From: a virus
DNA length: 64,000 nucleotides
Virus record (IMG/VR): IMGVR_UViG_3300034082_003278
Location: 1 to 64,000 of that record
Strand: one strand, 5' to 3'
Shown here piece by piece: positions 1 to 64,000 of this stretch (position 1 is its first letter; each line of letters starts with the position of its first letter). The notes below the pieces were generated by a model. It had not been told where the DNA came from. It did not search any database and worked only from the letters and a program-made list of their open reading frames with translations. A program made the position numbers and the translations under genes.

Positions 1-1
1 A

Positions 2-487
2 GACGAACTAGGTAATGCTACATCGTTGGGACGTGACCGTCGCAACGCAGGCGGTATGATGGAAGGCACACATACACGTACCAATACATATCGTATTAAC
101 GGTCAAGATATGATTGAATATCTTGCCAATGAGACAGGTGCTCAAGTGGAAATGCGTGGTGATGATGTTGGTATCTTAACAGTTGATACTATTACATTTC
201 CTAGGCTAGCAAAATTGGCTGCTGATTTAGCTCAACAAGGCAAAATCAAAGCAATTGCTGGTCCGGCAACCAGAGACATGACAGGCAGAGCAGTGCCTGT
301 TGGTGGAAATTATATGTCTGGTCCTAGTCGCCGTGATATTGGCGAAGCAGCCAAAAAGAAAGGCAAGAAGCCAGACTTCCTGGATCTTAACAAGGATGGC
401 AACAAGAAAGAGTCAATGAAGTCAGCTGCAGCTGACAAGAAAGCAGGTCCCAAGAAAGGCGTAAATCCTTTTGCCAAAAAGAAATAA
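2..487 (+). CDS. Hypothetical phage protein, 5' end outside window
   Basis: The frame is open from base 2, so the gene begins upstream and at least 161 residues are visible. No family is recognised. The first ~100 residues look globular. The last ~60 are Lys-rich and low in complexity, with an acidic DLNKDGN stretch like a Ca-binding loop, then a KKGVNPFAKKK tail. Its TAA shares one base with the ATG of the next gene, so the two are probably cotranslated. Neighbouring virion-type genes suggest a structural or virion-associated role, which is inference. Confidence 0.6.
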   Translation, partial: DELGNATSLGRDRRNAGGMMEGTHTRTNTYRINGQDMIEYLANETGAQVEMRGDDVGILTVDTITFPRLAKLAADLAQQGKIKAIAGPATRDMTGRAVPVGGNYMSGPSRRDIGEAAKKKGKKPDFLDLNKDGNKKESMKSAAADKKAGPKKGVNPFAKKK

Positions 488-825
488 TGAAACTGATTGA
501 ATTTGAAGTAAATTCAGCCAACACACAGGAACTTGCTGCATTAAGCCAGTTTCTGCTGTCTCGTGCCGATGATCAATCTTCGTCTAAAACAATATCAATA
601 GATGCTTTTTTAAAGTTGGCCGGCAACATGGGAATCAGTTTAACTGATTCTCAATTGCGAAACATAGCACAACAACCTCCCTTGAGTGGACTGATTGCCA
701 ACGTCACCGACAGTGAAATTTTGTTCAAAGGCACCGAAGAAGTAGCTCCCAATATGAGCGTGGACCAGGCTCGTGACACAGTCAACACCATGGCCAAACG
801 AGCAGCAGGAAAATCTGGCCTATAA
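487..825 (+). CDS. Hypothetical small protein
   Basis: 112 residues, not recognised. It has a mixed alpha/beta appearance and no signal peptide, membrane segment or cysteine cluster. The start is fixed by a one-base overlap with the upstream stop. It lies in a tight co-directional run with the partial gene before it and the hydrolase four bases after it. Confidence 0.65.
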   Translation: MKLIEFEVNSANTQELAALSQFLLSRADDQSSSKTISIDAFLKLAGNMGISLTDSQLRNIAQQPPLSGLIANVTDSEILFKGTEEVAPNMSVDQARDTVNTMAKRAAGKSGL

Positions 826-828
826 TCA

Positions 829-1407
829 ATGAATCTTGTGTACATCCACGGTGCCAGTGCCACCGGAGATAGTTTCAATTACATTCGGCAGCATTTAAAT
901 CATCCCAGCGAAATTGTCATTGAGTACAACAGTCAAAATGGATTTGACTGTAATTTGGATGACATGAAAAACATTATTGTCAATATCAATCATGTTGTAT
1001 TTGTTTGTCACAGTCTAGGTGGCATATATGCCTTGCATTTAGCAGCAGCCTTTCCAGATCGAGTATTGGGTGCAGTTACAATGAGCACACCCTACGGCGG
1101 AGCCGAATCGGCAGATTATGCCAAATACTTTTTACCTTTTAATCGATTGTTACGCGACATCGGACCCAGCAGTGCACCAATGAAAACAGCCAGCACAATT
1201 CGAATACAACATCCGTGGTTAAATATAGTGACCACACGCGGTGATAGTCCTTGGATTATACAACCCAATGATGGAGTAGTGACCATAAACAGCATGAGGC
1301 ATAGATCCGAAATGCAGCTCGAAGAATTATACATCAACCATTACGAAGTAGTAATGAGCCCAAAAACAGTTGATATCATCAAAGAGTTCGTGTATAATAT
1401 TAAATAG
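829..1407 (+). CDS. Alpha/beta-hydrolase (lipase/esterase-like)
   Basis: 192 residues, compact for an alpha/beta hydrolase. The oxyanion-loop motif YIHG lies at residues 5-8. The nucleophile elbow CHSLGG puts the serine at 62. The likely acid is Asp148 (PNDGVV) and the likely base His171 (NHYEVV). No signal peptide is seen, so it probably acts in the cytoplasm or is carried in virions. The substrate cannot be told. The family includes triacylglycerol lipases and small acyl esterases. It ends in TAG. Confidence 0.75.
   Translation: MNLVYIHGASATGDSFNYIRQHLNHPSEIVIEYNSQNGFDCNLDDMKNIIVNINHVVFVCHSLGGIYALHLAAAFPDRVLGAVTMSTPYGGAESADYAKYFLPFNRLLRDIGPSSAPMKTASTIRIQHPWLNIVTTRGDSPWIIQPNDGVVTINSMRHRSEMQLEELYINHYEVVMSPKTVDIIKEFVYNIK
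1370..1398 (+). promoter_or_regulatory. Sigma70-type promoter for the secreted Pro/Tyr-rich gene
   Basis: TTGATA at 1370-1375, a 17-nt spacer and TATAAT at 1393-1398, inside the end of the hydrolase gene. An AGGAGG ribosome binding site and a GTG start at 1431 follow. Confidence 0.6.
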
Positions 1408-1430
1408 TAATATATCCCAGGAGGACTATT

Positions 1431-1769
1431 GTGAAACGAATTATTCTTGCAATTACTTTATCCATTTTTATGATCGGAACTGCACAAGCCGGTGGTTACG
1501 GTCGCGGTTACAACAACAACTACAATTACAATCGTGGCTATAACAATGCCTGGGCTTGGGGCGGAGCAGCCTTTTTGGGCGGAGCCATTATTGGTGGAGC
1601 ACTCACATACGGAGCAAGACCTTACTACGCACCTCCTCCGGTATACTATGCACCTCCACCGCCGGTTTATATACCACCGCCGGTATACTACGCACCTCCC
1701 AACACCTATGTGGATCCCAATCCAGCACCAGTGTTGTACTGGGATAGTATGTGTCAATGTTATAGATAA
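1431..1769 (+). CDS. Secreted Gly/Tyr/Pro-rich protein
   Basis: 112 residues. GTG start seven bases after a strong AGGAGG site. An N-terminal signal peptide (KR, a hydrophobic core, TAQA cleavage site) is followed by a YGRGYNNN-type low-complexity segment. Next comes a glycine-zipper-like hydrophobic stretch (GGAAFLGGAIIGGALTYG) and a tail of PPVYYAPP repeats ending CQCYR. The layout closely parallels the protein at 44583-44999. The likely location is the periplasm or outer membrane. Function unknown. Confidence 0.7.
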   Translation: MKRIILAITLSIFMIGTAQAGGYGRGYNNNYNYNRGYNNAWAWGGAAFLGGAIIGGALTYGARPYYAPPPVYYAPPPPVYIPPPVYYAPPNTYVDPNPAPVLYWDSMCQCYR

Positions 1770-1770
1770 T

Positions 1771-2370
1771 ATGAATCCTGATTTAATGCGTAAATACGCC
1801 AACATTATTAACGAAGCTGCATCGGCAGTAATTGGTCCTTTTAAATTGATAATGATCAAGGACGGAATGATGCATCTTGACGGGCATGCTCCGGTTCAAT
1901 TAGGATCCAACGTCAAAGACACATTAAAGCCGGGATACAACTATGCATTTGAATTGTCAGACGGAGTAGCTGCAAAAGTTATCTTAATGGTAGCAGACAT
2001 TGTAGTACATACTGACACAGAAGTTTTAATGATTAAGCGCAAGAACAATCCTTATGCAGGGCATTGGGCATTACCAGGCGGCTTCATTGATCCAGGCGAA
2101 ACTCCAGCGCAAGCAGCAATACGTGAGCTACAAGAAGAAGCAGGATTACATGTTGACCATGCAACCTTTGTAGGAGAGTTTCGCGAACCTGGGCGAGATC
2201 CAAGGATGGAACATACCTGGAGTTGGGCATATAGTGTACACGTAGCCGACAAAACAAAAACAACAGCAGGTGACGATGCAAGTGCAACAGCATGGATTCC
2301 TATAAACAAGTTGGGAAAGATGCAATTGGCATTTGATCATGCAGCTATTTTACAAAAGGCATTATCATGA
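1771..2370 (+). CDS. Nudix hydrolase with capsid-targeting-like N-terminus
   Basis: 199 residues. A complete Nudix box spans residues 104-126 (G104, E110, R118-E119, E122-E123), so the protein probably hydrolyses a nucleoside diphosphate-linked compound. ADP-ribose or NAD-type substrates are common in the family. Residues 1-16 (MNPDLMRKYANIINEA) nearly match the start of the next protein. They contain an I-x-E site at 13-15 like the T4 prohead-protease cleavage motif. Residues ~17-70 form an extra N-terminal part not typical of Nudix enzymes. It overlaps the next gene by ATGA. Confidence 0.85.
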   Translation: MNPDLMRKYANIINEAASAVIGPFKLIMIKDGMMHLDGHAPVQLGSNVKDTLKPGYNYAFELSDGVAAKVILMVADIVVHTDTEVLMIKRKNNPYAGHWALPGGFIDPGETPAQAAIRELQEEAGLHVDHATFVGEFREPGRDPRMEHTWSWAYSVHVADKTKTTAGDDASATAWIPINKLGKMQLAFDHAAILQKALS

Positions 2371-2843
2371 ATCCAGAATTTTTTAGAAAATATGCAGATC
2401 TTATTACCGAGGCAGAGCAGGTTGCCATTGATGACAATTGGTTTAAACAAGGGTCATTTAAAACTTTTAAAAAAGCAGCACCAGTAAAGTATCAAGTTGC
2501 ACAACAGCCCGGCACAGTAAAAACATTAGAAGGTCCTGTAAAATACGCAGCTGGACATTATATTATGACCGGTCCCAAGGGAGAAAACTATCCCATTGCT
2601 CCTGAGAAGTTTGCTACTTTATATGATGACAATGGCGACGGTACAGCTACTCCTAAGAAAATTATTAAGCTGGCTAAGTTAGCAGACCACGACGGTGTGT
2701 TACACACTAGTTGGGGAGATTTGAATTACACAGCAGGAAATGATTATATTGTACGACACGGTACTGGTGATTATGGCGCAGTAAAGAAAGACATATTTGC
2801 ACAGACATACGACACAGGTGGAATAAATGGCATACAGCGATAA
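2367..2843 (+). CDS. PGDYG-like protein with capsid-targeting-like N-terminus
   Basis: 158 residues. The N-terminus MNPEFFRKYADLITEA is a near copy of that of the upstream Nudix protein, with Glu at the same position 15. The body carries two copies of a PGDYG-like pattern: GPKGENYPI...FATLYD in the middle and GTGDYGAVKKDIFAQTYD near the end. That domain is small and of unknown function. The shared leader and the coupled translation suggest both proteins share a destination, possibly the capsid interior. Confidence 0.65.
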   Translation: MNPEFFRKYADLITEAEQVAIDDNWFKQGSFKTFKKAAPVKYQVAQQPGTVKTLEGPVKYAAGHYIMTGPKGENYPIAPEKFATLYDDNGDGTATPKKIIKLAKLADHDGVLHTSWGDLNYTAGNDYIVRHGTGDYGAVKKDIFAQTYDTGGINGIQR

Positions 2844-3213
2844 AGTATTAGATCACTACGAGAACCCACGCAACGTTGGATCGTTTGACAAAAGTGATCC
2901 AGATGTAGCAACCGGTATGGTAGGAGCACCGGCCTGCGGTGACGTAATGAAATTACAAATAAAGGTTCTGGATGGCATTATTACGGATGCAAAGTTCAAA
3001 ACATATGGTTGCGGCTCAGCGATTGCGTCGTCAAGCCTGGTTACTGAATGGGTCAAAGGAAAAACTCTCGACGAAGCAGCAACAATTAGAAATACTGACA
3101 TTGCTCAAGAACTGGCTTTACCACCGGTAAAAATTCACTGTAGTATTTTAGCCGAAGACGCCATTAAAGCAGCCATTGCAAACTACAGAGAAAAGCATGA
3201 TAACAATAACTGA
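2827..3213 (+). CDS. iscU: Iron-sulfur cluster scaffold protein IscU
   Basis: 128 residues, full length for IscU. The three cluster-binding cysteines are present at 37 (APACGD), 62 (YGCGSA) and 105 (KIHCSIL). The chaperone-recognition motif LPPVK is at 98-102, so it could still use the host HscA/HscB system. It assembles [2Fe-2S]/[4Fe-4S] clusters with a cysteine desulfurase; no iscS is in the window. It overlaps the preceding gene by 17 bases and the following iscA by 17. An IscU on a phage is unusual. Confidence 0.93.
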   Translation: MAYSDKVLDHYENPRNVGSFDKSDPDVATGMVGAPACGDVMKLQIKVLDGIITDAKFKTYGCGSAIASSSLVTEWVKGKTLDEAATIRNTDIAQELALPPVKIHCSILAEDAIKAAIANYREKHDNNN

Positions 3214-3523
3214 AACTGCCGCACGTAAAATTGTCAGCAATATTGCCAAACGTGGCTCAGGAGTAGGCATTCGTGTTGGAGTCAAGACCACTGGCTGTAG
3301 CGGATTAGCTTATGTATTGGAGTACTTGGATCAAGCACCGTGTACTTGGGATTGGACAGAGTACGAAAAGGATGGAGCGCGAGTCTGGGTAACAGGAAAA
3401 GACTTGGTATACTTAAACGGTCTCACTATCGATTATACACGTCAGGGTCTCAACGAAGGATTTGACTTTCGAAACCCGCAAGAAGCTGCACGTTGCGGAT
3501 GTGGAGAGAGCTTTACTATATAA
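3197..3523 (+). CDS. iscA: IscA-type A-type iron-sulfur carrier
   Basis: 108 residues. The HesB/IscA cysteines are at 34 (TTGCSG) and 100/102 (RCGCGESF). The ATG inside the end of iscU is preferred because the protein then begins MITITETAA, the usual family start. A-type carriers receive clusters from IscU and pass them to target enzymes. The iscU-iscA pair is translationally coupled. A second, ErpA-like carrier lies at 61326. Confidence 0.92.
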   Translation: MITITETAARKIVSNIAKRGSGVGIRVGVKTTGCSGLAYVLEYLDQAPCTWDWTEYEKDGARVWVTGKDLVYLNGLTIDYTRQGLNEGFDFRNPQEAARCGCGESFTI

Positions 3524-3524
3524 A

Positions 3525-4520
3525 ATGTATTTTCAAGACAATGAGTTATTTAAGAAATACTATTATGTAAATGCTGGAGAATTTGCACATTTATTGACCA
3601 TTTATAAATCGCCGGACAAACTGCCAGGATACACAGGTAAAAAGTCTATTATTATAAATGCTGCAAATGACCCCTGGGGACTTGAGTGGATCAAAGATAT
3701 TGCCATTGCTTGCAAACCTTACGGAGTAGTGTCGGCTATACTAATCAATGACAAAAAATTTGCCGACGAAAATCAAGCCTTGAATTTTAGATTTTTTCCA
3801 ATTTGGGGATATAGATACAGCCAGCAGATACAGGAATATGCCGATAGAGATTTCTTTTCTAATACTCGTTCTACTCGAGTATCCTGTCTCAACCGAATTC
3901 CCAAGCTACACAGGGCCTACACTTACTACTTACTAAAACAATTGCCCTGGTACAGCGATATCTTTTTAAGCTTTTATGGATTAAAATCCGGCGATAGATT
4001 AACTTCAAACCCAGTCGAAGTAACTATGTCTCAAATTGAATCAAAATTAGGATCAAGAGTTGCTAATTTTTTTGCAAGTGAGATAAGAAATTTTCCAATA
4101 ACACAAGAGTCAAACTATCAATGGACAATCTGTCATAGTGCCAACACTCCGGCATATACTGACTGCTATAGTAATATCTGTACAGAAAGTAGCTACGAAC
4201 GTTTTTGTCCTACCGAAAAAACATTTAAGTGTATTGCAACAGGCACCTTAATTTTTCCTGTATCGTGTGTTAATTTTATTTCTTCAATGGCAAACATGGA
4301 ATTAGATATTAGTTATACAGGTATGGATTTGTCTGCTATTGATTCTGTTGTTAAGTGGAGAGAAAGGACACGATTAACCATAGATTTATTGGATAAATTG
4401 TATTACAACATAGAAGACATCTGGCAATCCAACAAAGAGCAATTACGACATAACCAACAAATTCTACAGTCTAAGCAGCTAGAGAAAAATATATTAAAAA
4501 ATATACAAGACCACTTATGA
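3525..4520 (+). CDS. Hypothetical protein, possibly glycosyltransferase-like
   Basis: 331 residues. It starts at the ATG one base after iscA. No Shine-Dalgarno is seen, and the leader is the AT-rich ATATAAA. Near residues 230-280 is a Cys-rich stretch followed by TEKTFKCIATGTLIFP. This resembles the TEKxxRPIAxGxPF motif in the 32866-34143 protein and in some phage glycosyltransferase-like proteins. AT-richer than its neighbours. The functional call is tentative. Confidence 0.5.
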   Translation: MYFQDNELFKKYYYVNAGEFAHLLTIYKSPDKLPGYTGKKSIIINAANDPWGLEWIKDIAIACKPYGVVSAILINDKKFADENQALNFRFFPIWGYRYSQQIQEYADRDFFSNTRSTRVSCLNRIPKLHRAYTYYLLKQLPWYSDIFLSFYGLKSGDRLTSNPVEVTMSQIESKLGSRVANFFASEIRNFPITQESNYQWTICHSANTPAYTDCYSNICTESSYERFCPTEKTFKCIATGTLIFPVSCVNFISSMANMELDISYTGMDLSAIDSVVKWRERTRLTIDLLDKLYYNIEDIWQSNKEQLRHNQQILQSKQLEKNILKNIQDHL

Positions 4521-5227
4521 TAACACAACGATACGATTATACTCCCCTGGCACGAGAAACCATTGACGGCAAAAGACATTACTGTTTACCAAACGGTAAG
4601 AAAGTTCCCAGTGTTACAACAATCCTGGACAAAACTAAAAGCCAAGAAAGTCGCGAAGCTTTAGCTAACTGGAAAAAGCGTGTAGGCGAACATCAAGCAC
4701 AGCAAATTACCACAGAAGCTGCTAATCGTGGTACACGTATGCACAGCTACTTAGAAACATACGTGATGATGGATGATTTAAAACCATTGCCTAGTAACCC
4801 ATTTGCACATCCAAGTTGGTTTATGGCTGCACAAATTATTCTTAACGGACTTAATCAAGTTGATGAGTTCTGGGGTGTAGAAGTTCCTGTTTATTATAGC
4901 GGCTTGTATGCAGGTACTACAGACTGTGTGGGGCTATGGAACGGCAAGCCTGCTATTATGGACTTTAAGCAAAGCAACAAGGTTAAAAAGCGTGAATGGA
5001 TTGAGGACTACTTCCTACAGTTGGCAGCTTATGCATTGGCACACGACGAAATGACCGGTACTGAAATTAACCAAGGCGTTATTTTAATGGCTGTACAGCC
5101 TAAGTTATTAGAAGATCAAACCTACACAACTCCCCAATATTTAGAATTTGTAGTTGCAGGAGACGAGTTTGCACACTGGAAAAACGAATGGATTAAACGT
5201 GTAGAGCTCTACTACCTATCAGCATAA
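4517..5227 (+). CDS. PD-(D/E)XK exonuclease (RecB/Cas4-like)
   Basis: 236 residues. Motifs in order are RGTRMHSYLE (residues 71-80, the RecB-type His motif), VEVPV with Glu122, GTTDC with Asp136, and MDFKQ with Asp149-x-Lys151. A QLAAYALA helix typical of RecB-like nucleases follows. T4-like marine phages often carry such a predicted DNA exonuclease. It overlaps the upstream stop by ATGA. Probably acts in DNA degradation or recombination. Confidence 0.85.
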   Translation: MITQRYDYTPLARETIDGKRHYCLPNGKKVPSVTTILDKTKSQESREALANWKKRVGEHQAQQITTEAANRGTRMHSYLETYVMMDDLKPLPSNPFAHPSWFMAAQIILNGLNQVDEFWGVEVPVYYSGLYAGTTDCVGLWNGKPAIMDFKQSNKVKKREWIEDYFLQLAAYALAHDEMTGTEINQGVILMAVQPKLLEDQTYTTPQYLEFVVAGDEFAHWKNEWIKRVELYYLSA

Positions 5228-5247
5228 ATACCTAATCAAATAGGTAT
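5223..5247 (+). promoter_or_regulatory. CATAAATA box with overlapping hairpin before tailspike gene
   Basis: CATAAATA at 5223-5230 resembles the T4 late promoter TATAAATA and lies 23 bases before the tailspike ATG. An inverted repeat (ATACCTA, 6-nt loop, TAGGTAT) spans 5228-5247, so the site could also be a control or processing point. Confidence 0.4.
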
Positions 5248-5253
5248 ACGCTA

Positions 5254-6837
5254 ATGGCCATTGTTCAAATCTCCAGAATTACCAACCGTAAAGGTCTCAC
5301 AGAAAACTTGCCACAGTTGGCTGGTGCAGAACTGGGATGGGCGGTAGACAGTCGCAGACTTTTTATTGGAAACGGCACCTTACAAGAAGGTGCGCCGGTA
5401 ATTGGCAACACAGAAATTCTAACTGAATTTTCTGATATTACTGCACTCAGCAACTACACTTATTCTGACATAGCAGTTGGTTATGCTGCACAAACTGGAC
5501 CTACTGCTAGTGACCCAGTTGTACGCACAGTACAAGCCAAGCTGGATGATTTTGCCAGCGTTCGGGATTTTGGTGCTGTCGGCGACGGATTAGTAGACGA
5601 TACTGAAGCCATTAACCGCGCACTGTTTCAGCTGTATTGTGTGGCCAGCAACACTGCTGTTAGACGTAGCTTGTACTTTCCAGCTGGAACTTATCGCGTC
5701 ACTGAAAGTATTATTATTCCCACTTTTGCAAAACTAGTGGGCGAAGGTGCTGACTGTAGTATTATATTCTTGGACACCAGTTCTGACATCAGCAGCTTGA
5801 GTGCGTATGTGGCCAGATTTGGTGACAGCAAACAGCAAGTTGGTGCCAACATTACCAGCAACGGTGCCACAGCTCCCAGAAACATTGAAATCAGTTCCAT
5901 AACTTTTCAGTCACAGGAAGAAACAGATATTTTCCTAGTTGAAGATGCGGCACAGTGCTATTTTGACAGTGTGAATTTTATTGGTCCGTTGACCCAAGAA
6001 GCGATTAGTAGCAATACGCCGTCGCCGCCAGAAATATCTTGTGTGAGATTTGCCAGTACTCCGACCTTGATCTGTAATCAAATTACTTTTGACAAGTGCC
6101 GCTTCAGTGGTATGAAATACGCATTCGAAACAGATCAGCAGGTACAAGCAGTTACTATCAGCAATGGAAAATTTGATACCTTGTATCAAGGAGTTGTGTT
6201 GGGTGCTGGAACTACAATCTTGGGAGGACCCACAGGATTCCGTATTGTACAGAACATGTTTGATTTGGTTTTTCGTGAAGGTATTTTAATTTCTGATTCA
6301 GATCTTAATGTATCAGCATACAATACATTTTACGACGTGGCTGAAGGTTATACTGGAAATCCGGTCTATCCAATTATTACATTTGCTACTGATAACAATG
6401 TGTCACTCAGTGACATGTTTGAACGTAACGATGCTGAAGCATTGATTACCCGCCGCATTCTCATAACAGGGCAGTATGTTAGTGACACCACTGCTGTGAA
6501 TCAACTGGGCCGATATGTCAGAGAAAGCGGTCACACAGTTGATCTTTTTGATAATTCGGTAAATCAAGATGTAGTTACAGTTAATAGCAGTCAAACCAAG
6601 GCATTTAGATTTGACTACACTATTGGTAGACTGGGTGCTATCAGGACTGGCACAATCACCGTGGCAGCAGATCTTGCCACTCCCACACCTGCCTACACCG
6701 ACGATTACACAGAGAATCTTCCCACTGGAGTAACGCTAGGAGTCTCAGCAGGAGGCACATCGGTGGTGATAGCTTATACCACTACTTCGACTGGGTCCGA
6801 TGGAATTTTAACTTACTCGATATCACACTTGGCCTAA
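5254..6837 (+). CDS. Tailspike/tail fibre with pectate-lyase-like beta-helix
   Basis: 527 residues. The N-terminal ~60 residues resemble the virion-attachment domain of phage fibres (ITNRKGLTENLP, then a LFIGNG motif). Next comes the hallmark SVRDFGAVGDGLVDDTEAI (about residues 104-123) of the pectate-lyase-3/tailspike fold. The following ~250 residues suit a right-handed beta-helix. The C-terminal ~120 residues are beta-rich and may trimerise. It probably binds, and may depolymerise, host surface polysaccharide. The substrate is not readable. Confidence 0.85.
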   Translation: MAIVQISRITNRKGLTENLPQLAGAELGWAVDSRRLFIGNGTLQEGAPVIGNTEILTEFSDITALSNYTYSDIAVGYAAQTGPTASDPVVRTVQAKLDDFASVRDFGAVGDGLVDDTEAINRALFQLYCVASNTAVRRSLYFPAGTYRVTESIIIPTFAKLVGEGADCSIIFLDTSSDISSLSAYVARFGDSKQQVGANITSNGATAPRNIEISSITFQSQEETDIFLVEDAAQCYFDSVNFIGPLTQEAISSNTPSPPEISCVRFASTPTLICNQITFDKCRFSGMKYAFETDQQVQAVTISNGKFDTLYQGVVLGAGTTILGGPTGFRIVQNMFDLVFREGILISDSDLNVSAYNTFYDVAEGYTGNPVYPIITFATDNNVSLSDMFERNDAEALITRRILITGQYVSDTTAVNQLGRYVRESGHTVDLFDNSVNQDVVTVNSSQTKAFRFDYTIGRLGAIRTGTITVAADLATPTPAYTDDYTENLPTGVTLGVSAGGTSVVIAYTTTSTGSDGILTYSISHLA

Positions 6838-7266
6838 ATGTGGGAAACCTTCTACGAAGACAGATTTGCCGACTGGGTGCGTCTTAGGCACACCATCCAG
6901 CCACTTGATCTATCAGCACAACTACTGGCCATAAACAATTGGTGGTTCTGTGCACCTATAGTGAATAAAACCATTACCTGGCCCGATCGTTTAAATTGGC
7001 CCGATCCCTGGAAACTTTTAACCAACAACGGCTATTGTGATCTTGCACGAGCATTAGGAATAGTGTATACTATAATGCTAACGGAAAATCTCAACTACAC
7101 AAATTTAAAAATAATACAAATCAAAGAAGACAATTTAGTCCTGGTCGACGATGGGAAATATATATTGAATTGGGCACCCGGAGAGATGTTAAATACCCAC
7201 TCAACACCAATAACCACTGTTAAGAACACGATCGACAGTTCTGAATTAGAAAGTTTTTTACAATAA
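6838..7266 (+). CDS. Conserved-type phage protein, unknown function
   Basis: 142 residues, Trp-rich (NNWWF, WPDRLNWPDPWKLL). It begins directly after the tailspike stop with no gap. The style resembles small proteins found beside tail-fibre genes in T4-like marine phages. No catalytic motif, signal peptide or membrane segment. May be a fibre-assembly or virion protein; this is inference from position. Confidence 0.6.
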   Translation: MWETFYEDRFADWVRLRHTIQPLDLSAQLLAINNWWFCAPIVNKTITWPDRLNWPDPWKLLTNNGYCDLARALGIVYTIMLTENLNYTNLKIIQIKEDNLVLVDDGKYILNWAPGEMLNTHSTPITTVKNTIDSSELESFLQ

Positions 7267-7273
7267 GCGACAA

Positions 7274-9592
7274 ATGACAATTCAAGTACAAAAAAGAAAC
7301 GGTAATCGTGAGCCATTAAATATCGATAAATGGCAAACGCAAATTACCAAAGTCTGCAGTGGCATAGCAGATGTAAGTCAATCGATGATAGAAATCAAAA
7401 GCCAGCCGCACTTTTACGATGGCATTACTACTAAAGAAATTGACGAAATCACTTTACGTGCCATAGTTGATTTAATTGATGTAGAATCAAATCCTGATGT
7501 GGGCCATACCAACTATCAATATGTAGCAGGCAAGCAACGTTTGTCAATGCTGCGTAAAGATGTATATGGGTACTATGTACCCCCAAACTTGTATGAAATT
7601 GTATGCAAGAATGTAGCTACTGGTGTTTATACTCCAGAACTGCTGATATGGTACACCGAAGAAGACTGGACTCGTATGGACAGTATGATCGATCACGACA
7701 AGGACGAGCAGTATGGTTATGCTGCTATCGAACAGTTAATCGAAAAGTATTTGGTACGTAATCGTACCACTAAAGAAACATACGAAACACCACAAGTGCG
7801 TTACATGGTTGCTGCAGCCACAGTATTCCACGGCGAAGAACCCAACACAGCTCGCATGCGCTATATCAAAGAATATTACAATGCAGCCAGCGACGGGTTG
7901 TTTACTCTTGCTACTCCTGTGCTGGCAGGCTTGGGTACTCCAACAAAACAATTTAGCAGTTGTGTATTGATTCGCAGTGATGACAATCTTGATTCAATCT
8001 TTGCATCTGGAGAAATGATGGCCAAGTATGCGGCCAAACGTGCTGGTATTGGATTAGAGATTGGCCGCTTACGCCCACTTGGTGCACCTATTCGCGGCGG
8101 CGAAATACAACACACCGGCATGATACCATTCTTAAAGAAATGGTTTGGCGATCTGCGTAGTTGTTCGCAAGGCGGTATTCGCAATGCATCAGCCACAGTG
8201 TTCTATCCCATATGGCATTATCAGTTCGATGATCTTATTGTACTAAAAAACAATCAAGGCACTGAAGAAACTCGCGTTCGCTTCATGGACTACGGTGTTG
8301 TACTGAGTGCTTTCTTTTGGAGACGTTTTAAGAACAAAGAAAACATAACATTCTTTGATCCCAATGAAGTTCCTGATCTGCATCAAGCTTTTTACAGCAA
8401 CACTGCAAGGTTTGAAGAACTTTATGTAAAATACGAAAAACGCAAAGACCTGCGTAAGAAAACAATCAGCGCCGAAGAAGTGTTTAAGTCAGGACTACTT
8501 AAAGAACGAACAGACACTGGCCGTATCTATCTTGTGTTTATTGACAATGTACAGAGTCAAGGCCCTTTTGATCCTGAGTTCCACACAATCTTCCAGAGCA
8601 ACCTGTGCTGTGAGATTCTATTGCCTACAGTACCGTTCCAACGCTTAGATGACGACAACGGGCGTATTGCGCTGTGTACCTTGGGTTCGCTGAACTGGGG
8701 TGCATTTCGTAATCCCGAAGACATGCGCCGAGCTGCACGTATCCTACATCGTAGCTTAAACAACATTTTGGATTACCAAGATTTCTTAAGCGTACAAAGT
8801 AAGTTAAGCAATGACGAAATACGTCCCATCGGCATTGGTATCACTAACTTGGCATATTGGCACGCCAAACGTGGATTAAAATACGGCGAGAAAGAAGCAC
8901 TAGCCGAAGTCAAATCGTGGATGGAGCATCAGGCATACTACCTAACAGAAGCCACAGTTGAATTGGCTCGGGAACGTGGTCCGTGTCTACACAGTGACAA
9001 AACACGCTATGGCCAAGGTACATTTCCTTGGGAACTACGTGCCACAGGCGTCAATGAACTTGCTGACTTTACACCTGAACTCGATTGGGAAACCCTACGT
9101 ACTCAAATGAAAGAACACGGTGTACGCAATGCCACACAAATGGCCATTGCTCCTGTGGAGTCTAGTTCAGTTGTTATTAACTCAACCAACGGCATTGAGT
9201 TGCCTATGAGCTTGATCACAGTTAAAGAATCAAAAGCAGGATCGTTAGTGCAGGTAGTACCAGAATATCAAAAGCTGAAGTCACGGTATCAACTAATGTG
9301 GGAACAACAAGACTGCGATGGTTACCTAAAAACCGCAGCAGTGTTAGCAGCTTATGTTGATCAAAGTATTTCAACAAACACTTTTTACAATCCAGCACAC
9401 TTTGCAGATCGTAAAGTACCAACTACATTGATTGCAAAGAACTTGATGCAGGCACATGTATGGGGATTGAAAACATTCTACTACAGCCTAATCAACAAAC
9501 AAGGATCCAAGGCTACAGCAGAAGATGTACCAACGATGTTAGAAGCAATTGACTTTGACGACGCAGAAGACTGCGAGGCATGTAAACTTTAA
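7274..9592 (+). CDS. nrdA: Ribonucleoside-diphosphate reductase, alpha subunit (class Ia)
   Basis: 772 residues, full length. An ATP-cone occupies the N-terminus (~1-90). The substrate-site cysteine is in FSSCVLI. The catalytic loop NLCCEILLPT supplies the radical Cys and Glu, and the paired Cys is in ALCTLGS. The C-terminus DCEACKL keeps a CxxC pair that glutaredoxin can reduce. It makes deoxyribonucleoside diphosphates with NrdB. The glutaredoxin downstream is a plausible electron donor. Confidence 0.96.
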   Translation: MTIQVQKRNGNREPLNIDKWQTQITKVCSGIADVSQSMIEIKSQPHFYDGITTKEIDEITLRAIVDLIDVESNPDVGHTNYQYVAGKQRLSMLRKDVYGYYVPPNLYEIVCKNVATGVYTPELLIWYTEEDWTRMDSMIDHDKDEQYGYAAIEQLIEKYLVRNRTTKETYETPQVRYMVAAATVFHGEEPNTARMRYIKEYYNAASDGLFTLATPVLAGLGTPTKQFSSCVLIRSDDNLDSIFASGEMMAKYAAKRAGIGLEIGRLRPLGAPIRGGEIQHTGMIPFLKKWFGDLRSCSQGGIRNASATVFYPIWHYQFDDLIVLKNNQGTEETRVRFMDYGVVLSAFFWRRFKNKENITFFDPNEVPDLHQAFYSNTARFEELYVKYEKRKDLRKKTISAEEVFKSGLLKERTDTGRIYLVFIDNVQSQGPFDPEFHTIFQSNLCCEILLPTVPFQRLDDDNGRIALCTLGSLNWGAFRNPEDMRRAARILHRSLNNILDYQDFLSVQSKLSNDEIRPIGIGITNLAYWHAKRGLKYGEKEALAEVKSWMEHQAYYLTEATVELARERGPCLHSDKTRYGQGTFPWELRATGVNELADFTPELDWETLRTQMKEHGVRNATQMAIAPVESSSVVINSTNGIELPMSLITVKESKAGSLVQVVPEYQKLKSRYQLMWEQQDCDGYLKTAAVLAAYVDQSISTNTFYNPAHFADRKVPTTLIAKNLMQAHVWGLKTFYYSLINKQGSKATAEDVPTMLEAIDFDDAEDCEACKL

Positions 9593-9604
9593 AAGGAAAT
9601 ATAA

Positions 9605-10171
9605 ATGAAAAAATTATTACTAGTACTACTGGCAACAGTGACATTTAGTGTGCAGTCCAAAGATACTGCTGGTATTACAGTGTGCAACGGTGAATATGCT
9701 TTGTGTGCGGCCAGCACTTGTAAGCCCACAGGTAAAACAATCACAGGTAACAATGGTGTTCCTTATCCAGAAGTAGTGTGTCGATGTCCTATTCTCAATG
9801 GTCATGCCATTGCTGATACCACAGCAGGCAATATGAAAGGATCCTGCGCACCAACGGATAGTAAACACGTATGGAGTTTGTTTGCCCCTAAGGTATATTA
9901 TCCACAAGAAGCCAGCGGATTCAGCAAGAAACCCGAAGACATGCGAGCAGTGGTGCAAAAGTGTGATGCCAGCTTGAATCTTGGTGCCAAGTCCAGCAAC
10001 TGTTTTAGTTGGAACTGTGTCAAAGGTGCTGACGGTATAGCTGTATGTTCATGCCCTACTGGTCAAGTTCCGGCAGCAACTACATTCTTAACTGAAGCCG
10101 GTCAAGGAAATCCCGACGCCTGTGCGCAATACCCTGTCAGCTTGCCTATACAGAACCCACCTGGTAACTAA
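9605..10171 (+). CDS. Secreted cysteine-rich protein
   Basis: 188 residues. A clear signal peptide (MKKLLLVLLATVTFSVQS) is followed by a mature part with about 14 cysteines in CxxC/CxC-like patterns (ALCAASTC, VVCRCP, NCVKG, AVCSCP), suggesting disulfides in the periplasm. A good site (AAAGGAAAT) lies before the start. It sits between nrdA and the aldolase, an odd place for an exported protein. Function unknown. Confidence 0.7.
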   Translation: MKKLLLVLLATVTFSVQSKDTAGITVCNGEYALCAASTCKPTGKTITGNNGVPYPEVVCRCPILNGHAIADTTAGNMKGSCAPTDSKHVWSLFAPKVYYPQEASGFSKKPEDMRAVVQKCDASLNLGAKSSNCFSWNCVKGADGIAVCSCPTGQVPAATTFLTEAGQGNPDACAQYPVSLPIQNPPGN

Positions 10172-10173
10172 TA

Positions 10174-10833
10174 ATGTTAGAAACAATATGCGACATAATG
10201 GTAGACGCTTACAAGCGTAATTGGATTACCAGTCGTGATGGCAATGTCAGTATACGTCATCACGACCGTGATCACTTTTACATCACACCCAGCGGTGTCC
10301 GTAAACAAACTCTACAGCCGGATCAGTTTAAAAAAATCAAAATTGAAAAATGGATTAACAGCGGAGTTGGCTCTGAGGCTTACAATTATTCGTGGCGTGA
10401 TCTAGAGTACACCGACATAAGTAAAAATTTAATTCCCAGTGGAGAGATACCCTTACATTTTGGTCTGCAGAAAGAAATGGGACAGCACCGGGATGATGTT
10501 CGTGTAGTTGTACACGTTCATCCTACCTACTGCATTGCTGCCATGCATGCCGGGATAGATCTTAGCACTATTAGTAATGCATTTCCAGAACTCAATCGTT
10601 ACACACGAGTTGCACCCAACGTAGGTGATGTGCCTCCCATCAGTCAAGAACTTGCTGATCAAACTTTAGAAAAATTACAGATAGACAGACATGGAAACGT
10701 ACCATTTGACATCGTTGGTATCAAGGGCCACGGTGTTGTTGCAATTGATACTAGTCCGTGGCGTGCTTACGAACATATTGAACGACTTGAACACATTTGC
10801 AAGATTGTGCTGGCGTCGGGTAATTATAAATGA
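10174..10833 (+). CDS. Class II aldolase/adducin family protein
   Basis: 219 residues. Family motifs are GNVSIR near residue 24, ITPSGV, the catalytic-Glu segment SGEIPLH, the zinc pair VHVHPTY and the late GHGVVA. Members include fuculose-phosphate and ribulose-phosphate aldolases/epimerases and methylthioribulose-phosphate dehydratase. The substrate is not predictable here. It lies between nrdA and nrdB. Confidence 0.85.
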   Translation: MLETICDIMVDAYKRNWITSRDGNVSIRHHDRDHFYITPSGVRKQTLQPDQFKKIKIEKWINSGVGSEAYNYSWRDLEYTDISKNLIPSGEIPLHFGLQKEMGQHRDDVRVVVHVHPTYCIAAMHAGIDLSTISNAFPELNRYTRVAPNVGDVPPISQELADQTLEKLQIDRHGNVPFDIVGIKGHGVVAIDTSPWRAYEHIERLEHICKIVLASGNYK

Positions 10834-10850
10834 GTAAAGAGAAAAAATAA

Positions 10851-11954
10851 ATGTCAAAACAGCAATATAATCTATACACAAAGACAGACTATCTAAATCG
10901 CAAGATGTTTCTGGATCCAGCTGGTCCGGTCACTATTCAACGCTTTGAGGAAGTAAAGTACAATAAGATTGCCAACTTTGAAACCACAGCTCGTGGATTC
11001 TATTGGGTACCTGAAGAGATCAGTCTCACCAAGGATGCCGGCGACTTCAAGGATGCTAGTGATGCTGTTAAACACATCTTTACCAGCAATTTGTTACGAC
11101 AGACAGCCTTGGACAGTTTACAAGGACGTGGCCCAGCACAGGTGTTTACACCTTGTGTGAGTTTGCCTGAGTTAGAAGCTCTAATGTATAACTGGAGCTT
11201 TTTTGAAACAAACATTCACAGTCGCAGCTACAGTCATATTATCCGCAACATCTACAACGTGCCCAAGGATGTGTTCAACACAATCCACGACACTGAAGAG
11301 ATTGTTGGTATGGCAGCGAGTGTAGGCAAGTACTATGACGAGCTGCACAAGATCAATTGCTATAAAGAAATTGATCCGCAAATGGCTGGCGAAGATGCAC
11401 ACATTAAAGCAATTTGGTTGGCACTACATGCCAGCTATGCCTTAGAAGCATTCCGCTTTATGGTTTCATTTGCCACCAGTTTGGCTATGGTTGAAAATCG
11501 TATCTTTATCGGCAACGGCAACATCATCAGCCTGATCTTACAAGACGAACTGTTGCATAAAGGTTGGACAGCTTTCTTAATTAATCAAGTTGTTAAAGAA
11601 GACCCACGCTTTGCTCGAGTCAAAGCCGAATGCGAAGCTGAAGTATATGAAATATACCGCGATGTTATTCGTGAGGAAAAAGAATGGGCAGTGTACCTAT
11701 TTAAGAAAGGACCAGTGATTGGTCTCAATGCCAATATCTTAATGGACTTTGTGGACTACACTGCAGTAGACGCACTCAAACAGATCGGTATCAAGTATCA
11801 AGGCACAGCACCACGCAGTACACCAATTCCTTGGTTCAACAAGCATACTGATATTCACAAGAAACAGTCAGCTCTGCAAGAAACTGAATCGACTAATTAT
11901 GTGATTGGTGTTATGAGCGATGAGCTTGATTACAATCAGTTGCCAGCATTATAA
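10851..11954 (+). CDS. nrdB: Ribonucleoside-diphosphate reductase, beta subunit
   Basis: 367 residues. The diiron ligand regions are LDSLQGR (Asp), FFETNIHSRSY (Glu, His and the candidate radical Tyr), ALEAFRF (Glu) and LQDELLH (Glu/His). The first Glu and His are separated by three residues (ETNIH), against two in E. coli NrdB (ETIH). I recall similar spacing in some other NrdBs but cannot check. It provides the radical for NrdA. Separated from nrdA by two unrelated genes. Confidence 0.95.
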   Translation: MSKQQYNLYTKTDYLNRKMFLDPAGPVTIQRFEEVKYNKIANFETTARGFYWVPEEISLTKDAGDFKDASDAVKHIFTSNLLRQTALDSLQGRGPAQVFTPCVSLPELEALMYNWSFFETNIHSRSYSHIIRNIYNVPKDVFNTIHDTEEIVGMAASVGKYYDELHKINCYKEIDPQMAGEDAHIKAIWLALHASYALEAFRFMVSFATSLAMVENRIFIGNGNIISLILQDELLHKGWTAFLINQVVKEDPRFARVKAECEAEVYEIYRDVIREEKEWAVYLFKKGPVIGLNANILMDFVDYTAVDALKQIGIKYQGTAPRSTPIPWFNKHTDIHKKQSALQETESTNYVIGVMSDELDYNQLPAL

Positions 11955-11972
11955 TTATTGGAAAATTGTCGA

Positions 11973-13151
11973 ATGAAAATTGCAATAGTAGGTGCAGGTA
12001 TTAGTGGAATTATGGCTGCTTACTATCTGGTTAAAGCTGGGCACAACATCACAGTCATTGATCAAGAAAGATATGCAGCCATGCGCACTAGTTATGCCAA
12101 CGGCGGCCAAGTGTCTGTATCAAATAGCGAAGTTTGGAACACCTGGAGTAATGTAAAAAAGGGTGTCAAATGGATGTTGCGTAAAGACGCACCCTTGTTG
12201 GTCCGACCCAAATTTGAATGGGACAAAATCAAATGGATGACCAAGTTTTTGTACCATACAGTTCGAGGTGATTATGCAACGAATACTGCAGCGACTATTT
12301 GCTTGGGACTCGAGTCACGCAAGTTATATCAAGACTTGATCAACAACGAAGGTATTGCAAACTTTGATCAAGCCAAGTGCGGAATCTTGCATTTTTACAA
12401 AGATCAACAATACTTTGATGCAGCCATACAAGCAAAAGACTTGTACGAATCAAACGGGTGCGAATGGAGTATCATGGACGCTCAAACTGTTGCTGCTACT
12501 GACCCTATGCTCATGGCCAGTGGTGTTGTAGGTGGTGCCTGGACTGCCGGTGACTGGGTTGGCGACATGCATAAATTTTGTCATCAGTTGTGCGAGGTAT
12601 TAAATGAAAAATATGGTGTTGAATTTCATTATAACTACAAATTAAACGACTTAGAATCTCTGACAATACAGTATGACGCAGTGGTAGTATCAGCCGGAGT
12701 TGGTTCAGTTCATTTGGCCAGCAGCATCGGCGATGTATTACCTATCTATCCTATCAAAGGCTACAGTATCACTATCAACAATGTTGATCCAGAATTGTTG
12801 CCTCGTACCAGTTTGTTAGATGATCAAGCTAAAATAGTAGCCTCGCCTTTGGGCAATAGACTGCGTGTGGCCGGCACTGCGGAACTTACAGGTGAGAACT
12901 ATGACATACGCAGAGACAGAATCGAACCTTTGTTGAATTGGGTACATGAAAATTTACCACAAATCAACACAGATGATTATCAATCTTGGGCATGTCTGCG
13001 TCCAATGACCCCCGACATGATGCCCATAATACAACAAAGTCAAACAGACTCGCGAGTGTTTTATCATACTGGTCACGGTCATTTGGGATGGACAGTTAGC
13101 CCCGCAACAGCAAAACAGTTGACACACTTGATAGAAACTGCTATAATCTAA
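11973..13151 (+). CDS. dadA: D-amino acid dehydrogenase-like FAD oxidoreductase
   Basis: 392 residues from ATG 11973, chosen because the FAD-binding GAGISG then falls right after the first strand (MKIAIVGAGISG). DAO-family features include SYANGGQVS, GVVGGAWTAGDW, YPIKGYSIT and a C-terminal GHGHLGW. DadA oxidises D-amino acids to keto acids and feeds electrons to the quinone pool. A plausible phage use is turning over D-alanine released from peptidoglycan, but that is inference. No Shine-Dalgarno is obvious. Confidence 0.85.
   Translation: MKIAIVGAGISGIMAAYYLVKAGHNITVIDQERYAAMRTSYANGGQVSVSNSEVWNTWSNVKKGVKWMLRKDAPLLVRPKFEWDKIKWMTKFLYHTVRGDYATNTAATICLGLESRKLYQDLINNEGIANFDQAKCGILHFYKDQQYFDAAIQAKDLYESNGCEWSIMDAQTVAATDPMLMASGVVGGAWTAGDWVGDMHKFCHQLCEVLNEKYGVEFHYNYKLNDLESLTIQYDAVVVSAGVGSVHLASSIGDVLPIYPIKGYSITINNVDPELLPRTSLLDDQAKIVASPLGNRLRVAGTAELTGENYDIRRDRIEPLLNWVHENLPQINTDDYQSWACLRPMTPDMMPIIQQSQTDSRVFYHTGHGHLGWTVSPATAKQLTHLIETAII
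13119..13147 (+). promoter_or_regulatory. Consensus sigma70 promoter for glutaredoxin
   Basis: TTGACA at 13119-13124, a 17-nt spacer and TATAAT at 13142-13147. A perfect consensus promoter inside the end of dadA, 18 bases before the glutaredoxin ATG. Confidence 0.75.
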
Positions 13152-13165
13152 ACTAGGAAATTGAT

Positions 13166-13408
13166 ATGTTAACAATATACACAAAAGATAATTGTCCGTT
13201 TTGCGATCGAGCAAAAGCACTAATTGAAAGCAAAGGAATTGAATATACTACCATCAATGTAGGTATTCGTACCGAAGCCCGTGAATTTTTAGTGGATCAA
13301 GGTTTGCGCAGTGTGCCACAAATTTTCAATGGCGACGCATTATTGCAAGGCGGATATCAGGGTTTGGCATCACAACCTGAAGAATTTTGGACACAACTTA
13401 AAGGATAA
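13166..13408 (+). CDS. grx: Glutaredoxin (dithiol, CPFC)
   Basis: 80 residues, standard for a class I glutaredoxin. Active site CPFC is at residues 10-13, with cis-Pro in SVPQIF and a GGYQGL glutathione-site motif. It reduces disulfides with glutathione, most obviously the C-terminal CxxC of the phage NrdA. It has its own strong promoter, so it can be expressed apart from the RNR genes. Confidence 0.93.
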   Translation: MLTIYTKDNCPFCDRAKALIESKGIEYTTINVGIRTEAREFLVDQGLRSVPQIFNGDALLQGGYQGLASQPEEFWTQLKG

Positions 13409-13410
13409 TA

Positions 13411-13713
13411 ATGAACATTGAAAAAGACGAGATTTTGACATTTAAACTGATCACCGGCGAAGAAGTTGTTGCCAAGGTTGTCAGCGTGGTTGATGGTATG
13501 ATTGTGATCAAGCAGCCGGTTACTTTAGTACCAGGACAGCAAGGACTCCAAATGATGCCCAGCTTGTTCAGTGCCAATTTGGATCGCGATGTCTTGTTGT
13601 ACGCATCTGGCATTTTAATGACCACAGAAGTGCGTGAAGATGTCAGAGCTGGCTATATCAAAGCAACAACCGGCATTGATGTGCCGGCTAAAAAGTCTAT
13701 CATTACAGGATAA
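13411..13713 (+). CDS. Small Sm/SH3-like beta-barrel phage protein
   Basis: 100 residues. Pattern ILTFKLITGEEVVAKV...IVIKQPVTLV resembles a small Sm-like barrel protein seen in environmental T4-like phages. Follows glutaredoxin by two bases and ends just before a strong terminator, so the two genes form one unit. Its ligand, possibly RNA, is unknown. Confidence 0.6.
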   Translation: MNIEKDEILTFKLITGEEVVAKVVSVVDGMIVIKQPVTLVPGQQGLQMMPSLFSANLDRDVLLYASGILMTTEVREDVRAGYIKATTGIDVPAKKSIITG

Positions 13714-13715
13714 CA

Positions 13716-13739
13716 AAAAGCCCCTAAGGGGCTTTTTTA
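13716..13739 (+). terminator. Intrinsic terminator
   Basis: AAAAGCCCC, TAA loop, GGGGCTTTTTT: a strong GC stem with a T-tract. It ends the glutaredoxin unit, and its A/T flanks may also serve the convergent methyltransferase gene. Confidence 0.9.
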
Positions 13740-14489
13740 TTATTTCTTAACAAACAAGAAAAACAATCGGTCTTGGTCTTTCTTCATCAACTCTAATGTA
13801 AGTCCGTGTGTTTTGGCCAGTTCGTGGGCTACTTCAAAACTCCAGGGAAATATTTCCACCCACGGACCTTTGTTGGGAGTTTTAACTCCGTCGTGATCTA
13901 GCCCGGGATTGGCCCTCATCCACAGTTTACCTCCTGGCTTCAGCAATTCAACAGTCTTTCGAAATCTAATTTCAATGTCATCGCGACTGTTGAAATTGAT
14001 ACTGCCCAATGCAATGACATGGTCAAATGATTCTGGTTCTACATTGTAGTCAAGAATATCAATCATGAAGTCTGCACAATTGTTATAAGGATCAATACCT
14101 ACTAGATTGGGAATCCTTTCTTTAAATGGATTGTATCCGCAGCCTACATCTAGTACTTTAGCAGGCTTGGTCTTGTTGATTTCGTCAGCGATTCTCCAGC
14201 CGGTCCAGTGATACATGTCGGTTCTGGGTTTCCATGCTTCACCAAAAAACCAAGCCAGGTATTGATCGTCGGTGCGATCGACCAGCTGTGCAACAGTGCC
14301 TGCAACATCAATTGCGACCCCAAACGTGCCTTCGAGGTCTGATTTGAATTTTTGCTTTTTCACAGGAGTCCACGGCAGAGAATCTAATAATGTGTCTGCC
14401 TCTAGCGATTGTCTAATTGCACTGTGTTTGGGTAAATTCCAAGTTTCGTGTAATTTTTTTACAATATGATTAAAAATTTTGCTATTCAT
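13740..14489 (-). CDS. SAM-dependent methyltransferase (class I)
   Basis: 249 residues from the ATG at 14489. A longer upstream frame would run into an AT-rich leader. Motif I is LDVGCGYNPF, followed by VGIDPYNN, a FDHVIALGS segment and the LLKPGGKLWMR motif, the normal order of a Rossmann methyltransferase. Nothing in the sequence fixes the substrate, which could be DNA, RNA or a small molecule. It is transcribed opposite to the flanking genes. Confidence 0.8.
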   Translation of the reverse strand: MNSKIFNHIVKKLHETWNLPKHSAIRQSLEADTLLDSLPWTPVKKQKFKSDLEGTFGVAIDVAGTVAQLVDRTDDQYLAWFFGEAWKPRTDMYHWTGWRIADEINKTKPAKVLDVGCGYNPFKERIPNLVGIDPYNNCADFMIDILDYNVEPESFDHVIALGSINFNSRDDIEIRFRKTVELLKPGGKLWMRANPGLDHDGVKTPNKGPWVEIFPWSFEVAHELAKTHGLTLELMKKDQDRLFFLFVKK

Positions 14490-14593
14490 AGATTTTTTAT
14501 AAAAAAGGTAAATAAATTTACAAGACAGCAAAAAATTTTGTGTCTGTGACAATATCTAACTATATATATCATAAATCTTGACAAGGAAAAATA
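14490..14593. other. AT-rich divergent intergenic region
   Basis: Separates the leftward methyltransferase from the rightward TctC-like gene. It holds TATATATAT, CATAAATC and an AAGGA ribosome binding site for the rightward gene. No clear -35/-10 pair could be assigned. Confidence 0.4.
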
Positions 14594-15583
14594 ATGAAAA
14601 ACTTTTTATCTGCTCTCCTGTTGGCAGCGGCAGCAATCGTACCATTTGCTGCTGCAGCTTGGGAACCCATCAAGCCAGTCACAGTGTATGTAGGCAATAC
14701 TCCCGGGGCCGGCAACGAACTTGCATTTAGAAAATTAGCCGAATTGGTTCAACGCAATAATCCCAAATTTGTATATGTAGTACAAAACATTCCAGGTGCT
14801 GACAGTGTTATAGCACAGAACAGATTTCTTGATGCTGCACCAGATGGATACACTGCCAATTTGCCCAGCCATATGAGCACGTATGTCACCAACGATATAT
14901 GGCAAAAAGATATTAAAAAGTTCAAATACAATGATTTTACTGATGTGCTGACCATGGGCAAAAGTCCACTGGTGTTGGTTGCCAGTCCTCGCAGTATGAT
15001 AAACACTCCTGAAGATTTTATAACACTGATCTCGACTACTAAAAAACCCATCAGTATTGCAACAGGTGGCGGTGCTCATAGAACTGCATTTGAATATCTC
15101 ATGTACCGTGGGCAGGGAAACAAAGATCTGGTCAGGCCCATCAGATTCAATGGACCGTTGCCAACTGTTACCAGTGTGGCTGCATTTGATGGCAAATCTG
15201 GCACTGAATTTGGAATCATGCCAATTGCAGTTGCCAAGCCGTTGCTGGACGCGGGTAGAGTAAAAGCCATTGGATTTACTGGCAATAGAAAAATGGATCA
15301 ATATCCCAAGATACCTTTATTAAATACTGTTGCTCCTGGTATCAATGTATATGCTGCTTGGTCCTTGCAGTTGCCACCTAACACCCCCGGTGACATTGTT
15401 GATTGGTATCAACGCGAGTTCTCTAAAGCAGTGCGTTCTGCAGAATACAAAGAATGGATGGAAAATCAAGTTGTATTTTATGAAGAATCAGAGTTAAAAC
15501 CAGAAGGATTACGCAAACACATGAACGAATTGAGAGCCACATTTATACCTGTGTTAGAAACTATTGATTTGACCAAAGAATGA
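14594..15583 (+). CDS. TctC/Bug-family periplasmic solute-binding protein
   Basis: 329 residues. A signal peptide (AAAAIVPFAAAA) precedes mature features of the tripartite tricarboxylate transporter receptor family: YVGNTPGAGNE near the ligand loop, IPGADSVIAQN, ATGGGAHRTAFEYL, and an alpha/beta periplasmic-binding fold. Members bind carboxylates or amino acids for TctAB-type transporters. These families are greatly expanded in betaproteobacteria. No membrane partners are nearby, so it would have to use a host transporter or act alone. It overlaps the next gene by ATGA. Confidence 0.88.
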   Translation: MKNFLSALLLAAAAIVPFAAAAWEPIKPVTVYVGNTPGAGNELAFRKLAELVQRNNPKFVYVVQNIPGADSVIAQNRFLDAAPDGYTANLPSHMSTYVTNDIWQKDIKKFKYNDFTDVLTMGKSPLVLVASPRSMINTPEDFITLISTTKKPISIATGGGAHRTAFEYLMYRGQGNKDLVRPIRFNGPLPTVTSVAAFDGKSGTEFGIMPIAVAKPLLDAGRVKAIGFTGNRKMDQYPKIPLLNTVAPGINVYAAWSLQLPPNTPGDIVDWYQREFSKAVRSAEYKEWMENQVVFYEESELKPEGLRKHMNELRATFIPVLETIDLTKE

Positions 15584-16200
15584 AATACATCTTTATGGCA
15601 GGCGCTCCTGGATCCAAATGGTCCAGTGTGAGCAAGAACATTTATTTCAGCCCCGACATTGATCGCACAGATTCTTCGTCTGCACGTGAGTATTGGCACA
15701 GTGCCTGGGGAGAACCTTTGTTGATGCACATGGGTGCATATTTTGATCCTGGCATGGAGTTCGGCGACCATTTTGATCGGTTGGATCAATATAGTCGTGA
15801 AGAAAACGAACAAGAGTTTGATAGACCGTTTTCTGGAACAGGTGTACGCATCATCAAGAGTCATGTATTTTCACATCACATTGACTATCTAAAGCAGACA
15901 TGGCCCGACTGCCCTGTAGTGTTAGTAGAGCGAGACGACGATGCTTGCCTAGGGTGGTGGGTCAAATGCGGTCACTTTGGTATTACCTATCCTGACTATG
16001 CTGAATACTATCAAAATCTTCCTGTAATGGCTCGTCGCATCTATAATCAAAATCAAGACATACGCTTGGCACGTGAGAGATATTCAGGAAAAACAATCAA
16101 TTCCAATGTAGTATTGGCAGCTCGTCTATACATTGCTACACCGCCGGAAGAGTATTTTCAAAGGTACGCCGAATATGATATCAAGGTAACATTAATATGA
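15580..16200 (+). CDS. Sulfotransferase-like P-loop protein
   Basis: 206 residues. The N-terminal FMAGAPGSKWSSVSKNI matches the PAPS 5'-phosphosulfate loop position of sulfotransferases. RIIKSHVFSHH fits the later IKSH element, and VVLVERDD resembles a further family strand. Similar short proteins occur in marine T4-like phages. Coupled by ATGA on both sides to the TctC-like and hydroxylase genes. The acceptor is unknown. Confidence 0.6.
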   Translation: MKYIFMAGAPGSKWSSVSKNIYFSPDIDRTDSSSAREYWHSAWGEPLLMHMGAYFDPGMEFGDHFDRLDQYSREENEQEFDRPFSGTGVRIIKSHVFSHHIDYLKQTWPDCPVVLVERDDDACLGWWVKCGHFGITYPDYAEYYQNLPVMARRIYNQNQDIRLARERYSGKTINSNVVLAARLYIATPPEEYFQRYAEYDIKVTLI

Positions 16201-16853
16201 AAAGTTCATGGGACTACACAAAAGCTCAAAGTCAGTATCATTTTGATTCAACCATAATGGATCCGGCATACGATACAGTTATTAGACTGGGTCGTATTTC
16301 TCCTACGTGGGATACAGATCTTGCTGATATTGTCAGCAAATCAAAACCGGCAACATGGGCCACTAGAGGATACAAGGGAGAAGGTGTCGAAGTTCCGTCT
16401 GCAGATCTCGAAGCCGAACGGCACGATATCGAGCGTGTCGGTGCAGATCCCGACATGATCATCACGCACTTGAACTGGGTTATCCCCGATAGCTTACAAA
16501 AGATCAGTGATCTTTTTGGCTTAGATGATTGCATGAACCGCATACATGTACAACGACCTGGGGAAGTTTGGAATTTACACATAGATAAATTACAGAAATG
16601 GTGCCCGGAAGACCCCAGCCGTATCATGCGTATTATGATTCAATTAACTGACTGGCAACCTGGTCAATTCTGGGCATACGGCAACTATCATTATAATCAA
16701 TGGCGTGCCGGTGATGTAACTACCTTCGACTGGGCAAATGTACCACACAGCACAGCCAATACCGGGCACTATCCACGTGTGACATTTCAGATAACTGGTG
16801 TACGCACAGCCACGACAGACAAATTCCTCGAAGAATTGCAAAATTTACATTAA
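16197..16853 (+). CDS. Aspartyl/asparaginyl beta-hydroxylase-like 2OG oxygenase
   Basis: 218 residues. A double-stranded beta-helix carries the iron triad HID, distal His in VPHSTANTG, and 2-oxoglutarate Arg in YPRVTFQITG. The segment DPSRIMRIMIQLTDWQPGQF aligns with the paralogous protein at 35380, which shares the xPGxV...HxD...R...WQxG...ANxG...QITGV order. It hydroxylates an unknown substrate. Its end overlaps the convergent PP-loop gene by nine bases. Confidence 0.7.
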   Translation: MKSSWDYTKAQSQYHFDSTIMDPAYDTVIRLGRISPTWDTDLADIVSKSKPATWATRGYKGEGVEVPSADLEAERHDIERVGADPDMIITHLNWVIPDSLQKISDLFGLDDCMNRIHVQRPGEVWNLHIDKLQKWCPEDPSRIMRIMIQLTDWQPGQFWAYGNYHYNQWRAGDVTTFDWANVPHSTANTGHYPRVTFQITGVRTATTDKFLEELQNLH

Positions 16854-17969
16854 ACAATTTTGTCGAATGAATGTTTCCACCAGGTTAGGATTGTTGCAAT
16901 CTAAACAGGTGCCGTCGGACAGCAACACCATGTCGGCATCTATTCTTATTAAATGCTTGGGCGATCCCAGTTTGGATTTATAATTTAGATAATACGTGTC
17001 TTGATTTAGCTCGTAGATATACTGCTTTGCTGGCATCTTGTACAAATCATGCCTATCTGGTTTTATTGACTTGGGTCTGTCAGACAAGCTCCACAATTGA
17101 TATTCGTCGCAATTGAACCACGGCATATAATTTTGTTTATATTGATTGTAGTTTGCAGTGTTTTTGATTGGAAATTGATTGTACCATATCAGCAGATGTT
17201 CTACCCAATGAAAATTAAAGTTAATCCACCAAAATAAATCGCCTATAGTAACAACTTCTATTCCTGCTTCGTGAATGTTTTGTGTCAATGAATCGTAGTA
17301 CTCGACTGCTTGTTCTTTTGACATGTAGTTAGTTAGAAATTCAATAAACTTGCCACTGGTTTCTCTAAGAGATTTTTCCAAAGAACCAGCGCCGTACACT
17401 AATTCAAACTCAATAGCAATATTGACTATCCACAACTTATCTGCTGGTTCCCCATCAGTTACAATATATTTGTCAAATACAGATTGTATGTCTTTGTTAG
17501 AAAAGTTTTTGAAATTTATAGTTTTTAATTGATATTGTTCTATCACTGAGTGATAAAATATTGGATTTTCAAAGTAACTCTGATTGTTAGCAAAGATTGT
17601 GATATTTTTTAGATCTGCTGTATCAAAATGTTTTATTATAGCCGATAATGCCAGGGTACTATCTATTCCGCCTGACCAAAAAATAGCCAGTGGCAGATTT
17701 CTTTGCTGCATTGTTTTTTTAATTTCGATAGCTCTAGCGTCAGTTACTTCGCTAAAACTTTTGTTAAAACATTGCATCAATGGAGGACACGATACATAAT
17801 CTGGATCATGATAAAAATTCCAAATCTTCGTTTTTCCGTATCTGGCACTGGAGATTGATTCACATCCTGGCCAGAATTTTTGGTCAGCTAACAAAAATGT
17901 TTTCAGGCGTGCTTGTAGATCAATCGGTAACAAATTATAAAAATCGAAAGAAATTCGCAAAGGCTTCAT
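16845..17969 (-). CDS. Asparagine synthetase-like PP-loop ATP pyrophosphatase
   Basis: 374 residues. PP-loop FWSGGIDSTLALSAI lies near residues 97-111, after an N-terminal part lacking the Cys2 of a glutaminase domain. The synthetase half is therefore present without a recognisable amidotransferase half. Family members adenylate a carboxylate and amidate it or form a ring. AT-rich compared with flanking genes and on the opposite strand, suggesting separate acquisition. A second PP-loop protein lies at 42061. Confidence 0.7.
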   Translation of the reverse strand: MKPLRISFDFYNLLPIDLQARLKTFLLADQKFWPGCESISSARYGKTKIWNFYHDPDYVSCPPLMQCFNKSFSEVTDARAIEIKKTMQQRNLPLAIFWSGGIDSTLALSAIIKHFDTADLKNITIFANNQSYFENPIFYHSVIEQYQLKTINFKNFSNKDIQSVFDKYIVTDGEPADKLWIVNIAIEFELVYGAGSLEKSLRETSGKFIEFLTNYMSKEQAVEYYDSLTQNIHEAGIEVVTIGDLFWWINFNFHWVEHLLIWYNQFPIKNTANYNQYKQNYMPWFNCDEYQLWSLSDRPKSIKPDRHDLYKMPAKQYIYELNQDTYYLNYKSKLGSPKHLIRIDADMVLLSDGTCLDCNNPNLVETFIRQNCLM

Positions 17970-18541
17970 AACAAGGTCTCGGCTATCTTACACAGTGGTT
18001 CAATTTTTTTCTTGGCAGAATTGTATTCGTTGTTTAGATAAATTGTTTGATTGCATATCATTTCTATTTCTTTTATCTGCGTAAACTCGTCAAACGGCAA
18101 CTTGATCAGATTAGAAAAAATTCTATATTGACAATTTTTAGAAAATTTAAAAAGTTTTAAAACATAATGTGCCAAGAAAGCAAAATTTTGAATTTCAACA
18201 AGATCTTTGTTGGGTTTTGATATCAAGTCCCCACATGTGTCAAGCAAGAAATTTTTTTTAGTTATTGGAAAATTAAATTTTGAATCTAGTGATCCAGCGG
18301 GCCAGTTGGTGATACTCCACTGGGAACAGCAAATGTTGTCTATTAAATCGATTTGAAAATTTGGAGCGAAGTGTAACGGAACAATCAACAGTCTGATTTT
18401 ACTAGACAATAAAAACACTGCATGTTCAAACCATTGATAATCGTCGTCTACGCATACCAGTCTATCAACTACAGGACTGTACAATCCATACTGAACAGGC
18501 TTTCCGCAGCCCCAGAAAAAATACGTTTGGTCTAGTGTCAT
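17966..18541 (-). CDS. Hypothetical protein cotranscribed with PP-loop enzyme
   Basis: 191 residues, AT-rich and not recognised. The N-terminus has a FFWGCGKPVQYG segment and a DDDYQW motif. There is no signal peptide or membrane helix. It overlaps the PP-loop gene by ATGA, so the two probably act together. Confidence 0.55.
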   Translation of the reverse strand: MTLDQTYFFWGCGKPVQYGLYSPVVDRLVCVDDDYQWFEHAVFLLSSKIRLLIVPLHFAPNFQIDLIDNICCSQWSITNWPAGSLDSKFNFPITKKNFLLDTCGDLISKPNKDLVEIQNFAFLAHYVLKLFKFSKNCQYRIFSNLIKLPFDEFTQIKEIEMICNQTIYLNNEYNSAKKKIEPLCKIAETLL

Positions 18542-18634
18542 TGAGTTTGATAATGTTGTCAGATATTTATTGAGTGCTTTGTTGACACAATAATTTTAAA
18601 AATTCGGGTATTTTTTTCCAAATAAATACTTGAT
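18542..18634 (+). promoter_or_regulatory. AATAAATA late-type element before the PAAR cluster
   Basis: AT-rich gap between divergent genes. AATAAATACTTGAT occupies 18621-18634, ending at the ATG of the 18635 gene, with no Shine-Dalgarno. The same 14-mer lies before the leftward gene starting at 41364. A TTGACA at ~18583 lacks a convincing -10. Confidence 0.45.
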
Positions 18635-18850
18635 ATGGCTCACAGATTTGTTGTCGTAATCAATGGTTTACTGCATACGTTTACGGACTTTGCAGCGATA
18701 CCTGCAGAGATCGATCATGTGATTGAATTTGTACCAGAGATTCCGCCTGAGCCGCATACTGATGAACAGCACCGGGAAATTGATGCCTGGGGTGAGCGTT
18801 TTAGTACTTTATTAGAGAGAGAATATGCCAGCAGTGTCAAGAAAGGGTGA
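18635..18850 (+). CDS. Small tail-cluster protein
   Basis: 71 residues. It holds IPAEIDHVIEFVPEIPPEPHT, followed by a charged helix, a combination familiar from small genes upstream of PAAR proteins in environmental T4-like phages. Function unknown. Its end overlaps the PAAR gene by 26 bases. Confidence 0.65.
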   Translation: MAHRFVVVINGLLHTFTDFAAIPAEIDHVIEFVPEIPPEPHTDEQHREIDAWGERFSTLLEREYASSVKKG

Positions 18851-19112
18851 TGCAGGACTAGTTCATTGCAGCGGTTACACTATTGCACAAGGCTCGCCGG
18901 ATGTGCGTGTAAATGGCCGTCCAGTTGCTAGAGATGGTGATCTCAGCGACACACACAAAAAACCAGGTGGTAAAAAATGCAGTATACACGCTGCTCCGAT
19001 TCAAGCCAGCAGGTCAGTGCGTGTAAATGGTCGCCCTATTGCTTGCGTGGGTGATGCGTTGTCGGGTTGCACTCGAATTGCACAAGGCAGCGGCGATGTC
19101 TTTGCAGGATAA
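18825..19112 (+). CDS. PAAR-domain tail-spike tip protein
   Basis: 95 residues. Two repeats of the PAAR pattern (VRVNGRPVARDGD...H, VRVNGRPIACVGD...C) with His and Cys residues suited to bind the tip metal ion. PAAR proteins sharpen the central spike of contractile tails (T4 gp5.4). This supports a contractile-tailed virion. Followed three bases later by a large tail protein. Confidence 0.88.
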   Translation: MPAVSRKGDAGLVHCSGYTIAQGSPDVRVNGRPVARDGDLSDTHKKPGGKKCSIHAAPIQASRSVRVNGRPIACVGDALSGCTRIAQGSGDVFAG

Positions 19113-19115
19113 CAC

Positions 19116-20999
19116 ATGAGTCCAGGTCCTTTAAGCCCAGTAATGATAATAGCCACGGATGGTTTTTTACAAGACCTAGGTCTGGCCATCAACGGCAATC
19201 TAACCATTGCAATCAACAACTATAATGCAACTACAGTGGTTGCATCTTATACAGATGTATTAACCGACGCTGCTATCGCGATAGGTGTTGCCAACAATGA
19301 AATAACTCAAAGCACTTTTAGTACTTTGCAAAATCTTGCAGCCAATATTTTGCCTGCTGTGACCAATGCTGTTCCGTCGGCTTACCTGGCCGATTTAGGG
19401 CCATTGGGCAATACCTATACCGGCGGATTTTCCGGTGTTGTTGTTGCACAAGCCAATGAGATATTGGGCAGCGGTGATTTGTCGATATTTTCTCAGGTGT
19501 ATAATATTGCACAGTCCTATGTGACACAGACCAATCAGTACATCAATTCAGTAGTGAATTCCAACATACTAGACAGTACCTTTGTTGACATGGATGCCTT
19601 GACTACCGGCAATGTCAGCGAAGCCAACACTGACTTGCCGGCGTTTGGTGCAGACCTGGTCAAACTAGGGCAGACATGGGACTTGTCAAATCTGGACTAT
19701 CTTGGATCACCGGCTGCCTTGCTGTATCAATTGATAAGGGTAGGCGGTCTGTTGCCCGAAGTGGCTAAAAAATTAACCGATGCCGGACTGTCCAGCACAG
19801 ATCTAATAGCCTTACGCAACAATGGCGTACCGGTATTGGCCAACATTGATCTTTTGATATACCGAGCCATGCTGACCGTGACTGGAGATTTGCTGGATCA
19901 AGTCAAGCTGTTGTTGGATGTGACCACCAGTGGACTTGTTACCATGGCAGATCTGCTGAATCCAGTGAAAACTTTGCCCAACAGCTACACAACATTGACA
20001 GTTAATTTTCCCACAGATGATTCTTCTGCTGCAGTGTTTCCTTATGTGTATCTGGAAAATGGCGGAGTCAATACTACTCTTGAACTGTTGTTTGTGGATG
20101 ACGTTGAATATCAGAATCTGATCCGGGTAATACCACCAGACCAGGCCTTGGCCAACAAGGCCATTGCCAGAAGTCTACAACAGATCAAAAATATCTTTAA
20201 CTTGACCTTGCCAGAATTTGCAACGGCTGTGGTGGCATTAGAAACCAACACTGGCTTGCCTGCTATCAACACACTGATGCAGCCGGTACCAAATTCGATC
20301 CAGGTATCCTTTCTCAGCATGTTGGCAACCGGCACAGGACCCAATGGTACACTGACCTTGTTTGATTTCTTAGGTGTGCTTGCTGGATCACCTTATACCG
20401 ACGAGTTTAACCAGGCCACTGCAACTCTGACTCAATTACAAAGTGGCGGACAGTTAGATACGCTGACAGATTCGGTGAATGGAGTATACACCATCATGAT
20501 AAACACACTGAATGGCGACTACACCACTGTGATTGACCCAGGACCGCCGATTGATTTGACAATCACTATTCCGCCGGGCCTGCCAGGCGAAGGCACATAT
20601 ACCAGTTTGGATTTGGCATTTACATCAGGCTTGATTCCAGCTGCTCAAAGTTTAATCGGTAACATTGCCACTGTCAACACATCAGCTGCTGAATCGTTAA
20701 ATTCCGACTTTGATGTCATGGCTCAGCAGCTGACTTATGAGACCACTAACCTAACCAAAGCTGGTGTAGACTTTGCTGAGCTAACTGGAAACGCAACCAC
20801 ATCCTTGTTGAGTCTGGGAACCAGTTTGCACGATATTGGACTGGACGAAGGTGACGACGGACAAAATGCACTGTTCACAGCCATTGCAGACACCACCAAT
20901 ATCTACGGCCAAGCCGTGATCGCCAGCCTACGCGAAGGCCGAAACATTGCTGCATTAAATGCAGTAGGTATCAATACCGACACTCAAATCCCGTTGTAG
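19116..20999 (+). CDS. Large tail/baseplate-associated protein
   Basis: 627 residues, rich in Ala, Leu, Thr and Asn, with long predicted helical stretches and no enzyme motif. Position directly behind PAAR suggests a baseplate hub or spike-associated structural role, but no domain is named with certainty. It ends in TAG and is followed by an intrinsic terminator, closing the cluster. Confidence 0.6.
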   Translation: MSPGPLSPVMIIATDGFLQDLGLAINGNLTIAINNYNATTVVASYTDVLTDAAIAIGVANNEITQSTFSTLQNLAANILPAVTNAVPSAYLADLGPLGNTYTGGFSGVVVAQANEILGSGDLSIFSQVYNIAQSYVTQTNQYINSVVNSNILDSTFVDMDALTTGNVSEANTDLPAFGADLVKLGQTWDLSNLDYLGSPAALLYQLIRVGGLLPEVAKKLTDAGLSSTDLIALRNNGVPVLANIDLLIYRAMLTVTGDLLDQVKLLLDVTTSGLVTMADLLNPVKTLPNSYTTLTVNFPTDDSSAAVFPYVYLENGGVNTTLELLFVDDVEYQNLIRVIPPDQALANKAIARSLQQIKNIFNLTLPEFATAVVALETNTGLPAINTLMQPVPNSIQVSFLSMLATGTGPNGTLTLFDFLGVLAGSPYTDEFNQATATLTQLQSGGQLDTLTDSVNGVYTIMINTLNGDYTTVIDPGPPIDLTITIPPGLPGEGTYTSLDLAFTSGLIPAAQSLIGNIATVNTSAAESLNSDFDVMAQQLTYETTNLTKAGVDFAELTGNATTSLLSLGTSLHDIGLDEGDDGQNALFTAIADTTNIYGQAVIASLREGRNIAALNAVGINTDTQIPL

Positions 21000-21016
21000 C
21001 AAAAAAACAACACTTT

Positions 21017-21043
21017 TGAGCCCTGGAAACAGGGCTTTTTTTG
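21017..21043 (+). terminator. Intrinsic terminator
   Basis: GAGCCCTG, GAAA loop, CAGGGCT and seven Ts. Terminates the tail cluster immediately before an early-type promoter cassette. Confidence 0.88.
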
Positions 21044-21102
21044 TTGACCAATAATGCTATTTCGGCTATACTAGTTAAACAGTAAACAAACAGGAGTAGA
21101 TA
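21044..21102 (+). promoter_or_regulatory. Early-type promoter/leader cassette 1
   Basis: TTGACC 21044-21049, 17-nt spacer ending TTTCGGC, TATACT 21067-21072, then a leader with CAGTAAACAAACAGGAG. The ATG follows 30 bases after the -10. Confidence 0.85.
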
Positions 21103-21258
21103 ATGGGCTTGGATTTTGCAGATCTCAGAATTGGGCGTTTATTTCATCTAAACGGCTGCGACTATATCAAACAGTCTACTCGCACTGCGAGGATGCTTAA
21201 CAACGGACGTGTTTTTTACATCGGCAAGAGCGAGTACATTCTTCCTTTTGCTTACTGA
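21103..21258 (+). CDS. Small protein (51 aa)
   Basis: MGLDFADLRIGR...SEYILPFAY, 51 residues, with GGAG ribosome site and its own promoter cassette. The sequence looks like a tiny beta-rich protein (LFHLNGCDYIK, VFYIGKSEYIL). Not recognised. Convincing as a gene because of the promoter, the ribosome site and an isolated second cassette directly after it. Confidence 0.6.
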   Translation: MGLDFADLRIGRLFHLNGCDYIKQSTRTARMLNNGRVFYIGKSEYILPFAY

Positions 21259-21266
21259 TCTTTTGG

Positions 21267-21325
21267 TTGACCAATAATCCCAGATAGGCTATAATGTTTA
21301 TACAGTAGAAAAACAGGAGCAGTAA
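21267..21325 (+). promoter_or_regulatory. Early-type promoter/leader cassette 2
   Basis: TTGACC 21267-21272, 17-nt spacer, TATAAT 21290-21295, leader ending AACAGGAGCAGTAA. 30 bases from -10 to ATG. Confidence 0.85.
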
Positions 21326-21607
21326 ATGACTACAGCAACTTACCAAGCACTAACAGAGCAAGAAAAGCGTGAAGTCCGTATGTTTGGCGTGACTGAAGCG
21401 GGCATGCGTGAAGCAATAGAGTCCAGCTCTACTTTTAAGTTTTCGGGCCCTGCAATGGTTGCGGCCGGTATGTTGAGTGATGCACAAGAGATGGTCAGTT
21501 ATGGCCCGTATGACGGCGACACGCTGGCCAACCTTTTGGAAGACCAGCGTCAGCTGTTGAACCGTGCCAAGTTCGTTTTGTTTGAATACTTCTCAGATCG
21601 GAGATAA
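21326..21607 (+). CDS. Conserved-type small early phage protein
   Basis: 93 residues, mainly helical, with a C-terminal RQLLNRAKFVLFEYF helix. The style is common among small early proteins of environmental phages. First gene of a run behind promoter cassette 2. Function unknown. Confidence 0.6.
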   Translation: MTTATYQALTEQEKREVRMFGVTEAGMREAIESSSTFKFSGPAMVAAGMLSDAQEMVSYGPYDGDTLANLLEDQRQLLNRAKFVLFEYFSDRR

Positions 21608-21609
21608 TA

Positions 21610-21942
21610 ATGTCTGAATTTACTTTAGATCAAGTTCGTGCAATCCACCTTGAAGCCACAATGGCCGCAAAGGCAGCCGAACAGAGTTTTATTGCCAAAC
21701 ACGGCGAACCTGGTTACTGTGGTTTTGCTTGGGTTAATGTTCCGGTCAAGGCAAGTACTAAATTAGGCCGTGCTCTTAAAGAAGTAGGTTTCCGTAAGAG
21801 CTACTACGGTGGCTTGGACTTGTGGAACCCAGGCGGTAGTTTTACGCAAAGCATGGACATCAAAGAACACGGTGCTGTGGCTTATGCTCGCACTTTGGTG
21901 CAGTATGGTATTGATGCCCACATGTCAAGTCGTGCAGACTAA
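21610..21942 (+). CDS. Hypothetical early protein
   Basis: 110 residues. Contains GYCGFAWVNVPVKASTKLG and KSYYGGLDLWNPGG, giving a compact mixed fold. Two bases after the preceding stop, so in the same transcript. Not recognised. Confidence 0.6.
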   Translation: MSEFTLDQVRAIHLEATMAAKAAEQSFIAKHGEPGYCGFAWVNVPVKASTKLGRALKEVGFRKSYYGGLDLWNPGGSFTQSMDIKEHGAVAYARTLVQYGIDAHMSSRAD

Positions 21943-21959
21943 TCAAATAAGGAGCTGTT

Positions 21960-22148
21960 ATGACTGTTATCGAACGCATTGCCAATGACATTGCCATGCT
22001 TAGTAATCAAAGCCTGCGTGAATTGACCGATGTATTGACTAGGGATTATCCCACTCGTGCCGACGCCTTGGAGCAGGCCATTGCTGTTGCTTGTCGCGAA
22101 CAAATGACTGAGATTTATCGAGAGTTGGGAATTGATGATGTTGAATAG
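21960..22148 (+). CDS. Hypothetical small helical protein
   Basis: 62 residues, two or three amphipathic helices and an acidic C-terminus (ELGIDDVE). AAGGAG ribosome site upstream. Its end overlaps the next gene's start. Confidence 0.55.
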   Translation: MTVIERIANDIAMLSNQSLRELTDVLTRDYPTRADALEQAIAVACREQMTEIYRELGIDDVE

Positions 22149-22359
22149 CATTTTAAAATGGACAGCCACAGTGATTCTGATCATTGGCACTGGCGTTAAT
22201 AGCCTGGGCTATTACCCCCAAGGTCCCTTGCTGTTGTTGCTGGGTGGCCTAATGTGGCTAGCAGTCAGCATACGGTGGCGTGAACCTGCACTAATTGTGA
22301 CCAATGGTGTGATGAATTTGGTTGCCATTGCAGGATTAGCCATACACTTTTACGGTTAA
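22138..22359 (+). CDS. Small membrane protein
   Basis: About 73 residues from the ATG at 22138; an ATG at 22135 is also possible. Two hydrophobic segments (IVILIIGTG-like and LLLLLGGLMWLAVS) and a third near the end indicate an inner-membrane protein. Translation is coupled to the upstream gene. Unknown function. Confidence 0.55.
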   Translation: MLNSILKWTATVILIIGTGVNSLGYYPQGPLLLLLGGLMWLAVSIRWREPALIVTNGVMNLVAIAGLAIHFYG

Positions 22360-22368
22360 GGAAGTAAC

Positions 22369-22542
22369 ATGTGGAATTGTATCTTTGGATTGATTGTGTC
22401 TGCGGTATTTGCTGTTGTGGCATGGAACCTTTGGCCCATGATGACACGCGGCGAAGGACGTTATTACAACTGCAGTCTAGCGGAAATACACCCAGATTAT
22501 CCGACTGCTGTGCGCGAACAATGTAGGAAGTTAAACAAATGA
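22369..22542 (+). CDS. Small membrane-anchored protein (57 aa)
   Basis: MWNCIFGLIVSAVFAVVAWNLW anchor segment, then a short soluble tail with YYNCSLAEIHPDYP and VREQCRKLNK. The CxLAEIxPD...C signature recurs in small one-helix proteins of T4-like and other environmental phages. GGAAG ribosome site. It overlaps the next gene by ATGA. Confidence 0.65.
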   Translation: MWNCIFGLIVSAVFAVVAWNLWPMMTRGEGRYYNCSLAEIHPDYPTAVREQCRKLNK

Positions 22543-22916
22543 TAAATCAACATGTAATTTTATTGCTACTGACAGCACTTGCAGTCAAGCATTGGTTGTG
22601 TGATTTTGTATTGCAAACATCGCATCAAGTTGCAACCAAAGGACAGTACGGTTCACTAGGCGGTATCAGTCATGCACTAACACACGGTGTTGGCACAGCC
22701 GTGGTGTTGGCTTTGTTTTTATTTGGCAGATTTGACATATATGAGATTGCTTTTTTGGCCGGCATGGATGCAGTATTTCACTATCACATTGACTGGTTTA
22801 AACAGCGAATGACACAGGGCATGATCCCAGCACATCCTAAGTTTTGGACATGGCTAGGCTTTGATCAACTGTTACACACCCTCACTTACATCGTAATCAT
22901 TGCGCTGATTCACTAA
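22539..22916 (+). CDS. DUF3307-like multi-pass membrane protein
   Basis: 125 residues, three or four hydrophobic helices with polar motifs KHWLCDFVLQTSHQV, SHALTHG and FHYHIDWFKQ. The spaced His/Asp residues within membrane segments match the DUF3307 pattern. Function of the family is unknown. Confidence 0.65.
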   Translation: MINQHVILLLLTALAVKHWLCDFVLQTSHQVATKGQYGSLGGISHALTHGVGTAVVLALFLFGRFDIYEIAFLAGMDAVFHYHIDWFKQRMTQGMIPAHPKFWTWLGFDQLLHTLTYIVIIALIH

Positions 22917-22934
22917 TCATCTGGGCTTAAATAA

Positions 22935-24329
22935 ATGACAACAACAATCGACATTGATTCCGCAAAGTTTAATGGATTAACCATGGCAGCAGATTGGATA
23001 CAGGACTTAGAATCGAGCGACAGCAGACTACACAAAGAATCTGTGATTGAAAAAGCATTGATAGCTGCAAAGTTAGGTAGCACCAGTGCTCAATGCTTTT
23101 TATACAACTGCTATCAAGCCTACAATCCTTTTTATGTGTTTGGTGTTCGCCAAGTGCCCGAGACCCAAGGGCTAGTTGGCCTGGCCAATCCATGGCCCCG
23201 ATTCTGGGCCTTGTTAGAAAGCCTGCGTACTCGCAGCGTCACTGGGCATTCAGCCAGGGATGCCATTACAGAAGTCAGCCAGCTGTTTGATTCCGAAGAA
23301 TGGAATCGAATGTGTCGCCGTGTGATCATCAAGGATCTGCGCTGTGGCATCAGCGATAAGACTCTAAACAAAGTGCTGGGCAAGACTGAGTGGAAGATTC
23401 CTACCTTTACTTGTCAGCTGGCACAAGACAGCAACGATCATCCGGCCAAGCTGAAAGGTCGCAAACGCTTGGAAGTCAAGCTAGATGGTGTGCGTGTGAT
23501 TGCTATCTGCTACAAGGAAGGCGGGGTCAACTTGTTTAGCCGCAATGGCAAGCCGTTCACTAACTTTCCGCACATCGAAGAACAGTTGGGATCAATCTCA
23601 CGTAAACTCAGTACTGCGGCGTTTGGGCAGTATACGGACTTTGTGTTGGATGGCGAAATCATAGGTGAAAGCTTTCAGGCACTTATGAAGCAGGCACAAC
23701 GCAAGACCAATGTCGATGCCAGCGACAGCAAGTACTTTGTATTTGATGTCATGCCCAAGGCCGCCTTCTTTGAAGGACACTATAATGCACAGCAGTACAA
23801 ACGCATTGATACCTTACACCATATGTTCAATTCAGTAGATGACTCAACCCAAGCACCTGACGTACAGATCACTCCTGGCATCGAAGTGGACTTGGATACT
23901 GCTGAAGGGCATGACATCATGCGTCGCTATGCCGAAGATGCAGTAGCAGATGGGTTCGAAGGCATCATGATCAAAGATCAAGACGCACCATATGAATGTA
24001 AGCGTAGCAGTTTCTGGATGAAGTGGAAGCCCGTTATTACTGTAGACTTGAATATTGTTGGTTTTGAAGAAGGTACCGGTAAGAACCTAGGTCGTTTGGG
24101 TGCAATCGTTTGTGAAGGAACAGACAATGATAGACGTATTAATGTTAATGTTGGCAGTGGGCTCACTGATAGTGATCGCGATAGTTTCTGGGCAGATCGT
24201 GATCAGTTACTTGGTCGAGTGGTTGAAGTCAAAGCTGATGCGGTGACACAAAATCAAGACGGAACGTACAGCTTGCGTTTCCCACGCTTTGAACGATTTC
24301 GTGATGCACTAACCGGAGAGAAAGAATGA
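22935..24329 (+). CDS. ATP-dependent DNA ligase
   Basis: 464 residues. The adenylation motif EVKLDGVR supplies the lysine nucleophile. Later motifs are LFSRNGKPF (motif Ia/III region), VLDGEIIG, DGFEGIMIKD (motif IV) and WMKWKP (motif V). An N-terminal DNA-binding part covers ~150 residues. It joins Okazaki fragments and repairs nicks, like T4 gp30. TTAAATAA precedes the ATG and no Shine-Dalgarno is seen. It overlaps the following small gene by ATGA. Confidence 0.93.
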   Translation: MTTTIDIDSAKFNGLTMAADWIQDLESSDSRLHKESVIEKALIAAKLGSTSAQCFLYNCYQAYNPFYVFGVRQVPETQGLVGLANPWPRFWALLESLRTRSVTGHSARDAITEVSQLFDSEEWNRMCRRVIIKDLRCGISDKTLNKVLGKTEWKIPTFTCQLAQDSNDHPAKLKGRKRLEVKLDGVRVIAICYKEGGVNLFSRNGKPFTNFPHIEEQLGSISRKLSTAAFGQYTDFVLDGEIIGESFQALMKQAQRKTNVDASDSKYFVFDVMPKAAFFEGHYNAQQYKRIDTLHHMFNSVDDSTQAPDVQITPGIEVDLDTAEGHDIMRRYAEDAVADGFEGIMIKDQDAPYECKRSSFWMKWKPVITVDLNIVGFEEGTGKNLGRLGAIVCEGTDNDRRINVNVGSGLTDSDRDSFWADRDQLLGRVVEVKADAVTQNQDGTYSLRFPRFERFRDALTGEKE

Positions 24330-24535
24330 ATGAACTAATACAAAAACTAGCAGAGGATGCTGGACTTGATGCTAGAACTATGGGATTTGAGAACAACCAT
24401 ACCGCTCAATGGAATGCTAGAGTGACCAAACTTGCCCAGTTGACTGTTAAGGAATGTGCTAACTTCTTGAAAGACACACTAGATGATCATTATGCGGCAG
24501 AACAGTTAGAAGAACATTTCGGAGTTGAAGAATGA
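24326..24535 (+). CDS. Small FGVEE-family phage protein, copy 1
   Basis: 69 residues. MNELIQKLAEDAG start, a TKLAQLTVKECANF helix and a C-terminal EEHFGVEE. Members of this family, with a FAELIVxEC motif, are widespread in environmental phages without known function. The last codons double as the ribosome site and start of the next gene. Confidence 0.7.
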   Translation: MNELIQKLAEDAGLDARTMGFENNHTAQWNARVTKLAQLTVKECANFLKDTLDDHYAAEQLEEHFGVEE

Positions 24536-24840
24536 ACGAACGAATTGAACAACTTGCTGGCCAGTTAGGTCCTGTTGCAACAATTGGTGATTGGGGCAGA
24601 GTTGAATGGGCAGATAACGTATATCCACAATTGGGTGATAAGATGTATGCGGCTGTTGACCTGGCAAAGTTCGCCGAGTTGATTGTTCGAGAATGTGTGG
24701 ACATTGTTAAACACAACATATATGAACCCGACTATCGTGGGGGTAGTCAGATTCTAGAATCATTTGAAAATTATCAAGCAAATCGTCGAGCAGAAGATAT
24801 TCTCAATCAGATTAAACAACATTTCGGAGTTGAAGAATGA
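24532..24840 (+). CDS. Small FGVEE-family phage protein, copy 2
   Basis: 102 residues with MNERIEQLAGQLG, KFAELIVRECVDIV and IKQHFGVEE. Same order as copies at 24326 and 43467, with a longer C-terminal insert (YEPDYRGGSQ). Joined to neighbours on both sides by ATGA. Confidence 0.7.
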   Translation: MNERIEQLAGQLGPVATIGDWGRVEWADNVYPQLGDKMYAAVDLAKFAELIVRECVDIVKHNIYEPDYRGGSQILESFENYQANRRAEDILNQIKQHFGVEE

Positions 24841-25382
24841 GTCTAAAAGACATTACTAAAGACCTCCATCACGAGGCAGAAACAACAACATTTGCTAAGA
24901 TGTTACTCAGCGGCAAGATTGGTCGAGAAGATTACAAAAACTACCTGTATAACTTACTGGCAATCTATGATCCTATTGAATGGTATTGCAAACGGCAAGG
25001 CTTTCTTGACACAATGCCGGGCCTTCCTCGCTTGAAAGGTATTTTAGCAGATTTCTTGGAGTTAGATGACGGCACCTATTGTTATCTAACTCCTGCTACC
25101 TTAGAGTATCAAGCCTATCTACACCAGCTAGGAAATGATGCAGACCGCAAACAGTTAGTCAAAGCTCATTTGTATTGCAGACACATGGGAGACCTGTTTG
25201 GTGGACAGATTATCAAGAAGCAAGTGGCACACATCAGCAGTGGCAAGTTTTATGACTTTGAAAATGGCGATGTTATGAAGACAGCCATTCGCCAGACACT
25301 TACAGACGACCTGGGCGACGAGGCTCGTGTGGCATTTGAGTATGCTATTAAAATGATGCGAGACCTACACCATGGAGAGTAA
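24837..25382 (+). CDS. ho1: Heme oxygenase (biliverdin-producing)
   Basis: 181 residues. The proximal heme-ligand region is LHHEAE near residue 11. The distal helix reads CRHMGDLFGGQ, a variant of the usual GDLSGG with Phe for Ser. It opens heme to biliverdin IX-alpha, CO and Fe2+ using ferredoxin-type electrons. The bilin reductase starts inside its last codons, so the two genes form a heme-to-bilin unit as in some marine phages. It would also release iron. Confidence 0.88.
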   Translation: MSLKDITKDLHHEAETTTFAKMLLSGKIGREDYKNYLYNLLAIYDPIEWYCKRQGFLDTMPGLPRLKGILADFLELDDGTYCYLTPATLEYQAYLHQLGNDADRKQLVKAHLYCRHMGDLFGGQIIKKQVAHISSGKFYDFENGDVMKTAIRQTLTDDLGDEARVAFEYAIKMMRDLHHGE

Positions 25383-26055
25383 TGTATGGAACACGCTGAT
25401 TAAAATCGAACAACAGCTGGAAGCTGCATTTTATGCTTCTGGCAGTATCATCCAAGAACCCGGCATGGATCGATTCAATCAACCAGGCTGGATCAACAAA
25501 GTGTGGACCAGCAGTCAGTATCGTCGGGCACACATTGATGTGGTAGACGCTCGAGAAACACGAGGACTGTGGATGATGCACTGTTGCGTATTTCCTCACT
25601 TGGACAATCCTGCACCTATTTTTGGATTTGATGTCATAGCCGGCAAGAACAAGATTACCGGCTGTTTTATAGACTACAGCCCAGCTGGCGATATTGATCA
25701 TGCTATGATTGAATATTTTGGTAAAGAAGTGAGCCGATACGAGTGGAACAAGAAGCGAGTCTTACCAGAATGGGCACAGCGTATTTTTAGTCCGCACATG
25801 GTTGCAGCCGGCAATGTCAGTGACGAAACTGAGCTGAATCAAATCGCTAGTTTGGCAGGTATATTGGTCGATCATTATATCAAATGCGTAGGCGAAACAA
25901 GCGGCACTGTCGAAAACACTCGAGATTCTCAGAACTTCTATGCACAAAATCAAAAGCAAAATCCACATACTCCAAAAGTAATGGTTAGTCTTGGGCTTAG
26001 TGAAGAAGATGTACAACTGTTTATACAAGAATGTTTGTTTCCTGAAATACAATAA
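25372..26055 (+). CDS. pcyX: Ferredoxin-dependent bilin reductase (PcyX-like)
   Basis: 227 residues. The FDBR core HCCVFPHLDNPAPIFGFD puts His70 and Asp87 17 residues apart, matching His88 and Asp105 of PcyA. The Glu76 position of PcyA, needed for its exovinyl reduction, seems replaced by Asp56 (AHIDVV). A PcyX/PebS-type product such as phycoerythrobilin is therefore more likely than phycocyanobilin, though this is inference. PcyX enzymes beside heme oxygenase are known from uncultured oceanic phages. Its role in a host without phycobilisomes is open. Confidence 0.85.
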   Translation: MESNVWNTLIKIEQQLEAAFYASGSIIQEPGMDRFNQPGWINKVWTSSQYRRAHIDVVDARETRGLWMMHCCVFPHLDNPAPIFGFDVIAGKNKITGCFIDYSPAGDIDHAMIEYFGKEVSRYEWNKKRVLPEWAQRIFSPHMVAAGNVSDETELNQIASLAGILVDHYIKCVGETSGTVENTRDSQNFYAQNQKQNPHTPKVMVSLGLSEEDVQLFIQECLFPEIQ

Positions 26056-26092
26056 ACATTACGAAGTTCCACACAGTTAACGGAGTTGAAGA
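26056..26092 (+). promoter_or_regulatory. GGAGTTGAAGAATGA coupling cassette without its gene
   Basis: Bases 26081-26095 repeat the cassette found at the ends of the FGVEE genes, but no intact member ends here. The preceding frame reads only TVNGVEE-stop. Looks like a scar of a deleted copy that still supplies the ribosome site and ATG at 26093. Confidence 0.5.
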
Positions 26093-26266
26093 ATGAGCAA
26101 GCAAATTGAAGATATGACCGACAAAGATATAAAAGACTATCTTGAGTCGGATAGAGGTAGAGCGGCACAGCGTAGTGGATTTGATCAAGGTTTAAATGCC
26201 ATTATGGAATGTTTACGTCGCAATCAAGAACAAAGTTCGAAATCTTTGGGGTCAAAGAATGAATAA
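26093..26266 (+). CDS. Small protein (57 aa)
   Basis: MSKQIEDMTDKDIKDYLES..., acidic then basic, helical, 57 residues. It starts at the GGAG-coupled ATG. Its stop overlaps the following gene's ATG region by eight bases. Not recognised. Confidence 0.5.
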   Translation: MSKQIEDMTDKDIKDYLESDRGRAAQRSGFDQGLNAIMECLRRNQEQSSKSLGSKNE

Positions 26267-26387
26267 ACCCTTGGTCAAAAGAAGTCTGGCAGAGTTAGAC
26301 ACTGTAATAGAGGAAATCATACAGCGTAACCCCGAATGGTACAAAGAAATTCAACAATTAATCGAGGAGTCGAAGAATGAAAGATAA
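26259..26387 (+). CDS. Very small protein (42 aa)
   Basis: MNKPLVKRSLAELDTVIEEI...ESKNER, 42 residues, a probable helix-turn-helix of charged helices. Starts at the AAAGAATGA cassette and ends in the next copy of the same kind of cassette. Supported mainly by coupling on both sides. Confidence 0.45.
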   Translation: MNKPLVKRSLAELDTVIEEIIQRNPEWYKEIQQLIEESKNER

Positions 26388-26556
26388 AATTTTTGGATGG
26401 CTAGATCGAAATCAGCAGGCAATTGGATATACTATCGGTGGGTTGAATATAGCCAATAGTGTAATGTACTTCTTGCAAGGGCAACCGGTTGCAGGAATTT
26501 TGTTCTTGATGATTGGTATTCCCATCATCTTACTTACTTACGGAGTCAACAAATGA
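26377..26556 (+). CDS. Small membrane protein (59 aa)
   Basis: MKDKIFGWLDRNQQ then two hydrophobic stretches (AIGYTIGGLNIANSVMYF and VAGILFLMIGIPIILL). Predicted two-helix inner-membrane protein. GAGGAG ribosome site. It overlaps the downstream gene by ATGA. Confidence 0.55.
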   Translation: MKDKIFGWLDRNQQAIGYTIGGLNIANSVMYFLQGQPVAGILFLMIGIPIILLTYGVNK

Positions 26557-27095
26557 TCACAATGAAAGAATGGATGGAATTGGTTGATTATAAAATCACC
26601 GAAGGCAGTGATTATGGTTGGTCCTGCTACGGATCAAACAGCTACACACTAGATTCATGGAATGGTGTTTACGGCACAGGTGGATATAGTTTTAGCATTG
26701 TGTTTAGTACCAAGACACAAAAGGTCTACGAAGTCAGTGTGTGCGACTATACCAACGATCGTGCTTATCGTATGATCAATCCTAAAAATGTTGAAAAGCA
26801 TCGTAAAGAAGCAGAATCCAAAACTGTTCTGGCTAGTCAAGCATGGGACGATGTCGACTATGTAGATTTAGAAGTGGTCGATGACTTTATCCAAAAATGT
26901 CAAGCTATCAAGTTGGGACAAGAATATGATACTCGTGTATCTATTCCGGTTACCTTTTCAGATGAGGACCTGTTGACGTATATGAAACTAGCACATGAAA
27001 AAGATATTACCTTCAATCAATTAATTGAACAGGCACTAATTGCAGCAATTGAAAAGTATTCTCCTGATTTAATCGATAGTACAACAACAGAGTAA
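26553..27095 (+). CDS. Conserved-type phage protein, unknown function
   Basis: 180 residues. The first ~90 hold an Asp/Tyr/Trp-rich segment (KITEGSDYGWSCYG, TLDSWNG, EVSVCDYTNDRAYR) familiar from environmental phage proteins. The C-terminal ~60 (FSDEDLLTYMKLAHEKDITFNQLIEQAL) look like a ribbon-helix-helix or CopG-type segment. Could be a DNA-binding regulator with a sensor part; this is inference. Confidence 0.6.
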   Translation: MITMKEWMELVDYKITEGSDYGWSCYGSNSYTLDSWNGVYGTGGYSFSIVFSTKTQKVYEVSVCDYTNDRAYRMINPKNVEKHRKEAESKTVLASQAWDDVDYVDLEVVDDFIQKCQAIKLGQEYDTRVSIPVTFSDEDLLTYMKLAHEKDITFNQLIEQALIAAIEKYSPDLIDSTTTE

Positions 27096-27110
27096 TCACC
27101 GGATGTAACA

Positions 27111-27545
27111 ATGACATCAACACCAGCACCAAAAGTTGAATACGATGGTTACTACTTGATTGACGTGGTGGCCCGTGACGGATTTCGTCTAACTATTCCG
27201 TCACGTGGCTATAACCTGAAGTCTTGGTTGAATTTTGAAAAAAGCCTAGGTTCAACAGTTGAGTATCGTGCTGTGAGTGAACAGGAATGGACACGCTTGC
27301 ACTGGACACAAACTCCTTACGAAGAGGACAGTGCAGGTTTCGCCATTTTGGCAAGAAAGGCAGCAAAGCAAGTAACAGAAAAGGCTGCTGCCAAAACCAA
27401 GCCTGCTTACCCAGCCGACGATGGTCCACTTACGGCCAAACAACTAAAACAGATCAAAAAATCAGCGGCCAAACCTGCGGTAAAAAAAGCAAATAAAAAA
27501 CCAGTAAAGAAAATCGCACCCAAGCGATCGCCTGCTAAAAAATAA
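27111..27545 (+). CDS. Basic-tailed phage protein
   Basis: 144 residues. The N-terminal ~75 residues look globular (EYDGYYLIDVVARDGFRL). The last ~60 are Lys/Ala/Pro-rich like bacterial histone H1 tails (KKSAAKPAVKKANKKPVKKI). Suggests nucleic-acid binding. The gene ends just before an intrinsic terminator. Confidence 0.6.
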   Translation: MTSTPAPKVEYDGYYLIDVVARDGFRLTIPSRGYNLKSWLNFEKSLGSTVEYRAVSEQEWTRLHWTQTPYEEDSAGFAILARKAAKQVTEKAAAKTKPAYPADDGPLTAKQLKQIKKSAAKPAVKKANKKPVKKIAPKRSPAKK

Positions 27546-27561
27546 CACACACTTTAACCAA

Positions 27562-27588
27562 AAGCCACCGTGAGGTGGCTTTTTTGTG
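27562..27588 (+). terminator. Intrinsic terminator
   Basis: AAGCCACC, GTGA loop, GGTGGCTTTTTT. It ends the ligase/bilin-gene transcript. Confidence 0.9.
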
Positions 27589-27838
27589 CTATAATAAACA
27601 GGTAGAGTCGGAGTACAATCGGCACTCACGTATTGGGAAAAACAACATGCAGTGGGTTGTTGGCCCCGTGGCAAATACGATGTAGTTTGGTTGTTGCCAA
27701 GGGTGTGGCACTGTCCGGTTTGAGACCAGACTTGAAAAAGATCTCAAACAAAATCAACTGTTGGTTGAGGTATGCACACATACGGAAGTCACAGTGTAAA
27801 GTATGCAGTTAGTACATCTAAATGGAGACCTCTTTTAT
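27589..27838 (+). other. Structured, gene-poor 250-base region with a -10 box
   Basis: TATAAT at 27590-27595 directly follows the terminator, with no good -35. No convincing gene follows until 27839. Hairpins seen are TTGG/CCAA at 27687-27700, GTCCGGT/ACCAGAC at 27713-27731, and an eight-base perfect stem GTTTGAGA/TCTCAAAC (27718-27725 with 27742-27749). The last two share bases and exclude each other. Possible long leader or small RNA. Confidence 0.4.
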
Positions 27839-28159
27839 ATGTCGATATCACTGGAACCACTTAAAATAACGGCTCCAGCTCTACACCGATTTTGGTTCAC
27901 GCTGTCCACTGTAGACCAATGGTATGCTGTCATGCACGAATGTCGAAATCTGTACGGTCTCAACTGGCGTACTCAACGTCATGTCTTGAAAGGATTTCGC
28001 AAGGTATCCAGTTACAGTCCTGTCATACAACGTTGGATGAAAGAGCATTGTCCACAAACAGTGTGGTTTGACGTGCCGGATCCGCAGTTTGCTACCTGGG
28101 TAGCTGTCAAGTTTAGTATACAAGTAGCCAGTGAAATCAAACACAATAACGGTAAATAA
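27839..28159 (+). CDS. Hypothetical protein
   Basis: 106 residues from the ATG at 27839, which has a GGAGA site upstream; an earlier in-frame ATG at 27803 lacks one. Trp- and Arg-rich (HRFWFTLST, GLNWRTQRHVLKGFRKV, QRWMKEHCPQ). Not recognised. Immediately upstream of the large membrane protein. Confidence 0.5.
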   Translation: MSISLEPLKITAPALHRFWFTLSTVDQWYAVMHECRNLYGLNWRTQRHVLKGFRKVSSYSPVIQRWMKEHCPQTVWFDVPDPQFATWVAVKFSIQVASEIKHNNGK

Positions 28160-28165
28160 TTCACT

Positions 28166-29902
28166 ATGTTCTTAACCTATCTCATGTTGGCTGTGGCCTT
28201 GTGCCTCAGTGCTGTAGCTGCATTTTACTCTATTGTTGGGCTCACAGCCATTTTCGCTGCATCGGTAATTTCGGTAGTGATTATGGGATCAATCTTAGAA
28301 GTGGCCAAACTGGTGATCACAGTATGGCTGCACGAATACTGGCAGCAGGTCAAGATTACAATGAAACTGTATCTGGTGCCGGCCGTGGTTATCCTGATGT
28401 TTATCACCAGCATGGGCATTTTTGGATTCTTAAGCAAGGCACATATCGAACAAGTGGGTGTGGGCCAAGAAAATGCTGCACAGTTACAACGCATTGATGC
28501 AGAACTAAAACGTCAAACTGACGTGGTCGAAAAGGCCGAAGCTCGTGCCCGTACTTTAGAAACTTCAGGCACAGGTGCTGACGCCAATGTCAACAGTCAG
28601 ATCCGCACAGAGCAGTCACGCATAGATGCTGCCTTGGCTCGAGTGCAGCCGGCCATTGATGAACAAAACAAAATCATTGATGCACAAACTCGAATATATC
28701 AAGATCAGATCAATAAGATAGACCAACAATCGGCACAGTTGCAGAAGTTTATAGATGACAAAGAAATCAACAAGGCACAGGCCTTGGTAGGCACAGCAGT
28801 GGATGGTAATTGGGGACCTGGCACTGCAGCGGCAGTGCGCACGTGGCAAGGTGCCCGGGCAAGAGAACGATCAGAAGCTGTTGTTAAACTGGAACAGGCC
28901 AATGACAATCCTGTTATACGAGCTGCCAGAGAAGAAATTGCCCGTGTGCGACGCACAGTAGAAACCCAAGTGGCAGAATCAAATCGTTTGATTGATCGCT
29001 TGCGTAATCAATTGGGCAAGGGTGATACTGCCAGCGTAGAAACTTTGGTAAACGAACAACAAGATCGTATTCGAAGTGCTACTACAGAAATAGAAACTCT
29101 CACCAGAAAAAAATACGATTTGCAAGCAGAGTATCGCAAGTTGGAAGTTGAAGTAGGTCCTATCAAATACATTGCAGAACTTATCTACGGAGAGTCCACA
29201 GACACCAACCTGCTGGAAAAAGCAGTGCGTTGGGTTATCATATTGATCGTGGCTGTGTTTGATCCCTTGGCTGTGATGATGTTGTTGGCAGCCACAGAAA
29301 GCATGGCTTGGATCCGACAGCGATCTCCAAAACACAAAAACAAACTGAACCATGCTGCATCTGCAGATACTGTGCCCGCAGTGTCATGGACAAAATTTTA
29401 TTCTTGGCCGATCTCACCAGCAGTAAATCAGCAACCTATTACAGACACAGCAGAAAAAAAAACTGATCAAAGTCTAGACGAAGAAGACGATGTCAATGAG
29501 CCTGCTTCAGTTAAGGAAGCCAAAAAAAATTGGAAAGCAGATCATCCGGGACACACACTAAAAGAGCAAAAACGTTTGTTGGCAACCGGAGCAATTGATA
29601 AATTGCCCTGGGAAGAATATTTGGTACCCTTGGTCGAAGCCGACAATGATGTCAGATTTGGTAATCAATGGCCTGAAAATTCTGCCAAAGGTGCCATGTT
29701 CTTGAATACCAACCACTACCCTACCAAGCTGTTTAAATACAATGGATCCAAGTGGATCGAAGTCGACAAAAATCTTTCCGACAACTATGTTTATAACGAT
29801 GCCTATATCAATTACTTGATGGACAAGATCAGCACCGGCGAATACGACATTGACATGTTGTCGGACGCCGAACGAATTCAGATTGAAACAAGACTCAAAT
29901 AG
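28166..29902 (+). CDS. Large membrane coiled-coil protein with peptidoglycan-binding-like motif
   Basis: 578 residues. Three hydrophobic helices fall within residues 1-90. A long coiled coil follows (~95-350), interrupted near residue 205 by AQALVGTAVDGNWGPGTAAAV, which resembles a peptidoglycan_binding_1 repeat. Another membrane helix (WVIILIVAVFDPLAVMML) follows, then a soluble C-terminus (NHYPTKLFKYNGSKWIEVDK). Related-looking proteins occur in marine T4-like phages. It could span and sense the envelope, but its function is unknown. Confidence 0.65.
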   Translation: MFLTYLMLAVALCLSAVAAFYSIVGLTAIFAASVISVVIMGSILEVAKLVITVWLHEYWQQVKITMKLYLVPAVVILMFITSMGIFGFLSKAHIEQVGVGQENAAQLQRIDAELKRQTDVVEKAEARARTLETSGTGADANVNSQIRTEQSRIDAALARVQPAIDEQNKIIDAQTRIYQDQINKIDQQSAQLQKFIDDKEINKAQALVGTAVDGNWGPGTAAAVRTWQGARARERSEAVVKLEQANDNPVIRAAREEIARVRRTVETQVAESNRLIDRLRNQLGKGDTASVETLVNEQQDRIRSATTEIETLTRKKYDLQAEYRKLEVEVGPIKYIAELIYGESTDTNLLEKAVRWVIILIVAVFDPLAVMMLLAATESMAWIRQRSPKHKNKLNHAASADTVPAVSWTKFYSWPISPAVNQQPITDTAEKKTDQSLDEEDDVNEPASVKEAKKNWKADHPGHTLKEQKRLLATGAIDKLPWEEYLVPLVEADNDVRFGNQWPENSAKGAMFLNTNHYPTKLFKYNGSKWIEVDKNLSDNYVYNDAYINYLMDKISTGEYDIDMLSDAERIQIETRLK

Positions 29903-29910
29903 GAAACACA

Positions 29911-31137
29911 ATGACAAACGCAATCAAACATGTCTGTAGTTTTTGCGGTAAGAAGAAAGAAGAAGTAAAAAAACTCATTGTCAGCGACGATGTTGCTATT
30001 TGTAATGAATGTGTAGAATTTTGTGAAACACTGTTGAAAGAAGATGCTGTAGCAGATTCAGTTGACACAAAGATCGTACCGAACGCAGACCCCATGCAGT
30101 TGAAAAAATTCATTGATCAATATGTGATTGGACAAGATCAAGGCAAGATCATATTGAGTGTGGCAATTATAAATCATTATAAACGAGTGCTTGGTATTAA
30201 AAATATTGCCAGTGCTGATAGAGACTTGGAAATAGCCAAGGCCAATATTTTAATGATTGGCCCCAGTGGTTCCGGAAAAACCTTGTTGGCCAAGACAGTG
30301 GCACGATACCTTGATGTGCCGTTTGTGATCGCTGACGCTACTAGCATTACTGAAGCAGGCTATGTTGGTGACGATGTTGAATCTTTGATAGCAAGACTGT
30401 ATGCTGCCAGTGGCAACAGCATTGAAAAAACACAACGCGGTATCATTTACATTGATGAAATTGACAAGATTGCTCGCAAAAGCGAAAGCAGCAGCATCAC
30501 TAGAGACGTCAGTGGTGAAGGAGTACAGCAGGCCCTGCTGAAGTTGGTAGAAGGCACTGTTTGTCGAGTACCTCCGAGCGGCGGTAGAAAGCATCCAGGC
30601 GGCGAAATGATCGAAGTAGATACCACAGATATTTTGTTCATTGCCGGCGGCGCATTTGTCGGTCTAGACAACATAATCAAAACTCGAACACAAGGAACTG
30701 CCATTGGGTTCGGATCAAAACTTGATGTGGCCAAGCAAGACATGTTGGGAAAAGTTACTCCGGATGACTTGGTAAAATTTGGGATGATTCCAGAATTTAT
30801 AGGACGATTTCCCGGCTTGGTTTGTTTGAATATCTTGGAACGGGCTGACCTTAGAAATATTCTTACTCAAAGCAAAAACAATTTGATACAGCAGTATCAC
30901 TGGCTGTTTGAACAAGATCAAGTAGAACTAGAATTTACTGCAGATGCTGTTGATGTGGTAGTTGATCGTGCCATGGACTCTGGCACCGGTGCTCGTGCCC
31001 TACACGCTGAATTAGAAAGCATCCTAATGCCTCACATGTTTCATTTAAAACAGTATCAACGGGATAAAATTAATCGTGTAGTGATCGATAAAACCCAGGT
31101 AAATAATCCTACCGTACTTGAAAGGAAAATAGATTGA
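29911..31137 (+). CDS. clpX: ATP-dependent unfoldase ClpX
   Basis: 408 residues, full length. N-terminal zinc domain (Cys9, 12, 31, 34); Walker A GPSGSGKT 117-124; pore loop GYVG 150-153; Walker B IDE 181-183; RKH loop 226-228. The ClpP-docking loop IGF is at 265-267. All parts needed to unfold substrates and dock on ClpP are therefore present. The phage also encodes two ClpPs and ClpS. A C-terminal TTGA overlap couples it to the S21 gene. Confidence 0.96.
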   Translation: MTNAIKHVCSFCGKKKEEVKKLIVSDDVAICNECVEFCETLLKEDAVADSVDTKIVPNADPMQLKKFIDQYVIGQDQGKIILSVAIINHYKRVLGIKNIASADRDLEIAKANILMIGPSGSGKTLLAKTVARYLDVPFVIADATSITEAGYVGDDVESLIARLYAASGNSIEKTQRGIIYIDEIDKIARKSESSSITRDVSGEGVQQALLKLVEGTVCRVPPSGGRKHPGGEMIEVDTTDILFIAGGAFVGLDNIIKTRTQGTAIGFGSKLDVAKQDMLGKVTPDDLVKFGMIPEFIGRFPGLVCLNILERADLRNILTQSKNNLIQQYHWLFEQDQVELEFTADAVDVVVDRAMDSGTGARALHAELESILMPHMFHLKQYQRDKINRVVIDKTQVNNPTVLERKID

Positions 31138-31355
31138 AATTACTAGGAAGAACTGTGATCGTCAACGACGAAAACATCGAACGTGCCCTGCGCAAGTTCA
31201 AGAAGAAGATCGGCGAGTCAGGTCTGTTGTTAGAACTGCGCGAACGTGAAACCTTTGTTAAACCAACCACACGAAAAAAAGTCAAAGCAGCACAGGCCAA
31301 GAGTCGCTGGAAAAAGTACCTGCGCAGCCAAGAACTTCCCAAAAAAATGTACTGA
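31134..31355 (+). CDS. rpsU: Ribosomal protein bS21
   Basis: 73 residues. Pattern VNDENIERALRKFKKKI...LRERETFVKPTTRKKVKAA...RSQELPKKMY aligns throughout with bS21 (the ALRRFKR and EVRRREFYEKPT blocks of the bacterial protein). TTG start with AAAGGA eight bases upstream, overlapping the clpX stop. S21 helps 30S subunits pair with the Shine-Dalgarno. Phage copies are documented and may bias host ribosomes to phage messages. Confidence 0.88.
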   Translation: MKLLGRTVIVNDENIERALRKFKKKIGESGLLLELRERETFVKPTTRKKVKAAQAKSRWKKYLRSQELPKKMY

Positions 31356-31621
31356 TGTTGATTGAGTTCTACTTGCCAGCTGAACGCGGTGGATTTTTGC
31401 CTATGCATGCTGCACGTCGAATATCGCAAGAAATTGCCAAGTGGGCCGAGCGCCACAACATAACTTATCAAGAAAAAACTGTCAAATTGATTCATCGGAT
31501 TTGCTTCGACGATGATCGTTATTATGTGCTTTTTAAACTGACCTGGAATCCACCATCTAATGCTGATTGGTGGCATAATTTCCGAATTATTGCAGACCGA
31601 GAACGTGATCAACCATTATGA
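31355..31621 (+). CDS. Hypothetical protein downstream of S21
   Basis: 88 residues, one-base overlap with the S21 stop. FYLPAERGGFLPMHAARRIS and VKLIHRICFDDDRYYVLFKLTWN suggest a small alpha/beta fold. No known family. The location suggests cotranslation with clpX and rpsU. Confidence 0.55.
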   Translation: MLIEFYLPAERGGFLPMHAARRISQEIAKWAERHNITYQEKTVKLIHRICFDDDRYYVLFKLTWNPPSNADWWHNFRIIADRERDQPL

Positions 31622-31650
31622 TTGTTTTACGATTGTGATCGTGCTATAAT
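31622..31650 (+). promoter_or_regulatory. Promoter of hsp20
   Basis: TTGTTT 31622-31627, 17-nt spacer, TATAAT 31645-31650. The expected start near 31657 gives a ~60-nt leader. Confidence 0.65.
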
Positions 31651-31658
31651 AAATAAAC

Positions 31659-31716
31659 GTACAAGATGCCTAACGGGTCTTGTTACATAGTCAAACTTGC
31701 TTAATAGGAGAACAAC
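31659..31716 (+). promoter_or_regulatory. ROSE-like RNA thermometer in hsp20 leader
   Basis: The first hairpin is GTACAAGA with TCTTGTTAC (31659-31686, one bulge). A second hairpin at 31696-31710 pairs CUUGCU with the ribosome site AGGAG across a UAAU loop. Its pairs are U-A, C-G, a bulged G, U-G, U-A and C-G. This is the UUGCU/AGGA pairing with one bulged G that defines ROSE elements of small heat-shock genes. Inferred from sequence only. Confidence 0.55.
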
Positions 31717-32172
31717 ATGACTAGAATTACATCACTAGACCTTACCCCTTTTTACCGCAATTCTGTTGGAGTAGATCGTTTGTTTGATCGCATCACCAAA
31801 CAGTTGGATGGAACCACAAACAACAATTACCCTCCCTACGACATTGTCAAGACCGGCAACGAAACTTACGAAATTCGGTTAGCGGTGGCTGGCTTTCGAC
31901 CCGGTGAGATTGATATTGAATTTCACGAAGGTTCTTTAACTGTGCGTAGCAATCGACAGGAGCAGTTGGAAGTAGAGTATCTGCATCATGGCATCAGCAA
32001 CCGCGATTTTGTACGCAGTTGGACCTTGGGTGAATATGTGGAAGTCCAGGAAGCCAACTTCCAAGATGGCATCTTGACCATTGGATTGGAGCGCATTGTT
32101 CCTGAGTCACAAAAGCCCAGAAAGATTGCTATCAACAACCAGATCCCAACGTTAGACAATTCAATCAAATAA
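31717..32172 (+). CDS. hsp20: Small heat-shock protein Hsp20 (IbpA-like)
   Basis: 151 residues. Alpha-crystallin domain ~35-135 (PPYDIVKTGNETYEIRLAVAGF, a conserved GILTIGLER strand near the end). It keeps unfolding proteins soluble for refolding or proteolysis. Common in T4-like cyanophages. Here it lies between ClpX and ClpS and has its own promoter and structured leader. Confidence 0.93.
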   Translation: MTRITSLDLTPFYRNSVGVDRLFDRITKQLDGTTNNNYPPYDIVKTGNETYEIRLAVAGFRPGEIDIEFHEGSLTVRSNRQEQLEVEYLHHGISNRDFVRSWTLGEYVEVQEANFQDGILTIGLERIVPESQKPRKIAINNQIPTLDNSIK

Positions 32173-32184
32173 CCTCAACAGTAA

Positions 32185-32209
32185 ACAAGGCTGCATCCTG
32201 CAGCCTTGT
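32185..32209 (+). other. Strong GC hairpin before clpS
   Basis: An 11-base perfect stem (ACAAGGCTGCA / TGCAGCCTTGT) with a TCC loop and no T-tract. May stabilise the hsp20 message, weakly terminate, or limit clpS translation. Confidence 0.6.
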
Positions 32210-32226
32210 GTCACACAAGGACCAGC

Positions 32227-32529
32227 ATGTCACAAATTGAAACCAAAAGCAAAATCAGCGTCAAGTTAAAAGAGCCTCCCATGTATAAGATTATCTACAT
32301 GAATGACGATCAAACTTCGATTGAATTTGTAATCGGCAGCTTGATTGAATACTTCGAGTATGATGCAGTCACAGCCGAAAAAATTACCATGGATATACAC
32401 GGCGCCGGTTCTGCAGTGGTAGCAGTCTTACCTTATGAATTAGCCGAGCAAAAAGGTATTGAAATCACAGTCAGCGCACGAAGCGAAGGCTATCCTTTGC
32501 AAATCAAACTGGAACCGGACGTGGCATGA
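32227..32529 (+). CDS. clpS: ClpS-like N-degron adaptor
   Basis: 100 residues from ATG 32227 (AAGG site upstream). Core pattern PPMYKIIYMNDDQTSIEFVI, then AEKITMDIHGAGSAVVAVLPYELAEQK and a C-terminal PLQIKLEP, matching ClpS order including the NDD loop that binds N-terminal residues. In bacteria ClpS works with ClpA, which is not seen here. It would need host ClpA or a novel use with ClpX. Confidence 0.88.
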   Translation: MSQIETKSKISVKLKEPPMYKIIYMNDDQTSIEFVIGSLIEYFEYDAVTAEKITMDIHGAGSAVVAVLPYELAEQKGIEITVSARSEGYPLQIKLEPDVA

Positions 32530-32882
32530 ACATAATGTTCGGTGATTCCTTAACAGACGACATCAAAAACAGGTATACTGTTTTGCAGCTGGACACATTT
32601 TATTTTGCTGAGATTGATCAAACTCGTGTAGCCTACTGTCTAATAGAAACTGTGCCGATTACAGAAATGATAAGAATAGACAAAGATATTGAATTGCACA
32701 ACAATGTGTTACGCAACTATGCCTTGAAGAATTGGAATTACTGTATTGATGCTATCGAACATCTCAAAGGACGCTGGAATGGAGAGCTGGATAGTTTTTA
32801 CGATTCCATCTTGCAACGTGTGGACAAACTGCGCGACACAGAATTAGACGACAGCTGGGCCGGCATTATTGTTCGCGAGTAA
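32526..32882 (+). CDS. Conserved-type T4-like phage protein
   Basis: 118 residues. NIMFGDSLTDDIKNRYTVLQLDTF, YCLIETVPITEM and LKNWNYCIDAIEHLKGRWNGELDSFY form a pattern I recall from T4-like cyanophage proteins of unknown function. It overlaps clpS by ATGA and ends 17 bases into the convergent glycosyltransferase-like gene. Confidence 0.65.
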   Translation: MNIMFGDSLTDDIKNRYTVLQLDTFYFAEIDQTRVAYCLIETVPITEMIRIDKDIELHNNVLRNYALKNWNYCIDAIEHLKGRWNGELDSFYDSILQRVDKLRDTELDDSWAGIIVRE

Positions 32883-34143
32883 TTCGCCGAGCCAGTCGCT
32901 GCTGTCGATAAAGTGGTACTAGAGGTGTGGTTGGGGAAAGTACAAGTTTGGTTTTAAGTTGTTGTTTTTTTTCTCGACGTTGTTGCCACCACATATCTAA
33001 ATCTAATTCTCCTGCGTGAGTAAAAAATGCTGCAGCAACATTTCTTTCTAGTTCATCGACTACTTGCTGATGAAATTCTGGAGAAAAAAATCTTTTGCGA
33101 TTTAATTCGGCAATGGATCTCAATATTTGTATCAAACTATCGAACTGTTTTTTTGGTAATGATGCAATACGCCGCATTTCTGACACAATAGCAGCCAGTC
33201 GCTCTTGAGCATCTTGTATGTCGTCATAACTTTCGTTTATATAACCAGCAAACGTATGGAATCCGTAGGATCTTAATAGTTTTAAACTGCCTGGCCCGGC
33301 TGCTAAAATAAAAGGATGCCCGCATGCAATTGGCCTTAAGATTTTTTCTGTTAAATGTATTCTGTTGTCAAACACAGTTTCCAATACCACGCTAATTGTC
33401 GTGTTATTGAAATCTTCTGAATTGTAAACAGCACTGGATTCTGCTCCGTGATCTGCACCGTCAAAAGATTGTGTTTGGCACTGATCTGATATTCTATTAT
33501 GAGATACCAAATTCAAGAAATCTTTACGATATTGCCTTGATCCTGTGGTATCTCGACAATAAGAGAGAAATATTTTTTTTGATGTGCTTACTGGTGTCAA
33601 GGACAGATCATATTCAGCATAGCGATACCAATCTCTGGCTATAACAGCATGACTCCACCAATATGCACCGCAAAATCGACCTGTATCTTCGTAAAGTTTT
33701 AGCTCTGATGAATTAAGTTCTGAATGTAACAATATCCAGCTTTTTTGAAGAGAGTACGGAAGAGCTAGTCGTAAATTGATATTTTTAAAACTGTCAAGCA
33801 ACAGAGATCCGTTTTTATTTTGCCAGTATTGAAAAATTTTATTAACATATTTGGAATCCTTGTGATATAAAGAATAATTAAGTGGTTCTTGATCGTGACA
33901 AAGAATCGTGGGCTGAATTAGAGAAACTCGATCGAGTTCCATGGCAGCGGAATATTTAAGAGGCAATTTAGATCGGTCCTCAATGGATATTCCCTTAGGT
34001 CCGTCTAGCCACTGATTATCAATTTGATAAAAGATTGCATTTTCGATAGCTCGTTCGCCCCAGGGATAAAAATACAAAAGAAAGTATTTATTTTTTGTAA
34101 CTTGGTGAACAAAGTCGTATAAATTATGTACAGGCACTGTCAT
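32866..34143 (-). CDS. Glycosyltransferase-like protein
   Basis: 425 residues. The conserved part IHLTEKILRPIACGHPFILA...GSLKLLRSYGFHTF...NESYDDIQD resembles the nucleotide-sugar-binding end of GT10/exostosin-like transferases in phages. An earlier CHDQEPLNY may bind metal or substrate. AT-rich, on the minus strand and divergent to the sugar dehydrogenase only 11 bases away. Probably adds sugar to a virion or host-surface target. Confidence 0.6.
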   Translation of the reverse strand: MTVPVHNLYDFVHQVTKNKYFLLYFYPWGERAIENAIFYQIDNQWLDGPKGISIEDRSKLPLKYSAAMELDRVSLIQPTILCHDQEPLNYSLYHKDSKYVNKIFQYWQNKNGSLLLDSFKNINLRLALPYSLQKSWILLHSELNSSELKLYEDTGRFCGAYWWSHAVIARDWYRYAEYDLSLTPVSTSKKIFLSYCRDTTGSRQYRKDFLNLVSHNRISDQCQTQSFDGADHGAESSAVYNSEDFNNTTISVVLETVFDNRIHLTEKILRPIACGHPFILAAGPGSLKLLRSYGFHTFAGYINESYDDIQDAQERLAAIVSEMRRIASLPKKQFDSLIQILRSIAELNRKRFFSPEFHQQVVDELERNVAAAFFTHAGELDLDMWWQQRREKKQQLKTKLVLSPTTPLVPLYRQQRLARRITREQ

Positions 34144-34154
34144 TTGGAGATGTT

Positions 34155-35402
34155 ATGAATATTGGTTTTATTGGATTAGGAAAACTCGGTCTAGACTGCG
34201 CAGAGGTGTTTGCAGAAAAGCACACAGTGAGAGGTTATGATATTTACCCAAGACTCAGCGACCAGGTAAAAGTTTCGTCGGCTGAAGAAACTATCAACCT
34301 CAGTGACTGGATCTTTATAGCTGTTCCTACCCCACATGCCGAAGGATATGACGGATCTGTACCTAGTAGTCACATGACTCCGCGAGACTTTGGGCATGAT
34401 GCAGTACTCGACGCCATTGCGTTGATTAATCAGCATGCTACTTCACCCAAAAAGGTTGTGTTGATTTCCACTGTGCTGCCCGGTACAACACGGCGTAAGT
34501 TTGTAACAGAATTAGACTCTAAACACAAATTTTTATATAATCCTTACTTGATTGCCATGGGTTCGGTTAAATGGGACATGGTCAACCCAGAAATGATCAT
34601 GATCGGAACCGAAGATGGAAACCCTACGGCCTTAGCCGGTGAGTTAATTGACTTGTACAAAACCATCATGCAGAATAATCCACGCTACGAGATTGGTACC
34701 TGGGACGAATGCGAAGCCATCAAAATTTTCTACAACACTTTCATCAGTGCCAAAGTGGGCCTGGCCAACATGATACAAGATTTTGCTATCCGAATTGGCA
34801 ATATCAATGTAGATGTAGTTACCAATGCCTTGGCCAAAAGCACCATGCGAATCATGGGACCTAAATACATGACCGCCGGCATGGGCGATTCTGGTGCTTG
34901 CCATCCCAGAGACAACATTGCTCTGCGTTGGCTAGCACAAGAATACAATATCGGATACGATTTATTTGATACAATCATGCATGCTCGTGAAATACAAGCT
35001 AAAAACATGGCACAGTATCTATTGGATTTGTCCGAATATCATGCCTTGCCTATTGTCATACATGGAAAAGCCTACAAGCCTGATGTTCCTTACTGCATTG
35101 GAAGTTATTCAACCTTGGTTGGATACTATGTTGTAGAAGGCGGCCGAGACATTACCTATGTGGATCCTTTGGCAGACGATACTCAACATGTTGCAGCACC
35201 TGAATTAATCAAATGGCCTGCTGTGGTTTTGATGGCACACAATCGTTATATCACCTACGGTTATACAGGCCAAGCAGGCGAAGACACATTTTACTTTGAC
35301 ATCAAACCTGGTTCTGTGGTGGTTGATCCTTGGAGACGTTTGCCCAAAGACATGCCCGGAGTCAAGGAGGTCGTACACTATGGCAATACCAGACAAGTTT
35401 AA
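34155..35402 (+). CDS. Nucleotide-sugar (UDP-glucose/GDP-mannose) dehydrogenase family
   Basis: 415 residues. N-terminal NAD fold (IGFIGLGKLGLDCAE), VPTPHAEGYDGSVPSS, STVLPGTT, the catalytic-cysteine loop GDSGACHPRDNIAL, and a C-terminal GKAYKPDVPYCIGS. These match enzymes that oxidise a nucleotide sugar twice to a uronic acid. GGAG site. The next gene starts 23 bases before its stop, giving tight coupling. Confidence 0.85.
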   Translation: MNIGFIGLGKLGLDCAEVFAEKHTVRGYDIYPRLSDQVKVSSAEETINLSDWIFIAVPTPHAEGYDGSVPSSHMTPRDFGHDAVLDAIALINQHATSPKKVVLISTVLPGTTRRKFVTELDSKHKFLYNPYLIAMGSVKWDMVNPEMIMIGTEDGNPTALAGELIDLYKTIMQNNPRYEIGTWDECEAIKIFYNTFISAKVGLANMIQDFAIRIGNINVDVVTNALAKSTMRIMGPKYMTAGMGDSGACHPRDNIALRWLAQEYNIGYDLFDTIMHAREIQAKNMAQYLLDLSEYHALPIVIHGKAYKPDVPYCIGSYSTLVGYYVVEGGRDITYVDPLADDTQHVAAPELIKWPAVVLMAHNRYITYGYTGQAGEDTFYFDIKPGSVVVDPWRRLPKDMPGVKEVVHYGNTRQV

Positions 35403-35922
35403 GTGGTCCAACGGCTGGATAACAAACACGTGGTGGGGATCGTCACACAGAGACTTGCCTTACGTCAACGAACCTTTTAACGATCCTGTTAGTTTAGCTC
35501 AATGGCAGGAACTGGGTTATACACAGACAAGATTCACCGGCGACATGTATGATATGCGTAAACCAGAACCTGCTTGGATTGCACCTTTCCGGCAACACTT
35601 CCCATGGCAACACTTTAGCTGGAGCGTGTATCGTATGGGGCCTGGTACAGTATTACCTAACCATGCTGACACTTATGCTCGATTCCGCGAGATTTACAGT
35701 ATACAAGACCCTGCTACAATATTTAGAGCTGTTGTATTTTTAGAAAACTGGCAGTCAGGGCATTACTTTGAAATCGACGGTGAACCAGAAACTGAATGGC
35801 CGGCAGGCGAATACGTAGTATGGCGCAATGCCGTCGAGCATTTAGCAGCCAACGTTGGCACAACAGATCGTTATACATTACAAATTACAGGCGTACCAGA
35901 TGAAAATATCTTCGTGGAATGA
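35380..35922 (+). CDS. Cupin-type 2OG-Fe(II) oxygenase, paralogue of 16197 protein
   Basis: 180 residues from ATG 35380 (AAGGAG upstream, inside the dehydrogenase). Iron motif NHADTY, distal His VEHLAANVG, and DRYTLQITGV with the 2OG Arg. The motif order matches that of the hydroxylase at 16197, so the genome keeps two members. Likely hydroxylates a metabolite or residue made in this pathway. Confidence 0.7.
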   Translation: MAIPDKFKWSNGWITNTWWGSSHRDLPYVNEPFNDPVSLAQWQELGYTQTRFTGDMYDMRKPEPAWIAPFRQHFPWQHFSWSVYRMGPGTVLPNHADTYARFREIYSIQDPATIFRAVVFLENWQSGHYFEIDGEPETEWPAGEYVVWRNAVEHLAANVGTTDRYTLQITGVPDENIFVE

Positions 35923-36814
35923 GTGGGATACACTGCGTGAAATAATAGTAGGAACAGCTACCAACGCCAATTGGCCACAGCACGATCCTGTATTTCGTGC
36001 CGAAGAAAAAACTACATTATGGAAAGATACTCCGTTGCCTGCAGGCCCAGTACCGCAATGGATTGTAGATGAAACAAATGAAGATCTGTCAGGACTATGC
36101 GATATTCTGCTGACTGCAGGAGTAACAGTACATCGTCCCACCGACATGGATTTTATTGCACTAGATGGTATGTATAACTATTGTCCTAGAGATCGCTTGT
36201 TGATTGCCGGCGATGTTGTTGTTGATACCAATATGCATTATCCATGTCGCAATATAGAAACACAAGCATTGCAGGCAGTCATGCAAAACAACCAAGTTTT
36301 GGAGATGCCCAAAGAATCAGACTTTGTATTAGACGCAGCCAATATCTGCAGACTCAACGATACTTTGCTGTACTTGGAAAGTGCCAGTGGTAATCGAGCA
36401 GCAGCAGTATGGTTAGATACACACTTGCCAAATTGGAAAGTAGAAACTTGTAATTTCTATGCAGGTGTGCATATTGATTCTACTGTAGTCCCACTTAGAG
36501 AAGGTCTTGTGTTGTTGAATGGCACCAGAGTCAATGCAGCCAACTGCCCGCAGGTATTTAAAACCTGGGATAAGATTTACGTTGATCAAGTGGTACCGCA
36601 AAGTTTTTATCAGTACCCTTATGCCAGTAAATGGATTGCTATGAACATGTTGGTCGTAGATCCGCATACTGTAATTGTAGATCGAAAACAACCCGAACTA
36701 ATACGCAAACTAGAGCAATGGAGTTTTACTGTGATTCCGCACGAATTAAGACACAGCCGTACATTAGGTGGCGGATTTCATTGTGTTACATTGGACACAT
36801 GGAGACAAGAGTGA
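35900..36814 (+). CDS. Amidinotransferase/arginine-deiminase family enzyme
   Basis: 304 residues. The catalytic triad is visible: Asp145 (FVLDAANIC), His191 (GVHIDSTV) and Cys295 (GGGFHCVTLD). Spacing resembles glycine amidinotransferase, which moves the amidino group of arginine to an amine. Start ATG 35900 lies within the preceding gene. The acceptor is unknown; a guanidino-modified product is the natural prediction. Confidence 0.85.
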   Translation: MKISSWNEWDTLREIIVGTATNANWPQHDPVFRAEEKTTLWKDTPLPAGPVPQWIVDETNEDLSGLCDILLTAGVTVHRPTDMDFIALDGMYNYCPRDRLLIAGDVVVDTNMHYPCRNIETQALQAVMQNNQVLEMPKESDFVLDAANICRLNDTLLYLESASGNRAAAVWLDTHLPNWKVETCNFYAGVHIDSTVVPLREGLVLLNGTRVNAANCPQVFKTWDKIYVDQVVPQSFYQYPYASKWIAMNMLVVDPHTVIVDRKQPELIRKLEQWSFTVIPHELRHSRTLGGGFHCVTLDTWRQE

Positions 36815-37344
36815 ACATCAGCTGGGTCATTGCCGAAGGATATCAATTTGATCCCACCATCAATTTAGATACAATTAAGAATGTTGGTCCAATTTGGGGC
36901 AGTTGGACCACTTGGCGTGGATGCGGCACTGACAATGTTATTTGCAACAATAAACCCAAGGCCATAGAACTCATTGATCGCAAGTTTAACGAAGGCTGTA
37001 ACTTTTATGTGTCCAATTCCTTATACCACGAATTAGATAAACCTGACAGGGTACAACGATACGGTGGATCATTTCAACACGACATGCAACACACCGACGA
37101 CATCGTAGCACTACATTTGGCCAATACCAGTGCTGATATCATATTGATGCTGGGATTTGATTTAATTTCGATTGATACAAATAACCGACACTATTACGGA
37201 CATGTGCTGAGCGTGATCAAACAGCACCCTGATACACAATGGGTCTTGGTTGATCATCCCAAAGACCTTTATAAAAACTTTCAAGACCTCTCCAATCTCA
37301 CTTGCGACTCTTTAGGAAATGTGCTACAATTACTAGCACAATGA
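36799..37344 (+). CDS. Hypothetical protein linked to amidinotransferase
   Basis: 181 residues from ATG 36799; a GTG at 36811 is an alternative. WVIAEGYQFDPTIN, GSWTTWRGCGTDNVIC, YGGSFQHDMQHTDDIVALHLA and DIILMLGFDLI suggest an alpha/beta protein that could bind nucleotide or sugar. No family named. It overlaps the preceding gene by 16 bases. Confidence 0.6.
   Translation: METRVNISWVIAEGYQFDPTINLDTIKNVGPIWGSWTTWRGCGTDNVICNNKPKAIELIDRKFNEGCNFYVSNSLYHELDKPDRVQRYGGSFQHDMQHTDDIVALHLANTSADIILMLGFDLISIDTNNRHYYGHVLSVIKQHPDTQWVLVDHPKDLYKNFQDLSNLTCDSLGNVLQLLAQ
37302..37330 (+). promoter_or_regulatory. Possible internal promoter
   Basis: TTGCGA 37302-37307, 17-nt spacer, TACAAT 37325-37330, inside the preceding gene and 10 bases before the ATG at 37341. 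It could express the 37341 gene and the UV endonuclease separately. Confidence 0.4.
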
Positions 37345-37556
37345 AGAACGCTTCCGAACTACATTCTAAATATATTAGTGACCAACAAGTTGCTGTTAAG
37401 ATGGTAAAGTATTGCCGACAAAATTTTGGTAATCGTGGAGGTCGTTGGGACTTCGAAGGATCGCGCAACATACGATTTCGATTTACAGAAAGCAAAGATC
37501 GCACATGGTTTTATTTTATTTTTGCACATGACTTAAAGGATCCCCATGAAGGGTAA
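37341..37556 (+). CDS. Hypothetical protein
   Basis: 71 residues, basic, with NFGNRGGRWDFEGSRNIRFRFTESKDRTWFYFIF, a beta-hairpin-like pattern. ATG overlaps the previous stop region by four bases, and its own end overlaps the endonuclease by 11. Not recognised. Confidence 0.55.
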   Translation: MKNASELHSKYISDQQVAVKMVKYCRQNFGNRGGRWDFEGSRNIRFRFTESKDRTWFYFIFAHDLKDPHEG

Positions 37557-38556
37557 AGTAGGTTTCTGTTGTAAATGGATCGATCACCCAGCGGAATGTG
37601 CTGGCCGTAAACCCACTAGCGAAAGCCGAGACCTAAATGGTCGCAGTACCACCATGCGTTGGCTACGTGAACACAAAAACGAAGCAGAACAGCGTCAGTG
37701 GGACATTATGAATCACAATACTGCCGCTGCCTTGCGCATGGTTGAACGAGTAGGTAGTTTGCCTGAACACCTGCGTATGGTTCGCCTGGGCAGCGAAATG
37801 CTGCAAGGCTACACCGAACCTGACTGGATTGCGTGGTGGCAACAGGCCGATGTACAACGACACTTGGAACAGATATTTGCACCCATTGGCGAACGAGCAA
37901 GACAGTTGGGAGTGAGACTGAGTTTTCACCCCGGACAGTTTTGTGTCCTAGCTAGTGTGAACGAAAATATTGTTGAACGATCTATAGAGGAGTTTGAGTA
38001 TCATGCAGACATGGCTAGATGGATGGGATATGGTAAAAGTTTCCAAGATTTTAAAATCAACGTACACATCAGCGGGCGTCAAGGTCCCGAGGGTGTTAGG
38101 CGTGTCCTGGATCGCCTCTCCCCGGAAGCTAGGAATACTATTACAATCGAAAACGAAGAAAATTCATGGGGGTTAGATGATTGTCTCAGTCTTGGTGATG
38201 TTGTTCCCATTGTTTTGGATATTCACCACCATTGGTGTCGAGAGGGAGAGTATCTTGACCCGAATTCGGATCGCGTTAAGCGTGTATTGGATTCCTGGCG
38301 CGGTGTACGTCCTGCTATGCATTACAGCGTTAGTCGCGAAGATGTATTGGTAGGACACGATCCGAATACACTACCGGACATGCCTGCGTTATTGGCTGCA
38401 GGATACAAGAAGCAGAAACTTCGTGCGCATTCGGATTTTTATTGGAATCAGGCTGTAAATGAATGGGTCGCAGGATTTACAGATAACTTCGATATTCAAT
38501 GTGAATCAAAAGGGAAGAATCTCGCCCGCGACCAGTTTGTTGCAGCAATTAGTTAG
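37546..38556 (+). CDS. uvdE: UV-damage endonuclease (UvdE/UVDE family)
   Basis: 336 residues, full length. TIM-barrel motifs of the family are seen: FCCKWID start, LRMVRLGSEM, VRLSFHPGQFCVLAS, INVHISGRQG, ITIENEE, VVPIVLDIHHHWC, MHYSVSR, RAHSDFYW. The His/Asp/Glu residues would bind a trinuclear metal site. It nicks 5' to UV photoproducts, useful to a phage of sunlit water. Last gene of the six-gene overlapping run. Confidence 0.93.
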   Translation: MKGKVGFCCKWIDHPAECAGRKPTSESRDLNGRSTTMRWLREHKNEAEQRQWDIMNHNTAAALRMVERVGSLPEHLRMVRLGSEMLQGYTEPDWIAWWQQADVQRHLEQIFAPIGERARQLGVRLSFHPGQFCVLASVNENIVERSIEEFEYHADMARWMGYGKSFQDFKINVHISGRQGPEGVRRVLDRLSPEARNTITIENEENSWGLDDCLSLGDVVPIVLDIHHHWCREGEYLDPNSDRVKRVLDSWRGVRPAMHYSVSREDVLVGHDPNTLPDMPALLAAGYKKQKLRAHSDFYWNQAVNEWVAGFTDNFDIQCESKGKNLARDQFVAAIS

Positions 38557-38770
38557 GTGTGGGTTTTTTAGCAGCTGGCTTTCGAGCAGCTGGCTTTTTA
38601 GCAGCAGCAGATTTCTTAGTCGCAGGAGCTGCAGACTGTTTAGCCTCTGATGCAGGAGCCGAAGACCGTTCTGTAACTTCTGCTACAGGTGTTTCCACTT
38701 TGTAAGGCGCCTGCGGTTCTGCTGCATCTGCTTTTTTTCCAGCGAAAAATTCTTTAATTGCTTTAAACAT
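38549..38770 (-). CDS. Small Ala/Lys/Pro-rich basic protein
   Basis: 73 residues. An amphipathic N-terminal helix (MFKAIKEFFAGKK) is followed by a disordered AAKKPAARKPAAKK tail like histone H1. Good AAGGAG site on the minus strand; AATAAATA farther upstream. Probably binds nucleic acid or membrane. Its end overlaps the convergent UV endonuclease by eight bases. Confidence 0.6.
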   Translation of the reverse strand: MFKAIKEFFAGKKADAAEPQAPYKVETPVAEVTERSSAPASEAKQSAAPATKKSAAAKKPAARKPAAKKPTPN

Positions 38771-38855
38771 GTAAATCTCCTTGATGTAATATTTATTAAC
38801 TAATTGTTATGCCGGTGCAAATATTGCCAAAACATCCAATAAAAACATTAAATTG

Positions 38856-38884
38856 TTGCTTTGCAGCATAAATAAGTGTACAAT
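38856..38884 (+). promoter_or_regulatory. Sigma70-type promoter of phasin gene
   Basis: TTGCTT 38856-38861, 17-nt spacer, TACAAT 38879-38884; ATG 28 bases later with AAAGGAA site. Confidence 0.65.
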
Positions 38885-38912
38885 AGAACTACACCATTTA
38901 AAGGAAAACATA

Positions 38913-39128
38913 ATGTTCACATTCGAAACTTTAGTAGACACTTACGCAAAAAACGCAAAAGCAGCCATTGCTTACGTACAACCAGACGCAGTTAAAACTG
39001 CCTTGCTTGATCTAACTGATAAGCAAGTTGAATTTAGCAAAGGATTTGCAAAGCATGTTGAGTCTGCTGCAGAATATTTCAACAACAACATGAAAGAGGC
39101 AACCAAGACTCTTTTTCCAAACAAATAA
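38913..39128 (+). CDS. Phasin-like protein
   Basis: 71 residues from ATG 38913. FETLVDTYAKNAKAAIAYV, LLDLTDKQVEFSKGFAKHVE and AAEYFNNNMKEATKTLF form the amphipathic helical pattern of short phasins, which coat polyhydroxyalkanoate granules. Its own promoter argues for strong expression. Known in alpha- and betaproteobacteria. On a phage it could tie into host carbon storage, or act as a generic amphipathic chaperone-like protein. Confidence 0.6.
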   Translation: MFTFETLVDTYAKNAKAAIAYVQPDAVKTALLDLTDKQVEFSKGFAKHVESAAEYFNNNMKEATKTLFPNK

Positions 39129-39143
39129 TACCGTTTTGCTAGT

Positions 39144-39192
39144 GATAAGTAAAGGTAATGCTGTATAATGCAGTATTACCTTTACTTTTATC
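39144..39192 (+). promoter_or_regulatory. 49-base palindrome with TATAAT at its centre
   Basis: GATAA-AGTAAAGGTAAT arms face ATTACCTTTACT-TTATC around TGTATAAT (39162-39169), directly ahead of the first clpP ATG. Reads like an operator built around a -10 box. A long RNA hairpin with a weak T-rich end is an alternative. Confidence 0.6.
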
Positions 39193-39196
39193 AAAT

Positions 39197-39754
39197 ATGG
39201 CCATAGACAAAGATTCTGCACTAGACAACATTCCTACCTTGAGCGACCATGGCATGATGGTCCTGATGGGCGAGATTGATGCTGAATCTGTTAGACCGGT
39301 AGTGGAATGGGTCTTGTACGAAAACTATGTTAAAAAGAAAAAACTCAAAGAACTCTTGTTGATGATCTGCAGCGAAGGCGGCGATCTCAGTGTAGCATTT
39401 GCTTTGATTGATGTCATGCGCTCCAGCAAAATACCGATCAAAACAGTAGGACTTGGACAGATTGCCAGCTGTGGCTTGTTGATATTTTTAGCCGGGCATG
39501 CTGGTCGTAGAATTCTAACACCCAATACCAGTGTCATGAGCCATCAATTCAGTTGGGGCACAGAAGGCAAAGCACATGAGCTTTTTGCAACCATGAAAGA
39601 ATTTGATTTGACTCAGAAAAGAATGATCAAGTTGTATCAACAAACCACTGGACTAGATCAAGACACCATCAAAGAAATTCTGTTGCCGGCACAGGATGTG
39701 TACTTGTCGGCCGAAGAAGCCTTACAGTATCACATCTGCGATCACATAGGTTAA
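39197..39754 (+). CDS. clpP: ClpP-family serine protease, divergent copy
   Basis: 185 residues from ATG 39197; an earlier in-frame ATG would lie inside the palindrome. Catalytic Ser91 (IASCG), His116 (VMSHQ) and Asp167 (AQDVYLS) are all present in ClpP order. The rest is diverged from the second copy, so the two probably form different or mixed rings. Encoded beside phage ClpX/ClpS components. Confidence 0.85.
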   Translation: MAIDKDSALDNIPTLSDHGMMVLMGEIDAESVRPVVEWVLYENYVKKKKLKELLLMICSEGGDLSVAFALIDVMRSSKIPIKTVGLGQIASCGLLIFLAGHAGRRILTPNTSVMSHQFSWGTEGKAHELFATMKEFDLTQKRMIKLYQQTTGLDQDTIKEILLPAQDVYLSAEEALQYHICDHIG

Positions 39755-41364
39755 CGACGTCTTGCTCGGCCCAGGGATTGCTTATTACCAACAGGTTCCG
39801 AAGCACCTGCAGGTGCTGCAGTCATTCTAGCAGCTTTAATTCCACTGCGTTGTTGATTAACAGCATCTAGTTTTTCATTGTCAATAACAGCGGGCTCTGG
39901 AGGCACTGAATCAGTTTCGTCTGCATCTGGAAGACCATCACTAACTGGATTATAAGCAAAAGAAACACGACCGATGATGCCTGTAGCAGCATAAACCTTG
40001 CTGGCATCCAACCCGACTGTACCTTTGAAATCTGGAGGATATTTACTGCTGAACCCGGTTACTTGTACATTATCGCCTTTCATGTTGGCGTTAAGATGCA
40101 ATTGTATAATGGGACTGGTATTAAGGAACTTTAAACATGCTTCGCCAAATTTTGGATCAGTATTAATCTGTTGTACTACCTTACGTGCCAGACTACTGAG
40201 AATATGATAACCAGCGTTGTATCTTGTATTATCTGTTTTGGCTTTAATATCTTTCATCAGCCCTGATAACACAGCCGAATCTTCTTGACTCATAGTAACA
40301 GCATCTAATGATTTGGCACCTTCTTTGACTAGCTGTAGAATTATTTTGGCTTGGCCAGCATTTATCAAGCCCTGTTCTATACCCAATTTCAATGGAAATT
40401 CGAGACTACTTAATTTTCCTACTTCTTCAATTCTTTTGATTTCTTCAGCATAGCTATCTAACAGATCAGTCATGCCTTTTTGCCGAGCAACGTCGATACC
40501 ATCAGAAATATTTCTAACACTGGCCAAGGCACCCTTTTCGCCCTTGCTGGAAATACCAATTTCGACACCACCTGGTGTGGTAATATAACTATCAACAAGT
40601 CCGTTATTTTTTGCAGCAGGAAAGTAGATACTTGATCCACTATAGCTGCCGTTGGGTCCTAAGATATCTTTTCTGGCAGCCTCAGCACCTTGTGTATTAA
40701 TCATTCCTTGTATTAATGCAATAGGCCCTATTGTTTCGCCTAAGTCATCTCTAATAGCACTACCCATTTCTCCTACATTCTCAAATGTCGGTAATCGCCC
40801 GGTTAGCAATTCTTGCATGCCGGGCATAATCTTCGGCACAGCTGGGTTGTTTTTGGGATTGGTTCCAAGTTCTGCTACACAGTCAGATGGAGTGGCAAAG
40901 TTGCTGTTAGGTGGAAATAAATCAGCTGGTTTTAGTTTATAATAACTGCCTTTGAGACTGGTAGTCTTGTTTAATTGCCACCCGCCTGGCAACTCGCCAT
41001 TTCCCCATGCTCCGGCCATGTCAGGTTTTATATCATTAAAAAATCTACCAAAATAACTTTTTTTACCTTTAGCTGGACCGTCAAATTTCAGTACAGCAAA
41101 CGCTTTACTGGATCCCTTGGGCTTGTTTGACCAAACAATACCTGGATATGTTTGTTCAGCTTGTTGCCAAGCTGCGTCTATTTCTTCGGGAGTTTCGTAA
41201 GCACCGGGCATACCGGGATAGTAGTCTACACCATCAAATGTAATTACAGCCGATGGATTTTCTAAAGATCCTTGAAAAAATCCATCGCCTTTGTCTCGGT
41301 AAAGTAGACCACGGGATTTTTCAGTTAATAAGATATTTTCGAGTAGATCAAGTAAGTCGCGCAT
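39751..41364 (-). CDS. Large protein with capsid-targeting-like N-terminus
   Basis: 537 residues from ATG 41364. MRDLLDLLENILLTEK puts an L-x-E site at residues 13-15, exactly where the proteins at 1771 and 2367 have theirs. The middle contains LVDSYITTPGGVEIGISSKG, which could be a PD-(D/E)xK-type core (Asp, Glu, Lys); this is tentative. The remainder is helical, with a disordered, basic C-terminus (RARRR). No Shine-Dalgarno; an AATAAATAC element abuts the start. It may be an injected head protein. Confidence 0.6.
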   Translation of the reverse strand: MRDLLDLLENILLTEKSRGLLYRDKGDGFFQGSLENPSAVITFDGVDYYPGMPGAYETPEEIDAAWQQAEQTYPGIVWSNKPKGSSKAFAVLKFDGPAKGKKSYFGRFFNDIKPDMAGAWGNGELPGGWQLNKTTSLKGSYYKLKPADLFPPNSNFATPSDCVAELGTNPKNNPAVPKIMPGMQELLTGRLPTFENVGEMGSAIRDDLGETIGPIALIQGMINTQGAEAARKDILGPNGSYSGSSIYFPAAKNNGLVDSYITTPGGVEIGISSKGEKGALASVRNISDGIDVARQKGMTDLLDSYAEEIKRIEEVGKLSSLEFPLKLGIEQGLINAGQAKIILQLVKEGAKSLDAVTMSQEDSAVLSGLMKDIKAKTDNTRYNAGYHILSSLARKVVQQINTDPKFGEACLKFLNTSPIIQLHLNANMKGDNVQVTGFSSKYPPDFKGTVGLDASKVYAATGIIGRVSFAYNPVSDGLPDADETDSVPPEPAVIDNEKLDAVNQQRSGIKAARMTAAPAGASEPVGNKQSLGRARRR

Positions 41365-41376
41365 CAAGTATTTATT
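41363..41376 (-). promoter_or_regulatory. AATAAATACTTGAT element at start codon
   Basis: Same 14-mer as at 18621-18634. Here its last two bases are the first two of the ATG. Possible late promoter giving a leaderless message. Confidence 0.4.
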
Positions 41377-41404
41377 ACATGCTACTGCTATCAGACCATA
41401 ATTC

Positions 41405-41433
41405 TTGCAGACTATCTAAAAATAGTATATACT
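41405..41433 (+). promoter_or_regulatory. Promoter of second clpP
   Basis: TTGCAG 41405-41410, 17-nt spacer, TATACT 41428-41433; ATG at 41466 with AAAGGAA site. Confidence 0.6.
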
Positions 41434-41465
41434 GTATAAACAAGTTAAAACATTAAAGGAAATGT

Positions 41466-42056
41466 ATGCCCAGTTTGATTCCAATGGTAGTAGAGCAAAC
41501 CGCCAAAGGTGAGCGCAGTTATGACATTTATAGCCGTCTACTCAAAGACCGCATTGTGATGTTGGACACCGATGTCAACGAACACAGTGCCAGCCTAATT
41601 GTGGCACAGATGCTGTTTTTGGAGTCAGAAGATCCAGACCGCGATATCTTGTTTTACATCAATTCGCCTGGCGGAGTAGTCACTGCTGGCATGGCCATTT
41701 ACGATACCATGCAGTTTATCAAATGCGATGTTTCCACAGTAGTCATGGGTCAGGCCTGTAGCATGGGATCCTTGTTGGCACAAGCCGGAGCAGAAGGTAA
41801 ACGTTTGATCTTGCCCTACGCTAGACACATGATTCACCAACCGTCGGGCGGTGCCCGTGGCCAAGCCACAGACATGGAAATTCAAGTACGTGAAATCCTT
41901 AAAATGAAGAAAGAATTAACCGGCATTTACTACCAACATAATACTGGTGGAAAAAGCTTTGAAGATCTAGCACGAGATATGGAACGCGACTTTTTCATGA
42001 GTGCAGACGAAGCTGTGACTTATGGTCTAGCAGATCGAGTTATTAGTAAACGTTAA
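41466..42056 (+). CDS. clpP: ClpP serine protease, canonical copy
   Basis: 196 residues, closely like bacterial ClpP ([38 protein letters not shown]). Catalytic triad Ser99 (QACSMG), His124 (MIHQP), Asp175 (MERDFF). It starts almost at the mature N-terminus of the E. coli enzyme, so it seems to lack the self-cleaved propeptide. It should form the 14-mer chamber that docks the IGF loop of the phage or host ClpX. Confidence 0.95.
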
Positions 42057-42060
42057 TAAA

Positions 42061-43149
42061 ATGTTTTTTAGCATCAGCACCAAAATAGATAAAAAATTTC
42101 CTAATAATTTTCAATTTGATCATTTATGGTTTAATTGTGATAACGGTTGGCAACAGACTGATTCAACATTTTATAAAGGATATGATGATAATTATTGCAA
42201 AATAGTATTCGATCAACACGGTGCTGAAATCGATCACAGTCAACCGAGAAGTTTTCCGCTGTGGTATCAGTCGAGATTGATTACCAATCTCGACTGTTCT
42301 TTGTGTCCAGTCTGGGCTGATGATGCAGCCCACATTGACAAACATGGAAATATAACTTTAACCAAACACTCAGTCGACCTGTCTGTCGCCCCGGGCGCAT
42401 TGACAATTGGGCAAGCTCAACACAGAATACAGCAACGTCTGGACAGAAAATTAACGTCACCGCTGGAGCGTATGAAGTTGTATTATTCCGGCGGAGTAGA
42501 CACATTACTGATATACAGCATGCTTTCGGATTTTGATCTATTAACCGAAGAACATTATGCCCTGGACCAATTTACTACTGAAAATCAAACTACACTGAAA
42601 AAATTTTGGGCATACAAACAGATACATCATTGGGTAGAACCTGCTTGGTTAGCAACCGGTAGCCACGGCGATGAATATTTTTTAAGAGGTCCTGCTGTAA
42701 TCAGCATGCTGACAGCATGGCATAATATTAATTTCTTTCAATTATTATCTGCTAACCCAACCAGTTATCATTATCATCATTTCAATCGTTACGATAAACT
42801 ATGGAAAGATGCATGGAACACTCGACATCAATTGCAACACGACTATCCCACCATTGATTTGTTAAATAAACAGATATTGAATATTTTAATAAACGATCAC
42901 CAGCACTGGCATTTAGGTAATACATTAACTTGGACTCCTTTTAAAGATATCGAAATTGCAAAAATACTCCTGCAGTGTCCGATCGAGGATTTACTACCTC
43001 AATTTCTTGATGCCAGATTGACCAAAGATTTAATAATTGATTATAATCCTGATATTATCGATTATCTCAGCAAATATAAGAATCATAATAATAAAGAAAA
43101 TTTATACATGTTGAGTGAATATTATAAAAAGAATAGTACATTAGGTTGA
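42061..43149 (+). CDS. Second PP-loop (asparagine synthetase-like) protein
   Basis: 362 residues. PP-loop YYSGGVDTLLIYSML near residues 141-155 and GSHGDEYFLRGP later, typical of ATP-pyrophosphatase domains. No N-terminal Cys glutaminase. AT-rich; TTAATAAA precedes the ATG and no Shine-Dalgarno is seen. Same overall design as the protein at 16845-17969. Probable amide-forming or cyclising enzyme on an unknown acid. Confidence 0.65.
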   Translation: MFFSISTKIDKKFPNNFQFDHLWFNCDNGWQQTDSTFYKGYDDNYCKIVFDQHGAEIDHSQPRSFPLWYQSRLITNLDCSLCPVWADDAAHIDKHGNITLTKHSVDLSVAPGALTIGQAQHRIQQRLDRKLTSPLERMKLYYSGGVDTLLIYSMLSDFDLLTEEHYALDQFTTENQTTLKKFWAYKQIHHWVEPAWLATGSHGDEYFLRGPAVISMLTAWHNINFFQLLSANPTSYHYHHFNRYDKLWKDAWNTRHQLQHDYPTIDLLNKQILNILINDHQHWHLGNTLTWTPFKDIEIAKILLQCPIEDLLPQFLDARLTKDLIIDYNPDIIDYLSKYKNHNNKENLYMLSEYYKKNSTLG

Positions 43150-43204
43150 CCAATAACTCAATTACGGCTATACTAGATATACAGTAAACGAACAGGAGCG
43201 GAAC
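43146..43204 (+). promoter_or_regulatory. Early-type promoter/leader cassette 3
   Basis: TTGACC 43146-43151, 17-nt spacer ending ACGGC, TATACT 43169-43174, leader CAGTAAACGAACAGGAG; 30 bases to the ATG. Confidence 0.85.
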
Positions 43205-43465
43205 ATGTCGTACATTGTATACCAACTTGGTAGTACCGCAAAGATCAAAGAGTTCAACACCGTGGCCGGCGCCAGACGATCTGCCACTGTGATGAACCGC
43301 AAGGCCGGAGCTGTTGAATATGCTGTGGCTCACTTCACTTATTACGACACTTTTGTGGTAACCAAAAAGACTGTCAAGAACCTAATGACCGGCGCGGAAG
43401 TAGAAATCGATTCCAATACTCCTTGGTGTTGCAACCCGGCATCAGAAACTTACTGGAGCATGTAA
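43205..43465 (+). CDS. Hypothetical early protein
   Basis: 86 residues. N-terminal SYIVYQLGSTAKIKEFNTVAGARRSATVMNRK and a C-terminal TPWCCNPASETYWSM. Beta-rich with a helix, unrecognised. First gene behind cassette 3, followed one base later by an FGVEE-family member. Confidence 0.6.
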   Translation: MSYIVYQLGSTAKIKEFNTVAGARRSATVMNRKAGAVEYAVAHFTYYDTFVVTKKTVKNLMTGAEVEIDSNTPWCCNPASETYWSM

Positions 43466-43466
43466 G

Positions 43467-43679
43467 ATGAACGAATTGATTGAGAAAATATATAGTGAGA
43501 CATGTCTTGCCGCAGGCAATTTGGACGAAAGAGAATTCTGTGAAAAGTTCGCCGAGTTGATTGTGGCTGAATGTGCTCGAGTTGCTAATTTGACTGAAGA
43601 CTATGATACTGGTGATTATAAATCTGGTCGGCACTGGGCATCATTTGATATTAAAAACCGTTTTGGAGTTGAAGAATGA
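43467..43679 (+). CDS. Small FGVEE-family phage protein, copy 3
   Basis: 70 residues: MNELIEKIYSETC, KFAELIVAECARVA, IKNRFGVEE. Third intact copy in the window. Its stop-start region again reads GGAGTTGAAGAATGA. Confidence 0.7.
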   Translation: MNELIEKIYSETCLAAGNLDEREFCEKFAELIVAECARVANLTEDYDTGDYKSGRHWASFDIKNRFGVEE

Positions 43680-43876
43680 CATACAGAGTTTTCAAGCACA
43701 ATCAAGCATACGGTCCTCGCCCAGGTTTGGAAGGTCCGTTCCATTACCCAAACGGTAGAGTGTTGTATTATGACAACAAAGCAGGCGAATATTGGGATCC
43801 TCGTACCGATTTTTATGTTCCCATTGACGAAGTTGCTGATTTGCAACAAAGCATCTTTGACTGTGTTAAAGCCTAA
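43676..43876 (+). CDS. Hypothetical small protein
   Basis: 66 residues, GPRPGLEGPFHYPNGRVLYYDNKAGEYWDPRTDFYV, rich in Tyr/Pro/Gly. Coupled by ATGA to the FGVEE gene. Not recognised. Confidence 0.6.
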   Translation: MTYRVFKHNQAYGPRPGLEGPFHYPNGRVLYYDNKAGEYWDPRTDFYVPIDEVADLQQSIFDCVKA

Positions 43877-43882
43877 TTTTGG

Positions 43883-43941
43883 TAGACCAGAAACTCTATT
43901 TCGGCTATAATGTACTTACACTAACAAAACAGGAGTTTATT
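43883..43941 (+). promoter_or_regulatory. Early-type promoter/leader cassette 4
   Basis: TAGACC 43883-43888, 17-nt spacer ending TTTCGGC, TATAAT 43906-43911, leader with AACAGGAG; 30 bases to ATG. Confidence 0.85.
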
Positions 43942-44178
43942 ATGGTTTACGACCTAGACGCTTTTGTAAACAATAATGCATACAACTGCTCGCTTCTCAT
44001 CGTTGAGCCCAGTGAAGATGACATGTTTGACGTTTACCCCAACGATTTTGTAGCTCAAAACAACATAGTTTATGATGTTGTAAATGAGCAAGCAGACCCA
44101 GTGTTTGTTTACGAGCTTAACCACGTGCCTGTTGCCTGGTACGACTGCGAGCACTTCTGCGGTTTTGTTGCAAAATAA
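43942..44178 (+). CDS. Hypothetical acidic early protein
   Basis: 78 residues from ATG 43942, strongly acidic (VEPSEDDMFDVYPNDF), with a C-terminal WYDCEHFCGF containing two Cys and a His. A single gene between its own promoter and terminator. Small acidic proteins like this can be DNA mimics or host-takeover factors, but nothing proves that here. Confidence 0.6.
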   Translation: MVYDLDAFVNNNAYNCSLLIVEPSEDDMFDVYPNDFVAQNNIVYDVVNEQADPVFVYELNHVPVAWYDCEHFCGFVAK

Positions 44179-44186
44179 CAACACAA

Positions 44187-44213
44187 AAATAGCCCCGTCA
44201 TGGGGCTATTTTG
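44187..44213 (+). terminator. Intrinsic terminator
   Basis: AAATAGCCCC, GTCA loop, TGGGGCTATTTT. Ends the one-gene unit of cassette 4, right before cassette 5. Confidence 0.88.
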
Positions 44214-44214
44214 C

Positions 44215-44274
44215 TTGACCAGAAATGCTATTTCGGCTATAATGTACTTACACTAACAAAACAGGAGTAACAAA
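44215..44274 (+). promoter_or_regulatory. Early-type promoter/leader cassette 5
   Basis: TTGACC 44215-44220, 17-nt spacer, TATAAT 44238-44243. From the spacer through ACAAAACAGGAGT the sequence is nearly the same as cassette 4. Confidence 0.85.
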
Positions 44275-44514
44275 ATGGTTGTATCACAAGTCACGTTCAA
44301 CGGTGTAGAATACAATGCCCGCCACGGTGGTCCATTTGATCGCGGCTCGGCTGACAGCTATTACAGCCGTGGTGCCAAACCACACTACTATGTGGGCGGT
44401 ACCGGTATGTCTCCCATTGTGACCGAAGAGCAGATGACCGCAGAAGAAGTTGCGGCCTACTATGCCGGTTACGATCACAATGAACGCCACGGCGACAAGA
44501 AATCGTACGATTAA
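44275..44514 (+). CDS. Hypothetical early protein
   Basis: 79 residues. FNGVEYNARHGGPFDRGSADSYYSRG, PHYYVGG and YAGYDHNERHGDKKSYD. Repeated His/Gly/Tyr residues, unrecognised. Sits alone between cassettes 5 and 6. Confidence 0.6.
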   Translation: MVVSQVTFNGVEYNARHGGPFDRGSADSYYSRGAKPHYYVGGTGMSPIVTEEQMTAEEVAAYYAGYDHNERHGDKKSYD

Positions 44515-44518
44515 ACGG

Positions 44519-44582
44519 TTGACCAGAAACTCACCGTTTGCTATAATGTATGTACAGTAAACAAACAGCCCAGGAGGGCACC
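44519..44582 (+). promoter_or_regulatory. Early-type promoter/leader cassette 6
   Basis: TTGACC 44519-44524, 17-nt spacer, TATAAT 44542-44547, leader CAGTAAACAAACAG then CCCAGGAGGGC; ATG 35 bases after the -10. Confidence 0.85.
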
Positions 44583-44999
44583 ATGAAAAAGTCCGTAATT
44601 GTAATCGCAACAGTAGCAGCCTTAGCCGCAACTGCCGTGGCACCAGCCCACGCTCAACGCGGCTACAATCAGAACCAAGGCTACAATAACAGTGCCGCTT
44701 GGAACAGTGCCGCAATCGGTGCTGCCGGTATGATCACCGGCGCCATCATCTCAGGTGTAATGCAAAACAATGCCAACGCGGCTGCTCAAGGGTATGCTCA
44801 ACCTGGTTATGGCGCACCTCCGGTATATGCTCAACCTGGTTATGGATATGCTCCTCCACCCGGAGTGGTTCCTGTTTACCCTGCGCCGCCTGCGGCATAC
44901 GGTGGTTATTATCAACCCCGTGCCTGCGTCACACAGAATGTACCGCAGTATGATGCTTACGGTCGTGTGGTGCAGTTCATTCGCATGTGTGCCAACTAA
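44583..44999 (+). CDS. Secreted Tyr/Pro/Gly-rich protein, second copy of the type
   Basis: 138 residues from ATG 44583. Signal peptide ends PAHA; then YNQNQGYNNSAAWNSA, a glycine/alanine hydrophobic zipper (AAIGAAGMITGAIISG), a repeat-rich YAQPGYG/PPP region and a Cys-containing C-terminus. Same domain order as the 1431 protein. Likely exported; the glycine zipper might insert into or line a membrane. Confidence 0.7.
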   Translation: MKKSVIVIATVAALAATAVAPAHAQRGYNQNQGYNNSAAWNSAAIGAAGMITGAIISGVMQNNANAAAQGYAQPGYGAPPVYAQPGYGYAPPPGVVPVYPAPPAAYGGYYQPRACVTQNVPQYDAYGRVVQFIRMCAN

Positions 45000-45341
45000 A
45001 TGAAATTTTTTCAAGAAACAACTGAAGGCGGACACTACCCTAATCATGTATACCTGTTGAGTGACAGCAAGGAATTCATGTATGGGTATGTCAAAGCCGG
45101 CAGTGAACAACTTGAGATGATGAAGTCCAAGTATCGCTTTGGTACTACTAAACGTAAGTTTAAGGAAGTACCTAACACGTTTGGGTTTGAAGAACCCGAA
45201 GTAGTAGTGTCTAAGGACAGTTGGATTGTCAAAGGCAGCCGAGGTGAAAATTATATAGTAGAACGTGTGGCTGGCAAGTTGACTTGCACATGTTCCGGGT
45301 TCAAGTTCCGCGGTAAATGCAAACATACAGAGGTCACATAA
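45000..45341 (+). CDS. SWIM zinc-finger protein
   Basis: 113 residues. C-terminal CTCSGFKFRGKCKH gives the CxCx(n)CxH SWIM signature that binds zinc and often DNA or protein. The N-terminal part carries a Tyr/Lys-rich segment. It begins directly after the secreted-protein stop and shares its last base with the next ATG. Confidence 0.75.
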   Translation: MKFFQETTEGGHYPNHVYLLSDSKEFMYGYVKAGSEQLEMMKSKYRFGTTKRKFKEVPNTFGFEEPEVVVSKDSWIVKGSRGENYIVERVAGKLTCTCSGFKFRGKCKHTEVT

Positions 45342-45613
45342 TGGATATCAATGTTCTTAAATCTGCCATCATGTTGAATGGCTACTCAAATGCCGAACTC
45401 AACGAGTTGGGAGAAGCTATCAAATACGCTCGTACCCAACTTGGTCACCAGGTCAAGCGTTCAATCCGTGTAGGCGATCGTGTAGAATTTAAAGATACAC
45501 GTATTGGCTACGTTCATTCTGGCTCGGTTCTTAAAATCAACATCAAGTATGTGCATGTCAGTACCCCCAAAGGTACTTACCGAGTGCCTGCCAACATGCT
45601 GACAGTGGTCTAA
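45341..45613 (+). CDS. KOW/SH3-like small protein
   Basis: 90 residues. Helical N-terminus (AELNELGEAIKYARTQLG), then VGDRVEFKDTRIGYVHSGSVLKINIKYVHVS, a compact barrel pattern. Possibly nucleic-acid or protein binding. One-base overlap with the SWIM gene. Confidence 0.6.
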   Translation: MDINVLKSAIMLNGYSNAELNELGEAIKYARTQLGHQVKRSIRVGDRVEFKDTRIGYVHSGSVLKINIKYVHVSTPKGTYRVPANMLTVV

Positions 45614-45614
45614 C

Positions 45615-45833
45615 ATGTGGGTCTTGTTGATCTTCATGTATACTGCTGCCGGAGATTTTGTCAGCAAGATCCCGGTTGTGCAAACATCTCAAGCCGAATG
45701 CCAGGCCGCTGCCAAGTCTTTGCCCAAGATGTTAGAGGGTACTACGACAGTATTAGAAGGCCTGTGTGTTACTGTTGAACACTGGACTGGCGAGAAGTAC
45801 ATGCCAGGCGTAGAATTGCATCATAAAAGATAA
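45615..45833 (+). CDS. Small exported or membrane-tethered protein
   Basis: 72 residues. A short hydrophobic start (MWVLLIFMYTAAGDF) may be a signal. The rest carries two Cys (AECQAA, GLCVTV) that could form a disulfide. Its final base is the first base of the next ATG. Confidence 0.5.
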   Translation: MWVLLIFMYTAAGDFVSKIPVVQTSQAECQAAAKSLPKMLEGTTTVLEGLCVTVEHWTGEKYMPGVELHHKR

Positions 45834-46255
45834 TGGACGAAACGGAAGAAAACAAAGACGGCCTGTACGATATTCTGATCAACGACAGTATTCGTTTTTT
45901 GGAAAGTCTGGGCAACTACTACGGCGCCGAACGTGCCATGGAAGTTTGGAAGGAGTTGGGACCTACTGTGGGCGAAGATGTCAAGGGTCAAGTGTTTATG
46001 ACCATGCTGTCAGGCAATGGCAGCAGCATGCGACTGGAACTGAGTCGTCCTGGTATGCCTTACTCGGGACACACTCACACTATTGCTGTACCCGTGATCA
46101 AGGCCATTCGTACAGCCACAGGCCTTGGACTCAAAGAAGCCAAAGACCTATGGGACACCACTGCTGAACATGGTGTATGGCTTACCTGTATGAGTCGCGA
46201 GCATGCAAGATCAGCCAAAAAAGAATTTATTAATCTTGGCATGCGGGCTCGATAA
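45833..46255 (+). CDS. Ribosomal L7/L12 C-terminal-domain-like protein
   Basis: 140 residues. The segment [21 protein letters not shown] aligns with the factor-binding helices of bL12 ([21 protein letters not shown]). The following ~30 residues keep the last helix in altered form. The N-terminal ~85 residues are unrelated to the L12 dimerisation part. It might compete for translation factors or dock elsewhere. Confidence 0.7.
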   Translation: [140 protein letters not shown]

Positions 46256-46258
46256 CAA

Positions 46259-46492
46259 ATGGATACTGTCAATGTATATCGTTTTTCTCAATCTACTTTA
46301 GATAAAGTCCGAAGCGAATACGAGGCAGCCTTTGAGAAGGCAAAGCCTCGTCGATTGAACTTTTATGTTTACTTGGAACAGGAACACGGCATAGTCAACA
46401 TAGTAGCCGATGGCGACGATCCTCCAGACTGGTGGTATCGAGCTGAATTTGATAACGAAAGGTCAGCAACAGCATTTTTATTGAGGGCATGA
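46259..46492 (+). CDS. Hypothetical small protein (WWYRAEF type)
   Basis: 77 residues. NFYVYLEQEHGIVNIVADGDDPPDWWYRAEFDNERSATAFLLR resembles a small ferredoxin-like alpha/beta sandwich. Similar endings (strand, then xxxATxFLL) occur in the four following genes and at 50601, 56249 and 59988, hinting at a shared fold. Confidence 0.55.
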   Translation: MDTVNVYRFSQSTLDKVRSEYEAAFEKAKPRRLNFYVYLEQEHGIVNIVADGDDPPDWWYRAEFDNERSATAFLLRA

Positions 46493-46662
46493 TGAAGGAA
46501 TGGCGTTACAATTCAACGGCACCAAATGCACAACCATCAAAAGAAATTCTTGAATGGTGCAGGGACAATATTGAAGATAAAAAATGGGACTACGCATTTG
46601 ATACCATTTATTTTGTTCGAGAAAAGGACTACACATTTTTTATGTTGCGGTGGGAATCATGA
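46489..46662 (+). CDS. Small protein (57 aa)
   Basis: MMKEWRYNST..., 57 residues. IDTIYFVREKDYTFFMLRWES is a short strand-loop-strand ending like its neighbours. ATGA overlaps at both ends. Confidence 0.5.
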   Translation: MMKEWRYNSTAPNAQPSKEILEWCRDNIEDKKWDYAFDTIYFVREKDYTFFMLRWES

Positions 46663-46871
46663 CTATTGAAGACGCAACAAACCTGGCCATTATCAGATTT
46701 CTTGGTGAGCCTTGGTGCGAAGAAACAAAACAGCAGTTGTCCGATACCTTTAGAAAGATTCTACCAGGTCCTTACGAAATTGACTGGGTGTTCGAAGACC
46801 ATACCCCTGAGATAAAGTTGACCTTTCCGGAGACACCAGAAGCAACAGAATGGATGTTACTACACAGATGA
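46659..46871 (+). CDS. Hypothetical small protein
   Basis: 70 residues from ATG 46659. LGEPWCEETKQQLSDTFRKIL, IDWVFEDHTPEIKLTF and ATEWMLLHR: same strand/helix plan as the previous two. Coupled to both neighbours. Confidence 0.55.
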   Translation: MTIEDATNLAIIRFLGEPWCEETKQQLSDTFRKILPGPYEIDWVFEDHTPEIKLTFPETPEATEWMLLHR

Positions 46872-47149
46872 AGATTATAAAATTAACCAAGAATTATACG
46901 CTGTACAAGAAAGGTTACACTCATGCTCTGCGTTTTGCCAAATGGGAAGGTAATGTGTGTGATCCCATTGAAGAGAGAATGGAACAAATGTTTGGTACCC
47001 AATGGCGATGGGACCGACCAACCGAGTGGCAAGCAACCTTTGGTTCAAGTAAAAGCCCCCGTACCGGTCGCAAACCTTACTTTATTGCTGTACGCAACGA
47101 AAGTTATCTTACCATGGCCCTGCTGACATTAAAAGAAACGAGCAAGTAA
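46868..47149 (+). CDS. Hypothetical small protein
   Basis: 93 residues from ATG 46868. Basic, with HALRFAKWEGN, FGTQWRWDRPTEWQ and YFIAVRNESYLTMALLTL. Probably the last gene of the unit begun at cassette 6. Not recognised. Confidence 0.55.
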   Translation: MKIIKLTKNYTLYKKGYTHALRFAKWEGNVCDPIEERMEQMFGTQWRWDRPTEWQATFGSSKSPRTGRKPYFIAVRNESYLTMALLTLKETSK

Positions 47150-47247
47150 TTTGAGCAATTGAGCCAAATGCCGTAGCATTTATGCCACAGCCGTGTTATT
47201 ATGTTTATAGGCTGCAAAAGCCACTAAACTAAACGATAAGGAAATAT
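47150..47247 (+). promoter_or_regulatory. Intergenic region with hairpin and weak promoter
   Basis: AAATGC-CGTA-GCATTT palindrome at 47166-47181 and TATTAT at 47197-47202 without a good -35. AAGGAAA site for the following winged-helix gene. The palindrome may be an autoregulatory operator. Confidence 0.4.
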
Positions 47248-47520
47248 ATGAAACACATCAATCCAGAAACCAAAACTTTTAAAGTATTCCAAGCTCTCCA
47301 GACTGGTGCAGCTATTACTCCTGCTGAAGCCAACAAGCGTTTCGGCGTAAAGAACCTTTCCGCCGAAGTTTCACGCATTCGCCAGCACGGTTTTGCTGTT
47401 TACAGCAACAGCCGCCGAGCTGGCAACGGCGTTACTGTGACCGAATACCAAATTGGTAAACCAAGCCGTAAGCTGGTTGCCGCTGGTTATTTGGCCATGA
47501 GCATGGGTCTTGTAGACTAA
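47248..47520 (+). CDS. Winged-helix DNA-binding protein
   Basis: 90 residues. TKTFKVFQALQTGAAITPAEANKRFGVKNLSAEVSRIRQHGFAVYSN is a helix-turn-helix plus wing as seen in a widespread phage family. C-terminal helix RKLVAAGYLAMSMG. Candidate transcriptional regulator. Followed by a strong terminator. Confidence 0.75.
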   Translation: MKHINPETKTFKVFQALQTGAAITPAEANKRFGVKNLSAEVSRIRQHGFAVYSNSRRAGNGVTVTEYQIGKPSRKLVAAGYLAMSMGLVD

Positions 47521-47556
47521 TATTCGCTGTTCTGATCACGCAGAACACACTCAGGA

Positions 47557-47582
47557 AAACCACTCGCTCGGGTGGTTTTTCT
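47557..47582 (+). terminator. Intrinsic terminator
   Basis: AAAACCACT, CGCT loop, CGGGTGGTTTTT. Separates the regulator from promoter cassette 7. Confidence 0.88.
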
Positions 47583-47644
47583 TTGACCAGTAATTTGTTC
47601 TAATGTATAATACATAATATACTAAACCTAAAGGACACAGTACA
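47583..47644 (+). promoter_or_regulatory. Early-type promoter/leader cassette 7 (diverged)
   Basis: TTGACC 47583-47588, 17-nt spacer, TATAAT 47606-47611. Leader differs from cassettes 1-6 (CCTAAAGGACAC). Confidence 0.8.
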
Positions 47645-47827
47645 ATGAATTGGTTGCGTTATAGCGGTGCTTGTGTTACACTAACAGTTAATCCGTTCCA
47701 TTGGCAATGGATACCTAGAGTTTACAAAGAAAATAATCTTGAATGGCCAGAAGGTCTGCTACGTTCATATCGAGCAAGCTGGCTATTTTTAAATGCAAAA
47801 TTTTGGATTGATGACGGGAGTTGGTAA
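47645..47827 (+). CDS. Hypothetical small Trp-rich protein
   Basis: 60 residues, eight Trp (NPFHWQWIP, ASWLFLNAKFWIDDGSW). First gene behind cassette 7, AAAGGA site. Shares its last base with the following ATG. No family. Confidence 0.5.
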   Translation: MNWLRYSGACVTLTVNPFHWQWIPRVYKENNLEWPEGLLRSYRASWLFLNAKFWIDDGSW

Positions 47828-48030
47828 TGAGCAATATTTCACTGACACGAAAGCAGGTTCTGCAGTTGGCAGAGTTGGTTACAAAGTTTCCAGATACAGG
47901 ATGGTTTACAATATGTGAAAGTTCTCCTTCGGGAATTGGGCCAACAGTAGAGGTTAAATTTAGTATCTTTAAAGATAACAATCTAGAATTTGACACAACT
48001 ATAGATATTACGGATGTATCAACATGGTAA
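47827..48030 (+). CDS. Hypothetical small protein
   Basis: 67 residues from ATG 47827: helix (LTRKQVLQLAELVTKF) then strands (WFTICESSPSGIGPTVEVKFSIF). Unrecognised. Ends seven bases inside the next gene. Confidence 0.55.
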   Translation: MSNISLTRKQVLQLAELVTKFPDTGWFTICESSPSGIGPTVEVKFSIFKDNNLEFDTTIDITDVSTW

Positions 48031-48242
48031 CAAGAACGAAAACAGTAGTTGTAGTGAATAAATGTCAATGTGCTAAATGCCTGGACATTATTGAAAGCCG
48101 GAGCCGACATGAATTTGTTCGGTGCGGATGCTGTGCTATCTTTACCGACGGTGGAACTTCATACATTCGTCGAGGCGGCGAAATCGAAAACATTATCGAC
48201 ATGAGCGAAACTTATGAAGAAACTTACGAAAGCGAGTGGTAA
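48024..48242 (+). CDS. Zinc-ribbon protein (DUF7695-like)
   Basis: 72 residues. CQCAKCLDIIESRSRHEFVRCGC gives four zinc-binding Cys with the IESxxRHxFVxCxC signature, then IFTDGGTSYIRRGG. Short acidic C-terminus. Common in phages and Firmicutes; function unknown. Confidence 0.7.
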   Translation: MVTRTKTVVVVNKCQCAKCLDIIESRSRHEFVRCGCCAIFTDGGTSYIRRGGEIENIIDMSETYEETYESEW

Positions 48243-48245
48243 ATT

Positions 48246-48557
48246 ATGAGCATATATAATCCTGATCTTTGGACCATTGTAGAATTAAAGTACAACGACA
48301 GTGATGAAGTTACTCGCAAGATCATGGCCAGTTGGTACGGTGGCTACTTGGGTAGTGACCGCTGGAAGCTGAGTAGCGGCATCACCGAAATTGTGGATAA
48401 AGATACACATTACGAAATCCATAACCATTCCGGCAGCATCTACAACTGCGGCAAACAAAGCCAAGGTATGAGTGGATATGCATCTAGCGTCTTTGCACAG
48501 TTTGTCAAAGATTTAGAAGGTAAAGGCACAATCGAGGTAGTTGAATATGAAGGTTAA
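48246..48557 (+). CDS. Conserved-type phage protein
   Basis: 103 residues. NPDLWTIVELKYNDSDEVTRKIMASWYGGYLGSDRWKLSSGI, recognisable as a family that recurs in environmental phages. Function unknown. Overlaps the next gene by 11 bases. Confidence 0.6.
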   Translation: MSIYNPDLWTIVELKYNDSDEVTRKIMASWYGGYLGSDRWKLSSGITEIVDKDTHYEIHNHSGSIYNCGKQSQGMSGYASSVFAQFVKDLEGKGTIEVVEYEG

Positions 48558-49242
48558 AATTGGACCGTACAAAAATTGGGTAGGACCATATCAAATTGCA
48601 GAGGCTCTTTGCTTTTGGGTCCGTAAAGAAAAAGACGAATACGGATTTCCAAAAACTAAAGATTGGGTACACAACTTTGGTACTTGGTTATCAGGTGGCG
48701 AAGACAAAGATTCCTGGCTGCAACGAGCTTGTATATGGATTGAATCTAAGCGTACACGCACAATCAAAGTAAAAATTGATCGTTGGGATACTTGGAGCAT
48801 GGATCATACATTGAGTTATATCATCCTGCCCATGCTAAAACAACTGAAAGAAACAAAACATGGTGCACCATTTACTGAAGACGATGATGTTCCGGAACAT
48901 TTGCGTAGTACAGTAGCAGAGCCCAAGGAGAATGAGTATGATACAGATAGCAATCATTTCCTACGTTGGGATTGGATCATGGACGAAATGATCTTTGCAT
49001 TTGAATGTGAACTTGACGATAGCTGGGAAGATGCATTCCGTTCTGGTGTAATGGATACCGTTTGGTTACCTGTTGATGGTGAAGGTAATGCAGTACCAGA
49101 AAAAGATGCAAAACTTTATCATATGGGCGAAGGTCCAAATCACACATACCACTGTGATTACGACGGTATGAAAGTAGTACAAGACCGTATCAACAACGGA
49201 TTCCGACTATTCGGCAAGTACTATCAAGCATTGTGGGATTGA
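48547..49242 (+). CDS. Conserved-type phage protein, KIGPYKNW family
   Basis: 231 residues from ATG 48547. MKVKIGPYKNWVGPYQIAEAL, IKVKIDRWDTWSMDHTLSYIILPMLKQLK, HFLRWDWIMDEMIFAFE and NNGFRLFGKYYQALWD. The family is widespread in metagenomic phages and lacks a known role. Full length by its typical start and ALWD end. Confidence 0.75.
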   Translation: MKVKIGPYKNWVGPYQIAEALCFWVRKEKDEYGFPKTKDWVHNFGTWLSGGEDKDSWLQRACIWIESKRTRTIKVKIDRWDTWSMDHTLSYIILPMLKQLKETKHGAPFTEDDDVPEHLRSTVAEPKENEYDTDSNHFLRWDWIMDEMIFAFECELDDSWEDAFRSGVMDTVWLPVDGEGNAVPEKDAKLYHMGEGPNHTYHCDYDGMKVVQDRINNGFRLFGKYYQALWD

Positions 49243-49244
49243 AC

Positions 49245-49964
49245 ATGATAGTGACTGAAACCCTTGAAAGTATCTTGGGAGATGTAACTCCCAATACGGA
49301 TCCCAATAAGCCAGCAGTATTCAAAGAAGATCCTATTGCTCTAAGCTGTGCCAGTTATAGGCGTGCTGTAGAAACTGAAATGGCAGTGCGATTTCTGGAT
49401 CTTGATCAGTGCATAGTACACCTACAAGATTATGAGATGGCTGATCAAGTTCGTCAGTACTATCGAAACAAAATTGGTGTCAAAGCACTAACAAGTCAGC
49501 AGCCCCTGACACCATTTTATCACGATCTATATGAAATGTTGCTGGGCGATGTTGAACTGCAACAGCGACACATAGGCATGATACATAGACTGCCGTATTT
49601 TTATGTGGAAGATCAAAACAGAGAACAGCTTAAACAACTGATTAAAGACAGGAGCTTGAAAGAAGATTGGATAGGCAACGCCATGAAGAACATTGGCAGC
49701 AAAGAAACACATACCTTGACGCCCTTGATGAAGATATTTAGAAGTCGCCGAGGCAGTGAGACCCAAGAGTACTGGTTTCAAAACCACGTGGGACAACCAG
49801 TCATGTGGTCTGTACTTAACGGCAATCCCTTGCGTAGTGTGGTTGACAGTTTGTTTGTGCGATCCCAAGTCACTGTATCAGCTTATTTTCGCACAGGACA
49901 AGTTCGGGGACAAGATTTTTATCACTACTACATGAGTGATGTTGCTGTAGAAAGGATTGCTTAA
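49245..49964 (+). CDS. Conserved-type phage protein, unknown function
   Basis: 239 residues from ATG 49245. A helical N-terminal half (AVETEMAVRFLDLDQCIVHLQDYEMADQVRQYY) and a C-terminal half with SRRGSETQEYWFQNHVGQPVMW. No motif allows a function. Its final base is the first of the next ATG. Confidence 0.6.
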   Translation: MIVTETLESILGDVTPNTDPNKPAVFKEDPIALSCASYRRAVETEMAVRFLDLDQCIVHLQDYEMADQVRQYYRNKIGVKALTSQQPLTPFYHDLYEMLLGDVELQQRHIGMIHRLPYFYVEDQNREQLKQLIKDRSLKEDWIGNAMKNIGSKETHTLTPLMKIFRSRRGSETQEYWFQNHVGQPVMWSVLNGNPLRSVVDSLFVRSQVTVSAYFRTGQVRGQDFYHYYMSDVAVERIA

Positions 49965-50203
49965 TGTTTGCTCAAATGATAAAGGCGCATCTAGAAAGCG
50001 ATCACGGTGAACGCACAGCTAAAAAAATTACTCTAGAACAATACTTGGAGTGGGAAAAGACCTACTGTTTTGATGGTCTCAAAAGCTTGACCCCAGGACA
50101 GAGTTTTTGTAGCACATTTAAAATAGTAGATCATATTTTATTTTTTAATGCCATTGATCCGGCCGGTGTGGTCAAATACATAAAGGACACTTACTTAGAA
50201 TGA
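49964..50203 (+). CDS. Hypothetical small protein
   Basis: 79 residues. AKKITLEQYLEWEKTYCFDGLKSLTPGQSFCSTFKIVDHILFF with two Cys. ATGA overlap with the next gene. Unrecognised. Confidence 0.55.
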   Translation: MFAQMIKAHLESDHGERTAKKITLEQYLEWEKTYCFDGLKSLTPGQSFCSTFKIVDHILFFNAIDPAGVVKYIKDTYLE

Positions 50204-50610
50204 AACTATATTTTGCTTACGGTGCAAACTTAAACTTGGAAGGCATGCGTTTTAGATGCCCGGATGCTAGACCTGTTGGTCAATTGATTCTGTCCGATTG
50301 GCGCTTGGCATTTTCTGGAGTGGCCACTATAATACCCGAGACTGGTTCTCGAGTGCATGGAGCACTGTGGGAAATCACTCAAGAGTGCGAAGACAATCTG
50401 GATGTATTTGAAGGATTTCCTTTCTTGTACACCAAAATACACTTAACGCATGTGGGACAAGAGTTCATGGTCTATGTTATGAATGACGACCCTCCGTCGT
50501 TGCCTTCGAGATCCTACTTCGATACTATTGCTCAAGGCTACAAGGATTGGAACTTGCCCTTGGACGAATTGCATCGCGCTCGCCAACTTACTTTAGAAGA
50601 ATGCAGCTGA
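50200..50610 (+). CDS. Gamma-glutamylcyclotransferase-like (AIG2/GGCT) protein
   Basis: 136 residues. The signature YFAYGANLN near the N-terminus, VHGALWEI, and LDVFEGFPFLYTK with the conserved acidic pair of the BtrG/GGACT fold. The family cleaves gamma-glutamyl amines to 5-oxoproline. Substrate unknown here; a link to glutathione chemistry is possible. Confidence 0.82.
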   Translation: MKLYFAYGANLNLEGMRFRCPDARPVGQLILSDWRLAFSGVATIIPETGSRVHGALWEITQECEDNLDVFEGFPFLYTKIHLTHVGQEFMVYVMNDDPPSLPSRSYFDTIAQGYKDWNLPLDELHRARQLTLEECS

Positions 50611-50846
50611 CCGAAGAACAAAAACGTCTCATTAATTATAGGGAAAGTGCTAGCTTTGCTTACCACCATGAGCTGACCAAACCATTTGGAACTTTGGATA
50701 CAGTGCTTGATTGGTGCAAAGATCAACTGACCGGGGACTGGCGTTGGCAATTGATTGAAGTCAGCACTGATCAACGTCCGGGTCGGTATGCATTTTACTT
50801 TGATAGTGAACGTGATTGTGTGGCTTTCATGCTACAATGGAGTTGA
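50601..50846 (+). CDS. Hypothetical small protein
   Basis: 81 residues from ATG 50601, overlapping the previous gene by ten bases. DWCKDQLTGDWRWQLIEVSTDQRPGRYAFYFDSERDCVAFMLQW matches the strand-helix ending seen at 46259 and 56249. Confidence 0.55.
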   Translation: MQLTEEQKRLINYRESASFAYHHELTKPFGTLDTVLDWCKDQLTGDWRWQLIEVSTDQRPGRYAFYFDSERDCVAFMLQWS

Positions 50847-50909
50847 CTAGAAACCTTGCTTGTACTATAATCGTATTTCATTAGTTAATTAACCTTAGGA
50901 GTTTTACAA
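50843..50909 (+). promoter_or_regulatory. Early-type promoter/leader cassette 8 (diverged)
   Basis: TTGACT 50843-50848, 17-nt spacer starting AGAAA, TATAAT 50866-50871, ATG 38 bases later with TTAGGAG site. Confidence 0.82.
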
Positions 50910-52040
50910 ATGATAAAGCGAATCTCGCGCTCACTGTCGGATGTATCCAAAGAAATTCTTCAGAAGTTGAAGGACGACCACGGTGTCACTGACAAACAAT
51001 TAGCACAATTACGAAACCGTGTTTTCAACTCTGGCTATCACTTTCCCTTGGGAGGTATCCGCGTACCAACGTCAATCTTATGGATTGACTACGAAGTACA
51101 GCGTGATGTCATCATCAAAACTATTTTGTCTCTGCTACAAAAATGGGACAATCGTATTTGCCAACCTGCTGCCTGCAACACAGACCCCAGTATGGTTGAA
51201 GTCAATGATCCGATCAACCACATTTACAAATTTAAGAAACTGTTTGTATACGATGCTCAGCATCGTTGCGTGACCTTGGCAATCCTGGGTTTTGAAGAAG
51301 TTTTTGTAACGGTGGTCGTTGACGCAGATCCTAAATTTGCCAGCTATGCATTTCGCACCAGCAACAGCGTGATTAAGAAAATTGGCAAGCCAGACTTTCA
51401 TCGCAACAATATCCGCTTATATAATCTTGGTGTTCGAGATGTTGAAACTGTTCCTGCTTGCAATTTGCAAGCACAATTTGATCGATTAAAAATTGACCTT
51501 GTGGAGAAGCCAGAACTGATCCCAGTATCCCAACGACAGAATCACTTCATGAGTCACTTTGACTATGCTTACAAGCCTATGGGTACAGACAAAAAAGGTC
51601 TTGTTGCTGGTCAAATTCTCGAAGCCATCATCAAGACTTGGCCCAAAAATGCCAAAGTACAAAACGGTATCTACATTGGACTGTACCACATGAATACTGT
51701 GGTTGGTAGCCTGGGTAAGAAAATGCCAAAGGATTGGATGTTGCAAGTGTGCAAAGGCGTGGCAAAAAGTTTTAGCAATAGCGTACATGTAGAAGAAGCT
51801 GCCAGCCGACATGCCAAATGGATCGGTCGTAGTAATACATGGAATGTGCCCGAAGGCATGTTCAAGTTCATGCGGGAAGTTTACAAACTCAATGGTGGCG
51901 TTTTGTCTATTCCTAGCGATGGTGCCGACTTTGATTTGGACCAGGGTCTTTGGGTTGATGCTACATTAATTCCAAATCATGCACATCTTTACAAAGAACC
52001 TGTAACTACTGCACCGGGAGTTGATTATGCTTACTCCTGA
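50910..52040 (+). CDS. ParB/DGQHR-like protein
   Basis: 376 residues. IRVPTSILWIDYEVQRD then FVYDAQHRCVTLAILGFEEVFVTVVVDAD resembles the ParB-type D(G)QHR motif region also seen in DndB/DGQHR proteins. The remainder is helical. Might be a DNA-binding or nucleotide-dependent regulator. Family membership is probable, not certain. Behind its own promoter. Confidence 0.6.
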   Translation: MIKRISRSLSDVSKEILQKLKDDHGVTDKQLAQLRNRVFNSGYHFPLGGIRVPTSILWIDYEVQRDVIIKTILSLLQKWDNRICQPAACNTDPSMVEVNDPINHIYKFKKLFVYDAQHRCVTLAILGFEEVFVTVVVDADPKFASYAFRTSNSVIKKIGKPDFHRNNIRLYNLGVRDVETVPACNLQAQFDRLKIDLVEKPELIPVSQRQNHFMSHFDYAYKPMGTDKKGLVAGQILEAIIKTWPKNAKVQNGIYIGLYHMNTVVGSLGKKMPKDWMLQVCKGVAKSFSNSVHVEEAASRHAKWIGRSNTWNVPEGMFKFMREVYKLNGGVLSIPSDGADFDLDQGLWVDATLIPNHAHLYKEPVTTAPGVDYAYS

Positions 52041-52620
52041 ACAAAAAATTGAACAGGCTCTTCAACTGCTCAAAGAAGCAGTTGAGGGGTTTGAAGAAAT
52101 TAACTATCGACAAGTGATGGTTGAACGAAATAAAGAAGCATATCGTATTACTGAAGAGTTTATTGCTTCCGAAGTCAAACGTTATGTTGAAATGTATCGC
52201 AACCTAACCACGCTCGATCAACGTGCTAGATTAATACGTGATATGATTGATTTATTGTTGCGCCGAGGTCATGGGTATTGTATTGAAGGTAATATTGGTT
52301 CTCACTATCGACAGATCGGGGTTGATGCAACAGCCTGTATCTTTGAACACATGATACCACAGAGCAGAATTCGAGATTTACTAATACAAGATCGTATTAG
52401 TATTCGACAAGCAATGAATCCGCCGACCTGCTTGATAAGCAAGGAAAACGATTCCATGTTGAGCAAGAGTGGTTTCAATAATAAAACACCTAGCTACTGG
52501 CATTTCTTCGATAGATACACAGGAGTGTTTGACGCTGAATACGAGACCTTTAATGGCCTGGCAATTTCTAATCCTCATGCATGGACATTAGGGCAGCATT
52601 ACAAGTTTTTCAATATCTAG
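52027..52620 (+). CDS. Hypothetical helical protein
   Basis: 197 residues from ATG 52027, overlapping the ParB-like gene by 14 bases. A long N-terminal coiled-coil-like helix, then GYCIEGNIGSHYRQIGVDATACIFEHMIPQ. Not recognised. Confidence 0.55.
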   Translation: MLTPEQKIEQALQLLKEAVEGFEEINYRQVMVERNKEAYRITEEFIASEVKRYVEMYRNLTTLDQRARLIRDMIDLLLRRGHGYCIEGNIGSHYRQIGVDATACIFEHMIPQSRIRDLLIQDRISIRQAMNPPTCLISKENDSMLSKSGFNNKTPSYWHFFDRYTGVFDAEYETFNGLAISNPHAWTLGQHYKFFNI

Positions 52621-52625
52621 TTTAA

Positions 52626-52650
52626 CTTAACGAGCCAAAAAGCTCGTTAG
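52626..52650 (+). other. Hairpin at end of ParB-like unit
   Basis: TTAACGAGC, loop CAAAAA, GCTCGTTA. A stable stem without a T-run. Possible message 3' end or attenuator. TATACT at 52667-52672 downstream may be a -10 for the hydrolase gene, without a clear -35. Confidence 0.45.
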
Positions 52651-52734
52651 TTATCAAAAAATCTAGTATACTAAAATAGGGTTTATTGTTTATACCCCTA
52701 GGCATATATAACTATTCCGCCAAAGGAGAAACTC

Positions 52735-53421
52735 ATGTATAAAAAATATAATAACCAAGTTTCTGCCTGTGTGGCAAAGTCGGTGATCATTGTAACTGTC
52801 GTAGTGGTTGCAATGCTGTCTATTGTTGTGACACCAACACAACCGATTTTGCCGTACAGTACAGTGACTCAAGAGCAGCTGGATTATGAACCTCTAGTAG
52901 ATCAGTATCTTGCTAAATGGGAATACAACGAGCAGCATCGTAATCCTGTAGAAATATTTAAAATTAAACCACCGTCAATCACAGCAATGCCTGATTTTAA
53001 CCCTGGTATAATTTTACATGTTTCTAGCGAAAAAGTAACGATTACTGCACAAGAACGCAATTGTTTGATTCGCAATGTGTTTTATGAAGCCGGCGGGGAG
53101 CCGTACGAAGGAAAAATTGCAGTGGCTCAAGTCACATGGAATCGTGTTCGCAGCGGTGCTTGGGGTCGAGATCTGTGCGGTGTAATACATGCACCCAATC
53201 AGTTTTCGTGGACTCGTGACACGATCAAACGCAATCGTCCGTTAAATGGTACTCAAGTTGCTGCTGTTCAAACAGCGGTGGATGATTTTTTATCCGGAAT
53301 CAGAGTTTCCAAGTTAAAAGATGCCACACATTTTCATGCCACTTATGTTAGACCCGGATGGGCCACTAGTGAAGCTAGAGTAAAAAGCATTGGAGGTCAT
53401 GTGTTTTATGCACTAAAATAG
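52735..53421 (+). CDS. Cell-wall hydrolase, SleB/CwlJ (Hydrolase_2) family
   Basis: 228 residues. One N-terminal membrane/signal-anchor helix (SVIIVTVVVVAMLSIVV), a ~70-residue linker, then the hydrolase domain NVFYEAGGEPYEGKIAVAQVTWNRV with the catalytic Glu, and NQFSWT. It cleaves peptidoglycan. The anchor suggests a periplasm-facing endolysin or an envelope-remodelling enzyme. AAAGGAG site. Confidence 0.88.
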   Translation: MYKKYNNQVSACVAKSVIIVTVVVVAMLSIVVTPTQPILPYSTVTQEQLDYEPLVDQYLAKWEYNEQHRNPVEIFKIKPPSITAMPDFNPGIILHVSSEKVTITAQERNCLIRNVFYEAGGEPYEGKIAVAQVTWNRVRSGAWGRDLCGVIHAPNQFSWTRDTIKRNRPLNGTQVAAVQTAVDDFLSGIRVSKLKDATHFHATYVRPGWATSEARVKSIGGHVFYALK

Positions 53422-53426
53422 TGTTG

Positions 53427-53478
53427 TAAAAAAACCACACAAAATGGCCTCTTTTTCAGGGGCTTTTTTGTGGCTTTT
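53427..53478 (+). terminator. Intrinsic terminator
   Basis: Nested stem: AAACCACA...TGTGGC outer, TGGCC...GGGGC inner, closing with TTTTT. Ends the hydrolase transcript. Confidence 0.7.
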
Positions 53479-53491
53479 TGGCAGATTTTGG

Positions 53492-53551
53492 TAGACCAGA
53501 AACCCTTTTTCGGCTATACTAGTTATACAGTAAACAAACAGGAACAAGACC
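53492..53551 (+). promoter_or_regulatory. Early-type promoter/leader cassette 9
   Basis: TAGACC 53492-53497, 17-nt spacer ending TTTCGGC, TATACT 53515-53520, leader CAGTAAACAAACAGGAA; 31 bases to ATG. Confidence 0.85.
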
Positions 53552-53803
53552 ATGTTGAAAGCAAACAAACTATACCAGCTGATGCATATCAACGCTGACC
53601 AGTTGACCGACATTATTCAAGATTCGGGTTTTGAAGGTGACTCCTTTATCAACATCACGTTCCGTAGCCTGGCAGCTCCGGAACCTGTAGATTATCGTTT
53701 CGCTTACGATGCTATGTTCCTAAATGATGCTAACGAGCTGGACTACACTGTTGTTTTTGTGTCCTACAATCCCGAAACTGATAAAATGACAGCAGGATAT
53801 TGA
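53552..53803 (+). CDS. Hypothetical early protein
   Basis: 83 residues. MHINADQLTDIIQDSGFEGDSFINITFRS then VDYRFAYDAMFLNDANELDYTVVFVSYN. Acidic, probable small alpha/beta fold. First gene of cassette 9. Confidence 0.6.
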   Translation: MLKANKLYQLMHINADQLTDIIQDSGFEGDSFINITFRSLAAPEPVDYRFAYDAMFLNDANELDYTVVFVSYNPETDKMTAGY

Positions 53804-53825
53804 TTCTAATATTAAAGGAAATCAA

Positions 53826-54032
53826 ATGGGTTTCGAAAAAATCGTGTTAGACAAGGTTGCAAAAGTTATCAAGCAAGACCGCCAGGCGTATTTTTGCAAC
53901 GGTACCTTGTTTGTTTGTACTGAAGAGAAAGATGCTCGCCGTGTGTTTTCCATGTTGTTTAAGGACTATAACGGCCGGGTCCAAGTCAGTGTCGCAATGC
54001 ACGGCGAGTACGCTTACGACTTTACAGCCTAA
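53826..54032 (+). CDS. Hypothetical small protein
   Basis: 68 residues. LDKVAKVIKQDRQAYFCNGTLFVCTEEKDARRVFSMLFKDYNGRVQVSV, ferredoxin-like strand/helix pattern. AAAGGAAA site. Unrecognised. Confidence 0.6.
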   Translation: MGFEKIVLDKVAKVIKQDRQAYFCNGTLFVCTEEKDARRVFSMLFKDYNGRVQVSVAMHGEYAYDFTA

Positions 54033-54042
54033 GGAGCCGACT

Positions 54043-54393
54043 ATGAATTCCAAATTTCAAAGATTAGATTTCAGCGGTTATAAAATGACCGAGCAAAGCA
54101 AAGAGTCCTTGTACAATTATTTTGTACACGGTTTTGAACCTGGTGGTTTCATGACCGCAGTGTTGTCAAATGACCTATATGGTGCTGTTGGTCGAGCTGA
54201 TTTTGTAAATATTGATCTCATAGGAGAATATGCTCGTTGGATTGAAAGCCGAGCACCATACGGCAGTTATGGCGACCGTGAAACAGTAAAAGGTTGGCTA
54301 CGCAAAAACGAATATTTCGAACGGTTTCAGAAGGAGTTGGTTGCAGAACGTTTAAGAACACCAGAATCTGCCCTAAATGATCCGTTGTTTTAA
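54043..54393 (+). CDS. Conserved-type phage protein (FEPGGFMTAVL family)
   Basis: 116 residues from ATG 54043 with AAGGAG site. NYFVHGFEPGGFMTAVLSNDLYGAVGRAD and WIESRAPYGSYGDRETVKGW mark a family common in environmental phages without known function. Confidence 0.7.
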   Translation: MNSKFQRLDFSGYKMTEQSKESLYNYFVHGFEPGGFMTAVLSNDLYGAVGRADFVNIDLIGEYARWIESRAPYGSYGDRETVKGWLRKNEYFERFQKELVAERLRTPESALNDPLF

Positions 54394-54408
54394 CGCAACA
54401 CTTTTTGG

Positions 54409-54466
54409 TTGACCAGAAACGCCAGATCGGCTATAATGTATGTATAGTGAATAACAAGGAGTTGGC
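54409..54466 (+). promoter_or_regulatory. Early-type promoter/leader cassette 10
   Basis: TTGACC 54409-54414, 17-nt spacer ending ATCGGC, TATAAT 54432-54437, leader ending AACAAGGAG; 29 bases to ATG. Confidence 0.85.
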
Positions 54467-55180
54467 ATGTACAGTTATCAAGCCCGTAGTAATCCTTTTG
54501 CATATCGTAAACCCATGGCCAAGAAAATCCCTGTCACGGTTACTATGGTCACAGCTGACCAGGTTTGGACATTTGCTGCCACAGCAGATCGCATCAATGA
54601 CGGCCAGTATGTCAAAGAGGATCAGCGTAGTTCGGACGGACAGTGCGTGATTAAAGAAGCCAACAAGGCCATGATCAAGCGTTGGTTGCGTGAAGGCTAC
54701 TGCGGTGAAGACACCGAGGCAGATCGCGAACTTGGTGCGTCGGCTCGTGCGTGGCATCGAGGTCAACTGTTGATGACAGCACTCAAGCGTCCGCTTACCG
54801 ATTTTGAAAATACCTTGAACCGTGCTGTGGGCATGGACGAGTTTGCGTTGGAAGTACATCAGTTGGAAATTGCTACCATTGCTAGCCAAATCCGTAGCTA
54901 CCGTACCGGTCTAGCACATGAACAACGCATGTGGGGCACAGATACCAGCCCGGTGGCCCCGGTAGGCAACAAGGTTGAATTCCAGGTTGAAGTGATCAAG
55001 TCTGTTTATAGCCAAAATTACAACACCAACTACATTCGTGCTGTCACCGTGGATACTCGCAAGGTTGTGATGTTTACCTATCGAGAAGGCATGGATCCTG
55101 GTACTGTGTTGACAATTAAAGGCACAGTCAAAGCACACCGTGAAGACTGTACTCAACTCAACCGTGTACGGGTGTTGTAA
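54467..55180 (+). CDS. Conserved-type phage protein with OB-like C-terminus
   Basis: 237 residues. N-terminal ~130 helical (GASARAWHRGQLLMTALKRP). The C-terminal ~70 (NKVEFQVEVIKSVYSQNYNTNYIRAVTVDTRKVVMFTYRE...GTVLTIKGTVKAHRED) resembles an OB-fold single-strand-binding part. Function unknown. Shares its last base with the next ATG. Confidence 0.65.
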   Translation: MYSYQARSNPFAYRKPMAKKIPVTVTMVTADQVWTFAATADRINDGQYVKEDQRSSDGQCVIKEANKAMIKRWLREGYCGEDTEADRELGASARAWHRGQLLMTALKRPLTDFENTLNRAVGMDEFALEVHQLEIATIASQIRSYRTGLAHEQRMWGTDTSPVAPVGNKVEFQVEVIKSVYSQNYNTNYIRAVTVDTRKVVMFTYREGMDPGTVLTIKGTVKAHREDCTQLNRVRVL

Positions 55181-55509
55181 TGCATCAGTTCGTTGTTATG
55201 TGGGACAATACAGGTCTTGAGTTTGTAGGTGATTATACAGACTATGCTCAGGATAAGATGTGGGCTACCTTGCAGGGCAAGCAACCCACCAAGACCTTTG
55301 TGAATTTGATGCACTTGCAACTTCGTGCTCGTTACAATACACAACGGCATTATGAGATCTATTTGATCAATGCCACTGACGGCATCACTGCGGATGACAT
55401 TCGAGAGATGTTTGATCGCAATCCGCAAACAGCCGCTGACTTGATCCGTGAACGTGGATTCAAGTATTACAGCGACCGAGTCAACACTAACCAAGTTAAA
55501 ATTATTTAA
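55180..55509 (+). CDS. Conserved-type T4-like phage protein
   Basis: 109 residues. FVVMWDNTGLEFVGDYTDYAQDKMWATLQGK and HYEIYLINATDGITADDIREMFDRNPQTAADLIRERG. Recalls a small protein common in marine T4-like phages. Function unknown. Confidence 0.65.
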   Translation: MHQFVVMWDNTGLEFVGDYTDYAQDKMWATLQGKQPTKTFVNLMHLQLRARYNTQRHYEIYLINATDGITADDIREMFDRNPQTAADLIRERGFKYYSDRVNTNQVKII

Positions 55510-55518
55510 GGAATCGAT

Positions 55519-55935
55519 ATGGGATTAGATCAATACGCTTATGTGGCAGCTCGAGCTGGTGCTTACGGTGAATACTGGGGCGATGAAAACTACAACAAAG
55601 ACGACAGCGATCCTACCAAAGTCAGTCAACCGCGTGAGCTGGCCTACTGGCGTAAGCACCCAAACCTACAAGGTTGGATGAAACAACTTTGGGAGGAAAA
55701 GAATCTTGACGATACAGAGGTCACCAGCTTTAACGGCATTGAGCTAGAGCTGACCTGGGAGGATTTAGAAAGATTAGAACTGGACATCATTTCTGGTGGC
55801 CTGCCTAAAACAAGTGGTTTCTTCTTTGGCGATGATTCTAACGAGTTCTACTACAATACTGACTTGGAGTTTATCAAAAACGCCCGGACAGAATTGTTTA
55901 TGGGCTTGAAGGTATTTTATAACTCAAGTTGGTAA
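55519..55935 (+). CDS. Conserved-type phage protein (MGLDQY family)
   Basis: 138 residues. Typical MGLDQYAYV start and ELAYWRKHPNLQGWMKQLW. Databases sometimes label this family phosphoglycerate kinase, but nothing here resembles that enzyme. Role unknown. AAGGAAT site. Confidence 0.7.
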   Translation: MGLDQYAYVAARAGAYGEYWGDENYNKDDSDPTKVSQPRELAYWRKHPNLQGWMKQLWEEKNLDDTEVTSFNGIELELTWEDLERLELDIISGGLPKTSGFFFGDDSNEFYYNTDLEFIKNARTELFMGLKVFYNSSW

Positions 55936-55937
55936 TT

Positions 55938-56252
55938 ATGAATATTCGTTACGAATACATCGGTTGGTGTAATATTGACGGCCATGACAAGGTTTGGGTC
56001 AGTATTCTGATTAAATCAGGCGATAGAAATCAATGGCCTACTTACAATACCTATCTCACTGTTTGGGGTCGGCGTGGCAAAAAACTACAAAGTAAAGTAG
56101 TTGAAACTAATCGACATGAAATGGACAAGTTAATACGTAGCAAAGATAGCAAGAGCTACCTGGAAATTCCAGAGGATAAACTAAATGAAGTATATCCAGA
56201 GTTTCAACAAGACTTGGAAAAGACCGCAGCTTGGTCTATGCTAATGGCATGA
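55938..56252 (+). CDS. WGR-like small protein
   Basis: 104 residues from ATG 55938. YLTVWGRRGKKLQSKVVETNRHEMDKLIRSK resembles part of a WGR domain, a nucleic-acid-binding module. The match is short and tentative. Coupled by ATGA to the next gene. Confidence 0.55.
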   Translation: MNIRYEYIGWCNIDGHDKVWVSILIKSGDRNQWPTYNTYLTVWGRRGKKLQSKVVETNRHEMDKLIRSKDSKSYLEIPEDKLNEVYPEFQQDLEKTAAWSMLMA

Positions 56253-56518
56253 GAATTTATACTAAAGTCATCATACCCGGGCTCTACAAGAACTCGGAAT
56301 ATTATGCTGCACGAAAATGGTGTACCAGGAACATTGGTGCTAGCAACAGTAAGGAAGCAAAAGGTGCTGCTCGTCCTTGGTATGCTAAACGACAGTGGAC
56401 ATATAACCTGGCGCAAGTTGCTCTGCCCAGCAGTCAGGCACCCTCTTTCTATTTTAAAAATCCTGCCCACGCCACCATGTTCCAATTGGTATGGGCAAAA
56501 GAATTTCGGCAAACCTAA
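56249..56518 (+). CDS. Hypothetical basic small protein
   Basis: 89 residues from ATG 56249. ARKWCTRNIG, RPWYAKRQWTYNL, and a C-terminal FYFKNPAHATMFQLVWAKEF that repeats the strand/helix end of neighbouring small proteins. Confidence 0.55.
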   Translation: MRIYTKVIIPGLYKNSEYYAARKWCTRNIGASNSKEAKGAARPWYAKRQWTYNLAQVALPSSQAPSFYFKNPAHATMFQLVWAKEFRQT

Positions 56519-56541
56519 AACCGAAATCGAGCAGATAATGG

Positions 56542-56633
56542 TTGACCAGAATGTGCTCGTTTGTTATAATAAGGTATGCTATAAAAAGCATGTAGTGAAA
56601 CTTAACTTAATCAACTTTAAAAGGCAACATATT
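56542..56633 (+). promoter_or_regulatory. Early-type promoter cassette 11 (long leader)
   Basis: TTGACC 56542-56547, 17-nt spacer, TATAAT 56565-56570. Here 63 bases separate the -10 from ATG, and the leader lacks the AACAGGAG block. Confidence 0.8.
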
Positions 56634-56969
56634 ATGTCGAACGAAAAACTCTTCACCGTAGCTGGTACTGCAACTCAAAATGGCGTTACTAAAGTTCGTT
56701 TCGCCAACGACTTGGTAGCACGTATCAAGATTCTCAACAAGTCTGGTTGTACCAACATCAACTTGGTGGAACTGCCCCAACCCATGACCAAGCTGCAGGC
56801 TTTGCAGCATTTGCAGACCTTGGGCATTACCGATGGTGATGCTGGCTACGCAGTTGCCAACAAACTGTCCGAAAAAGCTCGAATTGCCAAGAGCGCCGAA
56901 GTGCGTGTGGCTGTTAAACCTTCTGCACTCAAGTCTGCCCGTACTGCAAAGGTTGCAGAACAAGCATAA
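56634..56969 (+). CDS. Conserved-type phage protein with basic tail
   Basis: 111 residues from ATG 56634. FTVAGTATQNGVTKVRFANDLVARIKILNKSGCTNINLVELP is globular. The C-terminal KPSALKSARTAKVAEQ is Lys/Ala-rich. Single gene between its promoter and terminator, so probably highly expressed. Confidence 0.65.
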   Translation: MSNEKLFTVAGTATQNGVTKVRFANDLVARIKILNKSGCTNINLVELPQPMTKLQALQHLQTLGITDGDAGYAVANKLSEKARIAKSAEVRVAVKPSALKSARTAKVAEQA

Positions 56970-56992
56970 CCCCAGCCTGGGTCAGCGGCACA

Positions 56993-57025
56993 CAAAAGCG
57001 GCTTTTGGCCGCTTTTATTTTTGAT
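56993..57025 (+). terminator. Intrinsic terminator
   Basis: AAAAGCGG, CTTTTGG loop, CCGCTTTT ATTTTT. Ends the unit of cassette 11. Confidence 0.85.
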
Positions 57026-57051
57026 TTTTAGCACAGCGTCATAATTACTTG

Positions 57052-57309
57052 ATGCTGAAAGACAAAGAATTAGAACAAGTTATGCAGGACCTTATAGTTG
57101 ATATCTGCGAGATCATGTACACACGCGGTTATCGGGAAGTGCCTATTGGCGCACTCATGAGACTTATTGGGGTCAATGCCGAGAATGCAGCAAAGCATGA
57201 CAACGAGCTGTTTCAATTGGATGCAGAATTTGAACAATTGATCAACCAAAAGAAAACCCCTCGTCGAGTCCGGCGTGTCACTGTGCCATCTGGTGTAACC
57301 TTGCATTAA
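57052..57309 (+). CDS. Conserved-type phage protein
   Basis: 85 residues from ATG 57052. VMQDLIVDICEIMYTRGYREVPIGALMRLIGVNAENAAKHD, then a basic KKTPRRVRRVTVPSGVTLH. A possible small DNA-binding protein. No Shine-Dalgarno is obvious. Confidence 0.6.
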   Translation: MLKDKELEQVMQDLIVDICEIMYTRGYREVPIGALMRLIGVNAENAAKHDNELFQLDAEFEQLINQKKTPRRVRRVTVPSGVTLH

Positions 57310-57543
57310 ATGTCTATCAAGAATTCCCGATACAGCGAAGCCCTGTACTTGATAATTGTACGCGACAAAGATGCAGAAAAAATGCTACAAGATTGGTCCC
57401 AACAACACAATGTACCGGTAGCTATAGACAACAATCGTATGAAACTGTTTGAACAGCGCGGTCTAACCCTATTCCAAATGCATTGGAATCATAATTGGAA
57501 CAATGTTACCATATGGGACTGCTGGAATCGACGCCATATCTAA
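57310..57543 (+). CDS. Hypothetical small protein
   Basis: 77 residues, no gap after the previous stop. LYLIIVRDKDAEKMLQDWSQQHNV and LTLFQMHWNHNWNNVTIWDCW, Trp- and Asn-rich end. Unrecognised. Confidence 0.55.
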   Translation: MSIKNSRYSEALYLIIVRDKDAEKMLQDWSQQHNVPVAIDNNRMKLFEQRGLTLFQMHWNHNWNNVTIWDCWNRRHI

Positions 57544-57579
57544 CTTTGCTCTAAAAGTGACAAAATCATTAAATATCTG

Positions 57580-57608
57580 TTGACATAGTCAACACAACAC
57601 TATAAAAT
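57580..57608 (+). promoter_or_regulatory. Strong sigma70 promoter for histone-like gene
   Basis: TTGACA 57580-57585, 17-nt spacer, TAAAAT 57603-57608; an alternative TATAGT lies at ~57611. ATG at 57645 with CAAGGAG site. Different from the TTGACC cassettes. Confidence 0.7.
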
Positions 57609-57644
57609 AGTATAGTACTAAAACTGATAACCAAGGAGAATTAC

Positions 57645-57836
57645 ATGTCAGCAAATCACGACCAACTCAAAGCCGCTTTCGAAACTTATCTTGCCGAAAA
57701 CGAAAAGTTTGCCACCAAAGGTATCAAGGCATCTGCTGCTCGCGCACGTAAGGCCCTGCAGGAAATTTCCAAAGCTGTCAAAGAGCGCAGAAAAGAAATC
57801 ACTGCTGAAAAAGAAGCATTGACTGTTGCAAAATAA
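57645..57836 (+). CDS. Histone H1/Hc1-like DNA-binding protein
   Basis: 63 residues. LKAAFETYLAENEKFATKGIKASAARARKALQEISKAVKERRKEI matches the helical N-terminal module of Hc1-type proteins (as in chlamydiae and Bordetella) without the long basic tail. Probably compacts DNA or alters host nucleoid access. Confidence 0.72.
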   Translation: MSANHDQLKAAFETYLAENEKFATKGIKASAARARKALQEISKAVKERRKEITAEKEALTVAK

Positions 57837-58031
57837 ATGACACATTACAGTTTTGTTCGAACTCTTGTAGAGGATCCCGAACACCCAGGCGAAATATTTT
57901 TGGACCTGGGTGACGAACTGTGCGAGCACATGGGCTGGAAATCAGGCGATACAATAACATGGATCGACAACGGCGACGGCTCATTTACTCTAAAAAAAGC
58001 CGACAGCAAGGACATAAAATCCAATGTTTAA
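57837..58031 (+). CDS. AbrB/SpoVT-like small regulator
   Basis: 64 residues. EIFLDLGDELCEHMGWKSGDTITWIDNGDGSFTLKK is the swapped-hairpin pattern of AbrB-type DNA-binding proteins. Follows the histone-like gene with no gap and overlaps the next start by eight bases. Confidence 0.68.
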   Translation: MTHYSFVRTLVEDPEHPGEIFLDLGDELCEHMGWKSGDTITWIDNGDGSFTLKKADSKDIKSNV

Positions 58032-58413
58032 TTCATTATTTTCTAACTCTGCAGATAGCATGTATACAAGTACTGCGCCCTTAAACAATTCGATAACAAC
58101 AAATTCATTAACAGGCGACCAATACGTTTGGCATACTACAAACGCCCTGGACTCTATTAATATCACCAGCACATTTGATTCGACTGTTCCAACCGGACGT
58201 TTAGATTTAAAAGGTGAAGGCGCCGATATTGTCATCAATAACGTCAGCTTGAACGACACACTAAAAGGCATACAGGAACGACTCAACTTATTGACACCAA
58301 ATACTGCATTGGAATCTGAATGGAATGAATTGCGTGAGCTCGGTGCGCGGTACCGACAATTAGAAGCAGACTTGTTGGCCAAACAAAAAATGTGGGCAAC
58401 TCTACAAAAATAG
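58024..58413 (+). CDS. Conserved-type T4-like phage protein
   Basis: 129 residues. Disordered first third, then LDLKGEGADIVINNVSLNDTLKGIQERLNLLTPN and ELRELGARYRQLEADLLAKQKMWATLQK, a coiled coil. Familiar from T4-like marine phages as a virion-associated or tail-related unknown. Confidence 0.65.
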   Translation: MFNSLFSNSADSMYTSTAPLNNSITTNSLTGDQYVWHTTNALDSINITSTFDSTVPTGRLDLKGEGADIVINNVSLNDTLKGIQERLNLLTPNTALESEWNELRELGARYRQLEADLLAKQKMWATLQK

Positions 58414-58435
58414 AACTGCGTTAAAGTGTGTCCGG

Positions 58436-58448
58436 CATAAATAATTTT
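58436..58448 (+). promoter_or_regulatory. CATAAATA element at start of endonuclease gene
   Basis: CATAAATA 58436-58443, five bases before ATG 58449, no Shine-Dalgarno. Late-type motif, as at 18621 and 60762. Confidence 0.35.
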
Positions 58449-59249
58449 ATGTCTACAAAAAAACTAACGCAGGACGAATTTGTCTCTAGGTGCCAAGAAA
58501 TTTATAAAGATCGATATGATTATGCAAATACAGTCTACATCAATACAAGAAGTAATGTAGTTCTAACTTGCAATCTACACGGGGTCTTTAAAAGAAATGC
58601 TCGAACATTGTTATCAGGGTCCGGTTGCCAACAATGTAAAGATAATTGGTCTGATTACGTTTTGCGTCGAAGGATGACCAATAATGAGTTTATATCTAAA
58701 GCTGAAAAATTGCACAATAATTTTTATGCATACACCAAAACAAATTATGTCAACAGTCGATCTAGCGTAACAATAACTTGTCCTATACACGGTGATTTTG
58801 ATCAAAACGCAAGCGGCCACCTTGAAGGATATGGTTGTAGAAAATGTGGTGATAAGAAACACGGTGATTATAGACCCTGGTTCATAAACACTTATTTTGA
58901 TAGATACCCCGATAAAAAAGATATTCCTGCTACATTATATCTTTTATATAATTCTTCAGAAGATTTTTATAAAATTGGAATTACTACCAAATTAGATGTC
59001 AGAGATCGTATAAAATACATTGCACATTATGATTTTGAAGTTGTTGACACTGTATGCGATACCATGTATAATATAGCATTAGCAGAACAAAAAATTCTGT
59101 CTACTGTAGAAAAATATAAACCTAAAAAAAGATTTGGAGGTTATACTGAATGTTTAAAAAGTTTTGTAGACATACACTTGTATGTCCCGCACAAGGACGG
59201 AATCCTAAACAAGGAGGCAAGGGCAGACAATGACATACGTCGTAACTGA
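58449..59249 (+). CDS. GIY-YIG-like homing endonuclease with zinc-ribbon repeats
   Basis: 266 residues from ATG 58449. Two repeats of the NxRSxVxxxCxxHG...GxGCxxC type (LTCNLHGVF...GCQQCKD, ITCPIHGDF...GCRKCGD) would bind DNA. A GIY-YIG-like nuclease follows: LYLLYNSSEDFYKIGIT, an Arg-containing helix and FGGYTECL with the catalytic Glu. AT-richer than its surroundings, so probably a recent mobile insertion. Its end overlaps the ferredoxin start by 20 bases. Confidence 0.8.
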   Translation: MSTKKLTQDEFVSRCQEIYKDRYDYANTVYINTRSNVVLTCNLHGVFKRNARTLLSGSGCQQCKDNWSDYVLRRRMTNNEFISKAEKLHNNFYAYTKTNYVNSRSSVTITCPIHGDFDQNASGHLEGYGCRKCGDKKHGDYRPWFINTYFDRYPDKKDIPATLYLLYNSSEDFYKIGITTKLDVRDRIKYIAHYDFEVVDTVCDTMYNIALAEQKILSTVEKYKPKKRFGGYTECLKSFVDIHLYVPHKDGILNKEARADNDIRRN

Positions 59250-59562
59250 AAACTGTATTAAATGCAAGTATACCGACTGTGTTGATGTCTGCCCTTAGCT
59301 TGTAGATTGTTTCAAGGAAGGTCCAAACTTCTTGATTATCGATCCTTCGGAATGTATCGACTGTGCTGTGTGTGTTCCCGAATGTCCAGCTGGCGCTATC
59401 TTTGCCGAAGAAGACTTGCCTGAAAACCAACGACATTTTTTGGCTATCAATGCCGAACTGTCCAAGACTTGGTCCATTATTACAAGAAAGAAAGAACCCT
59501 TGCCCGATGCTGTTGAATGGGACGGTAAGCCCAACAAGATCGACCTATTAGATCGTGGTTGA
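59230..59562 (+). pseudogene. fdxA: FdxA-type ferredoxin interrupted by an in-frame TAG
   Basis: The frame reads MTYVVTENCIKCKYTDCVDVCP, then TAG at 59296-59298 and CTT, then VDCFKEGPN...[18 protein letters not shown] to the normal FdxA C-terminus. Removing six bases (TAGCTT) restores the canonical CPVDC spacing. All other ferredoxin Cys are kept. It has a good AAGGAG site. Either broken, read through, or bypassed. An internal TTG at 59332 could yield only the second half. It lies beside a homing endonuclease. Confidence 0.8.
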
Positions 59563-59617
59563 CCGGTAATGTGTTGTTTGTTATAATGTAGTATAATCAC
59601 TAACAAGGAGCACACCT
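59559..59617 (+). promoter_or_regulatory. Early-type promoter/leader cassette 12
   Basis: TTGACC 59559-59564, 17-nt spacer, TATAAT 59582-59587, leader CTAACAAGGAG; 30 bases to the GTG start. The -35 overlaps the ferredoxin stop. Confidence 0.82.
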
Positions 59618-59995
59618 GTGTCGATGCATTTGGAAGGTCCCTGGCTTAGTACCACTGGTAAAAAACGTGCAAAGCCCAAGTTTGCTTCTGCAGAAGCCAA
59701 ACGTCAACACGAGCAGTTGGCAGCAGATTGGCAGCAACTCAAGCAGACGCATACACCCAAGAGGCCTGTGTTTTCAAAATCTTTTACCAACAGCAAGATG
59801 CCCAAAATATCAATTCCGCGCTCAACAGATCACATTCCCAGTCTCAACACCGGGCTAGGGGTAGCAGCACGAGCACCCGACAAAGTCTACACTGGCACCA
59901 AGGTCAAAGGTATTGGTACTATGCACAAGAGCAATGCAGTACCTGTTTTCTCAGATGAGGAAGCGGTTGAGATCAGTACCATGCGCCGTGGCTAA
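59618..59995 (+). CDS. Conserved-type T4-like phage protein
   Basis: 125 residues. GTG 59618 is seven bases after AAGGAG; an ATG at 59624 is possible. LEGPWLSTTGKKRAKPKFASAEAKR start and HKSNAVPVFSDEEAVEISTMRR end are familiar from a T4-like family of unknown function. Basic, mostly disordered middle. Confidence 0.72.
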   Translation: MSMHLEGPWLSTTGKKRAKPKFASAEAKRQHEQLAADWQQLKQTHTPKRPVFSKSFTNSKMPKISIPRSTDHIPSLNTGLGVAARAPDKVYTGTKVKGIGTMHKSNAVPVFSDEEAVEISTMRRG

Positions 59996-60206
59996 CAAAA
60001 AAGACCTTCCTTGGCGTTCCAGAATTGTGTGGACGTCTGATTCTAAATTTCACTGGAATGAAATTTGTGCCCAAGTTATTGAGCAATTTGGCTTGCCTGG
60101 CGACAGGTACTTTGCCGATGTTGGTCTATTAAATATGACTATTATTTTTCAAAATCCACAAGACCTATTACTTTTTAAACTGAAATGGAGCGAATATGAA
60201 CTTTGA
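59988..60206 (+). CDS. Hypothetical small protein (GTG start)
   Basis: 72 residues from GTG 59988 inside the preceding gene (overlap eight bases). WRSRIVWTSDSKFHWNEICAQVIEQFGLPGDRYFADVGLLNMTIIFQNPQDLLLFKLKW repeats the small alpha/beta plan seen elsewhere in this block. Confidence 0.6.
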   Translation: MANKKDLPWRSRIVWTSDSKFHWNEICAQVIEQFGLPGDRYFADVGLLNMTIIFQNPQDLLLFKLKWSEYEL

Positions 60207-60555
60207 ACAAGAACAAATTATGCGTCGTCTTCGAGAAGGTGGCGATTGCCATACATTTGATTTATCAGGACAGGACTTGGATTTTCTCAAGTCCGAGATT
60301 AAGATGTTGCTACATTCGGGGCCGCAGTTGGTTGAGTTTAAGAAGGCCGATGGTTCCGTACGTGTTATGAATTGCACCCTAAGTGATCTTCATGGTGCTA
60401 AGTATACACAGACACCCGTAGTAGAAAATGCCGCTAAAGAACTCAAAACAAAAAAACCAAACGAGGATGTGTGTGCTGTTTGGGACATTAATGCAGGTGC
60501 ATGGCGCAGTTTCAGATGGGATAGACTTATAAGGATAGATTACAAACTTGGGTAA
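60196..60555 (+). CDS. DUF2693-like SH3-barrel phage protein
   Basis: 119 residues. VEFKKADGSVRVMNCTL and EDVCAVWDINAGAWRSFRWDRLIRI match the family signature, in which a small barrel follows a helical start. Probably binds protein or nucleic acid. Its stop overlaps the IF-1 start by eight bases. Confidence 0.7.
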   Translation: MNFEQEQIMRRLREGGDCHTFDLSGQDLDFLKSEIKMLLHSGPQLVEFKKADGSVRVMNCTLSDLHGAKYTQTPVVENAAKELKTKKPNEDVCAVWDINAGAWRSFRWDRLIRIDYKLG

Positions 60556-60766
60556 AGAAGCAGGATTCGTACTGGAAGGCGTTGTGGTAGATCTACTGCC
60601 CAACGCCATGTTTAAAGTACAATTAGACCTACAACAAACTGTAGTGATTGGTGTTATTTCTGGCCGCATGCGCCAAAACAAAATCAAGATACTAACAGGA
60701 GATCGCGTGGAGATTGAGTTCTCTCCGTACGATCTTGCTCGTGGACGTATTATAAAAAGAAAATAA
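60548..60766 (+). CDS. infA: Translation initiation factor IF-1
   Basis: 72 residues, exactly IF-1 length. FVLEGVVVDLLPNAMFKVQLD, VIGVISGRMRQNKIKILTGDRVEIEFSPYDLARGRIIKR aligns throughout with bacterial IF-1 (the GKMR and GDxVxxExSPYDL blocks). TTG start overlapping the upstream gene. IF-1 binds the 30S A site with IF-2 and IF-3. A phage copy is rare and suggests control over initiation. Confidence 0.92.
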   Translation: MGKEAGFVLEGVVVDLLPNAMFKVQLDLQQTVVIGVISGRMRQNKIKILTGDRVEIEFSPYDLARGRIIKRK

Positions 60767-60774
60767 ATATCTAT
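60762..60774 (+). promoter_or_regulatory. AATAAATA element at start of sod gene
   Basis: AATAAATA 60762-60769, five bases before ATG 60775, no Shine-Dalgarno. Lies across the infA stop. Confidence 0.38.
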
Positions 60775-61329
60775 ATGTTACGACCCATTCGCAAAGATAT
60801 CGATTTAGTAGAAGCCAGCACCCGTCCAGCCAAGCTGGAAACCACTCCTTTGCCCTATGCCGAAACAGCATTAGATCCTGTGCTCAGCAAAGCCAGCATT
60901 AATTATCACTACGAGCATCTGGCCAAAGGCTATGCCAAACGCTACAATGCTGGCGAAGGCAATGCTAACTTTAACCGTGCTGGCAGCTTCTTGCACAACA
61001 AGTTCTTCCCACAACTACGTGCCCCAAAAGGTGCCAACCGCCCTAAGGGTGCTGTGTTGGCCTTGATCGAAGAACACTTCAAAACTTACGAAGACTTTCG
61101 AGAAGAATTTAAAAAAACTGCCATGGCTGTACAGGGCAGCGGCTGGGTATATTTGAGCACAGCTGGCACTATTAAAACCATCCCAAATCATCAAGTACGC
61201 ACTGATATCTGTGTGTTAGTGGATTGGTGGGAACACGTTTGGGCCCTGGATTACCAATGGGACAAAGAAAAATACCTGGACAATATTTGGAAAATTATTG
61301 ACTGGGACGTTTGTAACGAGAGACTATGA
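60775..61329 (+). CDS. sodB: Iron/manganese superoxide dismutase
   Basis: 184 residues. Metal ligands His45 (INYHYEH), His74 (FLHNKFF), Asp150 and His154 (VDWWEH) are all present, with the later [19 protein letters not shown]. It turns superoxide into peroxide and oxygen, protecting Fe-S proteins. Coupled by ATGA to erpA. Phage-encoded SODs are uncommon. Metal choice cannot be told. Confidence 0.93.
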
Positions 61330-61652
61330 TAACCTTAACAGAAAATGCCATTGCCAAACTGCATGATGTAATAGCAGAAGAAAATAATCCAGCACTTAAA
61401 CTGCGTGTATTTGTACAGGGAGGTGGGTGTTCGGGCATGAGCTACGGCTTTACCCTGGATGAAGAAGTCAACGACGACGATTTTGATCTGAAATTCGGAG
61501 GTGTGCGTGTGCTCATGGACAGCATGAGCAGCGGTTATCTTCAAGGTGCCGAAATTGACTATCAAGAAGATCAATACGGTGCTGCATTCAGCATCAAAAA
61601 CCCTCAAGCGGCCACAACATGTGGTTGCGGGAGCAGTTTCTCCCCCAATTAA
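61326..61652 (+). CDS. erpA: ErpA-like A-type Fe-S carrier
   Basis: 108 residues. Cys35 (GGGCSG), Cys99 and Cys101 (TCGCGSSF). The [17 protein letters not shown] and [15 protein letters not shown] blocks are closer to ErpA than the 3197 copy. Delivers clusters to apo-enzymes. Its pairing with SOD fits protection or rebuilding of Fe-S sites under oxidative stress. Confidence 0.92.
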
Positions 61653-61680
61653 CCATTTGTGCGCCAGAATCTATTTTCGG

Positions 61681-61710
61681 TAAATACACCGACAACAAGG
61701 ATTCTGGTTC
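61681..61710 (+). promoter_or_regulatory. TAAATAC late-type box before fibre gene
   Basis: GTAAATAC at 61680-61687, then a 23-base leader with ACAAGGA before ATG 61711. Related to the boxes at 5223 and 18621. Confidence 0.35.
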
Positions 61711-64000
61711 ATGGCTCAAAATATAATCAACTATGGTGAAAGCCCAAACGACGGCGAAGGTGACAGCCTTCGCACTGCGTTTATAAAAACTGACGACAAT
61801 TTCGATCAGATTTGGGCAACAGGACCAGTTGGTAGCAACGTAACCATACTGAACAACACCATTGGAGTGGTGAATACCAACGGAAATCTAATACTGAGTC
61901 CCAATGGTATCGGTGTAATACAAACCAATAGCAAATTGGTACCACGTGTAACAAACACCTATGATCTTGGGTCAGCTAATCTAAGATATCGTTCGGCCTA
62001 TATCGGAGCCGGCGGCCTTAATGTCAGCGGAAATGTATCTGCAGACTATTTTATTGGCAACGGTAGTCAGTTGACCGGGCTGCCCCAAGGCTATGGCAAC
62101 GCCAACGTGGCTGATTATTTGCCAACATATACTGGAAACTTAAGAAGTTTAACTGGTAATGTAATTACCACTGGGAATATTGCTGCAAATTATTTTGTTG
62201 GCAACGGTAGTCAGTTGACTGGGCTGCCCCAAGGCTATGGCAACGCCAACGTGGCTAATTATTTGCCAACATATACTGGCAATCTGGCCGCTGGAAATTT
62301 AACTGTTTCATCTGGATCTGACACATGGACTATATCGGGTCAATTTCTCACTGGGCCTGGCGGTGCATATTGGCACAGTCATCCAGAACAAGGCACTGAC
62401 GATTTTGTCAGCGCACCCGGATCCGACATTAGAATACAATCCATTGATGCTGACAGTGTTGTAGAATCTCAAATCAGCTTGACCGGCATTGACATCGAAC
62501 TTATTGTTGTCAATGGAATAACTAAAACTTGGAGATTCACCGAGTCTGGTACTAGTGAGATGCCCGGAGACATTGTACCAATAGTAACATTGGGTGCCAG
62601 TGCCGACGTTGGTAATATAACTAATCCTTGGGACAACGCCTACATATCCGGCAACATCCAATCTGGAAATGTTTCTGCAACAGGCAATATCACTGCCAAC
62701 TACTATATCGGCGACGGCAGTCTGTTGACAGGAATTTCTGCTGTTGACGGAGCAACTGGACCACAAGGACCACAAGGCCCTGGTGGAGCCACCGGTGCCA
62801 GCGGACCTGCAGGTACCACAGGACCACAAGGACCCACAGGTGCTACAGGTGCGTCGGGACCAACAGGTGCAACAGGTGCAGGCGCCACAGGTGCTAGTGG
62901 ACTTACAGGTACTACAGGACCCCAAGGTCCTACAGGAGCAACTGGCCTGCAAGGCGATATTGGCTCAACTGGTCTCGATGGAGCTACTGGATTTGACGGA
63001 GCAACTGGCCTGCAAGGCAATGCTGGAGCAACTGGACTAGCCGGAGCAACTGGACTAGCTGGAGCAACCGGACTAGCCGGAGCCACTGGCCCACAAGGGC
63101 CACAAGGATCAACTGGTGCGTCAGGTATTCAAGGCGATGTAGGTGCCACAGGTGCGTCTGGACTAACAGGTACAACAGGGCCACAAGGACCCATTGGAGC
63201 AACAGGTGCATCAGGTCTTACAGGTACAACAGGGCCACAAGGATCAACTGGTGCGTCAGGTATTCAAGGCGATGTAGGTGCCACAGGTGCGTCTGGACTA
63301 ACAGGTACAACAGGGCCACAAGGGCCCATTGGAGCAACAGGTGCATCAGGTCTTACAGGTACAACAGGGCCACAAGGGCCACAAGGACCCATTGGAGCAA
63401 CAGGTGCGTCAGGTATTCAAGGCGATGTAGGTGCCACAGGTGCGTCTGGACTAACAGGTACAACAGGGCCACAAGGGCCACAAGGACCCATTGGAGCTAC
63501 TGGTGCGTCAGGCATTCAAGGCAATGTAGGTGCAACTGGTTTAGATGGAGCCACTGGACCACAGGGAGATGTAGGTGCTACAGGATTGGATGGAGCCACT
63601 GGGGTAGATGGAGCCACTGGACCACAAGGCGATGTAGGAGCAACTGGTGCGTCAGGTATTCAAGGCAATGTAGGTGCCACAGGTGCGTCAGGTATTCAAG
63701 GCGATGTAGGAGCAACCGGTGCGTCAGGACTTACAGGTACAACAGGCCCACAAGGACCACAAGGACCCATTGGAGCAACGGGACCACAAGGACCACAAGG
63801 ACCCACGGGAGCAACGGGACCACAAGGACCACAAGGACCCACGGGAGCAACCGGTGCAACCGGAGCAGGTGCAACTGGAGCAACTGGACCACAAGGACCA
63901 CAGGGATTTGATGGCGCTACAGGTCCAGGAGCAACCGGTGCATCAGGTGTACAAGGTGCAACCGGAGCCACCGGAATACAGGGTAATGTAGGTGCCACAG
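61711..64000 (+). CDS. Collagen-like tail fibre/adhesin, 3' end outside window
   Basis: At least 763 residues. An N-terminal tail-attachment part ([25 protein letters not shown]) precedes beta-rich repeats with [17 protein letters not shown] twice and [13 protein letters not shown] once. From about residue 345 on come Gly-X-Y triplets ([28 protein letters not shown]) forming a long collagen-like rod. Such rods hold phage receptor-binding tips. The tip domain lies beyond the window. Confidence 0.9.
62046..62278 (+). repeat. Two near-identical ~92-base direct repeats in fibre gene
   Basis: 62049-62139 and 62190-62280 encode almost the same [19 protein letters not shown](D/N)YLPTYTGN unit, 141 bases apart. 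Suggests recent duplication or gene conversion. Confidence 0.75.
63106..63375 (+). repeat. 135-base tandem repeat in collagen-like region
   Basis: GGATCAACTGGTGCG begins units at 63106 and 63241, each 45 codons (15 triplets), nearly the same, and a partial third follows. Keeps frame and triplet phase, so copy changes would lengthen the rod without breaking it. Confidence 0.75.

What the first reader, a model, noticed from the sequence alone, without database searches (positions are those of the whole stretch)
31659..31716. ROSE-like RNA thermometer in front of phage hsp20
The leader's CUUGCU (31696-31701) can pair with the ribosome site AGGAG (31706-31710) across a UAAU loop, leaving one bulged G. 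That is the pairing that defines ROSE thermometers of bacterial small heat-shock genes. An upstream hairpin and a matching promoter give a ~60-nt leader. A phage gene under heat-sensed translation would be notable.
Basis: partly seen in the sequence, partly recalled or inferred. Interest (0 to 1): 0.72.

Follow-up and report, generated by a model that had tools for sequence, protein, structure and literature searches.

The report
Phage heat-shock genes with RNA thermometers
The phage's small heat-shock gene starts with a two-hairpin RNA switch of the kind bacteria use to sense heat; the same switch sits in front of nearly all related phage hsp20 genes and many phage dnaK and groES genes, and its two bulged bases change in step with one residue of the phage heat-shock protein, as if that protein reads the RNA.

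Summary
CUUGCU (31696-31701) faces AGGAG (31706-31710) across UAAU, with bulged G31699, behind a stable hairpin (31661-31683), in front of hsp20. Rfam ROSE_3 is the best match (29.2 bits, E 1.2e-4), but below its cut-off (43). All phage hsp20 leaders examined keep the architecture, in freshwater phages, cyanophages, pelagiphages and methylophages. Hairpin I covaries strongly; the anti-SD helix is fixed. [quoted passage not shown] (2) Both hairpins share one module, U-[bulged purine]-C-Y / R-G-G, and both bulges are G or both A (about 200 G/G, 54 A/A, no real exception), identically for every chaperone gene of a contig (72/72). (3) The type follows one Hsp20 residue (Ala with G, Thr with A; 158/158, 28/28), through three switches on the DnaK tree. 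Phage Hsp20 also keeps the Arg that E. coli IbpA needs to bind its own ROSE leader. Best model: a ROSE thermometer that Hsp20 also reads as autorepressor of a phage chaperone regulon. Heat response and RNA binding are untested; nearest-neighbour folding does not by itself predict melting.

The parts
31645..31655 (+). -10-like box TATAATAAATA (TATAAT 31645-31650; AATAAATA 31648-31655, one base off the T4-type late box TATAAATA)
   Evidence: sequence; same place in 39/72 dnaK and 84/179 hsp20 leaders; -35 poor, not listed by the promoter scan
31661..31683 (+). hairpin I: ACAAGAU-[G31668]-CC-UAAC-GG-GUCUUGU
   Evidence: 10 of 11 pairs of this helix change on both sides across 57 sequences
31668..31668 (+). 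bulged G of hairpin I (first base of the two-bulge code)
31688..31693 (+). UAGUCA, outer arm of hairpin II; can pair with UGACUA 31718-31723 and occlude the start codon (freshwater clade)
   Evidence: MFE; helix 2 (89.6% paired, 3 of 5 pairs change on both sides)
31696..31701 (+). anti-Shine-Dalgarno CUUGCU with bulged G31699 (ROSE motif UYGCU)
31706..31710 (+). Shine-Dalgarno AGGAG
31717..32172 (+). hsp20 (151 aa, PF00011, 62 bits); Ala58, Tyr38 and Arg96 match E. coli IbpA A54, Y34 and R93
32230..32529 (+). clpS-like gene (PF02617, 76.9 bits) downstream; hsp20-clpS also adjacent in L181
29911..31137 (+). clpX-like gene (zf-C4_ClpX + AAA_2) upstream, no ROSE-like leader of its own

Best explanation
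The roughly 58-nt leader of the phage hsp20 mRNA is a short, two-hairpin ROSE-type translational switch. At low temperature hairpin II pairs the SD (and, in this clade, part of the AUG) imperfectly with UUGCU, leaving a bulged G, so ribosomes load poorly; heat melts it (inferred from the tested Pseudomonas short ROSE elements). Hairpin I carries the same bulged-purine module and stays folded. The second, more inferential layer: phage Hsp20 itself binds both modules and represses its own mRNA and, where present, the phage dnaK and groES mRNAs, until unfolded protein titrates it away, as E. coli IbpA does on its ROSE leader. Shown here: architecture, conservation, covariation, spread to dnaK and groES, coupling of bulges and coupling to one Hsp20 residue. 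Inferred: temperature response, RNA binding, regulon logic. My estimates: ROSE-type translational control element 0.93; heat-responsive 0.75; Hsp20 reads it 0.55.
For: ROSE_3 best Rfam match, E 1.2e-4. Model R1, built without the window, finds the window leader (38 bits) and in 485 kb plus 326 kb hits almost only hsp20, dnaK and groES leaders, all on the coding strand; in 12 whole phage records it gives 0-3 hits each. Covariation: 137 cells changed on both sides against 31.6 in shuffles and 15-40 in slid versions; 267 against 78.2 in the dnaK set. Bulge coupling G/G or A/A with no real exception and 72/72 contigs concordant. Only one Hsp20 column separates the types (A 158/158, T 28/28), no DnaK column of 645 does. 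On the DnaK tree the leader type and the Hsp20 residue change three times each, 3 of 3 independent pairs agree. Arg93-equivalent in 184/186 and Tyr34-equivalent in 185/186 Hsp20s; both are needed for IbpA self-repression, Arg93 for RNA binding (PMC10474464). Deleting G39 of P. aeruginosa ibpA, which I count on L062 as the bulged G of UUGCU, cuts induction to 1.4-fold (PMC3669281).
Against: Window leader is below the ROSE_3 gathering score (29.2 vs 43). Nearest-neighbour folding gives little melting for the window leader (SD unpaired 0.47-0.48 at 10-30 C, 0.50 at 42 C; opening energy 1.63 at 25 C, 1.28 at 45 C), and hsp20 leaders do not differ from other AGGAG leaders in opening energy (p 0.82). 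The tested Pseudomonas element behaves better in the same calculation (3.28 at 25 C, 1.98 at 42 C). The AGGAG side is fixed, so hairpin II itself shows little covariation. The G-to-A switch happened only about three times, so the protein-RNA coupling cannot reach significance (p 0.25). The residue matching E. coli IbpA K98, also needed for self-repression, is Ser in the window protein.
Confidence: 0.75

Rival explanations
1. Pure thermometer: the leader only senses heat by melting; the matched bulges and the Hsp20 residue are lineage markers without a protein-RNA contact.
For: Short ROSE elements of Pseudomonas work as thermometers in an E. coli reporter system, and hairpin II alone suffices (PMC3669281). 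Only about three switches of bulge type are seen.
Against: Does not explain why hairpin I, not temperature-responsive in Pseudomonas, keeps and switches its bulged base together with hairpin II, nor the identical type in dnaK, groES and hsp20 of one phage (72/72), nor the single separating Hsp20 residue when no DnaK column separates.
Confidence: 0.3
2. Protein-operator only: the leader is an autorepressor site read by Hsp20 (or another phage RNA-binding protein such as RegA) and has little temperature sensing of its own.
For: Twin bulge code and residue coupling; weak predicted melting. regA lies near hsp20 in several cyanophages.
Against: UYGCU facing the SD with a bulged G is the defining thermometer motif, and close bacterial relatives respond to heat in reporters (PMC3669281). 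For RegA no coupling was tested.
Confidence: 0.15
3. Hitch-hiking: phages picked up bacterial hsp20 with its leader and the element has no function in the phage.
For: Bacterial relatives carry G-type ROSE leaders and Ala at the coupled residue; the Hsp20 protein is clearly related to bacterial IbpA.
Against: Stems covary over deep phage divergence, the leader is kept in distantly related phages, and it stands before dnaK and groES.
Confidence: 0.03
4. Chance resemblance of an SD region to ROSE.
For: UYGCY-N-AGGA occurs in about 3.5% of other SD-bearing ORFs.
Against: All the comparative evidence.
Confidence: 0.01

Closest known systems
Short ROSE-like thermometer of Pseudomonas ibpA (Rfam ROSE_3 RF02523; PMC3669281)
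   Same: 61-62-nt leader, two hairpins, hairpin I with U[G]CC..GGG, U(U/C)GCU facing the SD with a bulged G, small heat-shock gene downstream
   Different: Here in phages, below Rfam's cut-off; AUG can also be paired in this clade; late-type TATAAATA box in many relatives instead of a sigma32 promoter; leader also before dnaK and groES; an A-bulge class exists
E. coli IbpA self-repression on its ROSE 5' UTR (Miwa 2021, cited in PMC8155344; PMC10474464)
   Same: Hsp20 keeps the Arg93 and Tyr34 equivalents; the target would be the gene's own ROSE leader
   Different: Binding by phage Hsp20 not shown; predicted targets include dnaK and groES; a residue that covaries with bulge identity has not been described in the papers read
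fourU thermometer of blyA in prophage SP-beta (PMC10586365)
   Same: RNA thermometer in a phage gene, opened by heat
   Different: fourU, not ROSE; autolysin gene; one phage
lambda cIII leader (Altuvia 1989, cited in PMC10586365 and PMC4166951)
   Same: Temperature-dependent RNA structure at a phage ribosome site
   Different: Two alternative structures, lower expression with heat
Coat-protein operators of small RNA phages such as MS2 (from memory)
   Same: Translational repression through a hairpin with a bulged purine at the ribosome site
   Different: One hairpin, coat protein as repressor, no thermometer; analogy only

Membership tests
ROSE thermometer (short type, ROSE_3) | U(U/C)GCU anti-SD imperfectly paired with the SD in the 3' hairpin, one G bulged | tested here: met
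   cmscan alignment
ROSE thermometer (short type, ROSE_3) | at least one further stable 5' hairpin | tested here: met
   hairpin I 31661-31683; covariation
ROSE thermometer (short type, ROSE_3) | stands before a small heat-shock gene | tested here: met
   HSP20 PF00011
ROSE thermometer (short type, ROSE_3) | reaches Rfam gathering score 43 | tested here: not met
   29.2 bits; gathering scans of the window and of 14 relatives gave no ROSE match. This is a curated score cut-off, not a mechanism
ROSE thermometer (short type, ROSE_3) | heat-induced melting and translation | not testable with these tools
   nearest-neighbour folding inconclusive
ROSE thermometer, applied to the A-bulge class of dnaK/hsp20/groES leaders | U(U/C)GCU with bulged G | tested here: not met
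   UUACU with bulged A in 54 distinct leaders; works like a ROSE element, not filed as one by the strict motif
IbpA-type self-repressing small heat-shock protein | Arg93 and Tyr34 equivalents present | tested here: met
   R 184/186, Y 185/186; Arg96 and Tyr38 in the window protein
IbpA-type self-repressing small heat-shock protein | basic residues at positions 97 and 98 | tested here: inconclusive
   R or K common at 97 (Arg100 in the window protein), mostly not basic at 98; P. aeruginosa IbpA also lacks them
IbpA-type self-repressing small heat-shock protein | binds its own leader RNA | not testable with these tools
   only indirect: coupling of residue 58 with the bulges

The most novel reading that the evidence does not exclude
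Phages run their own heat-shock regulon: hsp20, dnaK and groES (with groEL behind it) share a twin-bulge ROSE leader that the phage's Hsp20 reads through a two-letter code (Ala with bulged G, Thr with bulged A), so thermometer and autorepressor sit in one RNA. This would give a genetic handle on how a small heat-shock protein recognises RNA.
Probability: 0.45. Interest if true: 0.9.

Novelty: new variant of a known kind. Interest (0 to 1): 0.8.

Why it matters
[quoted passage not shown] Here the element is nearly universal in front of phage hsp20, in a gene carried by hundreds of sequenced cyanophages, and has spread to phage dnaK and groES. It suggests that phages time chaperone synthesis by heat or protein damage in the infected cell. 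The matched bulges plus one matched Hsp20 residue make an open question directly testable: what hairpin I of ROSE is for, and what an sHsp sees in its own mRNA.

Tried and rejected
Whole-set MAFFT alignment of leaders misaligned the SDs, so a covariance model seeded with seven well-aligned leaders was used instead; counts on its alignments lean towards the model, and one chance hit (window 13715) is among the 57 rows. Nearest-neighbour melting and opening energies were computed and do not discriminate. Other weak Rfam hits on the leader (preQ1-II, SodC_thermometer, Mu-gpT-DE) have E 0.7-5.9 and were dropped. The R1 hit at window 13715-13766 is a terminator-like hairpin at the end of an ORF, not a leader. 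Two bacterial R1 hits (L265, L266) lie in no hsp20 context and are taken as chance. Searching whole genomes with ROSE_3 was uninformative at genome scale. 'Pseudomonas phage Y7' (L062) is an unverified record whose hsp20 and 69-bit ROSE_3 leader look like host DNA; it was used only as a bacterial control. Nine nominal bulge mismatches were read by eye: three are bacterial leaders with another hairpin I, six are parser misses. A phasin identity for the small extra ORFs was guessed by eye and not supported by Pfam. The AF2 model gives no coordinates here, so distances between Ala58, Tyr38 and Arg96 could not be measured.

Full report
What is there. The window is part of a 65,106-base IMG/VR virus record. 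The ORF at 31717-32172 is an Hsp20 (PF00011, 62 bits), between a clpX-like and a clpS-like gene. Upstream is a hairpin at 31661-31683 with a second bulged G (31668). UAGUCA (31688-31693) can also pair with UGACUA (31718-31723), so part of the start codon can be closed too. TATAAT (31645-31650) places the mRNA start near the foot of hairpin I, but the -35 is poor and the promoter scan did not list it; that step is inference.

Is it more than chance. Rfam's best match to the leader is ROSE_3 (29.2 bits, E 1.2e-4 for 141 bases), aligned over the whole model, but under the curated cut-off of 43; the whole-window scan at the cut-off found nothing. Of 57 IMG/VR relatives of the protein (46 distinct leaders), 56 have UYGCU before the SD, and the 57th has UUGCC. 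Nine GenBank phages do as well: S-PM2, Syn33, S-T4, S-CREM1, S-SKS1, a pelagiphage, a methylophage, C48C1 and AG-345-P14. Of 75 further distinct leaders 71 matched the pattern. The other four are explained: one wrong start codon (L079), two operons in which the leader stands before a small ORF directly upstream (L149, L158), and one member of a group with SD GGAGGU and anti-SD ACGCU, a compensatory change read by eye (L175; also L146, L150, L153). Among roughly 370 other SD-bearing ORFs of these loci 13 match (my count from the list).

Structure and covariation. A covariance model from seven relatives finds the window leader at E 2.4e-7. On 57 matches, 13 of 21 pairs have changes on both sides; 137 cells changed on both sides against 31.6 in shuffles and 15-40 when the partner is slid. 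Hairpin I carries most of it (10 of 11 pairs). The anti-SD helix is 98.6% paired and nearly invariant, as expected with a fixed SD. The AUG-occluding helix is 89.6% paired with three of five pairs changed on both sides. The alignment is fitted to the model, so these counts lean towards it. Energy models are no help: the window's SD is about half open from 10 to 42 C, and hsp20 leaders do not differ from other AGGAG leaders. The Pseudomonas control falls from 3.28 to 1.98 kcal/mol between 25 and 42 C in the same calculation.

Beyond hsp20. In several relatives the gene before hsp20 is dnaK (HSP70, 846 bits) with its own ROSE-like leader. Among 68 distinct phage dnaK leaders, 42 have UYGCU, and the other 26 mostly have UUACU facing AGGAG: the same helix with a bulged A. 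Phage groES carries the leader too (L202 and L261 G type; L179 and L181 A type). L181 is dnaK-groES-groEL-hsp20-clpS. The dnaK-set alignment has 267 cells changed on both sides against 78.2 in shuffles. In 12 whole phage records of 100-383 kb the model finds 0-3 leaders each; the extra ones stand before small ORFs of 88-91 aa without a Pfam family. The window's record has no dnaK or groES, though it may be a fragment.

A two-bulge code. Hairpins I and II share one module: U, bulged purine, C, Y, facing R-G-G. Typed by script, 197 distinct leaders are G/G and 53 A/A; of nine nominal mismatches three are bacterial and six are parser misses (five G/G, one A/A on reading). In 72 of 72 contigs with two or more typed chaperone genes, all have the same type. 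On the DnaK tree the type changes three times, all on well-supported branches. Hsp20 has exactly one alignment column that separates the types: Ala in 158/158 G-type and Thr in 28/28 A-type proteins (window Ala58). No DnaK column of 645 does this. On the DnaK tree the dnaK-leader bulge and the Hsp20 residue of the same contig change together in 3 of 3 independent pairs; three pairs cannot reach significance (p 0.25). On the Hsp20 tree built without that column both change three times, at least two forced. In the sampled bacterial relatives in which leader and protein could be read, nearly all are G type with Ala.

Mechanism. Short ROSE elements of Pseudomonas ibpA are 61-62 nt, two hairpins, and heat-inducible in an E. 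coli reporter system; deleting G39, which I count on L062 as the bulged G of UUGCU, leaves 1.4-fold induction; hairpin I does not melt and its role is not understood (PMC3669281). E. coli IbpA binds its own ROSE leader and represses translation; Arg93 is indispensable and Tyr34 must be aromatic (PMC10474464). Phage Hsp20s keep Arg93 in 184/186 and Tyr34 in 185/186. I therefore propose two layers: a ROSE thermometer, and Hsp20 reading both bulged modules as autorepressor over hsp20, dnaK and groES. The first layer is supported by homology to tested elements. The second is inferred from the coupling, which pure melting does not explain. Residue 58 lies in the loop after the strand 50-56 in the AF2 model (mean pLDDT 74.7); its distance to Arg96 was not measurable.

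Novelty. No paper found in the held library reports ROSE elements in phages; that library is not complete. PMC10586365 counts one phage thermometer before its own. [quoted passage not shown] The window's element is a new member of a known kind in an unexpected place; the dnaK/groES leaders, the A-bulge class and the Hsp20 coupling make the set a new variant.

Noticed in passing
L181:3001-7804: Phage heat-shock island dnaK-groES-groEL-hsp20-clpS; dnaK, groES and hsp20 each have an A-bulge leader.
   Followed up: yes
L179-L258 (dnaK leaders): UUACU class: anti-SD with bulged A instead of G, together with bulged A in hairpin I and Thr in Hsp20; many of these dnaK leaders have an extra GGGC..GCCC hairpin between I and II.
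   Followed up: partly
L322/L323:1562, L326:1562, L149:1248, L158:1239: Small ORFs (71-91 aa) without a Pfam family carry the same leader, alone or in front of hsp20.
   Followed up: partly
L039:2813-2876, L040:2803-2862, L029:3005-3070: Orphan ROSE-like leaders before tiny or startless ORFs, possibly remnants of lost chaperone genes or a moving leader cassette.
   Followed up: partly
L146, L150, L153, L175 (upstream of hsp20): SD GGAGGU with anti-SD ACGCU: a compensatory U-A to A-U change in the anti-SD helix.
   Followed up: partly
L001-L057, L179-L258 (upstream of hairpin I): TATAAATA, the T4-type late promoter box (from memory), or a similar box ends a few bases before hairpin I in about half of the leaders, so the mRNA would begin with hairpin I.
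   Followed up: partly
window:29911-32529: clpX-like, hsp20 and clpS-like genes in a row: a small proteostasis cluster in the phage.
   Followed up: partly
L062 (OQ572409.1): 'Pseudomonas phage Y7' (unverified) carries what looks like host ibpA with a 69-bit ROSE_3 leader; likely contamination.
   Followed up: partly
L068:330-428 (- strand): S-CREM1 has an annotated glnA riboswitch (glutamine riboswitch, 33.5 bits, just under Rfam's cut-off) upstream of hsp20.
   Followed up: no
L238, L226 against L235, L249, L256: DnaK and Hsp20 trees place these A-type phages differently, hinting at exchange of hsp20 with the dnaK leader type following.
   Followed up: partly
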